Shown in pieces: positions 1 through 64,000 of a stretch of 64,000 nt of DNA. The notes below the pieces were generated by a model that saw only the letters and a list, made by a program, of their open reading frames with translations, was not told the DNA's origin and made no database searches. The translations under genes and the position numbers were made by a program. The DNA comes from Dermatophagoides farinae. Taxonomy: Eukaryota; Arthropoda; Arachnida; Sarcoptiformes; Pyroglyphidae. Each line of letters begins with the position of its first letter. Position 1 is the stretch's first letter. Where the stretch lies: contig NC_134680.1 of the NCBI RefSeq assembly GCF_024713945.1, forward strand, positions 2,132,001 through 2,196,000, in the 5' to 3' direction.

Positions 1-254
1 AAACTTGATCGACAACAAAGTAATATTTTACAAACAAAGGAATGAAATTATTATGTGTCAGCATTTCAGAAAAAATACAGAATTCAGAATATTCTGCAAC
101 AACAACAACAACAACAAACAGCAGCAAGCAGCAATCAAATATTATTATTATTATTATTATTATAGGCGAAAAAAATTGGAATAAATTAAGAATTTTCAAA
201 TTTTTTTTTCGCAAAAGTTTTTTTCTATCATGGCAAAATTCTCCATTCACTTAC
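1..254 (-). other. Dopamine receptor intron, left edge
   Basis: This is intron sequence downstream of the donor at 254-253. It holds a (CAA)n tract near 98-116 and an (ATT)n tract near 138-163. No TM6-TM7 coding sequence is visible, so the terminal exon must lie outside the window. Confidence 0.7.
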
Positions 255-1156
255 CTAAAACAATGGCCAATGTTTTTGTTGCTTTACGTTCACGGCGTGC
301 CGATACTTTTTCCCTTTTTTTACGACTTGATTTATGTTTTCTACCCAGATTAAAACGAGATTTTTTCTTTGGATAACCATCATCATCGATAATATTGCTG
401 CTATTGTTGTTATTATTATTATGAATTGTGATATCATTAATACCACCGGTATTACCACTACCGCCACTACCATCACCGGTTGTTGTACCACCATCATTTA
501 TATTTGTTCCTATAACACCCTCACTACTACCACCACAATTTGGTCCATTGGTTGATGGATCAACTAATTTTCCATGATCATCATCATCATCTTCATCATC
601 ATTATTATCAATATTTATTCGAATTTTTGTCATTTTTTTACGTCGAATATTATTATCTATATTTGTTGTTGTCGTTGCCGTTGTTGATGTTGTTGTCGCT
701 ATTGCTGTTGTCGTTGTTGTATGATGATCCGATGTATGTGCCATTCGTGAATTTTTTTGGATTCGTTTTTGTCGATTTTGTTGTTGTTTTTTCAATTTAT
801 TATTATTATTTTCATTTTCATTTTCATCATCTTTTTCCTTTTGATTACCATCATCATCATAATCTTTTTTTTCTTTACCGGATATAGAATCAAATGTTGT
901 TGAACTGCTATCACTATCACAATGTTTTGTTGTTGTTGTTGTTGTATTTAATGCTGCTGCTACAGCATTTTCTACTAAAAACATATCACATTTTATTGGA
1001 TTCTCTGATTTATCTGAAGCCATACATCCATTTGAAACATACAAGTGAGAGAGATAAAAAAAAGATCAATTAAAATTCAATAATAATCAAACAAATCAAA
1101 TGAAATTATCACCTTTATCATTCAATGTTTTTATCGTTGAATTTTTTTTACAATTA

Positions 1157-1191
<35 letters not shown>

Positions 1192-4100
1192 ATCGTCATC
1201 ATCCTCATCATCATCATCATCTTCATCGTCTTCATCATCATCGTCATCTAATCGACTTTCAATATTATCACTATTACTTGTTTCAATACAATTATCATTA
1301 TTTGAATTTGTTAAATTTGTTGTATTCGTTAATATAATCGATACAGTTGGTAATGTTGTTGTTGTAGTTGCTGTTGTTGAAATATGATTTTTAATATTCA
1401 GATCTTGATTTGGTATATGAATCTGTAGCTGCGGTGATTGTTGTTGTTGTTGTTGATGTCGTTTATCTAATTTTGTTGTTACTGTTGTTGTTGGACAAAT
1501 CTGTAATTGTTTACTCAATGAAATTGATTCCAATGTTTTTGTTGATTCAATACCAAGTATATTTTTTGCCTTATTCGTTTGATTCATCATCAACATCATA
1601 TTATTATTATTATTTTTTGTATTATTATTCATTGTTACAGCTGTATAAAGTTTATTATTTTGATTATTTCCGGTTGTGATTGATTTTTTCTGATGACCAC
1701 CAACACCATCACCGGAACTACTACCAATATGATCCATTTTTTTCTTGGCACGATCATGTATTGCTTTGAAAATTTTATAATATAATATAACCATCATAAC
1801 ACAAGGTACATAGAATGACCATAATGATGAATATATAATAAAATTTGAATTATAAAATATACATAATTCAGGTATACGTTCTGGTGATGTATTTGCACCA
1901 AGCATGATTGGTAATCCAACACCGAATGATGCCATCCATACTAAAATGATTGTAATTATAACACGTTTATCGTTTTTATGTTTTGAATAAAATATTGGAT
2001 GTGTAACGGCAATATATCTATGAAAATGATAAAACAAAACAAAACAGACAGATAGAAAAAGCAATCATGAAATTAAAAAATTTAAATTTGATAAAATAAT
2101 TTAAAAACAAATAGAATGAAGATACAAATAGAATTGATCATTTGCACAAGTTTCATGTGTGTTTATTGTGAAAACTTCAATTTTGTATATATTGTAAAAA
2201 TAATTGGCAATAATAGAATCGAAAAGAATTTTTTTTATTTATTCGATACTGCAGAATAATTTTGTTTTTTTCCGATTTACACTTGAAAACCAATGAAAAC
2301 TTTTTTTTTCCTAGATTTGTTTGTTTGTCATTCAATTGATTTATACACACATACATACATACATACACACGATTAATGTAATACCGGAATTTCGGCTAAA
2401 TGGCCATTGGCCAAAATGATGGTGTAATTTTCAAAATCTTACAACAACAACAACAACAACAACAAATAAGGTTATTATTTTTTTTTTTTTTTTTTTTTTT
2501 TTTTTGGTTGTCATTTTCATTCTGAAAAAAAACCAGAACAGTAACAACAACCATTCACATATATAAAAAAAAATGTTATCGATCAAGTTGTATGTAAATA
2601 GTGAATAAAAAAAAAACTTTTTTCCATGTTCAAATAATAACAAGAAGAAATCAAAGCGGAAGCCAAACTTTTTTTTCATGAACAAAAATTCAGAAAAAAA
2701 AGTACCACTGTTTTCAATGATGATCATATAATGTGGCTAGTGTGTGAGACTCGAGATAAAAAAAAAGCTTTAAAGGAAATTAAAAAAAAACAATTTCTAC
2801 ATGTGTATGTGTGTGCAATCCAATATTGTATCCTACAGAATTTATTATATTGACTATCGGATATTTTACTATTTGTATAGTTATTCGCGGTATATATATA
2901 TATGGAAATGAATTTTAATCAAAGAAAAAATAGCCGTTAAATTTTTTTTTTCGTTGAAAATTAGTCTTGAATTTGGTCGTTTTTTCTCTCACTAGTTGGT
3001 TAACATTTTTTTCAAATTCAATTTTTTTTTTTTATTGCCCAATTTCTCATCAATACATTTTGTCGTTATCATTATCATTATTTTATTGTTGTTGTTGTTG
3101 TTGTTGTTGACAACCAAAATGTACATACGTTCAATGTCGATTTTCTCGATGAAAAAAAAATTGTGCAATTTAAATTTTTTTATATAATTTTTTTTCATTT
3201 CAATGTAATGGTTGTAGCATTTATTTCGGTGAATTTGGAAAATGGAAATAGAAACAAAAAAAAAATACATACCGATCAAAACTGATGGCAACCAAATTGA
3301 ATATGGATGCTGTACTACAGATAACATCCGTGGCAATATAAAGATCGCATATTGTTTCGCTTAATTGCCAATCGACATTCACCTAGAATTTGTTTTGAAA
3401 ATGAAATGTAATCGATAAAAATTTATTATAAATCGATAATTGTAAATTTTTTTATTAAAGTATTTTATTTATTTTTTTTTATCAACATTTTGCACACACA
3501 CACACAAACTTGATGAACAGTGAAATTATGGGAAAATTTTTTTTTTCCTCAAAACATGAAATTGATTTTATTGGAAAAAAAGAATGGTCCAATTGGTATC
3601 AAAATTGATGAGATTGATGATGATGATGATGATGATGATGGGTAAATCATCATTTTCAGGAAACATGGTTTTGTTATGTTTTTCTATTTGAGTCGACACA
3701 ACAATCATCTAGTATTATTATGTCTATTATATTTCTGTAAATTTCACCATCATCAGCACTGGTCATCATCATCATAAGACACCTTGCGGCTATACATGTA
3801 ATCAATGGTTTTTGCAATTCGGTTTCTTTTTTTTTATCTTAGAAAAACCGAAATTATTTTCACTACAAAAAAAAATGAAATGAAAATGAATTCAAAGCTT
3901 AAGAAATAAAAATATAAATAAATTTTGTTTTTTATTTCATAACCATACACCTACGGCCATAATAAGGCACATAAGAATTTTCCATTTTTTTTTGTCTATC
4001 ACTAATTTCTTTTTCCTGTTCAAATTTATATATAAGAATTCATGAACAATTCCCATTCATCATTTGTCCAGTCCATTCGAATAAATGTCACCACCATTTA

Positions 4101-7100
4101 TACATCTAAATTCAATCATCATCATCATCATCATCATCATTATCAATGGTCATTATTTATCATCATCAACATCATAATATTTTCTTTTGTTCACACACAA
4201 ACAAATTATTATTATTCTTGATTATATTCAATTATATATTTCTTATCCATATTTGATATTCTTCATTTTGTTTTTTTATTTATTTATTATACATTCAATT
4301 CATTTCATTTTTCTTACAAAGAAATAGAACAGAAAACTTTATTACTATCATCATTTTTCATTGTCATTTTTTTTCGGTCCCATTCTTTGAATGCTCACAC
4401 ACACACACACACAATTCATTCATTATCGTTAAGGATGACCATCATCATTATCATCATCATCATCATTAACATCAACATTCAATTAATGGTTAAATAATGA
4501 TGATGATTGATTTATATATTTTTCACTTGTTCATCTCTACATATAAATATTTTTTTTCTTGTTATTTGTTCCACAGTAGATGCCCATAGCCATTATGTGT
4601 GTGTGTGGGTGTGTGTATGTGTGTATTTTGTGATGAGAAAATTTCTACTTTTTTTTCAGTTTCTCATTTTTTTTATTGATGATCGCATTGTCCATCTATA
4701 TATATGTGTGTAGTATTCCCAAAATGATAATGATCAATAAAATTATTATCATTATTATTACAAACAGAAATAACCGGATAATGAATGAATGAATTTGATG
4801 ATAATTTCCTGGACGTTACGGGATGGTGATTCGAATTCATTTATTTTTTTGGCATTCTCTCTTCCTTTCTTTGTATGCTTTTCGCGATGAACATTGACAA
4901 AAATAATTTCCGTCGATTTGTTTGGTTCGGTACGAATCTATTCATCTAATTTTAGCCGTCATAATGTCCATTTTATTCAGTTGAATTATTAATCAAAATT
5001 TCATTGTTTTATTTCATATTTTTCTTTGTTTGGTTTCATCATCATCATCAAATAATCTATTTTATCAAGGTTTCACATTACACAAGTGATAGGAATGAAA
5101 AGAACCAGAAAAAAATCCATTCATTCTAAATGAAATTAAAAAGAAAAAATTCAATTGACATGAAATCTCCAAAATAAAAGCTAATGTAATTCCACATGAA
5201 TATTCAAATAATAAAAAAAAGATAAGATTACTTGGTGCCAAGAAAAAAAACATTAAACATCAGCCAGAAAAGATGCAAATTGAAATGAAAATCCTAATTT
5301 AAGGTATCCTAGGTAAATAATTCCATGAGCGGACTGAAAAAACAAAAGGAATTTTCAAATGAAAAGAGAATTTACTATATTTACTAACCTAACCTAAACA
5401 AAAAAAAAATAGATTTTTTCAACAAAACCAAGTTTCTTTCATCATTGTCATAATTATTATTATTGTTTATTATTCTGTGCAAAAAAAACGAATATTCATC
5501 TATTTTCTCACGTTAATTCAATTATTTAATCATATAAAATTTTCATCATCAAAAAAAAACACACACACACACAATGAAAAAGAGAGCTAAAACAAAAGTA
5601 CAGAATAAAAAGGATTTTTCTTTGTTTTGTTTCATGGTTCAGAAATTTTTCAAAAACTAAACAAACAAAATCCTGGCTTAAATCTCTTGGGTATCATCAT
5701 CAAAGTTTTTTTTTTCCTGAAACATTTTCTTGTTGTTGATCTTTTCTCTTTCTCTCTATCTATATTCATTCTGTTTTATTTTATTTTATTTTATTTTCTG
5801 AATTTGTTTTTCGCATTTTCACTTACTTTTGTTTTCAATATACAAACAGTGAGAAATTTTTTTTGTTTTGTTTTTGTTTTGTTTTGTTTTAAATGTCGAA
5901 ATATACCCCATAATGACATTTGATCTGAAATTGAATTTTTATGAAAAAAAAGAATTCAGAAGATTCTCGAAAACAAACAGAAAAAAAATAATAATCTTGC
6001 TCTTTTTTTTGACAACAAATGTCTTTGTGTGAAAGACTAAATATTTTATAAACACATCAATTTTGCTTCTGTGTGAATTTATTGAACAATTACCGATTGA
6101 TTTTTTTTGTGTGTGTAAAAGAGCACAATGTCCATAATTCTAGTTCTGTAAAGTCTAGTTCAACTATTGAGCGTGTGATATACGCTGAAAAAATAACGAC
6201 TTGGTTGGTCTTTGTCTTTTTTATTTAAAAAAAAACGATCAAATTTTTTCAGTTTTTTTTCATATAACTTTGATCATCAATCCTTATTGAAGATTTCTGT
6301 TCATTTTTTTTCGTTTATGGTTACTTGACATTACATTATATACAACATATAATCCATAGTTATTTGTGGTTGGTTAGTTATTATTATCGTTCTCGTTAAA
6401 ATAATTGTATTGGCTTTGTGTGAAATGTATTCACATTCACTTGAAATAATAATGAACAGGAATTTGTGTATAAAAAAAATGAAATTCAAGTCGAATATAA
6501 CATTTATCTAATAGATTTTCATCAAGATGTCACAATGGATAAAAAAAAACTATAATAGAAAACTTACCATAACATACGTTGAAAATAGCATCGGTATAGC
6601 AACAAATAGATCGGCAAATGCAAGACTTACAATAAACCAATTCGTAACAGTCTGTAGGCTTCGTTCACGATAAACACTGTTTTTTTTATGTATTGAAAAT
6701 TGTTGAAATTTAGAAAAAAAAACGCAAAACAAACACCAGAAAAATACCTTAAAATGACGAGAAAATTTCCAAACAATGCCAATATTGGTAATATAATCAA
6801 TATTAATGCCCAATAAACACGTTCATGTTCAAGATCAATTTGATGATGATCATTGATTATCATCATTGTTGTTGCCGTTAAATTCATACCGGATGTTGTT
6901 GCCATTGTTGTAGCATTATTATTAACATTATCAAACGCAGACATTCTTAATAAACATGCTGCTGCTGATGTTTCGATATTTGTATCGGTATTTGTCGCTA
7001 AATTTGTACAATAATTTTTCCATAAATCATTATCACTACTGTGATTAAATCCAAAATTTGGCCAATCATTATTATCATTATTATTTGAATCATTTTTCAG

Positions 7101-7994
7101 TGATATTGTCGTAGATGGTCGCAACGTTGACCATTCATAATCAATAAAATTATCATTATCATTATCATTATTATTTTTATTTAATATTGATTCCGTTGTC
7201 GTCATCAACGTCAATGTTTCTTCTGTTGTGGTTGTTGTTGTTGAATTGTGGAAATTTGATTTCCATGTTCGTTGAAATCCATTATCATCATTATTATCAT
7301 GGATAATAAGACGATCATTGTGATTATGTGATACAATTGATTTTGATGATGAATAATGTATACTACTGTTTTGTTGACCATTAATCATTGATGATTGATA
7401 TAATTCTTTTAATAAATTTTTCGAATATGATGATGATAACGTTTCCGGTATTTCCGTCGTCGTCGTTGATATTATCGTTTCATTATCATCATTATCTACA
7501 ATCATTCGGAATAGATTATCATTTTGAGCAATATTCTGTTGTTGTTTAGATTTATTCATTTCGATCAATATTTTATCCGACATCATCGTTGTTTGGACAG
7601 TTCCATTATTATTATCATCATTGTTTGTTCGATAATTTTTTGTAATAAAACTAATTGGAAAATTGTTCTTTGTTGTCATTGGCTTTGTTGTTGTTGTTGT
7701 AGTTACAACTTTTTCGATATTATTATTATTGAATGGCTGCCATAGATTTATACTTATCGTATTCATTATGTTGCCACCATTATGTTCATCAACAGTGGTA
7801 TGAATATTTTTATCATTCGTAATATTATCATTATTATTATTATCATTGGCCATTGATGACCAATGATCACTATGAATAGATGATTCATTTGTACCATTAT
7901 CATCATGATCATTATTACTATTAATCAATGATAATGATTTTGGTTTTGTCCAAAATGATAATGTTATATTCTGAAATATATTATGACCTTCCAT
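255..7994 (-). CDS. Dop2R: D2-like dopamine receptor (GPCR), partial at 3' end
   Basis: Rhodopsin-family aminergic receptor, expected to couple dopamine to Gi/o at the neuronal plasma membrane. Exons (minus): 7994-6748, 6676-6568, 3382-3273, 2017-1113, 1013-255; all phases close, giving 1043 codons before the window edge. TM1 begins near residue 393 after a long Asn/Thr/Ser-rich ectodomain with many N-glycosylation sequons. Seen: the TM1-ICL1 junction LVILSVYRERSLQTVTNW, D2.50 (residue 438), C3.25 (464), amine-binding D3.32 (471), DRY (488-490), ECL2 Cys541 and the three TM5 serines (552, 553, 556). ICL3 runs about 450 residues with poly-Asp and poly-Thr. It ends in RRERKATKTLAIVLG, the start of TM6, at a GTAAGTG donor; TM6-TM7 lie left of position 1. 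Sequence around TM1-TM5 matches insect D2-like receptors closely. The start ATG has A at -3 and G at +4. A 5' noncoding exon is possible but not visible. Confidence 0.93.
1155..1248. repeat. (ATC/GTC)n trinucleotide tract coding for poly-Asp
   Basis: A nearly pure TCATCG/TCATCA array lies inside dopamine receptor exon 4. On the minus strand it encodes a run of about 30 Asp with a few Glu in the third cytoplasmic loop. It also produces a long poly-Ser/His shadow frame on the plus strand. Confidence 0.85.
2018..3272 (-). other. Dopamine receptor intron 3
   Basis: A 1.25-kb intron between the TM3 exon and the ICL2-TM5 exon. The donor is CG|GTATGT at 3272 and the acceptor is CATAG ending at 2018. 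It contains a (CAA)n tract near 2442-2466 and a long T tract near 2479-2505. No further coding segment was recognised. Confidence 0.75.
3383..6567 (-). other. Dopamine receptor intron 2
   Basis: A 3.2-kb intron between the TM2 and TM3 exons, with donor ATG|GTAAGT at 6567 and acceptor TCTAG ending at 3383. It contains ATG/CAT trinucleotide runs (near 3617-3641 and 4117-4140), CA/TG runs (near 4395 and 4590-4625), and TTTTA and TTTTG pentamer runs (near 5774-5798 and 5860-5890). No exon was recognised. Confidence 0.7.
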
Positions 7995-8698
7995 GATTAT
8001 TTTTCAGGTGTTGTTGTCAATAAATTAATTGATTCAATGAAATTGATAATTAAACAAAATTTATTGTTTTCCAATTCATTTGTTTCATGATTTTCTATTC
8101 ACAATAATCGTAGAAACATGAATTTTTATGAAAATTGCATTGTATATGAACAGGACGGATGTCATGTGTGTTTGTGATGTTCATGGTACGTTTACTTTCC
8201 ATTTATGGAACAAAAAAAATCTGTAAAAAAAGAGAAAAAAAACAATAATAATAACCATATATAAGTAAAACAGAACTCAGCGACAATAACAACAAAAAAA
8301 AATCAAAGGCTAAGAAGATTTATTTATTTATTTCTGGTTCAAATCTTTAAAATATACGCACACATCCAAGAAAATTGGAGTGATTTTTCTTGTTTAGATT
8401 TCGGTGTGTGTGTGTATGTGTTTAGAATTTTTCAAAAATCCTTTGAGAATCGCTTTACAACATTGATAAATTGATAAAAACATTAAATAACAGCAACAAA
8501 TTGATATTGGTCGTATAAATACACTCTGTGTCAATATTTTTTTATCCATTTTTTTAGCTTGGTATTTTGTGATATTGGAAAAAAAGAAAAACAACTTTTG
8601 ATCATCATCATTATTAATTTATTCATCCAGTATATTATGGTTGTGATTGTCGTCCCAATTGAAATGAACAAAAAAAAAACAGAAATAAACAGACAGAC

Positions 8699-8744
8699 AA
8701 AAACAAAAACAAAAACAAAAACAAAAACAAAAACAAAAACAAAA
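8699..8744 (+). repeat. (AAAAAC)n hexanucleotide microsatellite
   Basis: About seven to eight near-perfect copies of an AAAAAC unit. They give Lys-Thr or Phe-Val repeat frames on the two strands, which are not genes. Confidence 0.9.
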
Positions 8745-11700
8745 TAGACCGGCATATTTTGACAAATTTTCTTTCTTTATCAATAAATTCTTTACTGTAC
8801 AGTAATACTTTGCTGTCGGTTTCGATATAACTCTGTATGATTTTCATATTTCTTTTTTTTCAGAAATAATTCGATAATCCAATTAATTCTCTGTCTGTTT
8901 TGCAAAGATTTTTTTTTCACTTGTTCCATCAATGAAAAAAAAAATGTTGTGAATAATTTAGATTTAGTTTGACTTTGACATTCAATCATTCATTGTGTTT
9001 GTGTGTGTGTGTGTGTTTCCACATTGAAAGTAAAGTCTAGTTAAAATTTGAATTCTGGTCTGTATTATTCTGTTAGGAATTTGAAAACAAAAATGGATGG
9101 AAAAAAGGTTTAAGTGAGTCTATTCTTTTTTTTCTTTAAGCAGAAATTCTTTATTGTTTACGCTTTATTTATTGAAAAAGATCAACTCATTCTGAGCTGA
9201 TGGGATTCGTTTCACTATGTTATTAATTGGTTAATGAAAATCTTTCTTCAAGTATAAAAGTGTTTTTGATTATAATGATTTGATCGCATAAAAGATTTCT
9301 ACTTTTTCATGAACACATTACAATACGAATTTGATTCATGATCATTGATGATAAACAACATCCACTTATGAATAAATAAATGAAGACAGTAGACATTATA
9401 TCATAGTAAATCTAGATTTGAATTGTTTTTTTTCTGAATTAAAATACCAAATTTTTTTTCTAAATTTAAAATTCTTAAATTAAAATACGGCTTTTTTTGT
9501 TCCGTTTGTTTGAATTTGTTTCATTCTTCAACGGATAATGAGAAAATTATACAATAAACATCATTTTATCTATTTGAAATTCAAACGGCGCTGCTTACTT
9601 CATTAAGAATTTGCACAAACACACAATGTTTTGATGAACTTTGAACTTTATCAATCCCATTCAAAATGAATGAATCAACAATAATTTTTTACATTCAATT
9701 CATTTATGTTCATAGAACAGAAAAAAAAATAATTTCATTTGTCATATACAAATGTGTTTCAAATATTATACACAAGTACCTGTCATTGATTGGATTGACA
9801 TTTTTTTCCTATTGCTTTTCATTCACTTAAAATAATGTTCAATGATTTTCTGCAGTTATCCATTTTCTATTGTTGTTGTTTTTGAATGCCAAATATCGAT
9901 GAATGAATGAATGAATGAATAAATAAATAAATGACATTCAATTTGCATAGAATTTCATAGAATTTGAAGCACAAAACACGAAAAAAAATTCATTTCAAGT
10001 TATTATTATTATTATTATCATCACAAGGTCGTCTCGTATTGTTTTGAGTGTGTGTGTGTGTGTGTGTATGGAATATTTTTCTCATTTTGACCATGAATAA
10101 TAATTTTTATATTATGAAATTCTTTGGAACAAGAATAAATTTTTTTTCTGCTTTTCCAATCATTTATCGTTTCATATATAGTAAACAGTGATAGCTCGTT
10201 TTTCGTTTTTTTTTTCACAAGAATAACACAATTCATTAGTGAAAATATGATGTCCAATGGTGTAAACCCAGATATTGCCGTATAAATTGATAGTAACTTT
10301 TTTCATGGCAGTGACTAAGCACGCGATGCTCTTTCAAACAAAATGGAAGTGAAAAAAAAACAAATACAAAAAAGTAAAGTTCAAACATTTTTTTTTGTTT
10401 GGTTTATCAAGAAAAAAAAACCACAAAAAAATGCAAGAAAAAAAACCTATTCCTGATTCTAAACCGGGGGGAGGGGTTGGTTTGAGTGTAGAAACACAAA
10501 CACACAAAGCCAACGTCGTTATCATTGTTTGCGTGTGCTAGAGCTTGTATATATACCTTATCCATCATTGTCATCATTTTAAACGTAATAGAAAAGAAAC
10601 TAAACACCATTAAAGTCATTTTATGACAGAATTTTCTTTTATTTTTTTTTTTGTGTGTGTATGTATGTCATGACATTCTTTAGTTAAGAATTTGAACATT
10701 TTTTTCTTCTCTTATAATAATAATAATAATTTTTCAATGCAAACAGAAATGTGAATGAAAAATATTCATTTTTCATTATCATCATCATCATTATTATTAT
10801 TAATTTTTTAAATTTTCATTTTTTTTTTTTTTTGAATAAAATGTAGTCCAAAAAATTCATGTGCATCTTCTACTTGAATTTCATTCAAATGGCAAAGTAT
10901 GAAGAGAAAAACAAATCTTATTTCTTTTTAAATAATTAAGAAAAAAAACATATATCATCATCATCATCATCATCATCATCAACATAAATTTATGAATAAA
11001 TTCTTTGCGTTTTTTTTCGCTTTTAACTAATTTTCATTACTTAACGATCATCATTAGATGATGGAATATTCATTCATTTTTTTTTGCAATTTGAATAAAC
11101 GCATGCACATTCAGTTTAAGTTATTAGGATTCATGAATTTTCATCAAATTCAATTTCAAATTATTTATTCCCTATGAAAATGAATTAATTTGATTATATA
11201 TTCAAAAAAAAAAAATGAAAACGGTATTCAATCACCGATTGCTAATTATTAATATGCAATCATTATATTCATGTGAATAATCAAATGAGGTGGAAAATGA
11301 GAACAAAAAAAAAAGTTTTGAGAAGAAAATAAAAACAATCAAGTTAAAGTCACCACACACACACAAACACACACACAGAAATCTGATCGATTATTTGTCA
11401 TTAAATGAAAAAAAAATGATGATAATGATGCAAGACACACACACACACGCACTTAATAAATGGTGTTCTTTACATCATCATCATCATCATATATAATGAA
11501 GTCGATTAATGTAACTTTTTTTCACTCCACCCCATTTAACTATTACACGTTGAATTCAATAGAAAATTATTGACGATGAAAAGTTTTTTCATTTTCAAGA
11601 AAATTTATTTTGTTCATAGTTTTATCCAAAAATATTGAAATCCAAGAAAAAAAAAGAAAAATTGAATCAAAAAGCCATTTGTTTTGCCACAATCGCTATC

Positions 11701-14296
11701 AAAACTATTGGGTGTGTTCAAAAGTTCAAATTCTTTTCATCAACAAAAAAAAGTTTCCAAATAAAAAATCGGAAATCTTTTCTGGCCTATCTATCACACA
11801 CGAACAACAACGACGACAACAACAACAACAGCAAAAGCATCAATTTTATTTTGGCAATATCAATGGCGACAACAACAACAACAACGACGATGATGATGAT
11901 GATGATGATAATAACGTCAACTGACTAATGTGAACAATATGGATGAAAGAATTTATTATCATTATAGAATCCATAATAATATGCAAATATACACACACAC
12001 ACTCTCTCTCTCTCTCTCTCTCGCTCTCTTTATTGAATTTGAATTAGAATTGAATCATCATAATATATATGGTTGTAAAATAGAAAAAAAAACTGTAGGA
12101 AAAATTATTATTCCTCATTATTATCATTTATAATAATAACTTTCTTTATTTTGTTGATTAGGAAACCAAAAAAAAAAAGCAAAAATAAAATCTCAACTAA
12201 AGATACAGAATATTTATTTATTGCATATGATGATGAAATCAACGACAATAGCTACAATAATAACAATAATAATGAGAATCACAATTGATCATCGTTGTCA
12301 ACATGATCATTTTTTTTCTCTCTCTCTCTCTTTTTCTCGCTTTATGAACCGAAAAACTTTTTTTTTTTTTTTAGTTTCTGAAACAATATTCCATCAGCAT
12401 CAATTGATGACCATTTCGAATCGATCTTTTTTTTTGTTGTTTTTGTTTTGTTTTTTTTTTCTTTGGCTTCGTTCTTGTCATATCCGGTAGTGATATGTGT
12501 GATATGAGTGTTTCACGTTTCACATAACTTTTGGGAATCAGAAACGCATGAAAAAAAAGGAAATGAAACAATTTTTTTTTTTTTTGGTTCGCTCCGATTG
12601 GTTTGACGTGTCAGATGGGTGTGTGTGTGTGTGTGTTATTTATAATTCTCTATCGTTTTTCTTTCGTTTTTTTTTTGTTTGTTTGCATATTTGAATATGA
12701 TCTTGACAAATAAACCAACCAAAAAAAAAGAAGGAAAGAAAAAATTGATTAATATTGAAATGTCTGAGACAGGGAAAAAAACTGATGAAAAACAAACTTT
12801 GCATGCAAACAAACAACTGATTGTTGCGTAATGCATAGAAAAAAAAATCGAAATCAAAAAAATTCAATTGAATTCGTTTCACAGTGATTATCATTACTAT
12901 TCTAGAGATATTTAGCATGTTCAATTGACCAATTGTACAATGATTTTTGTTTTTTTTCCTTTGGTATTTTTTGTTGTTTAGTAAATCATATCATTCATGT
13001 TCGATGATGCATGTTGTTGTTGTTGTTGTTTTTATTACTAGAGTATAGTGTGTTTTTTTTATTTTCTTTTATATTCACGAATATTCTATGGAATCGTTCA
13101 TTCATTCATCCTTCATCATTTGATACAATCAAATATTGAGAAAATTCTTCTGTTTTTTTTTGTTTTGTTTTAGATACATGTGTTTGGAAATGTATAGAAA
13201 ATTTACGTACAATGTGTATAATATATTGATATAATGACAATGACAATGTTGTTGTTGCTGTTGCTGTTGCTGTTAAAGATATGCTGATGATGGTTTCTGT
13301 ATCAATAACAATAATGTTTACTCAAAAACCCAAATAGAAAAAAATAAAAAACCCATACACAGACAGAGAGAGTGAGAGTGAGTGATGATAATGAAATTGA
13401 TACATTGAAAAAAATTGTGGTATAAAATCATCATTTCATTTACAGACCTAAACAAACAAATACAAACAGACTGAGATTCATCGAATCAAAAAATTGATGT
13501 TCTTTGCTGTTGTCGTTGTTGTTGTTGTTTAAAATCAATGGTTTATTGAAGAAAAAAAAATTTTGAATTGATTATAATGTCTTTAAAAGCTTAAATGAAT
13601 GATGGAATAAAATTTGGTAAAAAAAAGAGAATGAAAACAAAAACCGAATCATCATAATCGACTTATACCATATCTACCATTATCGATTTTGAGCTATAAA
13701 TATACTATATAAATATATGGAATAAAACGAATGGATAGGTTTTTATTCAATCAATTTATTATTATTAGTTAGTATTGTTGTTATGAAAAATAATAATTCA
13801 ATGGATACATATTGCTATTTATATAACAACGACAATGATTATGGAAAATAATATCAACATCAATTGTAAATGGATGTAGTGAATGAAATGAAATGAAAGA
13901 CAACAAAAAAAAAACACATAGAACCATATGAAACACACGCACACACACACACAGACAAAAAAAAAATTTTTTTTTTGTCTAATTGATTGTTACATAACAT
14001 TTAACAATATATATTTTGTTTATTTCTGGTATTAATAACCGAAAGACCAATATATAAAAATGTGAAACGTATGTACACACACACACACACACATTACTGG
14101 AAAACATACAATGAGAATAAAGAATCAGAAAAAAGAAACCAAAAATGATTGGCAAATAAATACTTTTGATCATGGCACACTTTTGTGTATAATGGTGGAC
14201 ACCAATCGGATATACGGGACACTCAGATAGCCATATTTTTTTCAAGTATAGAAACCGTGCAAAGAATCAAGTGTGAATAAGAAACTCATACACCCG

Positions 14297-14321
14297 CACA
14301 CACACACACACACACACACAC
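14297..14321 (+). repeat. (CA)n microsatellite
   Basis: An uninterrupted CA dinucleotide array of about 12 units, one of many in the gene-poor stretch. Confidence 0.85.
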
Positions 14322-17203
14322 TCCCGCTAACTATCTGTATTTTCACTTTTTTTTTCTCATTCAAGATAACACTAAATGAATACTAATAATGATAATTGAA
14401 ATGATATTTTTTTTCGATCACAAACACAGATCGCAGTTTTTTTTCCATTCATAGAAAATCATTCGATTAATTAATCAAATTATCTATCGGGATCGATGTG
14501 ATGCTTGTCGTAACAATTAGTCTATTTATCGAAAATTTCCAGTATTGATTTCATTATATGTGTGTTTTCATTGTGAATGAGTTTTGTATGTGTGAAAAAA
14601 AAATGAAATTCATTTTTCTTTGGTCAAAATCTTGATTAAATTTGATTTAGATTCATTTTACTTGAACTATGTTCCATCATATTATATAATTCATATAAAA
14701 TACACACTTTTACAGATGTTGTTGGTATAAATACAAATTTTATAAAATTTGAAACGAAAAAGTTAGACAACTGACCACAGACATTTTTAACTTTTATTCA
14801 CTAAAAAAAAGTTTATCAAATTTTCTGATTTTTTTCATGCTTTTTTGCCGGTTAGTTTATTTCCATCATCATCATCATCATTGTATTCACTAATCAGAAT
14901 GGTCAAAAAAAAAAAAAAAACAAAAGTTTCATTTTCAACAACAACAAAAGAAAATGCAACACAAAAATTGTAAAAAAGCCTGATATTGATCCAAAAACAT
15001 CTACAAGCAATTTGGATATTTTGAATGAACAAAAAAAAAGAAGTGAAAATTCAATTTAAAAATATGGAAAATACTATGAAATGAAACAAGAGAAAAAAAA
15101 ATTAAAATTAAATTTCCTGAAGTAAAGAAAAAAAATATGATTCACATAAATCGGGCAAACTTTCTTCTTTTTTTTTCATTTCATTCAATTTGAAATTTTT
15201 CAAATGTTGAAATGAGAAAAAGAAAAATGGAAAAAAACAACACCAACAACACAACAACATATAGAACTCTAAAGCAGAAAAAAAAGTTAAATTTGAGACG
15301 ACCAAAACGACTAAAGAGACAATATTCAACCAAACAGAAAACAAAATTTCATATTAATACCTTTTGGCGAATCAGAAAACAAAGGCAACGAAGCAAATGA
15401 ATGAAAGAAAAAACCATTCAACCAACCAGTCAACCAGTAAAACAATGAGGATGTCGAATTTTTTTTTCATTTGATATTATTTAATTTTGTCAGAAATTTT
15501 TTTTTCCAAAATGAAAAAAAACCAAAAGAAGAAAAAAAGTGAATTCATCATCAGTTTTTTTTTACTTTGGCCACCTGAATAATCGACAATAAATTCATTG
15601 GAAAAAATGGAAGAATTTTATTGTTTTTCAAGTTTGATTGTCAACCATTTTAATTTATTCCAATGAAATGAAACAAACAAATAAACAAAAATTTCGAATT
15701 CAATGATGAAAAAATCGATAAAATTACTGAAATCGTAGATATTGGAGAAAAAATTGTATCATCGTAAGGCTTGGTACTTAAAAAAAAAATATAAACGGTT
15801 TTTGTGGGTTTCACACTGTGTTTGCGTCCGTGGTTATTTGAATGATGATGATCTATAATAATAATAATAATTTATTCGTGATCGGGAATTGGTATAGATC
15901 AATGGAAGAAGAGGAAGAAAATATGACGACAATATGATGGTAAGCGACATTGATTTTGATACCAGAAGTGTTCCAACCAACCAAAAAAAAAAAAAAGACG
16001 AAAATAATGATTTCATTTTGAAAAGTTTTTTTGCACATAGTTGATGGGAAGTGAATTTTTTTTTTTTTTTTTTTTTTGCTGAAAAAACGGAAATTTTCAT
16101 TTTAATTTTTTTTTTACTTTTTTCATATTTCTTCAATTCAAAAAACCACTGCCAATAACTTATTCGAAAAGAATTTTTGAATTTTATCTTGATTCATTTT
16201 ATCATTATCATGTGAGTGTCTGGTTGGTTGGTTGTCTGCCACCATATAATCATTCAACTAACAAAATTCAATTCTCTTTTTTTTTGACCAAAAATTAAAG
16301 AAAAAGACGAAATTCTTCGATTTATTTTCACGGCAAAGCAGAAAAAATTCTCATATTTTAATTGCAATGAATGTGCTGGCAAGAAAAAAAAGAGTAGAGT
16401 AGAAAAAAAGCAAAAATATTTTTTTTTAAATTGAAATAAATTTTCTCCCATTCTATGGTGGTTGTGGTGGCAAAGTGGGGGGATGGGGGTTCAACCACAA
16501 CAACAATTTATTTGGCCCATCATCATCATCATAGTCGTCGTTGTCGTCGTCGTAAAAAAATAAAAAAAAATGTCAAACACACATTTATGAATTTGGAATA
16601 AAAGAAAAAATTTTTCCATTCTTTTCTTATACTCAATTCTTACTGTATAGAGTTATGTTAAAGGAAAACTTCCTAGTATTTCATAATGATAGTTAATTTT
16701 TTTTTTCTTAAAAAAAATGTCTGCATTGTGGTTTCACGTGTGTGTGTGTGTATGCATGTGGCATGCATAAATATCGGAAATAAAAATTTGGAAACAAAAT
16801 GGCCGCAAATAAATTGAAATTAAATAAATTGGTGAATGACTTGCTGGTGTTGGCAATAATTTGATAGTAAAATGGGTGTGAATGTTCTCTTTTTGTTGTT
16901 TGTTTTAATGTTTATTAAAAGAAGAGAAAAAATCTATTAACTATAAATTTTTTGTACTCAGTCTATTTGGTTTTAAGAGTTTCTGGAACAAACGAGATAT
17001 AATTTGTTGATAATTCAGTCAATAATTGCGTAACGGTTGATTGAAAATCATATTTACACCCAAGAAAAAAAATGGTGATTTATTTGTGTAACAAATATAG
17101 GAAAAACAAACATAAATGATCGATCATAATGATAATAATTTTCAGAAACAAAAGTGAGAAAAAACTAGCCATTAACCATATATACATATATAATAATAAT
17201 ATA

Positions 17204-17402
17204 CACTCATACCCCGCTTAACGCTGCCCCGTTTAGCGCTGATTCGATATAACGCTGTATAATTACCCTACATTGCATTACATTGTTACATTGTATATGA
17301 AGGGTAAAAATGCATTATGTAAAGATATCCCCGCTTTGCGCTGTTTCGCTTAACGCTCAGAATTTTCGGAACATAACCCCAGCGTTAAGCGGGGTATTAC
17401 TG
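17204..17402. mobile_element. pogo/Tigger-like MITE, 199 bp, with TA duplication
   Basis: Terminal inverted repeats of 23 nt (17204-17226 and 17380-17402) match at 21 of 23 positions and share the core TACCCCGCTTAACGCTG. The element is flanked on both sides by TA (17202-17203 and 17403-17404), the target duplication of Tc1/mariner-pogo elements. Ends of the form CAGTAATACCCC recall pogo/Tigger termini. It carries no coding capacity, so it would depend on a transposase elsewhere. Inside, a 15-16 nt motif resembling CCCCGCTTAACGCTG recurs about five times. GC content is much higher than the surroundings. The superfamily assignment rests on the ends and TSD only. Confidence 0.8.
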
Positions 17403-17404
17403 TA

Positions 17405-18424
17405 TGTGCATTATAATGGGAAAATTTTTTGCAAAAAAATATTTCAAATTGTAATTCAAAACTAGTATCAAAAAAAGAGAGATAAATCTGACACACGCCC
17501 ACACAATAAACATTAACATGAAATTGACATAAATTGTTGTTAATGGTGTGGATGAGAAAATTTTTAATTTTAAATTTTATTATTATTATTATCACCATTT
17601 CATAATTGGTAAATGTAATGGAAAAAATTTCAATATTTAATTTGTGGGTGTGTGTGTGTGTGTGTGTGAGTTTACCATCATCACAATTCACAAACATACA
17701 TTCAAAAAATGTTTTTATTCAAATGAGAAATAATTCAGTTTTGTTTTTTATTTTATTTCATTTTTTTTCTGACGGTTGACGAGTTTTATCGTAAAATCAG
17801 TATATTTATTTAGTTGAAAAAGGTGGGGAAAAAAATTTAATAAAATAGAATAAACTTGTTGACAAATTGAAAAAAAAAACAAATGTTCGTTACAATATTA
17901 TGTGTTTATTTTTAATGAAGATGAAATGATAGTCATTATCATAATGATAATGACAATGGCTATAGGACCTATATGAATACCATGGTAATGTAATGTATTC
18001 ACATCAGGATGGCCAAAAACAAAAAAAAACATACTTTTAAAATGGCCGTTATTATCATTATTAATAGTCACTGATTTTGATTATCATTATCATCATGAAG
18101 ATCATCATTATTATAAATGATACAGTTTCGTTTGTGTTTTTTTTCCTTTCTTTTCAAAGCTAAATCCTTCAATTCAATTTATTTATCCGGTTGGTTGATT
18201 TCAATTAAATCCAATGATGCTGTTATATTATCATTATCATTATTATTATTATTATCATGTGCGAAAAGAATTTTAAAACAATCTGTAGAATGTCACATGC
18301 ATAGATGACGTGTCGTTTTAGAGATTCGGGAAAAAAAGAAGAAAGGCAGAAAAAAAACAATTTAATTTCCGTTTCAATGAAATTATTATTATATTGGACA
18401 CCAAAAAACATTCAGGCCAAGGCA

Positions 18425-18455
<31 letters not shown>

Positions 18456-18544
18456 TTATTTGATGTTTTTCAATATTCAGAATTTTCATTAAATTGAAAT
18501 TTGATTTGATTTGATTTTTATACTCACTTTTAAAGAATTGAATA
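17405..18544. other. Intergenic spacer between MITE and copia element
   Basis: No gene is recognised. It contains a GT run near 17646-17668, a TTATTA run near 18236-18256 and a CA run near 18425-18452. Confidence 0.6.
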
Positions 18545-18549
18545 ATAAT
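18545..18549. repeat. Target-site duplication, left copy (ATAAT)
   Basis: Five bases directly before the 5' LTR, repeated exactly at 20501-20505 after the 3' LTR end. Five bp is the usual duplication length for Ty1/copia elements. Confidence 0.8.
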
Positions 18550-18720
18550 TGTTAAAAATATTGTGGATATAACGTTATATCTGAATAAGATTTACAACTT
18601 TGAAAAACAACGTGTTTTTTGTTGTATTGATTTTTTTGTGTTATGATTAAAAATTTCTTTCTTGATTATTAAAAAATAAAACCATTTTTAAACGTGATTA
18701 TTATCTTCTGATCCTTAACA
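18550..18720 (+). repeat. 5' LTR of the copia element
   Basis: A 171-bp segment from TGTTA to TAACA with short terminal inversion. Its last 66 bases recur at 20435-20500 with one mismatch. It contains AATAAA-type AT-rich sequence but no promoter I can place with confidence. Confidence 0.8.
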
Positions 18721-18722
18721 TT

Positions 18723-18734
18723 TGGTAGCTGAGC
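18723..18734 (+). other. Primer-binding site
   Basis: TGGTAGCTGAGC, two bases after the LTR end, matches 10 of 12 bases of the usual copia primer site TGGTATCAGAGC, which pairs with the 3' end of initiator methionine tRNA. Position and sequence together support the call. Confidence 0.65.
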
Positions 18735-18757
18735 TTCGTGGTTAACGACGGTCTATC

Positions 18758-19110
18758 ATGGGTGATAATAAATTTACGGAAAATATTGTTCGGGCATTGG
18801 AGCAAGACTATTGACTTCAAGACTAGAAACAATTGAATCGACTAATAGTCGATCAAATAATAATGGTAATAATATTGTAAAAAATAATCATGAAAATTTT
18901 GCTTTGAATCAAGTTGTCAAATACAATGGTTCGAACATCAAAATATGGCTATCAACGGTTAAATCTGCTTTTCGATCCTGTGGCTATAGTAAATTTCTTG
19001 AAAGTGAAATTCTACCTAATGATCCTCAATACAATTCATATGAAAATTGTCTCGGTACCATCCGTTTGATGTTCGAGTCAAATAAATTGGAAATAATCCA
19101 AAGGCAATTG
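18758..19110 (+). pseudogene. Copia gag fragment A, frameshifted
   Basis: A short frame starts at the ATG at 18758 and stops after about 18 codons. The frame continues in another register from about 18811 (first codon TTG, no ATG). It contains a VVKYNGSNIKIWLSTVKSAF segment typical of the N-terminal copia Gag fold (target sequence, then Trp in a W-x-x-x-hydrophobic pattern). Gag similarity ends near 19110, where the sequence joins the inverted protease at a shared CAATTG. It encodes a capsid-type protein in intact relatives; here it is broken by a frameshift and truncated. Confidence 0.65.
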
Positions 19111-19383
19111 TCGAATGGAAATCAAGTTCGAGTTAAATTTACCAAAGGCAACATTTTTAAGAATCAATTGTTGATTGGCTTTTGGTTTAATAATGACATC
19201 ACCAATTTTTTCAGATTCAACTGTTTCACCACTAGCTGTTTCAAATTGAATTTTCTTAAATTCAGGATCAATAAGATCTTTATCATTAATTGTGGTATGT
19301 GTGGTACAGCCTGAATCGAGAATCCACAAATTTGAGGATTTATCAATATTTTTTGTCATAATTGACTTTGCATCTTGTTTTTG
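19078..19383 (-). pseudogene. Copia aspartic protease fragment, inverted
   Basis: The frame reads WILDSGCTTHTT, the catalytic D-S-G box of copia-type Pol proteases. The downstream LILKNVAFGKFNSNLISIRQL matches the ILKNVLYVP..NLLSV pattern that ends this domain. It lies opposite to the element's LTR polarity and is cut off just after that motif; no integrase follows. Upstream, in the same frame, it is separated by one TAA (19386-19384) from the Nuf2-derived frame. It cannot be expressed as part of a normal Gag-Pol from the 5' LTR. Confidence 0.75.
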
Positions 19384-20040
19384 TTATCCATTCGATTTAT
19401 TATTTGATGAAGATGATGATGCAGATTTGGATGATGATGGCACTGATGAAGATGTAGATGGTGATGATTTATCTTTAATCGAACGTTTAAGATTTGCATT
19501 ACGTTTTTCCAATTCTTTGCGTTCACGATAAATATTGGAATATTTTTCTTTATATTTAAACCAAGAGTCATTCAAATCATTATATCGAACATAAAAAGTA
19601 GCCAATGAATGAAGAATACGAATCGTTCGATCACGTTTCGGTTCTAAAATGTCAATCATTTTCATATCATTCATGCCAATACTTGAAACAAAATAATTGA
19701 TGCAGTGAAAGACATTAATCGCCAAATATGTTTGTTCCATATGATCATTCAGACCGTTGATACAAGCCAAAATATCTGGTTGATAAATATTAATAGACTT
19801 GTCAAATTTTTCTAAAATTAGCATGTAAAGTTCAATAACAAATTCTTTGCTTGGTTGTTGTAGATCTTCTTTTCGTATGGAAATAATTTCGTTTGATTTG
19901 TAAAAATCAATAATATCATCTTCAGTAAATAATAAATCGAATGGATCACAAAATGTTGGAATTGTTGAAAGAAAGATTGAATTACTGATTAATGTCACTG
20001 TTGAGCGTATTTGATTAGTACGATCAATAGTGAACAAGTT
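19384..20040 (-). CDS. NUF2: Nuf2 N-terminal (CH domain) open frame captured inside the copia element
   Basis: A 218-codon stop-free frame plus TAA. It begins after a plausible acceptor (TTTATAG|AACTTG, boundary 20041/20040) and contains no strong start ATG. Residue pattern matches the calponin-homology head of the kinetochore protein Nuf2: IRKEDLQQPSKEFVIELY near the start, later DILEPKRDRTIRILHS followed by a Phe/Tyr-Arg segment and a Lys/Glu/Arg-rich stretch where Nuf2's coiled coil begins. In its family Nuf2 pairs with Ndc80 (Hec1) to bind microtubules. The similarity stops where a Ser-rich tail (SSSS..NNKSNG) starts; the coiled coil is absent. It lies antisense to the LTRs. It may be a dead capture or an expressed novel frame; the open state over about 650 nt in AT-rich DNA is notable. 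Confidence 0.68.
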   Translation of the reverse strand, partial: NLFTIDRTNQIRSTVTLISNSIFLSTIPTFCDPFDLLFTEDDIIDFYKSNEIISIRKEDLQQPSKEFVIELYMLILEKFDKSINIYQPDILACINGLNDHMEQTYLAINVFHCINYFVSSIGMNDMKMIDILEPKRDRTIRILHSLATFYVRYNDLNDSWFKYKEKYSNIYRERKELEKRNANLKRSIKDKSSPSTSSSVPSSSKSASSSSSNNKSNG

Positions 20041-20163
20041 CTATAAATTAAGCATGATTAGCAGTTATTTATCATTATTAAAAACCGTTTAAAGCCAAAC
20101 TATTGAATCCATTATTATTATTGAATCATATACTTTCAAGCCACTTGCAAATTCTAATAGGTT

Positions 20164-20433
20164 ATGGGCTCATCTACGCAAGAGCTGCCAGATATTTGTA
20201 TTTTGGACGATACAAATTTTCATCGATGGTCTTTGGAGATCATGTTGACGATGAAAGGCAAAGGTCTTTGGAAGCATGTCGTCGATAACAACGTAAACGA
20301 CGCAGAAGATTCGAGAAAGTATATGGCAATGGCTTTTATCGTTAGAACGGTTAATGAGACGAATTTTCATCGTATATCCAGTTGTGAGACTGCAAAGCAG
20401 ATGATGGAAAGGTTGATTCAGTTTCATTCATAA
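20164..20433 (+). pseudogene. Copia gag fragment B (different family from gag A)
   Basis: Starts at ATG within GGTTATGGGCTC and encodes 89 residues. They include a DDTNFHRWSLEIMLTMKGKG segment and, later, SSCETAKQMMERL, both typical of the N-terminal copia Gag (DUF4219/UBN2-like) domain. It stops where the 3' LTR remnant begins, so the C-terminal half of Gag and the zinc knuckle are missing. Its sequence is clearly unlike gag A at the 5' end of the same element, so two copia lineages contributed. Confidence 0.7.
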
Positions 20434-20434
20434 A

Positions 20435-20500
20435 TTCTTTCTTGATTATTAAAAAATAAAACCATTTTTAAACGTGATTATTATCTCCTGATCCTTAACA
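20435..20500 (+). repeat. Truncated 3' LTR of the copia element
   Basis: Sixty-six bases matching the end of the 5' LTR (18655-18720) at 65 positions. The first ~105 bases of the LTR are missing, and no polypurine tract precedes it. Confidence 0.8.
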
Positions 20501-20505
20501 ATAAT
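20501..20505. repeat. Target-site duplication, right copy (ATAAT)
   Basis: Exact copy of 18545-18549, directly after the TAACA end of the 3' LTR. Confidence 0.8.
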
Positions 20506-20720
20506 GAATCAAATGAATGAGATAATTCTTAAAAATTTTTTTCCACACGTTTGACACACACACACACACACCTACTCATTATAATGAGAAAAAAACATAG
20601 GAGGAATTTTTCCATTCACGATATAATCATCGTAAAGATCAATATGATTTATTGACTACAATACACACCTTCAAACACACATTCACCCAATACAAACATT
20701 GACTATACTTTACAAGAATA

Positions 20721-20771
20721 TTTTCGTTGTTCAAAATTTAAATTTTTTTTTCAAATTTTAAACAACGAAAA
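20721..20771. repeat. Inverted repeat, 19-bp arms
   Basis: TTTTCGTTGTTCAAAATTT is followed after a T-rich loop by its near-perfect reverse complement (one mismatch). It lies about 220 bp right of the copia element. It could be a small hairpin or MITE relic; no TSD could be assigned. Confidence 0.6.
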
Positions 20772-23700
20772 AAAAAAATATGAAATTTGAATAAAAAAAA
20801 ACAGCCAAACAAACAACGAATGACTGGTACACTGGTACAATACATATCGGATATCATCATCATCATCACCATCAATGGAAATCATATTCCTAAGCAACAA
20901 CAACAAATGAATGAAGATGTGTAACCCGATTATACATCAACAACAACAAGAGAACTGAATAAATGAAGAATGGAAAAAGAAGAAACATCGGCTAGGGACC
21001 TCTTCTCTCTCTCTCTTTCTTTATTTTTTCATTGTAAAATTTAAATAATAAATATTCAAGCAAACAATAAATAATAACTACTACTACTACTACAACAACA
21101 GCAACAACGATGATTCAAATACGATTAAAATCAATAGAATCTATATATATAGAATATTCTTTGTTGTTGTTTGATGTTTGATTTGGATTCTAGTTTCTAA
21201 ACTGAATAAAAGATGATGACCGTATTCTATATTCGAGTGTATTTCTGTGTTTGTAGAATCCATTTACTTTTTCTATATTTTTCCTCATTTTCATCTTTCT
21301 CAATCTCATCTTCCTTATCCTTATACTGTCAATTGATTTCAAGAATTTTTTTTCTCTTTCTCTCTTTTTTTTGTGCATCTCTTAATTCTTAACATTCGTT
21401 GAACATTTGACAAAATAAATGGATAACAATTTGTATTTGTTGTGTGTTGTCAACTATGATCAAAGCATACAAAAATGTTATGGTTTGCTTGCTTGTTTGT
21501 CATTGACACAAGGTAATTAATTAGTATATACAAGAGAAAAAAAAATTAATGGAATTCAATTAACAAATTTTTTTTAGAAAGAAAAAAAACAAGATCAACG
21601 ATTAATTGATTGACAACAACAAAGAAAGGGATATGAATAAATGAAACAACAAATGTTTATATACATATATATAGAAAATGAGAATCAAGCAAAAAAAAAC
21701 CACACATACAATCAATTCTAGATCATTTTGATTAAACATTAGATTTTGTGTATGTGTGTGTGTGTGTTTGTGGTTATGTGGTTGTAATCAAACATTGATC
21801 AAATGATGGATTAGATTAGATTGTTTCACACACACACACACACACACAAACAAACACATAAAGAATGCACGCAAACACGAAAAAAAGAATCAACTAAAAT
21901 TAAAAAACGGAAATCAATCAAATACATGCTTGAAATGAATAATACAATAACAGATATATGGAGAAAAAAAAGTGAAAGAATCAAAATGTTGATAGTAAAA
22001 TAGTATCAAAAGAAATATATGATATATATTTTTATAACCATGAAAACGTGTGAAACGAATTGAGAATTCTGTTTTTTTTTCAGTGTATAACATTCAAATA
22101 ACCATATTTCACTGTAACAAAAAAAAGTATTCAAAAAAAAAAAAAAAATCCTTTGAGAGATCGAATACGGCAATGATTTTTGTTTGTAATAAATTTAAAT
22201 TGACTTTATATCTTCTATTACTTTTATGACATTACTATTCCTATATTGTTATTGACGTTGATGTTGCTGTTTTTTGTTTTGTTCCGATGTATACCGGATA
22301 TTATGGTCATTTTGTGATCTTTTTTTTTGTCTTATGTGTTTTTTTTTTGTTCAACATTTATCATTATCTAAATTGGTTTTTTGTTTCTATCCAAACTATT
22401 TGCTTGTTCTTTTCATTCACATTTTTTTTTAAATACATTGAAAAAAATCCTAGCGGGAAAAAATGGCAAATTTTGTACAGCAACAGTAAGGCAGGGGATG
22501 GAAAAGTGTCCGTAAAATGCGTGGCTTACATTGGAATTTTGTTTGTTTGTTTTATATTTGAATTGTTTTGTTTGTTACATTGTTTGTGGACACACACACA
22601 CACATCAATGACAAATTTTATGTAAACAAAACAAAATTACTTTCCAAAAAAAAACTGTTTTATGTTTTGTTTTCTGTATATTTTGAACGGTTTTTGAGAA
22701 TATACAATATTTCAAACAAACACACACACACACACCTAATGACCAGAAAAAAACCATGGATAATTAAAGATGAATAAGAAAAACAACAAACAACAACAAC
22801 AACAGAAAAGTGGACATTTATAAAGAAAACATTTATTCATCTGGAACTATTACTAATACATACACTGATCATCATCATTACTATAATAGTAATTTGATTT
22901 ATTTATCCGAATTTTCGATCATAATGATCATCATCATCATCATTATTTTATTATTAATATGGAAATATGAAACATGTGTAATCAATTTTTTGATGTAAAC
23001 CATATGAAAGTACTTTTTTCTTTACATTAAGTACTTTTTTTCAATCAATTTGCTATTTTGTTACCAACATAACAGTGATGGGGTATTTTTCCAGTATTTT
23101 TATTTTGGTTCCGGTTTTCTGGGTAGAGAAAAAAAAATGAAATTTTTGTCAAGACATCATTATTATTGTTTCTTTTTTTTCATCAAAAAAAAAAAAATTA
23201 AATTATGATATATGTAGATGCTTGTTTGTGTGTGTATTATTCATTAAAAATTGAATCAAAAATCACTAAAAACAACAGTCAATATATATTAATCAAATGA
23301 AAAATAAAGTTAAAAACAAACAAAAAACACAATAATTGAATTAAATTAATATAAAATAAAACCAACAACAGAAACGACAACAAGAAAAAAAACTTAAAAC
23401 TCAAATTTAATTATATTACATTAATAATGATGAATAATTTTCAATGTTGAAGTGATGATTTGAGTGAGAAAGAATTGGAATTTAAAGAAATAATGAATAA
23501 TTGATTCGATGATAACAAACGCGCACAATTCAATGAATGATATTCAAATATTGTGTGCATCCTGTTTTAAATTATTGAAAAAAAACACATTCTTCCTTTC
23601 TACAAGAATGAATTTTTTTTTTTGATTCAGAAAAAAATTCTCTTCGTTTTTTTTCCTTTATGATTATACAAATACATTTCAATTTAGTGAGAAGAGAATT

Positions 23701-26700
23701 AACCGGAAAATTAATATTGCAATCATTCTGAAGAATTTATTTCTGTGACATCGAAAAAATAAATTCATATGAAAATCATTTTGTTCGGATTCAAGTGAAT
23801 AAAAAAAGAGAGAATATTGATACTGAATAGATGAATTATTAGCTAGGAATGAAATGGGAATACAAAAAAAAAAAAAATATTCTAAATGTCAAACAATATG
23901 CATTTTGCAAGTTTTGAAGAATTTTTTTTTCATTTGTTTTTATTTCATTGGAAAAACGATAATAATCTGACAACAACGAACATAGTTTTGATGATTTTTG
24001 AAAAAAAAACAATCCAACAGTTGAACATTTGAAATGTAATGTTAAAAATAATGGGAATAATCTTAAAAGTCAAGAAATTTTTCGACCAAATATTTTTTGA
24101 TTTTTTTTTGTTACCAAAAGTCATGCTATTTCATGATTTTTTTTTCATCAAATCTAATTAGCTGAATTGAATCGAAATTAATATTATTATTATCATTTTT
24201 CATTAGAAATAATGTGTTTTCAATAGAAAACACAAACAAACACAAAAAAACACGCCTATTCATGCAAGATTGAAATCACCTTTCTTTTTTTGTTTTTTGT
24301 TTTTTTTTCGGTTAATGTGATTCTCATTCCAATTATTCTCTTTTTTTCCATTTCATTGTATTCTATTGTTTAGTTTATTTTCTTTCTATTGATGAGAAAA
24401 AACAACAATAAAAACTAGTTTTTCATAGTCATTTTTTTTGCCTAAACATTTCCTTTTTCCCATTTTTTTGTGTGTTTCTGGTCCAGTTGGGAATTTTCAT
24501 CATCCATTCATTCATTCATATTCAATGTATTTGTTAATGATTTGGTCATGACACTTTTGTTTTGTGTTGTTATGAAAACAATGATACAAGAAAAAAAAAC
24601 ACAAAATAAAGAAACTCTTTTCTCATTAAACGTAAATGATGATATCAATGTGTAATAAATTGTGAATTGGATTAAACCGAACGGGGAAAACTAAAATGTC
24701 AATAAAATGAGCATATAAGAATGTAATGAAATATTTCGATAAAGATTATACGAAGAAGAAAAATTGGAATGAATTATCAAATGAATCTTATTTGGTTTTT
24801 TTTTGTATCGATATCCGTTTGCGAGCAGGTTTTTTTTTACATCATTAGGGATTTAATTTCAATATATCGTGAAATGATATACAATGTTGTGAAAAAATAA
24901 ACAAATATATTGGAAAAATGCAATCCAAAATGAATAATGAAATAGATTTCATTTTACTGAATAATAATGAAAAAATAAAGATTTAATCAATCCTCTGTTG
25001 TTTTTTTGTGTGATCGACGAGTGTAACTTATTGGTTATTACAAACTTGGAAACATTGTATATATGACAATTAATGCAAAAGTTGTTTTTTTTTCATCATT
25101 TTCCAATCAAGTTATGATCATCATAATAATTAAAAATCTATGCAATGAATAATGAAATGATTGGTGAAATGAAAATTTCCTAAGAAACAATTTTCGTTTA
25201 CACAATCGCCATTCATATTACTTTGACATTCAAAAACGAAAAAAAAAATGCAAGACAGTAAAGCCAACTTTTCAGGATGATGAAATATTTTTTTTTTTTT
25301 TTTTTTTTGTTATCATTACAAAACAATGGAGGAGCCAAACATGTTTTTTTCCACATTTCATTTTTTGGTATAATTTCCATAAAGAGAAAACAAAAACAAA
25401 ATAAAGAAAAAATCAGTATAAATTATTATGGATGATGATGACAAACAAGTCAACAATATAAGTTATTAGCAAAAAAAAAAGTAATGGATCATTACCATCA
25501 TCATTGAATGATCAATCGATATCGACATTATCATCATCGATTATAACGCATCAATCATTGTGAGAGAAAAAAAAATTGTATTTCGATGTCATCATTGTAG
25601 AACAATGAATTGATGATGATGTGATGTGATGAGTAAAAAGCTTTTTTTTTCTCTCTCTCTCTCCACATACATTTTTTATCGATAATAATATTGATAATGT
25701 CATTGTAAATGTGATCAATATGTATATATTCATCATCATCATCATCATCATCGATGATAATGTCAGTAATAAAAAAAATGTATAATGCTTTTCAAGACTG
25801 TCTACTCTATCATCATCAATATTTAAGGGTTATCTGCTATATATATATGGATTTTTATTCATTTCAAATTTTGTAATCCATTTTTTCCAATTTATAAATG
25901 ATGATGATTATAATAAATATATATGGATGATGATCATTTCATTCAATATTTTATTTATTCATTGTTGACAATACGAATGAAAAAAAAACTTTAAAACAAT
26001 GTAAATGAATCAAAAGTTTTTCATTTAAATTACAAAAATAATCATAAAATAGATATATATATATATGATATACATAATATTCTTAATTGGTTTTTTTTCA
26101 AGGTTTTCAATCGAAATGAAAATACTGTTGAACAATGAAACAACATTGAACTAAGAAAAAAAAATGAGCAACAAAAAACAACAACAGGAGAAAATGGATG
26201 TTAGTAGAAAAAAAATGAATGGAATAAGATTGATGAAAAGAATTTTTTTTTTGGAAACATTATTCCGAAATGCAAAAAAAATGATGATGATGATAATGAA
26301 GGAAACGGAGAAAAATTGACTTGGCAAATGACACACACACACAGTAAGACACGCAAAATATAGACTTTTCTACTTTTTGGTTGAAAAGTAGAGAGAGAGA
26401 GAGAGAAAATCAAAGTAATAGATCATCGTATAATGATCATCATATACAACATAAATGTGTGTATATATTCAGGTGAATATAGTAAATAAAAAATGGAAAT
26501 GAAAAAAAAGTAAACAAACATAAATAAAATAATGAATGTGTTCCATATGGATGAATTATTCGTTCTTCATTCTCCATCATCATTATCATCGTTCAATCTC
26601 AATATGATGACGACCAATTCATGGAAATATTTTCGTTTCTTTGATTCCATTCCATTGAACGATGAATGATGAGAAAGAAGATGAAGAAGAATTTGATGTT

Positions 26701-29117
26701 TTTTTTTCTCCATTTTAGTTTTCCTGTGCACTGAAGAATAACACAACAGCACACAATTTTTTTTGTTTGATTTGAAAATGGAATTTTCACGTTTCACGAA
26801 CAACATTAATGGCCAAAATTTTCATCTTTTGATACAAGTAGAAAATATGTGTAGCACATAATATAAGATTTGACATTGTCGATGGTTTCGATGATTGATT
26901 TGACTTAATGGAAAAATTGGGGGCAATTATTTGATAATCAAATCATTTTTTTTGTTTTGTCAAGTGAAAAATAATTCAAGCAATATGAAAAATATCACGA
27001 AATTAATGACAAAAAAAATGTCCATGAATCTTTTTTTTGTTTTGTTTTGTTCAAATATTTGTGAACATTTTTTTTTTTTGCTTTTCAATTATTTCAATTT
27101 CGAATGAAATAAAATTGTAACGTTTTTTTTTTATTATTTGGAAAAGGCCTGAGGTGAATCTAATATTTTGGATGTGTTGAGATTGTTGTAATTTATTTTT
27201 TATTGTCTTTTTTGTCTTTCTTGTTGCGGCTTTGGAAATTTTTCAATTTCAATTTCAATTTTTTATTCTTTTGTTCATATTTCCACAACCATTTTGAAAT
27301 GTTGAAATTTTTTTTTTTTTGATTTCCATAAATTAAATTCAAAGGAACAAAAATCAATACCTGATTGATTATTATACATTATGATGATTTTGTTTTCTTT
27401 TTTTTTACAAATGATTACAATGGTAACCAAAATTCAGGTTTCGTATTTCATTTTTATTTCCATTTCCATTCATCCATTCATCACACATTTATTCATGAAA
27501 TAGATTGTCACATTATTATTTGATGTGAATTTGTAAACAAATCCAAGTTTATTTCCAATGTAAACACACACACACACACACATTGAAAGAAGCAATTTTT
27601 TATTTCATTTGTTTAAACATCATCATCATCATCATCATTATTATTGTCGTTTGTCAAATTATTCTCAAATCCTGATGATGATAATGATGATACAGAAAAA
27701 AAAATTCTTATTTCATTCCATAATTCAATTCAATTCAATTCAATCCAATTCATTCATTCATTTTTTTTTGTTGTTGTTCATATTCAAATTAGTTTGAATA
27801 ATATTCATAATACATGATATGTATTTATTGATTTTATCTATAACAACAAGATAATAAAAAAAACATTGATCGATCGATCAATCGACCGATTTATTCGACG
27901 ACAGAAAAAAAAGTCAAGCTAATTTTTACCAGCTGTCATCTTTTCTTTTTTTTATCCACAAGAAAAAAAGAATTAATATTTTTTTTTTAAGTCTTTTTTC
28001 CTATTATTTTGCATACGCAATAGAGAATTAAAATGAATTCAAAAAAAAAGGAAATGATCATTAACGATTGCAAAGAGCTCCCTGATAAATTTGATTTCAA
28101 TAACATCTCTCATCTCATGATGTTGTCGTTTTTTTTCAATTAATCAATTTTTTTCTTGTTATTTTTCTGTTCAATGATTGAAACATTGATTAATTGCCAA
28201 TTTTTTCAATGCAAATTCATTACATCATGTAGAGATAGTAATAAAAAAAAAATACTGATTCGTTCAGAAAGTCCAGTCAGTGATCATTTTGAATCTAAAC
28301 AAATCGATTCATCAAATTAATGAATCGATGATTCGAAAATTCTTTAATCATTGATGATTATTGTATGTTGTTTTTATTTGATGCATGGTGACGTCACCAC
28401 AGATGATTATTTAGAATTTTTTTTTCTGTAGTTTAAATTACAAAAATCGCAAAAGTTTCTTGATTTATTCAAGTGTTTAACATATATGATTACAGTTCTA
28501 TTTCTACGAAAGAAAATCCACTTGAATTTTTTTTTTATTTTCACATCTATAATCTGTGAATTCAATTCATTTATTTTGTTAGTGATATGGTTGTTGTTGT
28601 TATTATAATCAATGAAAGAATTCGAACAAATTGAACGAATAAGAACAAACTAAAAACGTGTAAATGTAAAATATAGAGTAAAAGCAGTCGAGTAGTAGTG
28701 TCGAGTTTATTTTCCCAAATTCAATGTGCTTAGTTTGTTTTTCCATTTCTATTACAATGATTTGTTTTTCGGAAATCTTTTCCAATCATTTTCCATAAGC
28801 TTACAATGTTCGTATGTTTGCTTCACGCATATGAACGCAAGATGATGATGTTCATAGAATACTAATGCTATTTCTTAGAATAATAATAATAATAATAATG
28901 ATTATATGAGAAAAAGAGAAAAAAATATACGTATTTGTATGGGCAACACAACAACTGATGGACAATGGCCATTGAATAACGACAACAACAACAACAACAA
29001 GGTTTGATAGAACCAGAAAAAAAAGAAAGAAATGAATAGATAAATATCAGCTTATGGAATAAATTCTTCGAATTGATGGCAGTAGTAGTAGTAGTAGTAT
29101 TGAAGTAGTGAGAAAAA

Positions 29118-29149
29118 AAAATCAGATTCTGTAACCAGAATCTGATTTT
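29118..29149. repeat. Perfect 14-bp inverted repeat with 4-nt loop
   Basis: AAAATCAGATTCTG, loop TAAC, then CAGAATCTGATTTT. Its function is unknown; a transcript would form a stable stem. It is more complex than the simple repeats around it. Confidence 0.8.
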
Positions 29150-29730
29150 CACTAAGATCCATAACAACAATAAATATTATAGTATATTTACTAATCATGG
29201 TTATTCAATAAATAAAATAACAACGTTTTTTAGTTTAGACGGTTGAAAAAAAAGTAATATTGTTTTCATCGTTGTCGCTTTTATTTGAGGGAAGGAATAT
29301 ATTCATTTTTTTCTGTTACTGAATTTTTTTTTCATTGTTTCAATGACGTTGTCGCTATCATCATCATCATTATGATTGGGGATCAAACAACCAGGGGAAA
29401 AAAAATATTTGCCATAAGGCAAACATGCAAGAAACAAACTGGCAAAAAAAATCGAAACAAAAAAAAACGAACCCAACTAACTTAAACAACAACAAAATAT
29501 TCTTTCCCTTTGCTGATGATCCATGTTTTATTCTCATTCTCATTCTCATTCATGATGTAGAATCATTTTTTCTGTTGTCGAGAATCGATGTCAACTATGT
29601 TATGTTATATGATTCTGTTTAATTCTGTTCACATTCAATGACACACACACACACATACTAACAACAGCAACAACTTTCGATGACAGACTAGAATTATACA
29701 TAACAATAATAATCATTGATTGTCTACACC

Positions 29731-29761
<31 letters not shown>

Positions 29762-32104
29762 TGGCAACATGCATACATATTGACTAACATTTTCACATCG
29801 ATTTATATCACATGTATTGTGTCATTATGAAATTAATAATATTTAATAGTTAGTTTATCTAATATGAAGTCTTGTTTTCATATAGATCATCAACAACAAC
29901 AACAACAAATAATGCAGTGGAATATGTTATGACATATATACATTGAGATAATAATAATGACAAAAACAACAACAACAACAATTATTTATTGATTTGTTCA
30001 TTCATGCTTGATAATGATAATAGATAGATAGATGGTGAAAATCTTTAGAATTTTTTTTTTTTTTTTTTGCATCAATGTTCTTAAATAAATGTAAAAAAAT
30101 GGAAAAAAAAGTTTATCATAACAATGAAAAGAGAAAAATGATTTTATTTTTTTGAGAAACAAATCATAGAGATACAACCCTATCACAATCACAATCCAAT
30201 CTATTGATCATAAAGTAGCATTCTTTATATTCACCATCATGTATGCATGTATATATATGATGAACCATGTATATGGAAATAATTAGGTTGATGATGATGA
30301 TAAAAATAGATTGAATAAACAAACAAACAAACAAACAAACAAGGAGAAGAAGAGAAAATTGCATAAAATATGAAATGATCAACTTTATCCAACAACAACA
30401 ACAACAACAACAACTATTCATTCGACAAAATATAAATCCATCCTCTCTCTCTCTTTGTCTTTTTCGGTTGCTTTGTTTTTTTTTCCAAATCTCAATATAT
30501 AATTAGTTTTTTGTTTTGTTTTCAACGTTCATCATCATCATTATCGTTATCGTTATGATGATGATGATGATGATAGAACCTGATTAGATTATTATTCTCG
30601 ACGTTCCTATGTGCTTTGATTTTTGTTTCATATTTTTTTTTGCACTCTTTTTTATATATTCAAAACATCCTAATGAACATTTATATTGTGTTGTTACTAT
30701 TATTCATATATTAAAAATTAAAATTTGGATTTGCAAACATAGAATAACGACATAAACATCGTTGCCGTTATGTGCTTACAATTTGGCGAAAAAAAAATAA
30801 TGAATGCAAAATATTGCAAACAACTGATTCAACTGTGTGTGTGTGTTAGGAATTGTTGTTGTGATTTGATTTTTTTTTCGATTAAAAAATTGATCATTTT
30901 TTTTTTTGCTCCTGATAATTAATCCATTTCATTCGAATGATTGATTAGATTGAAATGATCTGAACAACAAGAGAAAAAAAACCAATCATTGTACATTCAA
31001 TGTACAATTCATGAATATTTTTCAAAATTTATTTTTGTTTTTTTTTCTGTATGAAAACAAAACAAAACTATCGATCATATTGAATAAATATATTATTGCA
31101 CTCAGCTAGAAAAAAAACCCACACGAACACACAAATCCATTGATTCAAATCTAGTGCAAAGCAAACAAAAGCAAAATAATAATGAAAAAAAAACCGCTAG
31201 AAAAAATTGAATTGAATTCAGTCATCCATTCGATTCATTTCATTGATTCGTTCTTCATAAACGAATCGGTACATATTATTATTATTATTATTATGTGAAT
31301 TTGTCATTGTGAAAAAAAAAATAAAATCCAAAACCTAATAATAATGAACAAGAGTGTGTGTGTGTGTGTGAGAGAGAGATATTTTTTTTCTCTAACCAAA
31401 ATTCAATTCAATTCAATGAATTCAAATTAAAAAAAAATAGGAAAACAATCTGGAACCAGTATGACAAAAGAATAGTATAAAGAATATCATTGATGGAAAA
31501 TCGAGTTCGTCAAAGAAACAGCAGCAACAACAACAACAATGATCATTGAGATTTTTTTTTTCTTTTGTTCAAGTGTTGCAGAATTCTTCACCCATCATCA
31601 TCATCATCATCATCATTAATATTTGAAAATGTTTTTTTTTGTCTATTTGTCTTTTCACTTTTTTTCTGCTCGGTAATGAAAAAAAAAATATTTCAAAAGT
31701 TTTACCCAAAAAAAAATCAAATCAAATCATCTATTGTTTCTATTTTTATCACATTTTTTTTATTAGCTAAATGACAGTAACAGTAACGACAACAGCAACA
31801 GAAACAGCAAAAAAAAAGATTGAGTCATCATCAACATCGTCATTTGTTGAAGAATTTTTTTTTGTGAAACAAAAACAAAAAAGTTTGAAGAATTTCCGGT
31901 CCGATTGGAAAAGAGGAAGGGTAGAAAAAAAATCACATAAAAATTTAATGCAGAAATAGACATGAAAAAGAATTCGAATAAAACAAAACAAAAAAAAATT
32001 CCAATAGCAACAATCCAGAATTACAAGTTGATGAATCAGAATTCACATACATATTGTTGGATATATTTCATAATAGGATTTCATTTAAACTAGTCTAGAC
32101 TGTG

Positions 32105-32133
32105 ATTACTACACCCTTATCGGTTGTAGTAAT
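32105..32133. repeat. 9-bp inverted repeat
   Basis: ATTACTACA, an 11-nt spacer, then TGTAGTAAT. Short and possibly by chance. Confidence 0.4.
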
Positions 32134-34799
32134 GCATTGTCTATGTGTGTGTGTGTGTGTGTGTGTATTTCTAGACCTCACTTAATCTTAATTTTTTGGT
32201 TTGTTTATATGGAATTCAAAATAAAAACGGTGGTTTTTCTATTGGATTTTTTTCAAAAAAAAAAAAAAAAAAAAAACAATTGATTCTTGAAACATTTTCT
32301 AAATAGAAAAAGTTTTCGTTTTTTTTTTGTTTCATGTTATTTGAAATCCATAAATCGTTATGTTTTGTTTCGATTAGTTTTGTTTTGTTTCGTTTTTTTT
32401 TTTGAGGGTTAAAAAATGAAATGTTGTGAAAAACAAACGACATTTGAAATGAATGAATGAAAAAAAAAAATAGAGAGAATACAAAATAGCGAGAAAGTTG
32501 ACGGGAAAAAAAATCTATTAATCATAATTATAGAAATGTGAATATACGATTTGAAATGGTTACAGTAACAACAGATATATACAAATATATATATAAACTA
32601 TGGTAACAGCCGGGACATTTTTATACCAACAAACAAACAAACAGTAACGAATCATGTCATTTTATTTGTATACGAAAAAAAAAATTGAAACAGAATTGGA
32701 TTGCAAATATGGTTCTAAAAGCGAAAAAAAAATTGTCAAAATTACACCATTGAATTTGTTTTCACATTTGATTCATCATTGATGATGAATTCCTGCTGCT
32801 GCTGCTTCTGTTTTCACTGTTTTCACAGTAATATTATGTTTTATTTTTCAAGTCTCTAAGATATAGGTCGATTTGTTTTTTTCTCATTTCATTTTTTTTT
32901 TCATCAATATCCAGGTTTGAGCTTGTATTGAAAAATATATAAAGTATAAATAAATTGAAAATCATTCAAATTTCAAGTAAATGAAGAAAAAAAAATATTT
33001 GATTCCATTGAATACGTGCGTGCTTGCTTGCGTGTATACTGCATATCACAACGTCAATAACCAACCAACCAACCAACCAACAACGACAGCCAAGAAGTGA
33101 ACAATAATCAATATTTTTCTTCAGATTGATCGACTAGAAAATAAAAATGAAAAAAAAACGTTATGGGATCTTTTATTCTTTAGTGATTGTTGGTGTTGGT
33201 GGTGGTTTTAAATTCTTCGAGATTGACAGATTTTTGATTTTTGATTTTTTTTTTGTACTTACTCTTCATTTGTAACTCGTTTTTTAATATCTCAAGAGAA
33301 TCTCAAGATATTGAACAAATCATTTTTGAATGATTGAAACGTAGAAAAAACCTACCCAAACTGGAAATGAACAAAAATTTCAAATGTATCCAACTGAATT
33401 CTTATCCATGTATGTGACATTTGACATATTTGATTGGATACGTGAAGAAAAATTGATAATTTATCGAGAAAAATTCATAATAAATGAATGAAGAGTGTGT
33501 GAGAGAGACGTATACGTAAAAAAATGAAAAAAATTTAAAATGCATGATCAAAATCAAAATCACCGTACACCTGACTAATGATAGCGGGTACATGTCATTA
33601 AAAATTTACCATTTTGTTCATATTCATCATGATCGTCATATTTTAGGTGGAATAAAAAAAAATATTAGTGGTAGCAACAGAAATGAATGAAAAATTGTAA
33701 TATAGAAAATAGAATTTTTTTTGTTTTGTTTGAGAATAAAATAGAATAATAACTATGAATATGAACAACTGAAAAAAATGAATAAAACTTTGCCATTTCT
33801 CTTAATTGGTATATATTCAATCTACAAAACACACACACACACACACACGCATACAATCGAATGGATCATATACAAATTGACATTTGAAATTTTTTTTTCT
33901 GTTATTCTAAAGAAACAGAAACTTTTTCATGGCCATCAATAGTCAATTTTCAAAAAAAAAAAAAATTTTAAAATTCATTTCTTGGTATTTTTTTCTGAAG
34001 AAAAACCTGATGATAAATACATCATTCATCGAAAGATTTATTGATAATAGATAGGAAAAGGTCAATTTTTTCAAATAAAATTCATTTTCAATCAAATAAC
34101 TTACTTGTTATTATTATATATAATGAACACACCGAATGAGATGAAATAATGAAACAAAAAGCAAATAATAACTGAGCTTAATCCAAAAAACAAACACACA
34201 TGGATACACAGAATGAACAAACTTGATTTTTTTTTTTTTTTGATATTCTTAAAATTGAAAAATTTTTTTAATCAAAACAAAAAAAAATTTAAACACCCAT
34301 GCAACACACACATAGAACATGTAACACGTCAAGTGAGAATGGAAAAGAAAATAAAATACATCGTATTTTAAACTCAGAGAATTCATTTCTTGTTTGATGG
34401 TTGATGGTGATGGAATTGAATGGATTTGAATTTAATATTTGCTTCCCCCCACCAAAAAAAAAAACAATCAAAATCAAAAATAACGGTGAAGAGAAAATAA
34501 AACGAAAGTTTTATAATAAACAACAACGATGACGATGCACGGATGTGCTGTGTGTGTGTGTGTGTGGGTGTGGATGTGGATGTGGATGTGAATGTAGATG
34601 TGCAACAAGACACAAAAAAAAAACAATAATAATCGTTTGAGTTAAATTCCACGGGAAAAAAATGTCGGAAAATAATAGACGTGAATAAAGAATAAAGAAA
34701 AAAGTTTTTTCTCAATGCTGGTAGTTGATTCATGATTGTGTGATTAGAATTTGGTCAAGAATAGATAGATGAATGGATGGATAAATCCAGAAAAAAAAC

Positions 34800-34836
<37 letters not shown>

Positions 34837-37800
34837 GTCAAAACGGGCCGGAATTCCTATCGATTCCTTCCGGTAGTACACACGGATAGGAATGAAAAAT
34901 CATTAATTTTTTTTTAATAAAAAATTATAATTAGCTATTTTGTTTGTTTTTTTTACTGTTGTCTGAAAAGTTTTATGAAATTATTTTTTTTTTTTTTTTT
35001 TTTTGAATAAAATTGCATATTATCAACAGCAAACGATCAGAGCAAATGTTTTGTTGTTTGTAAGAAACTTTTTTTCGGATGGTTATTATTAATTTTGAAT
35101 AAATTTTGTTTTTTTTTCATTTCACTTTTTTCTGACTTGTTTGATTATCATTTCATTATATCTCATTATTTATGAAGATAATTATATGATTACTGCGTTT
35201 TCAACGTATACAAGATGATGAAATGATTAATTGTTTGTTTTTTTTCTGGATTGTGAACATGTGGCCAAAAAAAAAGCAACAACAAGATTCACACACACAC
35301 ACACGTACAGGATGATTCTTTACGACGAGAATTTTTTTTTTGTTAAACACACACACAAACACTTATGAAAAAAAAATATTTTTTGATGATCATCATAACG
35401 AAAACTAAACTAAACTTAACTGGAAAAAAATTTGTCAATCAAACGTTTATCTATAACGGGACAAACAAATGAATGAAACAGTCCGTCAGTTGTATTTGTA
35501 TGTGTTTCAACATATTCTGTTTTCCTATTTTTTTTTTACTTTACGTTACAGTTAGATAAAAAAGAAGTGGTCAAAATAGATGAAGAAAGCAAAAAGATCA
35601 AACAATAGTGATAGTAGAAGCATAGATGTATATGTTAACTGGGTAGAAGAAAAAAATACAAGCCGGTAGAATTGTGCGTCTGCACAATGTAAAAAAAAAA
35701 AAATTCTAGAACACTTGGTACAGAATCAAAATAATTGTTTTTTGAATACTTTTTTTTATCTGCGCATTATCAAAATTCTGTTTGTGTTACTGTTGTGATT
35801 CTTAGTAATAATAATGATGATGATAATAATAATAATAATTTCTATTATCTAAACCAACACAACAACAACAACAACAGAATGTTTATTTGTAGTCATTTCA
35901 AATTTGTACAAATGTGATTCATAAAATATTTAAAAAAAAAGAACAATGAACAAAAACAAAGAATTGCCCGGCAACATTCAAGAACATTGTCTATTGTTTT
36001 TGGTTTGTCCAATTGCCGCCATCTTTGTCATCGTACAATTGGTCATTGTATTTTGAAATTATCTTCAATTTCGAATGTCAAATGATGATTTATCAGTGAC
36101 GGATGTCATAATGATATTGATTTTTTATCTCTCTCTCTCTCTCGCAAATATTTTTTGTTAGTACACACCCACTACTTGACTACTTGACTACAGGAATTTT
36201 ATTTCCAACCAAAAAAAAAAAAATTCCCGATTAATCATTTCGATCATCATCATCAATATTATTATTATTATCAAGTTTTGATCGATTAGATCGGTAATTC
36301 TCTCTCTCTATCTCTTTTCTGTATTTCAATTTAATTTATCATTCATTAATTTGATCGATGTCTTCAATGAATGATATAAAAAAAAAATTTTGAGTTTTGA
36401 GTTATCCAAATCTGAATATAAAATATCAGTCAAAATATATAAAAACAAAATCCTAACTAATTGATATTCTAGAAGGAAAAAAAATCTCAATCTTCTTTTG
36501 CATTTAATACATCATCATCTAACCATTGAACATCAAGCGGATGAAGATAAAAAAGAGAGAGAGAGAAAAAAAACATCAATCATATACAGAATTTATTTTC
36601 TTGGAAAAAAATTGGTTTGGTTTTTAATTAAATTTCCTGTTTTCATTCACTTTTTTTTCCATTCATTTATTCCTATGATCGATACTTTATTTGTTATCAG
36701 CCATAAGAATCAGCAATAATAATAATGATGATGATCAATGACCAAAGACCAAAGACGATGATTGAATGATCAAATGACAAATTTAACCATTGAGATTCTC
36801 AGATTTCCATCATTTTGTCCAATTCTGAAATGACTTCAATTCATTTTTTTGCCATTAATTGATTTTGATTTTAAATTATAGCAGTAGTCCGTGTGAGTAG
36901 TTTTATCATCATCATCATGGAACAATAACAGAACAGTATCAATAACTACAACAAAACAATAATGAAAAATTTCAAATGGAACTTATGAAACAGAACAAAA
37001 AACAAATATTAGTTACTATATCGAATTACAATCTCTATCTTTGTGTGTGTGTGTGTGTGTTTTTATTTGTTCGATTTGATCTATGAACTTTTTGATTCTT
37101 TACTCGTTGTCGTTGTTGTTATTTGTTAAAATAGAATCCATCAATGAACAAACGAATGAAAAGAAAAAGGAAAAAGATGAATTGAGATGTTTTCTTTCAA
37201 AAAAAAAGAGACCTTTATTTATTTTCCTGTTACGTATTTTTTTTTATAGCTCATCACTAATAGGTCTAGTAATGGATTGAATGGACATGGATTTTTTTCC
37301 ATAGAATTTCTATTTTTAAAATTAAAAATTTTTTTTTTTTGTAAATGGACACATCAAGGCGAAATTCAATCTATTATATTCGATATATATGACCGTTAAA
37401 AAAAAGTTAAAATGAAAATTATTTTCATTTTCACTTTCTCTTTTCCGTGGAAACAATTTGTCATAATCATCAAAAAAAAAAAATGTGAAAAGTAGAAAAA
37501 AAAAATTTAAATCATTGCAAAGAACAACAACAAAAATCATGGATAGAACACAAGGAGTAAAAAAATCGATAAACATTTCAAACGTGGATTTTATTGCCAT
37601 CGAACAATTATTGATTGTTTATATTGAGATAGGAAAAAAAACGTTGGTATAATTAAAAGCCAAAAAAAAGGGACACTGTTCCTGGAATTCAATAAAGGCT
37701 TGATGATCATGATGATAACAAAAAAAAAAATGCTATTTATCGATTCGTATAATCAATTATTATTATTATTATTACACAAAGAGCAAATCAACATTACGAT

Positions 37801-38398
37801 TTTATTAGGAGAAAAAAAATTCCAATTCGATTATCATCATGTTTTCTTTTTTTTCCCACGAAATCGTTAATTGTTATTTTAACACTCAGTTTACATAAAA
37901 TAACATTTATAATAGAAATTCTATTCTATCATTACACATTTCATTCCAATTTTTGTGTGTATGTGTGGAATGTTTGACATTTTATAAAAGTTTATAAAAA
38001 CATTCATAATATACTACTCTCTCATTGTTTTCAGTGATTCGAATCGATTTATGAATCCAAATAAGTTAAAATTCAGATCAAAGCAAGGGTGATGTTGATC
38101 ATATATGATTTTGAATGTTGAGCAACAGCAATTTAATCATATGATGATGATGAAAATCTCATCGAACTTTTAACTTTTATTTTTATTTTTTTGGTTTTTT
38201 ATTACGTTTTTTAATTCAAAAAAAGTGCTTGGATTATTAAAAATTCAAAGTTTTCCAATTTTTTCTCTTTCATCATCATCATCATCAAAAATTCTCTCTT
38301 GAAATTAAAAGTTCAGAAAAGAATCTGAAGTGCAATCTAATCAATTTTTTCAATATTTTTTTTCGATACTAATTCTGATGAATTCCAGAGTTTGTGGT

Positions 38399-38504
<106 letters not shown>

Positions 38505-40824
38505 GGCAAAGGAAATTCCTGTTGTAAAATCAATTCACTTATGATTATGACGATGTTTTTTTTTGTTCATTGAATGAAACAAAAAGATAAAACAAATTTA
38601 AAATTCTTGTTAAAATAATTCTTATATTCATTTTATTATCTAAATTTTTTTGTTTTCTGTTCACCAAAACAAAAATTTCGTTCAATGAAATGTGGAAACA
38701 CTAACCACACTAACCTCATGTTATTATTATTCGATTATTCATAATGAATACAAAATTATTCGAATCATCATCATCATCATCATTAGAATTGAAAAAAAAG
38801 AAAATTATGTTTATGTTTATTTATTTTGGAAAAAAAAATTTTAAAAAAATTTATTTATTCGGCACGTTCATCATCACATTTTATTATAAATTCATTTCAT
38901 TTCCAAGAGATTCAATTATTTTTAAAAATAGAATAAAATAAAATAGAATAGAGAAAAAAAATGTTTACTCCAAAAAGTTGGAACAGAATGCCAAAAAAAA
39001 AAAAAAAAAAATTCTTGCATCCTCATCCATATATGATGTATATGAACAATGTATGTCAAAAATATGTTTTGGAAATGAAATTAATTTGACGAATTTTATC
39101 TTTCAACAACAACAACAACAACAACAAAACTACAATAATAATTTGGCCTATAGCATAAAATTCGATTTCCATTGCTGAATTGTATGCAAAAATTGTCACT
39201 GAAAAAATTAACTCTTTTTTTTTGCATTTAAAACTTCAACGTGTGTACGTGTGTATGTTCCGTCATTATCATCATTATCAACATTATTCTGTAGTTGTTT
39301 ACAATGTTTGTGTGTGTGTGTGTGTGTATTTGTCGATTTTTTTTTCTTTCATTTCAAATTTTAAATTTAAATAATGATGTCATTCATTGGAAAAAAAAAC
39401 AACACACATCGATGGTAAATCTTTTTGGTTCTGTTGACTGAGAAAAAAAAAGAATAAAATTAATTTCGTTGTTATTTTTTTTTCTCTCGCCTAATTAAAA
39501 AAAAGAAAAACAACAAACAACCTACGAATTACATGAAATTAAAGAGAAAAAAAAATCTCATCCAATGAATGAATTTTAGTAGTAAACAGGAAACAAAAAC
39601 TATAATTATAATCAACAGCAGCCACCATTACATTGAAACCAGTGAACACAATTTTTGAGCTTTATACTCAAAGAGAGAATGAAAAGAAAATATTATGTCT
39701 ATAATGGCTATCAAGAGACCAAGAATAGAGAATTTCTATTTGGTCATTGGTTGTTTGAAAACAACGAAACAAACAAACAAACAAACAAAAAACCTTTATA
39801 CAACCTTTAACCAAACCATAGTGGAATTCATTAGGTAATAAATGAGTTTTCAGTAAGCAATTTTTTTTTCTTCGTCGTCGTCGTCGTCAATTTCCAATAA
39901 CTCCATCCGCGAATGGTTGTTAATTGACTTTTTTCCATGTATTCAACTGAACAAAATTGCACATTTTTTCCATGAATTATGAAGAATTGTAGAATTCAAA
40001 TTTTTTTTTGTTGTTGTTCTATAGAATCTAGATTTATAAATGATATGATTCGATGGAATTACTGAATCAATCATTTTTAATTCAAGTTAATCTAATTAAT
40101 CTTTGATTTTCATTTAATAATTTGAATTTTATATGAACAAATACACACAAATATACACGATATAATCATAGATCATAGGTGAACAGAAAAAAAACATCAA
40201 AGAACAAAAAGAAAAAAATCAATTAATATTATTGAGTATAACACCGGTAGAAAAAAAACCTGGTTTCCTCGTTGCAGACACACACACACACACACACAAT
40301 CAATCAACCTTGACCGATACCGACATTAACAACGAATACGGTTATTCTGTATCTGTAACAATGTGTATGTGTGACGTATATCGAAGAAAAACAATCGATT
40401 TGCTGGAAAAAAAATTACCTTTAAAAAAATGCCCGGCTTCAATTGCTACACAATCATTATCAGTAGACCATAACCGACAGTATTCGTCAATATTCTTGCA
40501 CGGAATTTTTTTTTTTTTGTTACCATTTTATCACCAATGCTAGTGCGAGTGAAAGTGAAGGGAAGGAAAAATCCCATTCATTTTCATAAATAATTAAATG
40601 ATAATAATTGATTGGAATCGTAAAAAGGACAAATTGTGTAAAGATAATGAGAACACAACCTACCACCACCACCACCACCACCATCAATACTACTACTACG
40701 TGGCAAGACAAACAAAATCAAAATAATCTCAAAATACAATTGTGAAAAGAAAGAGAAAAAAAAAATCGAATCAATCAATCAATAAATCAAATATATATGG
40801 TCAACACGTATATAAAAATGTAAA

Positions 40825-41050
40825 ACGTTTTTTGTGTTTAATGACTAAAATCTCCAAAACTATTGGACCGATTGATTTGAAATTTTCATCCAACGTTGTA
40901 TACGAATTGAATGGAAAGAATATAGACACAAATTAGAGATTATCTATGGATAACATACCAGTAAGAGATAAAAAAAAACAGTTTTGTTTTTGGATAATCG
41001 CGCCTTCTGCTGGACACAAAAGCAACCATAGTGAGTCATAGCAATGCAAA
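40825..41050. mobile_element. Possible dispersed-repeat fragment
   Basis: A non-simple stretch in the gene-poor region contains ACTATTGGACCGATTGATTT followed by TGAAATTTTCATCC, and about 100 nt on CGCGCCTTCTGCTGGACAC. Phrases of this kind (a 'TTGGACCGATT..GAAATTT' block and a 'GCGCC.TCTGCTGG' block) recur, in my recollection, in transposon-derived repeats of many invertebrates. No terminal repeats or TSD are visible, so class and borders are unknown. Confidence 0.35.
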
Positions 41051-42380
41051 AAGTTTTCTGATGGACGGCTAATGGAATTCAATCATCATCATTTGTTTTT
41101 GTTTTTTTTTTTAGTTAACAAAAAAATGTATAATAACATCAATGAATTGATAAAATAACAACAAAAAAAAGAGAGAAAAATTTCAAATTTTTAATATCAT
41201 TATCGAAAATCATCATCTTCAGTATACTTTATGATTACTAACATTGACATTCAATTTGAATTATAATGCATACGATGTTTTTTTTTTGAAGGTCATGTGT
41301 CAACAAATTTGCATTTCCCATTTCTGATGATGGCGATGGTAATGATGAATGTTTGATGAAAAACATATTGCACATCATACAATGGACATTCAAATCGATC
41401 ACACAGACACACACACACATTACATACATACACTTTTTAACGTGGTTTAAGTACATAGAATCAATATAGCCAACAATAAAATCGAAATCATCCAGATCAT
41501 CGTATATGACAATTGTGAAAATATTTGGCAATAGCAACAATGATGATCTGCAATATGTAACTTTATCATATTTATTTAGAAAATTTACAGACAGTAAGGA
41601 TGGGCTCAAATTTTTCTTTTTTTTTCATTATCATCATCATCATCATCATCATCGATTTGGTGGTAGGGTATTGATGGATCGATGATAATAGAAATATTAG
41701 ATGAGAAAAAAAAATCATACATCCTTGTGGATTGAGATCGACCGATCGATTGAACTATGTACACATAACATAATATATAACCGAATGATGATGAACGCCT
41801 AGCCGATAAATATATATATAACTGTATTAATATCAATATATATATATGGTCATCATTGTGTAGATTATGAACGAGCTAAATAAAAATCAAAGAAAGAATT
41901 CCAATAATCAATAATTCCTATTTTTTTTTCTTTAGTAATAATAACCATAACCATATAATTATTAGCATTGAATTAGGATTTTTAATTTCAATGATGATGA
42001 ACAAAATGATGAAAATATATGATATCAAAAGTAAAAAAAAAATAGAAATAGAAATATTACTTTTTATCTTTGAATCGATTGGATTTTTATCTATCCGATA
42101 AATAAAAACAATGACAATAAAAGAAAAAAAATAAATAATAAAGAATGGATGAAAGAAATTTGTCGAAAATTTTTCCGGTCAATATTACGAAATTTGCGTT
42201 GTTTGATGATGATGATGATGATGATTTTGTTCCATGGTACAATTGTCAATTAATCACTAATCATAAAGTCTTTAGGTCCATTAGTTTTGTGATGAGAAAA
42301 AAATGACCATCACTATCATCAATGGATTTTATTTTTTTTTTTCGGTGGAAAAAAACTCATCCAGTGTTTTTTCATTTCAT
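41051..42380. other. Intergenic, downstream of XRCC1
   Basis: No gene is recognised. It contains CA, CAT/ATG and TATA-type runs. A 123-codon minus frame at 41238-41609 resembles nothing I know. An AATAAA on the minus strand at 42333-42328 is the probable XRCC1 poly(A) signal. Confidence 0.55.
42328..42333 (-). promoter_or_regulatory. Probable poly(A) signal of XRCC1
   Basis: AATAAA on the minus strand, about 48 nt after the stop codon. Given the AT richness this hexamer is common by chance. Confidence 0.35.
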
Positions 42381-44963
42381 TTACTCTTCGCCATCATCAT
42401 CATCATCATCTTCAGTTTCAAGATCATAAATAATATCGCTATCATAATCAGCATTTGCCACAATATTTTTCTTATTCGTCTCCATCACCATTTTCATTGA
42501 TGTAGCAGCAGTTTGTTTGTTATTGATGTACGGCCGTTGTTCATCAGTAAAATTTTGACCATCATCTTTTCGGTTCTTTGTTCTGTTAATATTAATACTA
42601 TTTGTATTATTATTATGGGTAGCTTTATTGTTACGGCCATTGAAATCTTTATCATCAACATCATCACTATCGTTATCGTCATCATTTCCAATAAACTTTC
42701 CCAACAAATAGCTAATATATATTGAAAAAAAAACAATAATAACATAAAATATAGTGCTAGAATATTTGTGCCTTTTGTACAATTTAAGAAAGAAAAAATG
42801 AAATGAAATGAACAAAATCAAAGAATAATACAAACACAGAAACAGACAAAAAAAACGATCAAATACAAATCGAATGATCAATTACTCAGTGAGAAAAAAG
42901 TGGATAATAAATAGAGAGATAAAAAATCACAAAAAAACATCAATTCTTTCTCAAGAATAATAATTTAAAAAATCCTTTTTTAAACAAATCATTATAATGA
43001 CAGCTTACTTACTTTCGCCATGATAAACGTTTACGTTGATCATATGAATCATTAATCCATTGTTCTCGAACAATTTTTCCACCAAGATGATTAACTTGTC
43101 GATATTTTGGTGTATTTTCAAATGCACATCTACGATATAGTCGATTTAAATTAAGATATTATATTATTTCAGGAAATAATAGAAGGGTGAAAAAATAAGA
43201 ACAAAAAAAACAAAACAAAATGAATTAAGAACCAAATTTAAATAAATTGAAAAAGTCGATTCTTGATTCAATATACAATGATAATTAAGAAAAATATAAT
43301 GAAAACAACAAGATCACGTCGTAAACGATGAAAGAAAGTAAAATCTCATTAAAAGAAATACTTACATTAAATGCGTACAATTTGAATTCCATTCCGGTTT
43401 ATAATGAGCACCCATTGCTAATGCTTTCTGTTTTAATTCCATACGAATTGGATTCTGATATCCACTCAATACAAAAACAACATTATCGAATAATTTTTCA
43501 AATGGTTTTTTAATCTTTTTCGTTGGCTTTATCTTTATCGATGATTGTTGTTGTTGAACATCATCATCATTATGATTACGTTTTTTGCCTGCTTTTGTTG
43601 ATGATGTTGATGTCGATGGTTTAGATAATTGTTCAATGACATTAACATTTTTATTATTACCATCATCATCATTTAATGGTAATGTTTTGAGATTTGGCTT
43701 AATTTCTGCCGATAATTTTGATAATGATGACATTTTGCTATCAATATTTTGTTTATTTGAATCGATCGTCGTAACGTTTGAATTAGATTGTTGTTGTTGC
43801 TTCTGATGTTGTTGTTTCAATTTTGAATGATCGAAATTCATTGCAAAATATTCATCATCAACCATGGTCAATTTGTTGTCAAAAAATTTAAATTTCTTCA
43901 TCCATAATGGTTTCTTTTTTCCATCATCATCATCATCATCAACATCATGAACAGCATCAGCACTATCACTATTTTTATGTTCTTGAAATTGTTGACCATA
44001 AATTTTTATACTGGCTATACCATAACAGATATTCTACATAAATATCAAAAGAATGAAACATTAAAAAATATATATCACTTTATCGATGAAATTTTAAAAA
44101 TTTTCTCAATAAAAAAGATCAAATACCTTATTGTATGGCTGTGAACAGACACATTTGATAAATTTACATGGTAATGATCGTGAGGTGGACATGAATTGTT
44201 TAGTTGTAAATTTGAATCGTTCATTTTGATTGTTGAATGATTGTTTCCGACAATTTGATGGTAATTGTGAAGAAAATACTGGTAACAGGACCTGTTAATA
44301 ATAACCATGAAAGCAGAAAAATGAAAAAAAATTCAAAGAATAATGAAATGGAATGAGAATTGCTATTTTTTTCCGTTGGTGATGCTGGTTATTATTATAT
44401 TCATTATAACGAAGCTAATTTTTCGTTTTTTTTTTTTTTTTTTTTGATTAATAGTTTAGATTTTCTTTCACAATAATGATTTTGGCTAATATCGATTACG
44501 AATACATCATTATATTATTATTATTATTGGTGATGAATACCTTAAAATCATTTGAATCGCCCGTTGTTGATGAAAATATTTCGATAAATGCTGAACAATC
44601 ATTTTTTATTTCAATCATATCAATTATTGCTTGTTCACATAGTTCAATGATTATCCAACAATAATCTGACCAATGCTTACATTTCCATGATGATGGTGAT
44701 GAATCGTTGTTATCATCAACGATGTTCAATAAATTACGAGATGGATATTTCTGTAAGTGAAAAAAAGAAAATAGTTTGAATGTCAAAAAAAAAACAAATT
44801 ATTGTCATGATAAGAATCAAGAATTGTTGAGTTTTACACTATTTTTGGAGACCAGAAGTGAATAAAAAAAGAGATAGAAAGAAAAATATAAATACTAAAC
44901 TTAACATACATGACTTTCACTGGAAAAACTTTTGATTGATGATAATTTTATCAATGAACTCAT
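42381..44963 (-). CDS. XRCC1: XRCC1, single-strand-break repair scaffold, single-BRCT form
   Basis: Nuclear scaffold of base-excision and single-strand-break repair that recruits Pol beta, PARP and end-processing enzymes. Exons (minus): 44963-44910, 44750-44541, 44291-44127, 44033-43366, 43129-43013, 42711-42381; 514 aa, all phases close. Residues 1 to about 150 form the XRCC1 N-terminal domain, with IKNDCSAFIEI and KCVCSQPYNK. A low-complexity linker follows, with a basic KKRNH..KPTKKIKKP segment that could be a nuclear signal. BRCT1 spans about 321-405 (NVVFVLSGYQNP, THLICAFENTPKYRQV, GGKIVREQWIND). The protein then ends in an acidic tail with YDSDIIYDLETEDDDDDD. The second BRCT, which binds DNA ligase III in vertebrates, is absent. 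The start ATG lies in family-like register: 18 codons, then a GTATGT donor. Confidence 0.92.
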
Positions 44964-45964
44964 GCCTATTTTCGTTGCTTCTTGGGAGAGTGATGCACTA
45001 AGTTCTAACAACAACGACAATATTCTTTCCGATTTGATTCGATGATGATGATGATGATGGTGAAAAAACAAAGATTTGTTTGGATCAAGTTTTATTCGAA
45101 TGTGTCATGTGTGAACAACACAAACTACTTTGATTGGATTTGTGAATTTTCTTCTGTGCTATTTTTTTCCGATAACATAATCAAGAACAACAATAACAAA
45201 AACAACAACAACAACAGAATTAAAATCGCAATAAATATAAGGATTATAGAAATTTGATTTCGTTAGATTTTTTTGCTTTATTTATTTTTTTTCGGATGAA
45301 TTTCGAAGACAATTTTCGAATGCGCCTGGAAAAAAATTTATAATCGGCTACATACACATTACTGAGTATGGTTGTGTCGTAATATTTTTTAAAGAGAATT
45401 TTATTTTATTTTTCTCTCTCTTTCTCTCACTGTTTGTGTATGTGTTGTATGTGATTAAACACACAGATGACATCAGACATTTGAATTTAATTTTCAAACA
45501 CATTCTACTCCTCCAACAACCATAAATAAATTTAAGATTTAAGAATTTTTTCTCTCTGTCTCTTTCTCTGATAAAATCAATTTAAATATTAAAAATAATG
45601 TACAAACAAATCAATTTAAAACGTTTACATTATTATCATATTAAAGAAAAATGATGATGATGATGTAGTGATGGTGATCAACAATTGAACAATCATACAA
45701 AGTACACGTTATCATAAGGAGAGAAAAAAAACAGCCATCTTTCAATAGATTATTGCATCAGCAATTTAAATAAATGTCACCTATTTTTTTGTTCATAATT
45801 ATAACAAAAAACTAACTTATTATCTGTACACATAATCATCATCATTGTCATCGTAATTCATTCAAGCATATCATCATAATAATAACCGGATTTTTCAAAT
45901 GTCATATATTTCTTATTTGCATTTACGGTGCTAAAGTATTGAAATTATTTTTAAAATTTATTAA
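44964..45964. promoter_or_regulatory. Divergent intergenic region between XRCC1 and ERO1
   Basis: Exactly 1 kb separates the two start codons, so promoters for both genes (or one shared bidirectional promoter) should lie here. It contains ATG/GATGAT, CAA and CTCT runs. No TATA box, initiator or other element could be assigned. Confidence 0.45.
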
Positions 45965-47952
45965 ATGTATATGGCCACATATAATGGTAATGAAAAAAAA
46001 ACAATGAAAAATAAAACGACAAACGGATTTTCATCAAATACCACGACAACAACAATGACCACAACAAAAAAAGATGGTGTGAATGTGGTGAAATCTTTCT
46101 GTACTAAAATGAAAAATTATTCGACAAAAATTCCCTGGAAAATTTTACTTATATCATCAGTGATTTTAATCTGTGCATTATTATTCCATTATTATGATCT
46201 ATTATTATTCACGAATGTTCAACAAACAAATGATGATCAAATTATCAAAAAAATTCCCACTACTGAGTCAATGATAAAAAATTCAAGAAAAAAACAAAAA
46301 CCGCAACAACAACATAGTCAGGCGACAAGTGCAACAAAAAGAACCATTCAAGATGATTATGATCCCGATGCTATGGTACGATTCATTGATAATGTTCTCA
46401 ATTCCACATTGGATGATTTTGCGACCATCGAAAACATTACGGTTAATTTGACGGAATTATCAAGATTTAATAATAATCATTTTGCACCAAGAATATTATC
46501 ATTAGTTAAATTGAATCCATTCAAATTTGTTAAATTTAATCTGAAACGACATTGTTTTCTATGGCCGGATACATTTTCCTGTACAAAAATGTATGTTTTT
46601 GTTATTATTCTATGATTCATTTAGAATTTAATCATTTTCACTTTTTTCTTATTAGTGGATGTAATATTAAATTCTGTGACCGATCGGAATTGCCCAAAGA
46701 ATATCTTGGTAAGTTTGACCTGTTTCATTCGATTCGAATTCTTGTTTTAACAAATTCGAAATTATTTTTTTCCAAATAGTTTTAGATGAAAATTGTCCAA
46801 CTAATTCACCAAAAGAATTATCGAAATTAGATCAAACATTACAACAGAATAATGTACATGAGTTAAACCGTCTTTTCGAATGTAGTCGTGATGATAGTGA
46901 ACAATCACAATATTATGATCTTGTATTGAATCCTGAACGTTTTACAGGTATGTTTTTATAATCAATCATTATTTTTTTTCATTTATTGACCATAAAAAAT
47001 CCTATAGGATATGATGGTAATCAAATATGGAGAGCTATTTATGAAGAGAATTGTTTTTCAATGAAAAAACAGCAACAAAATAATATATTAACATTGATGA
47101 ATTCGAATAATAATAATATTGGTTGCTATGAAGAACGTTTTTTCTATCGTATCATCTCCGGTTTACATACATCCATTACAATACATCTAACAGCTATACA
47201 TCATAAATTTGAAAATCATTTTGGTCCAAATCCAAAAGATTATTTTAAACGTTTCTATGGTAATAATAATGTGAATAATGAGTATGCTTTTATTCAATTT
47301 TTAATTAATTTGAATTATTTTTCTTTTTAAAAAAAGGTCATAATGATTACCTTAAAAATCTATTCCTTACATATCTGATTGAATTACGTGCATTATTTCG
47401 AATTCAACCATATTTATTGAATAAAATTCAATGGAATTTAATTGGTGATCAGGTACAGGCTAAAGATGCCATTAATGCTTTGTTTAGCACTGAAAGGTAA
47501 ATGTGAATTTGTTATTTGTCTAACAATAATTACAATTGTTTTGTTTCACACCCTCTAGATTATTTCGATGGCATTTTGATGAAAAATTATTATTTAAACG
47601 TCAACCAATTGCTGAACAACTAGGTTATGTATTCAATAATATAACATTCAATATAATGGATTGTATATCCTGTGACAAATGTCGTCTTTGGGGTAAAGTA
47701 CAAACGAATGGTCTTGGTACAGCATTCAAAATAATGTTAACAAAAGATATTGAAAAATTACGTTTAAGTCATCATGAAATTACATGTCTATTGAATGCTG
47801 TTAGCCGATTATCATTTAGTATTACACAGGTGGCTAATTTTCGTGACATATTTGAACGTGAACGTTTAACCGGTACAAATTTCAAAGAAAAAATGGACAA
47901 TAATTTTGCCAGTGGTGGTGGTGGTGGTAGATTTGTTGATTTTATAAAATAA
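45965..47952 (+). CDS. ERO1: ERO1, endoplasmic reticulum oxidoreductin, membrane-anchored form
   Basis: FAD-dependent ER oxidase that re-oxidises protein disulfide isomerase and passes electrons to oxygen. Exons: 45965-46590, 46656-46708, 46780-46947, 47008-47259, 47337-47496, 47559-47952; 550 aa. Introns are 60-77 nt. The exon-4 end was placed at TATG|GTAATA because the later donor at 47282 puts a stop in frame. Residues about 57-78 form one hydrophobic helix, suggesting a type II anchor in place of a cleaved signal. Shuttle cysteines are kept (Cys206-x4-Cys211-x4-Cys216), as are the active-site cysteines (Cys455-x2-Cys458-x2-Cys461, in DCISCDKCRLWGK). LNPERFTGYDG, IYEENCF, RIISGLHTSI and TYLIELRAL are family signatures. 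The N-terminal CxC..CxC cysteines before the RFNN segment are missing. An alternative start lies at 45971. Confidence 0.93.
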
Positions 47953-50613
47953 AATCAATACTACCATTATCAATGATTATTATTTTAATATGAATTGAAA
48001 AAAAATGTGATTTAATTTTTATTTTGAATTTTTATTTATATTTATCATCGCAATAACTCTATTTTTTTTTTTTTTTTGTTTCAATTCACATACAACACAA
48101 AATATTTTACGAATGAGTTGCTTAAATTCTTCTTTCTTTTTTTTTTTTTTTTTTTGTTCACAACAATACAACTCTATCTATCTCTTATTATTCATCAATT
48201 TTACTTGTGATTTTTCACCAATAAAAATCGAGAATCCCTTGACCACATTTTTTCTTTTCATCCATGAAATGATGATAAATTGATGAATTTTTCATTTTGT
48301 TTTTTATTTCATTTGGTTTCATTGTTCATATTTCACATCGATAGATGTCAGTAGAATTTGTTTACCTCAATATATGGAATATAAACTGTTGCCACCTGGA
48401 CGATGTCAACATTGTAGATATAGTCAATTATATTGAATGTATTTGATTTACAGTTATGCTTCGATTTATACATGAAAAAAATGTCTTAACAATGAAGATA
48501 TCCACTCGATTAAATGTTTAACAGCAGCCATAAGTCTTTATATCAATCTAGGTACCACTGTATTATGTGAATGTTGTTATTTTGTTATAAATCAAAAAAA
48601 AATCCATCATCAAAATTGGAAAAGAGTGAGAAACAAAAAAATGGTATCCAATTGATGCACATGTATTTTGTGCATTCCCTTTGTAATTCAATATATTGCA
48701 AATGGTTTCATATTGCGCATATTCCAACATTTTTGTTGTTATTATTTTCATTTTCAAGACAATTTAAGAAATTTTTTTGCGTTTGTTTTTATATTTTCTG
48801 AAAATCAGTGTCTAACTAATATGGTTACGTGTTATGTGATGATCATACCATGATATCATAATCATCATCATCATCATCATCATCATAATGATTCTTGATT
48901 GATCATCATCAACATCATTCCTTCGATTTGCCTTGATATTACGAATCATCATTTAGTATATATATAGTTTGGCAAGAGAAAAACTACACAAATGTATGTA
49001 TTTTATTTATTCATTCATATATTTTGTTTGTTGAATGATTTAGTTTTTTTTCTCATTTTGTTTCTTTGTCATTTCGATTTTTAGCTATCATCATTATCAA
49101 TATTATTATTATTATTACTACTGCTCCTGCTACTTCTGCATATATGTTCCTATGTGTTGTGTTATAAATATATTAATTTTTAAGCGATAATTGATATTTG
49201 AGCTATAAGAAAAAAATTTTTTTTTTGTGTACAAAGCACATTTACATCACTGTTGTTCAACAAACAACATTCCCGATTATTTTTTATTTTCGAATATTAT
49301 AATTATTCATGTGTGCTTGTGTGTGTGTATGTGTATGTGTATTGATTCATCAATCGAATAGTGAATAATAAAAAGATTTATATTCAATCAATAAGTATTT
49401 TGACAACGATTTATAATCATATCTTGACGATTTTCAATCAATCCATAATCATCATCATCACGTTTATTAAGGTTTGTATTTTGTGTGTGTGTAAGAATAA
49501 TAAAAAATTTTCATTTTCTTATTTCATTTCTTTTTCGGGTATTCAATCTTATTTTTCTGTTTTTTTTTATTTCGATGATTTGATCAATACGATTATCATC
49601 ATCATTGTTGTTGTCATCATCATCAATCGTGTTTTGTTTACATAAATCAAGACACCAAACATACAACACCATATATAATGATCGATGTACCAATATAAAA
49701 AGAAAATGATGATGTTTTTTAACGATTGATGATGATGATGTACCTGAAAAAATTTTTAAATTTTTTCCCTTTGCATTGAGGAAATTGTTTATGTGAATTT
49801 ATTTTATTTTATTTTTTACTTTACAGTTTGTTTCTAATGAGGTTAGGTTTTTAAGAAAAAAAAATTTATTTCTGAATTTTCAATTTGAAAATTAATTTTA
49901 TTTTTTGGCTTCGGAAGATATTCGTTTTTTTCTCTCTCTCTCTCTTATGTTCATTGATTAAATGTTAATCGATTCGATTCGATTTTTTTTATTACTTTCT
50001 CATATATGAAAAATTGATGATAATAAGAAGCACAACTGTGTATATTTGATAAGATAAATTAGTGTTTCACATTGATGATTGTGAAACAACGATGATGACA
50101 AGTTGATTTTCAATTGTCAGTCAGAGAAAAAAAAAGAAATGTAAAAATCATTATCAATATAACTAGCCATAAGTTTTTTTTTTTTGGTTGGTTGGTTGTT
50201 TTCAATTTTTTTTTTCGCTTGCTCATATCACTTTGAGTGTTTTGAGTTTGATAAGATTTCCATTTAGCAGTGAGGAAAGAAAAATTTTTTTTTTCTGTTT
50301 TACCCATTCATTCATTAACGGTACAAAAATTTAAGTTCATTTTTTTTCTCTCTTGTTTGTTTTAATTAAAGTTTTTTTTTTGTTTATTTTTTCGTTTGTT
50401 TTAAACTTTCATTTTTTTTTTGTCGTACCAATTGATAATATTGATCATTCATAATAATAATAATTATTTATGAACAATAATCACTAATTTTGTCTTTTTT
50501 TTGCTTTCTTTATCTTTTTTATTTTGTACCAAACGCAGACAATTTTCAATTTTTTCCAATAGATCATTTGAAGCAACAAAAAAAATTGAAATAAATAAAC
50601 AATTGTGAACAAC
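47953..50613. other. Intergenic between ERO1 and PGRMC-like gene
   Basis: No coding exon is recognised. It holds T-rich tracts, CAT/ATG runs and TG runs. An AATAAA overlaps the ERO1 stop (47948-47953). The segment before 50614 is a pyrimidine-rich likely promoter/5' UTR of the next gene. Confidence 0.55.
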
Positions 50614-51590
50614 ATGTCAACCGAATCGAAAGCTGATGTTCGTACAGAACAGCCTCAACAACAACAACAACAACAACAACCAAAACAACAGCAACAACAA
50701 AGTGGTTCAGCAATGGATGTATTGAATTTTACAAATACCATATTGGCCATTTTGATTGTTTATGTTTTGTATAAATTATTTGGAACGAAAAAAAGTATTT
50801 GCTAGAATTGAATTGTCAATAATTATTTCGGAGTGTTTCGAGTTTAATGAATTTTTTTTTATTATTATTGTTAAACAAAACAGAAAATGATGAACGTGAA
50901 CGATTTCGATTACCGGATCCATTACCTAAACATGATATGACATTGGATGAATTACGACGTTATGATGGCACTGCACCGGATAAACGTGTATGCATCGCTA
51001 TATTAGGTCGTGTTTATGATTGTACAAAAGGTTATGATTATTATGGCCCCGGTGGTGCTTATTCTACATTTGCCGGTCGTGATGCAAGTCGTGCATTGGC
51101 TAAATTTGATGTGATGGCCGTCAAAGATGAATGGGATGATATTACCGATTTAGATCAGAATGAATTATCATCCGTTATGGAATGGAATGAACAATTTCAG
51201 GAAAAATATGATTATGTTGGCCGTCTAGTACGATCCAAAGAGGAGATATTAGAACGTGCCGATTTTGAAGAAGATTTAGATGTCCATAATGGAGCACAAC
51301 AACAACAACAGCAGCAGAAATCATCAACAAAAACTCATAAACAACAACAATCATCAACAATAACCGATGATGATGAAATTGAAGTCATCAATAGCAGTGA
51401 ACAAGAATCAAATAATGGTAATATGGGTATTACAGAAACGATTGGTAAAAAAGTTTCATTTTTAGATGCCAAACACAACGATGATGATGATGAAAAGAAA
51501 TTGTCCGAATCATCCGATGAAATTGAAGTGATTGAATCAGCAGCAGCAGCAGTAGCAGCAACAATAACAACGACGACTACCAAGCAATAA
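50614..51590 (+). CDS. PGRMC: PGRMC/MAPR-type haem-binding membrane protein
   Basis: Membrane-associated progesterone receptor component family: a cytochrome-b5-fold protein of the ER and other membranes that binds haem and partners with P450 enzymes. Exons 50614-50794 and 50884-51590; 295 aa. Start: the first ATG in frame (AACATGT, A at -3). Residues 1-33 are Gln-rich, and about 39-57 form a single transmembrane helix. The b5-like domain spans about 77-175 with LRRYDG, VYDCTKG, YYGPGGAYSTFAGRDASRA and KYDYVGRL. Tyr120 is the equivalent of the haem-ligating Tyr113 of human PGRMC1. The acidic, Gln-rich C-terminal tail (about 110 residues) is much longer than the human one and contains DEIEVI twice. 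PGRMC1 versus PGRMC2 cannot be decided; arthropods usually have a single member. Confidence 0.92.
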
Positions 51591-52452
51591 TTTTGAAAAA
51601 GAACGACGAAATTAAAAACGTAACAACAACAAAAATGTCCAGAAGAATTAACATATTTCTTATCATTATCATTTTACCATCATTAAAAATCATCATTTTT
51701 GTCTCCATCATCATCATCTTCATCATCAAATGACACTATTCATGATGAACCGTTTTGAAACAAACAAAATCAAACCATATTCATTGACAGATTGCACACA
51801 TGCATTAAAAAACAAATCATTTATACTTCCGGGAGAGAATATATTTTTTCAAACAATAACTACAGCAACTTTTGGTGATGGATGGATAATTTTTTTTCTT
51901 GGATAATTTCATTGCTTAAAAATTTTGTTTGTTTTTTTTCCTTTTTTTTCATTTGCTTCCAAATCCAATCCACCATCATTCCACAAACACAGAACGAACT
52001 TGTCGCTTATATACAACAACAAAAACCTAAATGACAATTTTGTTGGAAAACATAAAAAAAACAAAATTTTTTTTTTTAATTTTTATAATTCATAATCATC
52101 AAATATAAATCGCCACAAATGTATAATTTAACCATTCATAATGTCTCCGAATCACATTCACACACGCAGCGGACGGACATCATTTGATTGGGCCAAACAT
52201 CATCATTCTTTTTATTTGCTAAAAGACTTTTGTTGAATAAAAAGTTTTTTTCTTCAAATTCGAATTTTTTTATGATTTGGAAAAAAAAATACTTTAAACC
52301 GCCTTCAGATGGCAGCATTAGAATCATTGTATTTGAGCAGTTGTTGTTTTTGTTTGTTCTAACATGTTTTTTATTTGTTTGTTTCAGGAATATTTATTCT
52401 TTTTTCTAATCAATTTTTTTTCACTTTTTTTAATCATCATTCAGCAATTTTG
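51591..52452. other. Intergenic between PGRMC-like and RRM gene
   Basis: 862 bp with no gene. It should contain the PGRMC 3' UTR and the RRM gene's promoter/5' UTR; T-rich stretches and CAT runs only. Confidence 0.55.
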
Positions 52453-53426
52453 ATGTCGGAAAAGGATAAAAGTTTTCAAAAACTTGAAGAACGAACATTG
52501 GTAGTTCGAAATTTTGATCCCAATCTAACAACTAAAGAATTGTTGGAAGAATTATTCTCCAATTTTGGACCGATCAATAATGTTGTTCTTAAACGTGATT
52601 TTGCCTTTATTGGCTACACTAAGCCAGAATCGGTTGCCTATGCTTTGTAAGTTTTTAAAGTAAATTAATTGTATTTTTGTAAATTTATCATTTTTTCTAT
52701 TCTCACAGAGCAATGATGTGGGGAATCAGTCTACATGGTCGACGTCTAAATCTCTCGCCAAAACTTTCATCCGAATCATACTATTATCGTTATCTGGATT
52801 CTCTTCAAACATTTGAACAAAAATGCCATACAGATAAAAAATTTCTTGATCAATTTTTATCCGCTAAACAACATAATGAACGAAAATCCATTGTAAAAAA
52901 ATATTCGAATTCAAGAAAAGATCATGAAAAAATTGTTGCTCGATTACGGCGTTATCGACGTCATTATGATTCAGATTCCGATTATAATCCACATTTTGAT
53001 AAAAAATTGTTAGTTGACAATGATAATCGTTACGGCTATAATCATCATGATCGTTATAACGAATTTCCGGAACATTCTATGTTACTGTCGCCACCACCAT
53101 CAATGCAGCCATATCCAGCTGGATCACCATATGATCATCATTATAATAATAATGCGATATTATCAATGCCACCACCACCACCACAATCTCAACAGCCCAT
53201 TTATGATCCTCATTTTACTCCTTATGATTGTCCACCATATATGCCATCAACATCATTAACACATAGTCATCAATATCCTGGTCCATCACCACCAGGGCCA
53301 TATTATGATGATTATCAGGTAGCTACAAGTCCGCCTGATCCACCTATGGATTATGGATATCCATATGATGGACCACCACCAACAACTCGAGAAAAAAATT
53401 ATCGTAGCAGAGGTCGATATCGTTAA
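52453..53426 (+). CDS. RRM RNA-binding protein, RBM7/RBM11-like
   Basis: Exons 52453-52646 and 52709-53426 (62-nt intron); 303 aa. One RRM at about residues 14-82: RTLVVRNFDP (RNP2-like), then LKRDFAFIGYTKP (RNP1-like) and SVAYALAMMWGISLHGRRL. The last segment lines up with the SVPYAMNLLNGIKLYGRPI region of RBM7, the RNA-binding subunit of the nuclear exosome targeting (NEXT) complex. RBM7 is of similar length (266 aa in human). The C-terminal two thirds are low complexity: an Arg/Lys/Tyr/Asp-rich stretch, then Pro/Tyr/His-rich repeats ending in RSRGRYR. RRMs are numerous, so the RBM7 assignment is tentative; the RRM call is firm. An upstream in-frame ATG at 52375 is less likely because it adds a Phe-rich non-conserved lead. 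Confidence 0.75.
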
Positions 53427-56400
53427 TTTTATTATCAAATGATGAATTCAAAATCCATTTGATAAATTTTCTTTTCAATCAATATTATGGATACCTCAGA
53501 AAATTTTTTTCAATTCAAAATAACAATTTTATACAAACCAATAGTGCGAAAATGAAAACAATTTTTTATACATAAATTAAAATGGGTTTCATTCACAATT
53601 ATGTTTCTTGGATTATTTTCTATGTGATTGAAAGTTTCAAATGAGAATTAATAGGCCAAAAATGTTCCCGAATTGACATTGGAACAGTGTGATTGAGTGT
53701 GGAGAGAAAACACCAAAGGATTTTCATTATCATGACTATTCGACATGATCATCATCAATCATAATGATGATGACCATGATCATTATTGCCAATGTTTTAG
53801 GATAAAAACAAAAAAAAACATAAAATAATAATAATTCTGAGAATTTACAATTCTGATCTAATATATTAATAATAACAGGATCATCATTCATTTATGCATT
53901 TTAATTCAAATTTCGATAAAAATGGTCAATTTTTTTTTATACAAGACATACAAACACAATGGAATACAATGAATGATCATAAGACCCAAAAAATGGGTTT
54001 CGTATTCATTGTTACGCCCATCATCATCATCATCATCATATTCGATACGTGAATTGGATTAATAATGAGCTTATCATAAAAAAAATGATAACCAATAAGT
54101 AATTAGTTGTATACGTACGTTGTATTTGAATGAATATTATACATTATATTACTGATAATGGTGGTGGTTTTTGTACCGCTGGTGTTTCAAATTCAAATTC
54201 TGAAATTTTCGTACAAATTGAATTCAATAAAGAAACATACACGGATAACCTTGACAGATTGTTGTTTATCGTGGTTGTAATAATCATTTTCATTTTATGA
54301 TTTTTTTTTATTTGTTGACTTTTTAATTTTTCCAATTCAAAATGATGACAGTGATATTTTAATTTGAAAATCATTATTACTGTTGATGGTGGTGGTGGTG
54401 ATTTTTTTTCGCAAAATGCTGTAAATTTTTTTTTTTTAGTCATAATCCATTGTTGAAACTATTATTTTTTTATGACCTAATTAATTATTCGTTTTTTTTC
54501 ATGAATTGTGTGTGATTTTTTTTTTGTTGTTGTTGTTATAACGATGGAAAAAGAATTTTCATTAAAAAAAAAATTATTAAATTATGTAGCTCTAATAATT
54601 AGAATGTATGAATGATGATCACCATACATGAACATTGTGGTCACCGAGTAAATAATTTGTTCCTAATCGGAAATATTGAATACAAGTTTTGCATGTACAC
54701 ATTGCCACCATTTTAATTATAATTCTCATTATTATCCAAAGGTTATGTGCTTGAAGTAAATTCTTCATTTTGTGAAATTTTTTTTTTTTTTTTGAAAAAA
54801 AAGTTCATTTTCAAGACAGCCCAATGGATTGATGGATGGATGGATAATCAAATTTAATCATATAGCGATTATTATTATTATTTTCATTCTTCATTTCACA
54901 CTATACTACTAGTGGTCATTTTTTTTTTTTTTGAAGAAAAAAAAACTGGATAACCTTGAATGTGTCATTATCGTTATCACCCAAAATAAATTGGCCATTT
55001 CCAACACATTTGATAATGGCCAATTTTATTGATAATTTGAAGTGGAAAAATTCTTCATGAACATATTGAAACAAATAAAAGACGACAAATTAGTTAGAAT
55101 CTTTAGCTACTATAAAAAAACAGCAGTGACTGAAGTTTTACAAAATTGTTTGGCCATTTGAGAAAATTCGATTTTTTTCATATCCGTTCGATACAACCGA
55201 TATTATTAATCGATTGATTGTATTCGAATTTATCCATGTGTGTATGTGTGTGTGCGTGTGAAAATTCTATGAATTGAAGAAATTGAACAACCATCATCAT
55301 ATTGAAATCACCAAATTATCATCTTCACCATCATCATCGTGGTAAGATTCTTTTACTGATTTAATCGAAATTTTATTTCATTGTTTTTTTTTTTGTTTTG
55401 TATTTTTGTTTTTCCGGATGCAATGCACACTTATCATTCAACAAATTAAATCTCATAAAATTCATCATTCATCCTTTTATTCGAGAAAAAAATTATCATC
55501 GCTATCGATGATGTAGAAAAAAGATGGTGTCGTTGTCATTTTTTTTTTTAAATAAAATTCAATTTAATGATGATGAAAAACGTAGAAAAGATTTTGTTGT
55601 TTTAACATTTCTCTCTCTCTCTTTACCGTTGTTGTCATTATCAACATAATCATCATCATTATAGACAGGAGTCATTGAAATGTTATTTGACTATAAATTT
55701 CCATCACCGTATATCTATTTGTCTCTAATGAAATGTATTGTATACATACACACACACACAAACACACAAACAGTAGAAAACAATCACAAAAATCCAATTG
55801 GCCGGCGCATGTTAATTGGTTTTTTTCTCTCAATGAAAATGAAAACATTTACGAAAAATACGTAGATCCTATTATTATTATTATTATCTTCTTATACTGT
55901 ATGTTCGTGTGTTGGTTGTAAATGAAATGAAAATTGTCCATTTCATTTTATATCCACCATATATAAGTAGTCAATATATATCTATAACGGCCTGTTTTTT
56001 TTCAGTTATTTGATGCGAACGTTGATTGCCACATTATCATTATCGTTACAAATCGACAAACGATTTAGTATTGATCTATTAATTCGATTGGATCAAATTA
56101 ATTAATAATCATCGATATAATAAATAATCAACACAATTGAATCGATAATACATCATCGATTATTATTCAATGTTTAATTGAATTGTCGATAATTTTATGA
56201 TTCGAAATCGAATCGAATCGATTCTTGAATCACTCATTTTTTTCCGTTTTTTTCTGTTTATTATTTCTTTTCATTTTTTCTTGTTCGAAAATTTGATTTT
56301 TGAAATCCGGTGATGATTGCATTTCATGTGTGTGTGTGTGTGTGTTTGTTTGTTTGTGTTGCATTCTGATTCAAAATCAAAAAAAAAAAAAAAACAGAAA

Positions 56401-56698
56401 AAACAGTTTTTTCTCTCTTTTATCGATATCGATATTTCATCCATCAAACATGAATCGAACATCATCATCATCAGTTATATTTTGTTATCAAATGAAAATG
56501 AACAGACGTGATTTTTGACATTCGAAAATTTAAAACATTCTTGGCCTTAATAACATTTTATTTTATTTGGTGTGTGTGTGTGTGGATGTCATATTGCTAA
56601 TTTTATGTGATAATTTTTGTGTCATTCAAAATTTGTCTTCTTTATTGAATCCTTTTTTTTAAAAAATCAATTTATCATCTACAATACACATATCAATA
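53427..56698. other. Intergenic between RRM gene and ZIP transporter
   Basis: 3.3 kb with no recognised coding sequence. It contains GGT/CCA and CAT runs, long T tracts (near 54780 and 54920), and CA/TG runs near 55750, 56330 and 56572. The promoter of the ZIP gene should be near its right end. Confidence 0.55.
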
Positions 56699-58180
56699 AT
56701 GGATCATCGAATCTGGTCATTATCAACGATTAATTTGATTATCATCATTATAATTTTAGCCATTGTTTGGCAACCATTATTAACATCATCAATTATTGAT
56801 GATTCATTGCCATTATCATCGACATCGGCGGAAAATCATCATCACCATCATCATTCAACCATAACGGAAAAACATCAACGTCATCCAAAAATATCGAACT
56901 ACACAAAAGCTGAAATATGGATGAAACGATTTAATTCAAGATTTCAACCATTATTGAAACATTGTTTACAATCAACTTGTCAGGTAAATCCCAAAATTAA
57001 AATGTGTGTGTGTGTGTGTGTGCATTTGTGACTAACCAAGTAAAAACACACACAAATCGAACGAATTGATGGCAGAAATTTTGTTTTTCTCATCGATACG
57101 GATGTTGTTGTTGCTGTTGCACTCTCCTTATCATTGTTTCCTTTTTTCTGATGAAGATTGCGTAAAAGTAATCATTATCATTATATATATGATGATAATG
57201 ATAATGATAATTTTTTTTCAATTCACGAAATCTAAATTGTTATGCCAATGGCCATTTTTTTTCTTTCATTATTATGGAAATTATCTATTATATAATTTCA
57301 AATCTTATCTACAAATGACAATTTAATTTGAAATTTGAATGTCATTATCTTTTATAATAACTCTTTTTTTCATTTTTTTCATTCCGATTGTCATTACAAA
57401 ATGTCGTAATTCGTTTGATTGATTGATTTTTTTTTTTGAACTAGTGTCTAGCCAATCTAGATAATCTGGCCACAATGGCCAATGTACGTATTATGATAGA
57501 ACAAAATGATCATTCCAAACAAATTAATCTTACATCAAACCAACGACGTCGTATGGCAACCATATTATTAACAAATATAATACGTTTAGATCGTTTTCGT
57601 GAAAAATGGACGGAAGAAAATTCGTTGATTGATGACGATGAAAATCAAGATCAAGGTAAGATGGTGGAACAACATCATCTAGATTCATGGTTTGAATGTC
57701 GATTATCGAGTAAGTTATTGTTATTCATTTGATATTTTATTAGTATAACAATGTGTGTATGAGAGAGAAATAGAAACGAAAATTAATGTTTTGTTTCATT
57801 TTCATTCAATGTCATCATAATTGTTTGTTGAAAAATGTAATGGAAATTTCATAATCATCATCATCACCATAACCACAGATTGATGATGATGGTGATAGAC
57901 TAATAAATCTCATAAGATAAGTTTCAAGGATAACCAAAAAAAAAAAAAAAAAAAAAGATAAATAGATAGTACATGTGTATTGAACAATTGTATTGTGATG
58001 AAATATCAATGATTGAATGAATTGAAGTGAACCAAAATGTTAAACAGTTAAAATAATAAAGCAAGCATGACAGAAAAAAAAAATTTAAAATAAACAACAA
58101 TGATATAACATCTGACAAGAACAAAATGTCAAATTTTTAATCATAGATTTTTGTTAGTGAAAAAAAACAAGAAAATCTCT

Positions 58181-58218
<38 letters not shown>

Positions 58219-60998
58219 AACATCGATTACATCATCATCATCGAAATTGTTGTTATTGTATCATTGTTTTTGTTTCATTATGAGAAATAAAAACAAAAAT
58301 GTTTGTTTTTTTCGTTTGCTTGTTCCAAACAAAAAAAAAAAAAAATTTCATCATCCAAACATTTCCAATTGGTAGGAAAAGTAAAAATAATAATTTAGAT
58401 AATTCAATTACCACAACAACAACAACAACAACAACAACAATAGCAGCAGTTATTGATACAGATTTATTAATGTTGTTTTTTTTGTCTTTCTTCACTTTTT
58501 CTCATCACTATCATTAAAGAAGAATCGATTTGTCCTGATTCATTATCAAATCATCATATTAATTATTATGAAAAAAATCGACAACAATTATTATCATTAT
58601 TAATGCCGGATTTTTTGGCCGAATCACAACGTACAATGAATAAAAGTGAAAAATCATTATCAATGTTTTCATTTGAATTCATACAAAATCTTGATAATCT
58701 ATTACGACATTTAAATCGTAATCTAATTTCATTACCACCGATCACATCATCATCAAATATATCGATGAAATTGGAAAAATGGTTTGGACGTGAAAATATT
58801 ATCGATGATCTGAATCGTATCCATAATTTGAATAATAATGATCCTGGTTTAATTATCGAAACGATGGCATTAATCATTGTTAATCGATTGGTCAAAGGTG
58901 AAAGAATTGAATTATTTGAATCAAGATTTTTGCGTGATATAATCGATAGATATGGTATAAAACGTTCTACATCTGAATCTGCTATACATTCATCATTTTC
59001 AAACGAAAATCTCGTAATCATTGATCAATATGGATTGGCCAGATTACTCAATGATCTACATATTGGTGGTCTAATCAATCAATCGAATCATGAATCAACC
59101 GTAACTCGACATCGTGAACATCGATCTGCACCACACGAGAATCACCACAATCATCAGGTTAAATTTCTTATGAATTCGATTGAAAATAATGATGATCCAA
59201 TTGAAAAGAATATTGAATGCTATGAATATGATTTCTATGTGGAAAGAATCAGACAAATTCAACATCATATGAAACATCGAAACGATGCTAAAAATTCTTC
59301 GGAAGTGAATTTATTAACTGAAAAAGAACTTGAATATTTAGCGCCAATTTTTCTACAGCAAATTCTTTCGAAAGCCTGTGAACGTATAATGATCGATAGC
59401 GGCAATGATGATAATGGTGTTATAAAAAGAAAAATATCACATGAAAGACTTCAGTCTGAATCTAGTCATCATTTTAATCATGCTGACGATAAATTGGTTG
59501 AAAAGATGGAAAATGTCAACAACATTAGTAATGGTAAGCTCAATTTTATGTTTGGAATTTAAATTTTTTTACACTTTACTTTGTTTCATATATTTCATTA
59601 CATTGAATTTGAAATAAATTCAAACAATTAATTATTAGCTATCCTATATGGCAATATTTCTGTTCTCATCATAAGTCTATCATCTTTGGCCGGTATATTG
59701 CTCATACCAATACTGAAAAGTCGTGCATTTACATTGACCATACAGCTGTTGATTGGCTTAGCATTTAGTTCAATGTCTGGTGATGCATTATTTCATCTGA
59801 TTCCAGCCGTTCTTGGTATTCATTCACATGATAAACATGATGAAAAAAATTCAACCAATCCCCATGATGATCATAATGATGAAAATCATTTCGAATTTCT
59901 TTGGTTTATGGTTGCCATCTCTGCATCAATTTATGTACTATTTCTTTTCGAAGTGATCTCAAATGCATTAGCCAAATTGAAAGAGGATGGAAAAAAATCC
60001 GCTAAAGAATCCGGCCATTCTCATCATCATCAACAACATTATCCACATCATCATCATCATCAGGAACATCATCATGATCATCATCATGGACATTTCACAA
60101 GTGATGCTACACGTTCAAACAATAATCGAATGAAAGATTCAACATTATCGATTCAGGTAAATATCTATCACCCATATAATCGAATGCTAAGATTATAAGA
60201 TTTTTTCTTATTATTAGTCTTCATGTGATTCATCAAAAATGCCACCGACAGCAATGGCAATTACGAATATGTTAATATCTTCTAATAATAAAATCGAAGA
60301 TTCAGCCAACACGTTAAGTCCATCAATATTGTCATCATCAAATTCAAATACAACATTGATCGTTGATAAAATATCTACTAAAAATGATGATGATGATGAT
60401 GATAGTAAAAATGATGGTGGTATCATCTGTTTGGGAATGACATCATTAGCATTAATTATTACGCTTAGCGATTCCATACACAATCTTCTGGATGGTGTTG
60501 CAATCGGAATTTCATTCTCAAATAGTATTTCACGTGGATTATCCACATCTATTGCTGTGTTTTGTCATGAATTACCGCATGAATTTGGTGATTTTGCTGT
60601 GATGTTATCGACCGGAATGTCTGTACGACGTGCAGCAACAATCAATTTTGTTTCCGCATTGACTTGTTTCATTGGACTTTATATTGGCCTATTGTTGGGC
60701 AGTTCGGATCAGGCTAATCGATGGGCTTTGGCCATATGTGCTGGTCTTTTCCTTTACATCGCACTCTGTGATATGGTAAGTAATGTTATGCAAATACTAA
60801 ACTGACAAAAAAACAATGGAATTTTTTTTTACATTCCATTTTACCAACCTATAGTTACCTGAGCTTAAAGAGATGACCAATTCAATTTCCACTCGACAAT
60901 GGTGGACATCATTTCTTATGAAAAATATTGGAATAATTTCTGGTTATTGTTTCATGATATTGGTTGCCGTATATGAAGATAAGATTAATTTCGCATGA
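56699..60998 (+). CDS. SLC39A: ZIP metal transporter, SLC39A LIV-1 subfamily (ZIP4/ZIP12-like)
   Basis: Moves zinc (or a related metal) into the cytosol across the plasma or vesicle membrane. Exons: 56699-56983, 57445-57709, 58520-59533, 59639-60156, 60218-60775, 60855-60998; 927 aa, phases close. An N-terminal hydrophobic segment (residues 10-25) is a probable signal peptide. A long ectodomain follows; its end has LAPIFLQQILSKAC, like the PAL-type helical pair of ZIP4/8/12/14. TM1-3 lie in exon 4 (SGDALFHLIPAVLG in TM2). A His-rich cytosolic loop precedes TM4, which carries SIHNLLDG (His782, Asp786). TM5 carries the LIV-1 metal motif HELPHEFGD (811-819). The last segment before exon 6 is LYIALCDM, followed by LPELKEM. 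Motif and loop features favour ZIP4/ZIP12 over ZIP8/14, which have Glu in place of the first His. Length well exceeds most ZIPs. Confidence 0.92.
57710..58519 (+). other. ZIP intron 2
   Basis: 810-nt intron holding a long A tract (57938-57956), a CA array (58184-58214), a T-rich segment and a (CAA)n tract near 58411-58440. No exon was recognised. Confidence 0.75.
58184..58214 (+). repeat. (AC)n microsatellite in ZIP intron 2
   Basis: About 15 uninterrupted AC units. Confidence 0.9.
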
Positions 60999-61760
60999 AT
61001 TCATATTCAAATGAACATTTAGCAGAAAAAAAAACCAGCACACATAACAGATAAAAATGCATAAATTCCTTATAATCATGAAATGAACTCGAATTATGTA
61101 AAAAAATTTAAAATTTTTTCCCGTTAGAATCATTCATCTATTTACCGTGGAGGGAAAAAATTGATCTGATATTTCTGATATAGATCCAAAATTTATTCAT
61201 ATTTTATTTTAAATAATAATAAGGAAAATAAAAGCAAGTGATGATGATGATTAAGAAGTGGGAAAAAAATCATAATGAGGATGATGATGAGAAAAAATTC
61301 AATCATTCATCAAGGAATGAATGTTAAACGTAAAAAAAATATAAAATAAAATTCTATACAATGAAAAAAAAAATGAGATTGAAAAAAAGGGATGAATAAG
61401 TGAAAATGAAAGAAAAAATCGGAAATTTTTTTAGCTGCAGGATTTCTGTATATGTATGTATGTGTGGATTTGGATTTTGTCGTCAATATATGAAGTAGAT
61501 TTGTGTGTGTTATGAATGAAAGATTAATAAATAAATTAAAATGATGTTGATGATAATGATGATGATGATGATGATGAGGGCTTTTTTTGCTTGATTTTTG
61601 CATCGAAAAAAAAGGTCAAAGGTTTTTATGGACTTTGTTATGGATATATGCATATAGGTCATTCATAATGTCCAAAGATGATCACCATATAAAATTGATT
61701 GATTATAATTGGAGAAAAAAAATTTTTTTTTTTTTGATTTGGTTGAAATCGGTTCAGTTT
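60999..61760. other. Convergent intergenic region, ZIP and dusky-like 3' ends
   Basis: 762 bp between two stop codons on opposite strands, so it holds both 3' UTRs. A plus-strand AATAAA at 61227-61232 could end the ZIP transcript. An ATG/GAT run lies near 61545-61576. No gene is recognised. Confidence 0.55.
61227..61232 (+). promoter_or_regulatory. Candidate poly(A) signal of the ZIP gene
   Basis: AATAAA about 230 nt after the stop; chance occurrence is likely in this base composition. Confidence 0.25.
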
Positions 61761-64000
61761 TTAATGATACATAACATAGCCATTTGTACCTCCGGCTGTT
61801 GCTTGTACCCGTGGTGATAATATCGATGAGCTACTTAGATAACCACCATTTGTACCATTACCCGACATGACCGGTATGACCGTCTGTTGTGATCCATAGC
61901 TACTATCATGGCTATTCTGTTCATGTTTACTACGTTTACCATTTTTAATCAACTGTGCTTCTTTGGCCGAAGTTTTTTTACTTGAAGATTTGCCATTTAA
62001 ATGTACGGCACCATGTAACATGGCAGCTGCAGCCGCATGATCACCATAAATTGAACGTTTACGGCAACACATAACCACTGAACAAGTGCAGAAAAATAAT
62101 GCCAAAGTCGATAATGTTACGAAACATACGAGAAAATTAATCGATGACATGCAAATTTTTTCATTTATCTTTTCCGAGAGCCAAGATTTCGGCCCAATTC
62201 GATAATGAGGATGACTACTGAATGTTCCATTAGATGTTTCATTCGTTTCTATAATCGATTGTTGTTCGGCAGTTAATTTATCCGATGTAGCAAAACTAAG
62301 ATCACCAGTCGATATGACACGTATAACTTTTTCTACACCAACCTCTTTAGCTGCGGTTACATTTGTTTCTTGAAGGATTTCTTTCAATTCACCACTTACA
62401 TCACGAACTTCACGAGGTCGAGCCAATACACTATTATCCGATCGTCCAGGTAGTTCACCGATTTGTGCTGCCGCTGATGGCAAATCCGAACTAAGATAAA
62501 TGTCACCACCGCTACTACCGCCCATAATATCTCGATGGTTTTGTAGATTTTGCATTGTACCAGTGATCTGATGATTAATATAATGAATATTCGATTGACC
62601 CGATTGATCACATTGTTCCGGACAGCTATTTTTACAGATCTGAATGGTACATTGAAAATGTACTTCCATTGAATCGGGAAATTTGAATGCCTGGAAATGT
62701 GCGTAGCTCAACACCGATGCACTTGAGCCAAAGTTTTTGATTTTCGTAAATTTAGACATAAGTTTCGATCGTACAATACAACCGTTGGTGTCGACTAATT
62801 CGATTGGTGCTCGTTTGCCATCATGAGCTACACAATTTCTGACCAACATATCGAATTTATTCTCCTCATCTTTGATAGCTAATACCATTGTCATTGTTTG
62901 GCCAATTTTTACAATACCGGCTACTTCACTTGCCCATGGACCACGACCAACTTGAATCTGCATCCAACAACCGACATTATCACCAGCGAAATCGGCTCGA
63001 ACTACATCGACCATATCGACTGGGAATGGACGGAATGATACGGATTTTTCATATTGATCATGCCATGTGCATCGAAGTTTCCGCGCCTGATCCCAGGCTT
63101 CTTGTACGAATGGATCATATTGAAATATAACGGTGTTTTCGAAAAAGTTTCCAGCATTAACATTGCCATAGGCTGTCAATGAATTTGGTCCCATATTACC
63201 GGTGGTACCACAACTATCGATTCGTATATCGAAATAAATTGATGAACGACCAGAACCGGATGGCAAATGGATACAATTCGGTTGACTAAAATGTCCTTTA
63301 CTGAAGATGATACCATTGAATGGACGATCAAATTCAACTGATACTTTCATGAAATTCTTTTCACATTTAACATCTAAATGAACAATTTTAGCTAATTCAG
63401 GCTGAGCAATAGGCCATATTTCATTAGATGATGTTTGACGATCGTAATCTGGATGTAAAAGATACAAATTAGAATGAGATTGAGTTTGGAAACTATATAT
63501 CATATATTACCGTTGATCAATTCATTGTGTCTATCATCACCTGAATCGATATATTCGGCAATAGTGTGGACCATTGGATCAATACCACTCATACCTACTG
63601 GTTCAATATCGATATGAGCTGGTGATCCAGGTGGACCTTGTTGTTGTTGTTGTTGCTGTGGTGGTGGTGGTGGTGGACCTTGATGATGCATCATTTGTGA
63701 TTGTGGTTGAGGAGGCATCAATGATTTTGGTCCTGGTTGCATAATTCCATTTGAACCATGTGGTGGTAATGATTTAAAGATTGGTTGATGACTACCATAT
63801 CCTGGGGGTGGTGGGTGTTGTTGAAATTGTGGTGGTGGCGGTCCTCGATGACCTGGATTTGGTCCATTTGGTGGAAATGATGGTCGCATATTTTGTGGAC
63901 CTGGTTGACGCATCATTTGTGGTCCTGGACCACGCATTGGTTGCGGCGGTGGAGGATGTGAATGATGAACTTGTCGTAACATATTCGAACTGGATGTCAT
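61761..64000 (-). CDS. dyl: Dusky/dusky-like zona pellucida-domain cuticle protein, 5' partial
   Basis: Arthropod ZP-domain membrane protein that shapes apical extracellular matrix and cuticle. Exons (minus): from the edge at 64000 to 63511, and 63448-61761 with the stop; 62-nt intron, phase closes. The first segment is Pro/Gln/Gly-rich low complexity. The ATG at the very edge may be internal, so the true start is unknown. The ZP domain includes KCEKNFMKVSVEFDRPF, QYDPFVQEAWDQARKLRCTW, GPWASEVAGIVKIGQTMTMV, FDMLVRNCVAHDGKRAPIEL and FQAFKFPDSMEVHFQC; these blocks are nearly those of fly dusky-like. A candidate furin-type site (RPREVR) follows the domain. Near the C terminus is one transmembrane helix (about FLVCFVTLSTLALFFC), then Cys-Cys-Arg-Lys-Arg and a short cytoplasmic tail. 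Dusky versus dusky-like cannot be settled from sequence alone. Confidence 0.92.

Follow-up and report, generated by a model that had tools for sequence, protein, structure and literature searches.

How could part of the host gene NUF2 come to lie, inverted, between the LTRs of a retrotransposon? This question is raised by positions 18545-20505 of the window, that is, of the whole 64-kb stretch of DNA analysed here. The answer that we favour, with a probability of roughly 0.8, is a non-autonomous element of the copia LTR type that was found a single time, is a chimera of two families and carries an LTR-mediated retrocopy of a partial host NUF2 mRNA. The features on which this answer rests are collected in Table 1. 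Elsewhere in the window, judging by eye, we take the frames at 1096-8003 to be GPCR-like, those at 50823-51590 to resemble a cytochrome-b5-like (MAPR) protein, those at 58471-60805 a ZIP zinc transporter and those at 61761-63506 a ZP/cuticlin-like protein. Rfam gave 0 matches at the gathering score on the 64-kb window.

Table 1. Features of the mosaic element, in positions of the window.
Feature	Position	Strand	Basis
Target-site duplication (TSD), left copy, ATAAT	18545..18549	.	sequence; equals 20501-20505
5' LTR, copia family A, 171 bp, TG...CA	18550..18720	+	sequence and solo copy
Primer-binding-site-like stretch TTTGGTAGC...	18721..18738	+	sequence
gag A fragment	18772..19101	+	match to 1353-aa copia frame on C3
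Inverted protease piece of copia family A, with DSG motif	19102..19378	-	Pol_BBD match
Family A gag/protease linker, Ser-rich, inverted	19379..19464	-	match to L010
NUF2 segment without intron (calponin-homology-domain region; codons from about 7 to about 160)	19465..19928	-	96% to C1
Short sense copy of family A linker	19929..19953	+	inverted repeat of part of 19379-19405
Complete LTR, copia family B	19954..20159	+	97/94/92% to solo LTRs L014/L015/L016
Copia-type primer site GGTTATGGGC	20160..20169	+	complementary to middle of tRNA gene
gag B, first 88 codons	20164..20427	+	Pfam and genomic match
3' LTR A remnant, 69 of 171 bp	20432..20500	+	comparison with 5' LTR
TSD, right copy, ATAAT	20501..20505	.	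sequence

Parts of a two-family copia element

The limits of the family A LTR were set by a solo LTR at C5:2824499-2824671 (96%), which by eye has the TSD GATCA. The 3' LTR remnant is identical to the 5' LTR at 67/69 positions over 20432-20500. In the primer-site-like stretch, the first nine bases are those that follow the LTR of L039, a full-length copia relative on C3. Copia gag and protease domains, LTRs and a 5-bp TSD, with gag B under the Pfam cut-offs, are those expected of a Ty1/copia element. The ends of the element, its primer site and the order gag A (+), protease (-), gag B (+) are as the preliminary description had given them. Neither an integrase nor a reverse transcriptase was found by Pfam in the four main frames of 18545-20505, as distinct from five smaller overlapping ones, and the element is non-autonomous.

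The gag A frame aligns to a full-length 1353-aa copia frame of the same genome at about 55-58% identity (55% over 103 aa; 58% to the segment C3:6856667-6856966), and its DNA is 89.5% identical to a fragment at C4:1948521-1948663. In the Pfam scan of four frames, it gave no match; the frame at 19078-19383(-) matched Pol_BBD (PF22936, E 9.4e-13). The gag A frame is broken, since the ATG at 18758 sits in another frame. The full-length frame belongs to L039 (C3:6852769-6857268), in which it is open and the 183-bp LTRs are 100% identical, so that its insertion is probably recent. The deleted family A relative in L010 lies about 3 kb from L039. Because gag A aligns to residues 31-132 (55%) and the inverted linker and protease to residues 284-410 (52%) of this one frame, they most simply come from one family, with the part between them lost. 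The best match of the family A linker is to the deleted relative L010, where 19319-19414 is 92% identical to positions 3890-3986 (97 bp). In L010 an LTR, a gag start, the linker, a reverse-transcriptase-like frame (by eye) and a second LTR all lie on the same strand; thus the inversion is not a trait of this relative.

The whole had at first been taken for one copia element. In fact two families took part, and a complete LTR of family B, previously unlisted, precedes gag B. Its solo copies, which set its limits, have perfect 5-bp TSDs in L015, L016 and L022 and one of 4/5 in L014, all by eye. The ten bases of its primer site complement the central part of the tRNA gene C19:257799-257870, which from its letters appears to have the anticodon CAT. 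Drosophila copia primes with an internal fragment of the initiator tRNA. The gag B frame matches Retrotran_gag_2 (E 1e-4) and DUF4219 (E 6e-4), both under the curated Pfam cut-offs, and is 76% identical to C2:1131745-1132012.

The NUF2 segment and its parent gene

The minus-strand frame of 218 codons at 19384-20040 had been described as Nuf2-like. It matches Nuf2 (PF03800, E 1.1e-16, residues 38-154; Pfam, four frames scanned), and 6/7 sequences matched in the PDB at E <= 1 are NUF2 constructs (best E 5.4e-5). Together with the protein matches these give NUF2, and not a copia Gag, the alternative that the preliminary description had raised. As NUF2 in its whole length, the frame was ruled out: NUF2-derived DNA is confined to 19465-19928, and the remainder is copia linker (19379-19464) and linker with antisense LTR B (19929-20040).

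A parental gene, for which a search of the host genome had been proposed, was found. It is the sole full NUF2 gene found and lies on contig C1, where the segment is 96% identical to C1:8199690-8200048 plus C1:8200123-8200227. A 73-bp GT..AG intron interrupts the C1 gene and is precisely absent from the mosaic, in which exon 1 runs into exon 2. Among the best candidates scored, NUF2 occurs at two loci only, in the window and on C1; in one genome search 3/3 matches were NUF2 and in another 3/26, with 19 to linker/protease and four to antisense LTR B. Around the segment, neither the poly(A) nor the TSD of its own that would mark a LINE-type pseudogene was seen in the sequence by eye. The order calponin-homology domain then coiled coil, as in a functional NUF2, is also missing from the copy, which stops at about NUF2 residue 160.

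Relatives of the C1 NUF2 protein were collected at E <= 0.001 among the 7994 candidates that shared most words with it and were scored. Five were obtained, namely the public protein P0003 (97%), proteins of Dermatophagoides farinae (73%), Euroglyphus maynei (69%) and D. pteronyssinus (57%), and P0001, which is the mosaic protein. The TTC17-like neighbour of C1 NUF2 is 90% identical to D. farinae. By these identities the host is a pyroglyphid-like mite that is close to the sequenced D. farinae without being identical to it. Compared with the mosaic and the related mite proteins, C1 NUF2 has one extra base near codon 19 (L009 about 3725-3735, C1 about 8199724-8199734). Either the assembly is wrong at this frame-shifting base, or an essential gene is truly damaged there. 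From the C1 frameshift to the joint codons, the mosaic differs from C1 in 11 codons by 13 changes, all of them nonsynonymous (codons 0-103), and its exon 2 part is identical to C1 up to the joint. With 19 to 25% of sites taken as synonymous, 13/13 nonsynonymous changes have a chance of 0.065 to 0.024; there is thus no sign of constraint, and the excess of replacements is at most marginal.

Joints, copies and order of events

At joint 1, where the 5' end of NUF2 meets the linker, 12/14 positions agree in register with the mosaic's own linker, a score for which random pairs of 14-mers, one from NUF2 mRNA and one from L010 of family A, give a rate of 3.5e-5 (400,000 draws). Against the linker of L010, an outside relative, just 9/14 positions agree. 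At joint 2, the 3' end of NUF2 and the linker share 9/11 positions (GAAGAGAAATC and AAAGATAAATC; the random draws above being for 14-mers), and the reading frame continues across the joint. The joint of gag A and protease lies at about 19101-19105, where L039 by eye has a loosely similar stretch. The joint of linker and LTR B falls exactly on the first base of LTR B (19954), and that of gag B and LTR A lies at 20427-20432, where position 20427 (query 1883) is the common end of six matches of the mosaic in the genome. Two arms of 27 nt, 19379-19405 and 19927-19953, form an inverted repeat and agree at 26/27 positions. Their sole mismatch is the base that creates the TAA stop of the inverted linker at 19384-19386, where P0001 has serine. 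The arms with their one mismatch fit a fold-back copy and a later point change. In families A and B no full-length donor near enough for base-exact joints was found, the best A relative being 52-55% identical in protein.

Because the NUF2 segment lacks poly(A) and has short in-register similarities to the linker, template switching by copia explains it better than LINE retroposition. The parent gene with the intron missing from the copy, the flanks of LTR sequence within the element's TSD, and the microsimilar joints without poly(A) are the marks of an LTR-mediated retrocopy. They make capture of a host gene segment by template switching, as the preliminary description had proposed, the most likely origin. 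In a virus-like particle, the copia reverse transcriptase would have jumped from linker sequence of family A onto the mRNA of NUF2. A strand switch where NUF2 ends on the other side, at a TGAAGATGAT-type similarity, would have led back onto linker sequence, either by folding back on the strand itself or by moving to complementary cDNA, and would have turned the protease-NUF2 block around. The joint of linker and LTR B could reflect a family B element nested in the family A linker or end-joining to the end of a B cDNA. The chimera would have been inserted once through the copia integrase. The two unequal LTRs, a point against this reading, do not come from a single ordinary cycle of reverse transcription, which yields two complete LTRs; an internal deletion at a later time best explains why the 3' LTR lacks its 5' part. 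We infer this order of events, and the element would now be a decaying relic.

The same parts might have been assembled after integration, if a family B insertion and a LINE-type processed pseudogene of NUF2 had landed in an ordinary copia A element, which was then rearranged by inversions and deletions. We regard this patchwork as unlikely. A start of LTR B exactly at 19954, like that of a nested insertion, and a truncated 3' LTR would both be accounted for, but not a NUF2 piece without poly(A) or its own TSD that is truncated on either side in register with the copia linker and continues in frame across the downstream joint; moreover, the outer TSD is intact.

The preliminary description also held that the mosaic was mobilised. 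This stands for one insertion; a second copy was not found in the 62.4-Mb, 22-contig genome (window on C4; best candidates scored), and none of the 40 other rows of the mosaic genome search, two of which are its own inverted arms, joins two foreign parts by more than about 10 bp. Amplification is therefore unsupported, and an amplified mosaic family was rejected. In public data, P0001 (319 aa, four member sequences) is the protein of the same mosaic on a separate contig of 1396 nt, which argues against an assembly error. It equals the two frames of the window joined, except for the serine at the stop and a TTG codon as the starting M. Its contig could stem from the same species or the same project, but it is distinct from the 7.1-Mb contig that holds the window. 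Another public protein, P0003 (451 aa, ENA contig of 18977 nt), opens with antisense LTR B and linker and continues as full NUF2 without the intron. P0006, the nearest database relative (99%) of the 3' neighbour of C1 NUF2, is also on a contig of 18977 nt. This equal length is the sole link, and by it P0003 is probably a misjoin of the C1 NUF2 locus and the mosaic; it is less likely to be a real full-length retrocopy and the progenitor of the mosaic. Near its C-terminus, P0003 has a cluster of residues that differ from C1, several of which match D. farinae.

The joined frame in P0001 also bears on whether NUF2, linker and protease form a working gene of the host or the element and not a relic. 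There the 319-aa frame is open, the DSG motif is kept and the NUF2 part has no stops, yet the copy in the window has a stop between its two parts, and its differences from C1 (0 synonymous, 13 nonsynonymous, frameshift to joint codons) carry no sign of purifying selection. The LTR promoters would face the opposite way, the coiled coil of NUF2 is absent and the searches gave no second copy, all of which makes a working gene very improbable. Least credible is a joining of unrelated pieces during assembly: public assemblies can fuse the two NUF2 copies, and P0003 is best read as such a chimera, but the joints of LTR B, linker, NUF2 and protease recur in P0001 on its own contig and matching TSDs and LTRs enclose the whole.

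Relation to known captures and meaning

In the retrosequences of yeast Ty1, a copia-type reverse transcriptase joins cellular cDNA to Ty1 by template switching. The joining proposed for the mosaic is the same, whereas Ty1 is an experimental yeast system. A LINE-1-type processed pseudogene is likewise an intronless copy of mRNA; the mosaic differs in being an internal fragment within copia DNA, with neither poly(A) nor its own TSD.

Capture by an LTR element had been thought undescribed, which does not hold. In its part on LTR-mediated retrocopies, a review names cases from mosquito, Drosophila, zebrafish, chicken and plants, and credits the invertebrate and vertebrate ones to Tan et al. 2016, Genome Res. 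(PMC5408686). The route given there is that mRNA is packed in particles and copied, often incompletely, with template switching at microsimilarities, and that the integrase of the element inserts the product (PMC5408686). As outlined in that part, the metazoan retrocopies share with the mosaic a spliced fragment of host mRNA in LTR-element sequence, microsimilar joints, no visible poly(A) and element-type ends. On that outline they differ from the mosaic, whose host piece is inverted relative to the LTRs and in frame with linker and protease, and which involves two copia families. Bs1 of maize is presented in the same part, and in the titles cited, as an LTR element with retrocopies of three cellular genes (PMC5408686). 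On that account Bs1 resembles the mosaic in its captured host coding sequence and hybrid reading frame, but it is a plant element with other genes, of which three were taken up and not one. In the open-licence literature, no report of NUF2 capture by a retrotransposon was found. The mosaic fits the described route of LTR capture, with strand inversion and a second copia family added.

As NUF2 biology, the mosaic is most likely inert. It is highly doubtful that the open allele is made as a protein of 319 aa in which the NUF2 calponin-homology domain, the Ser-rich linker and the protease are fused. If it were, the product would link a kinetochore domain that binds microtubules with a protease domain from a retrotransposon, and the fusion could disturb chromosome segregation or draw element particles to spindles.

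The locus provides an animal example, dissected in detail, of host mRNA taken up by an LTR element, for which the parent gene, the intron absent from the copy, the two copia partners and the joints are identified. The inversion points to strand-switching in copia reverse transcription, and the in-frame joint indicates how such events can create fusion reading frames.
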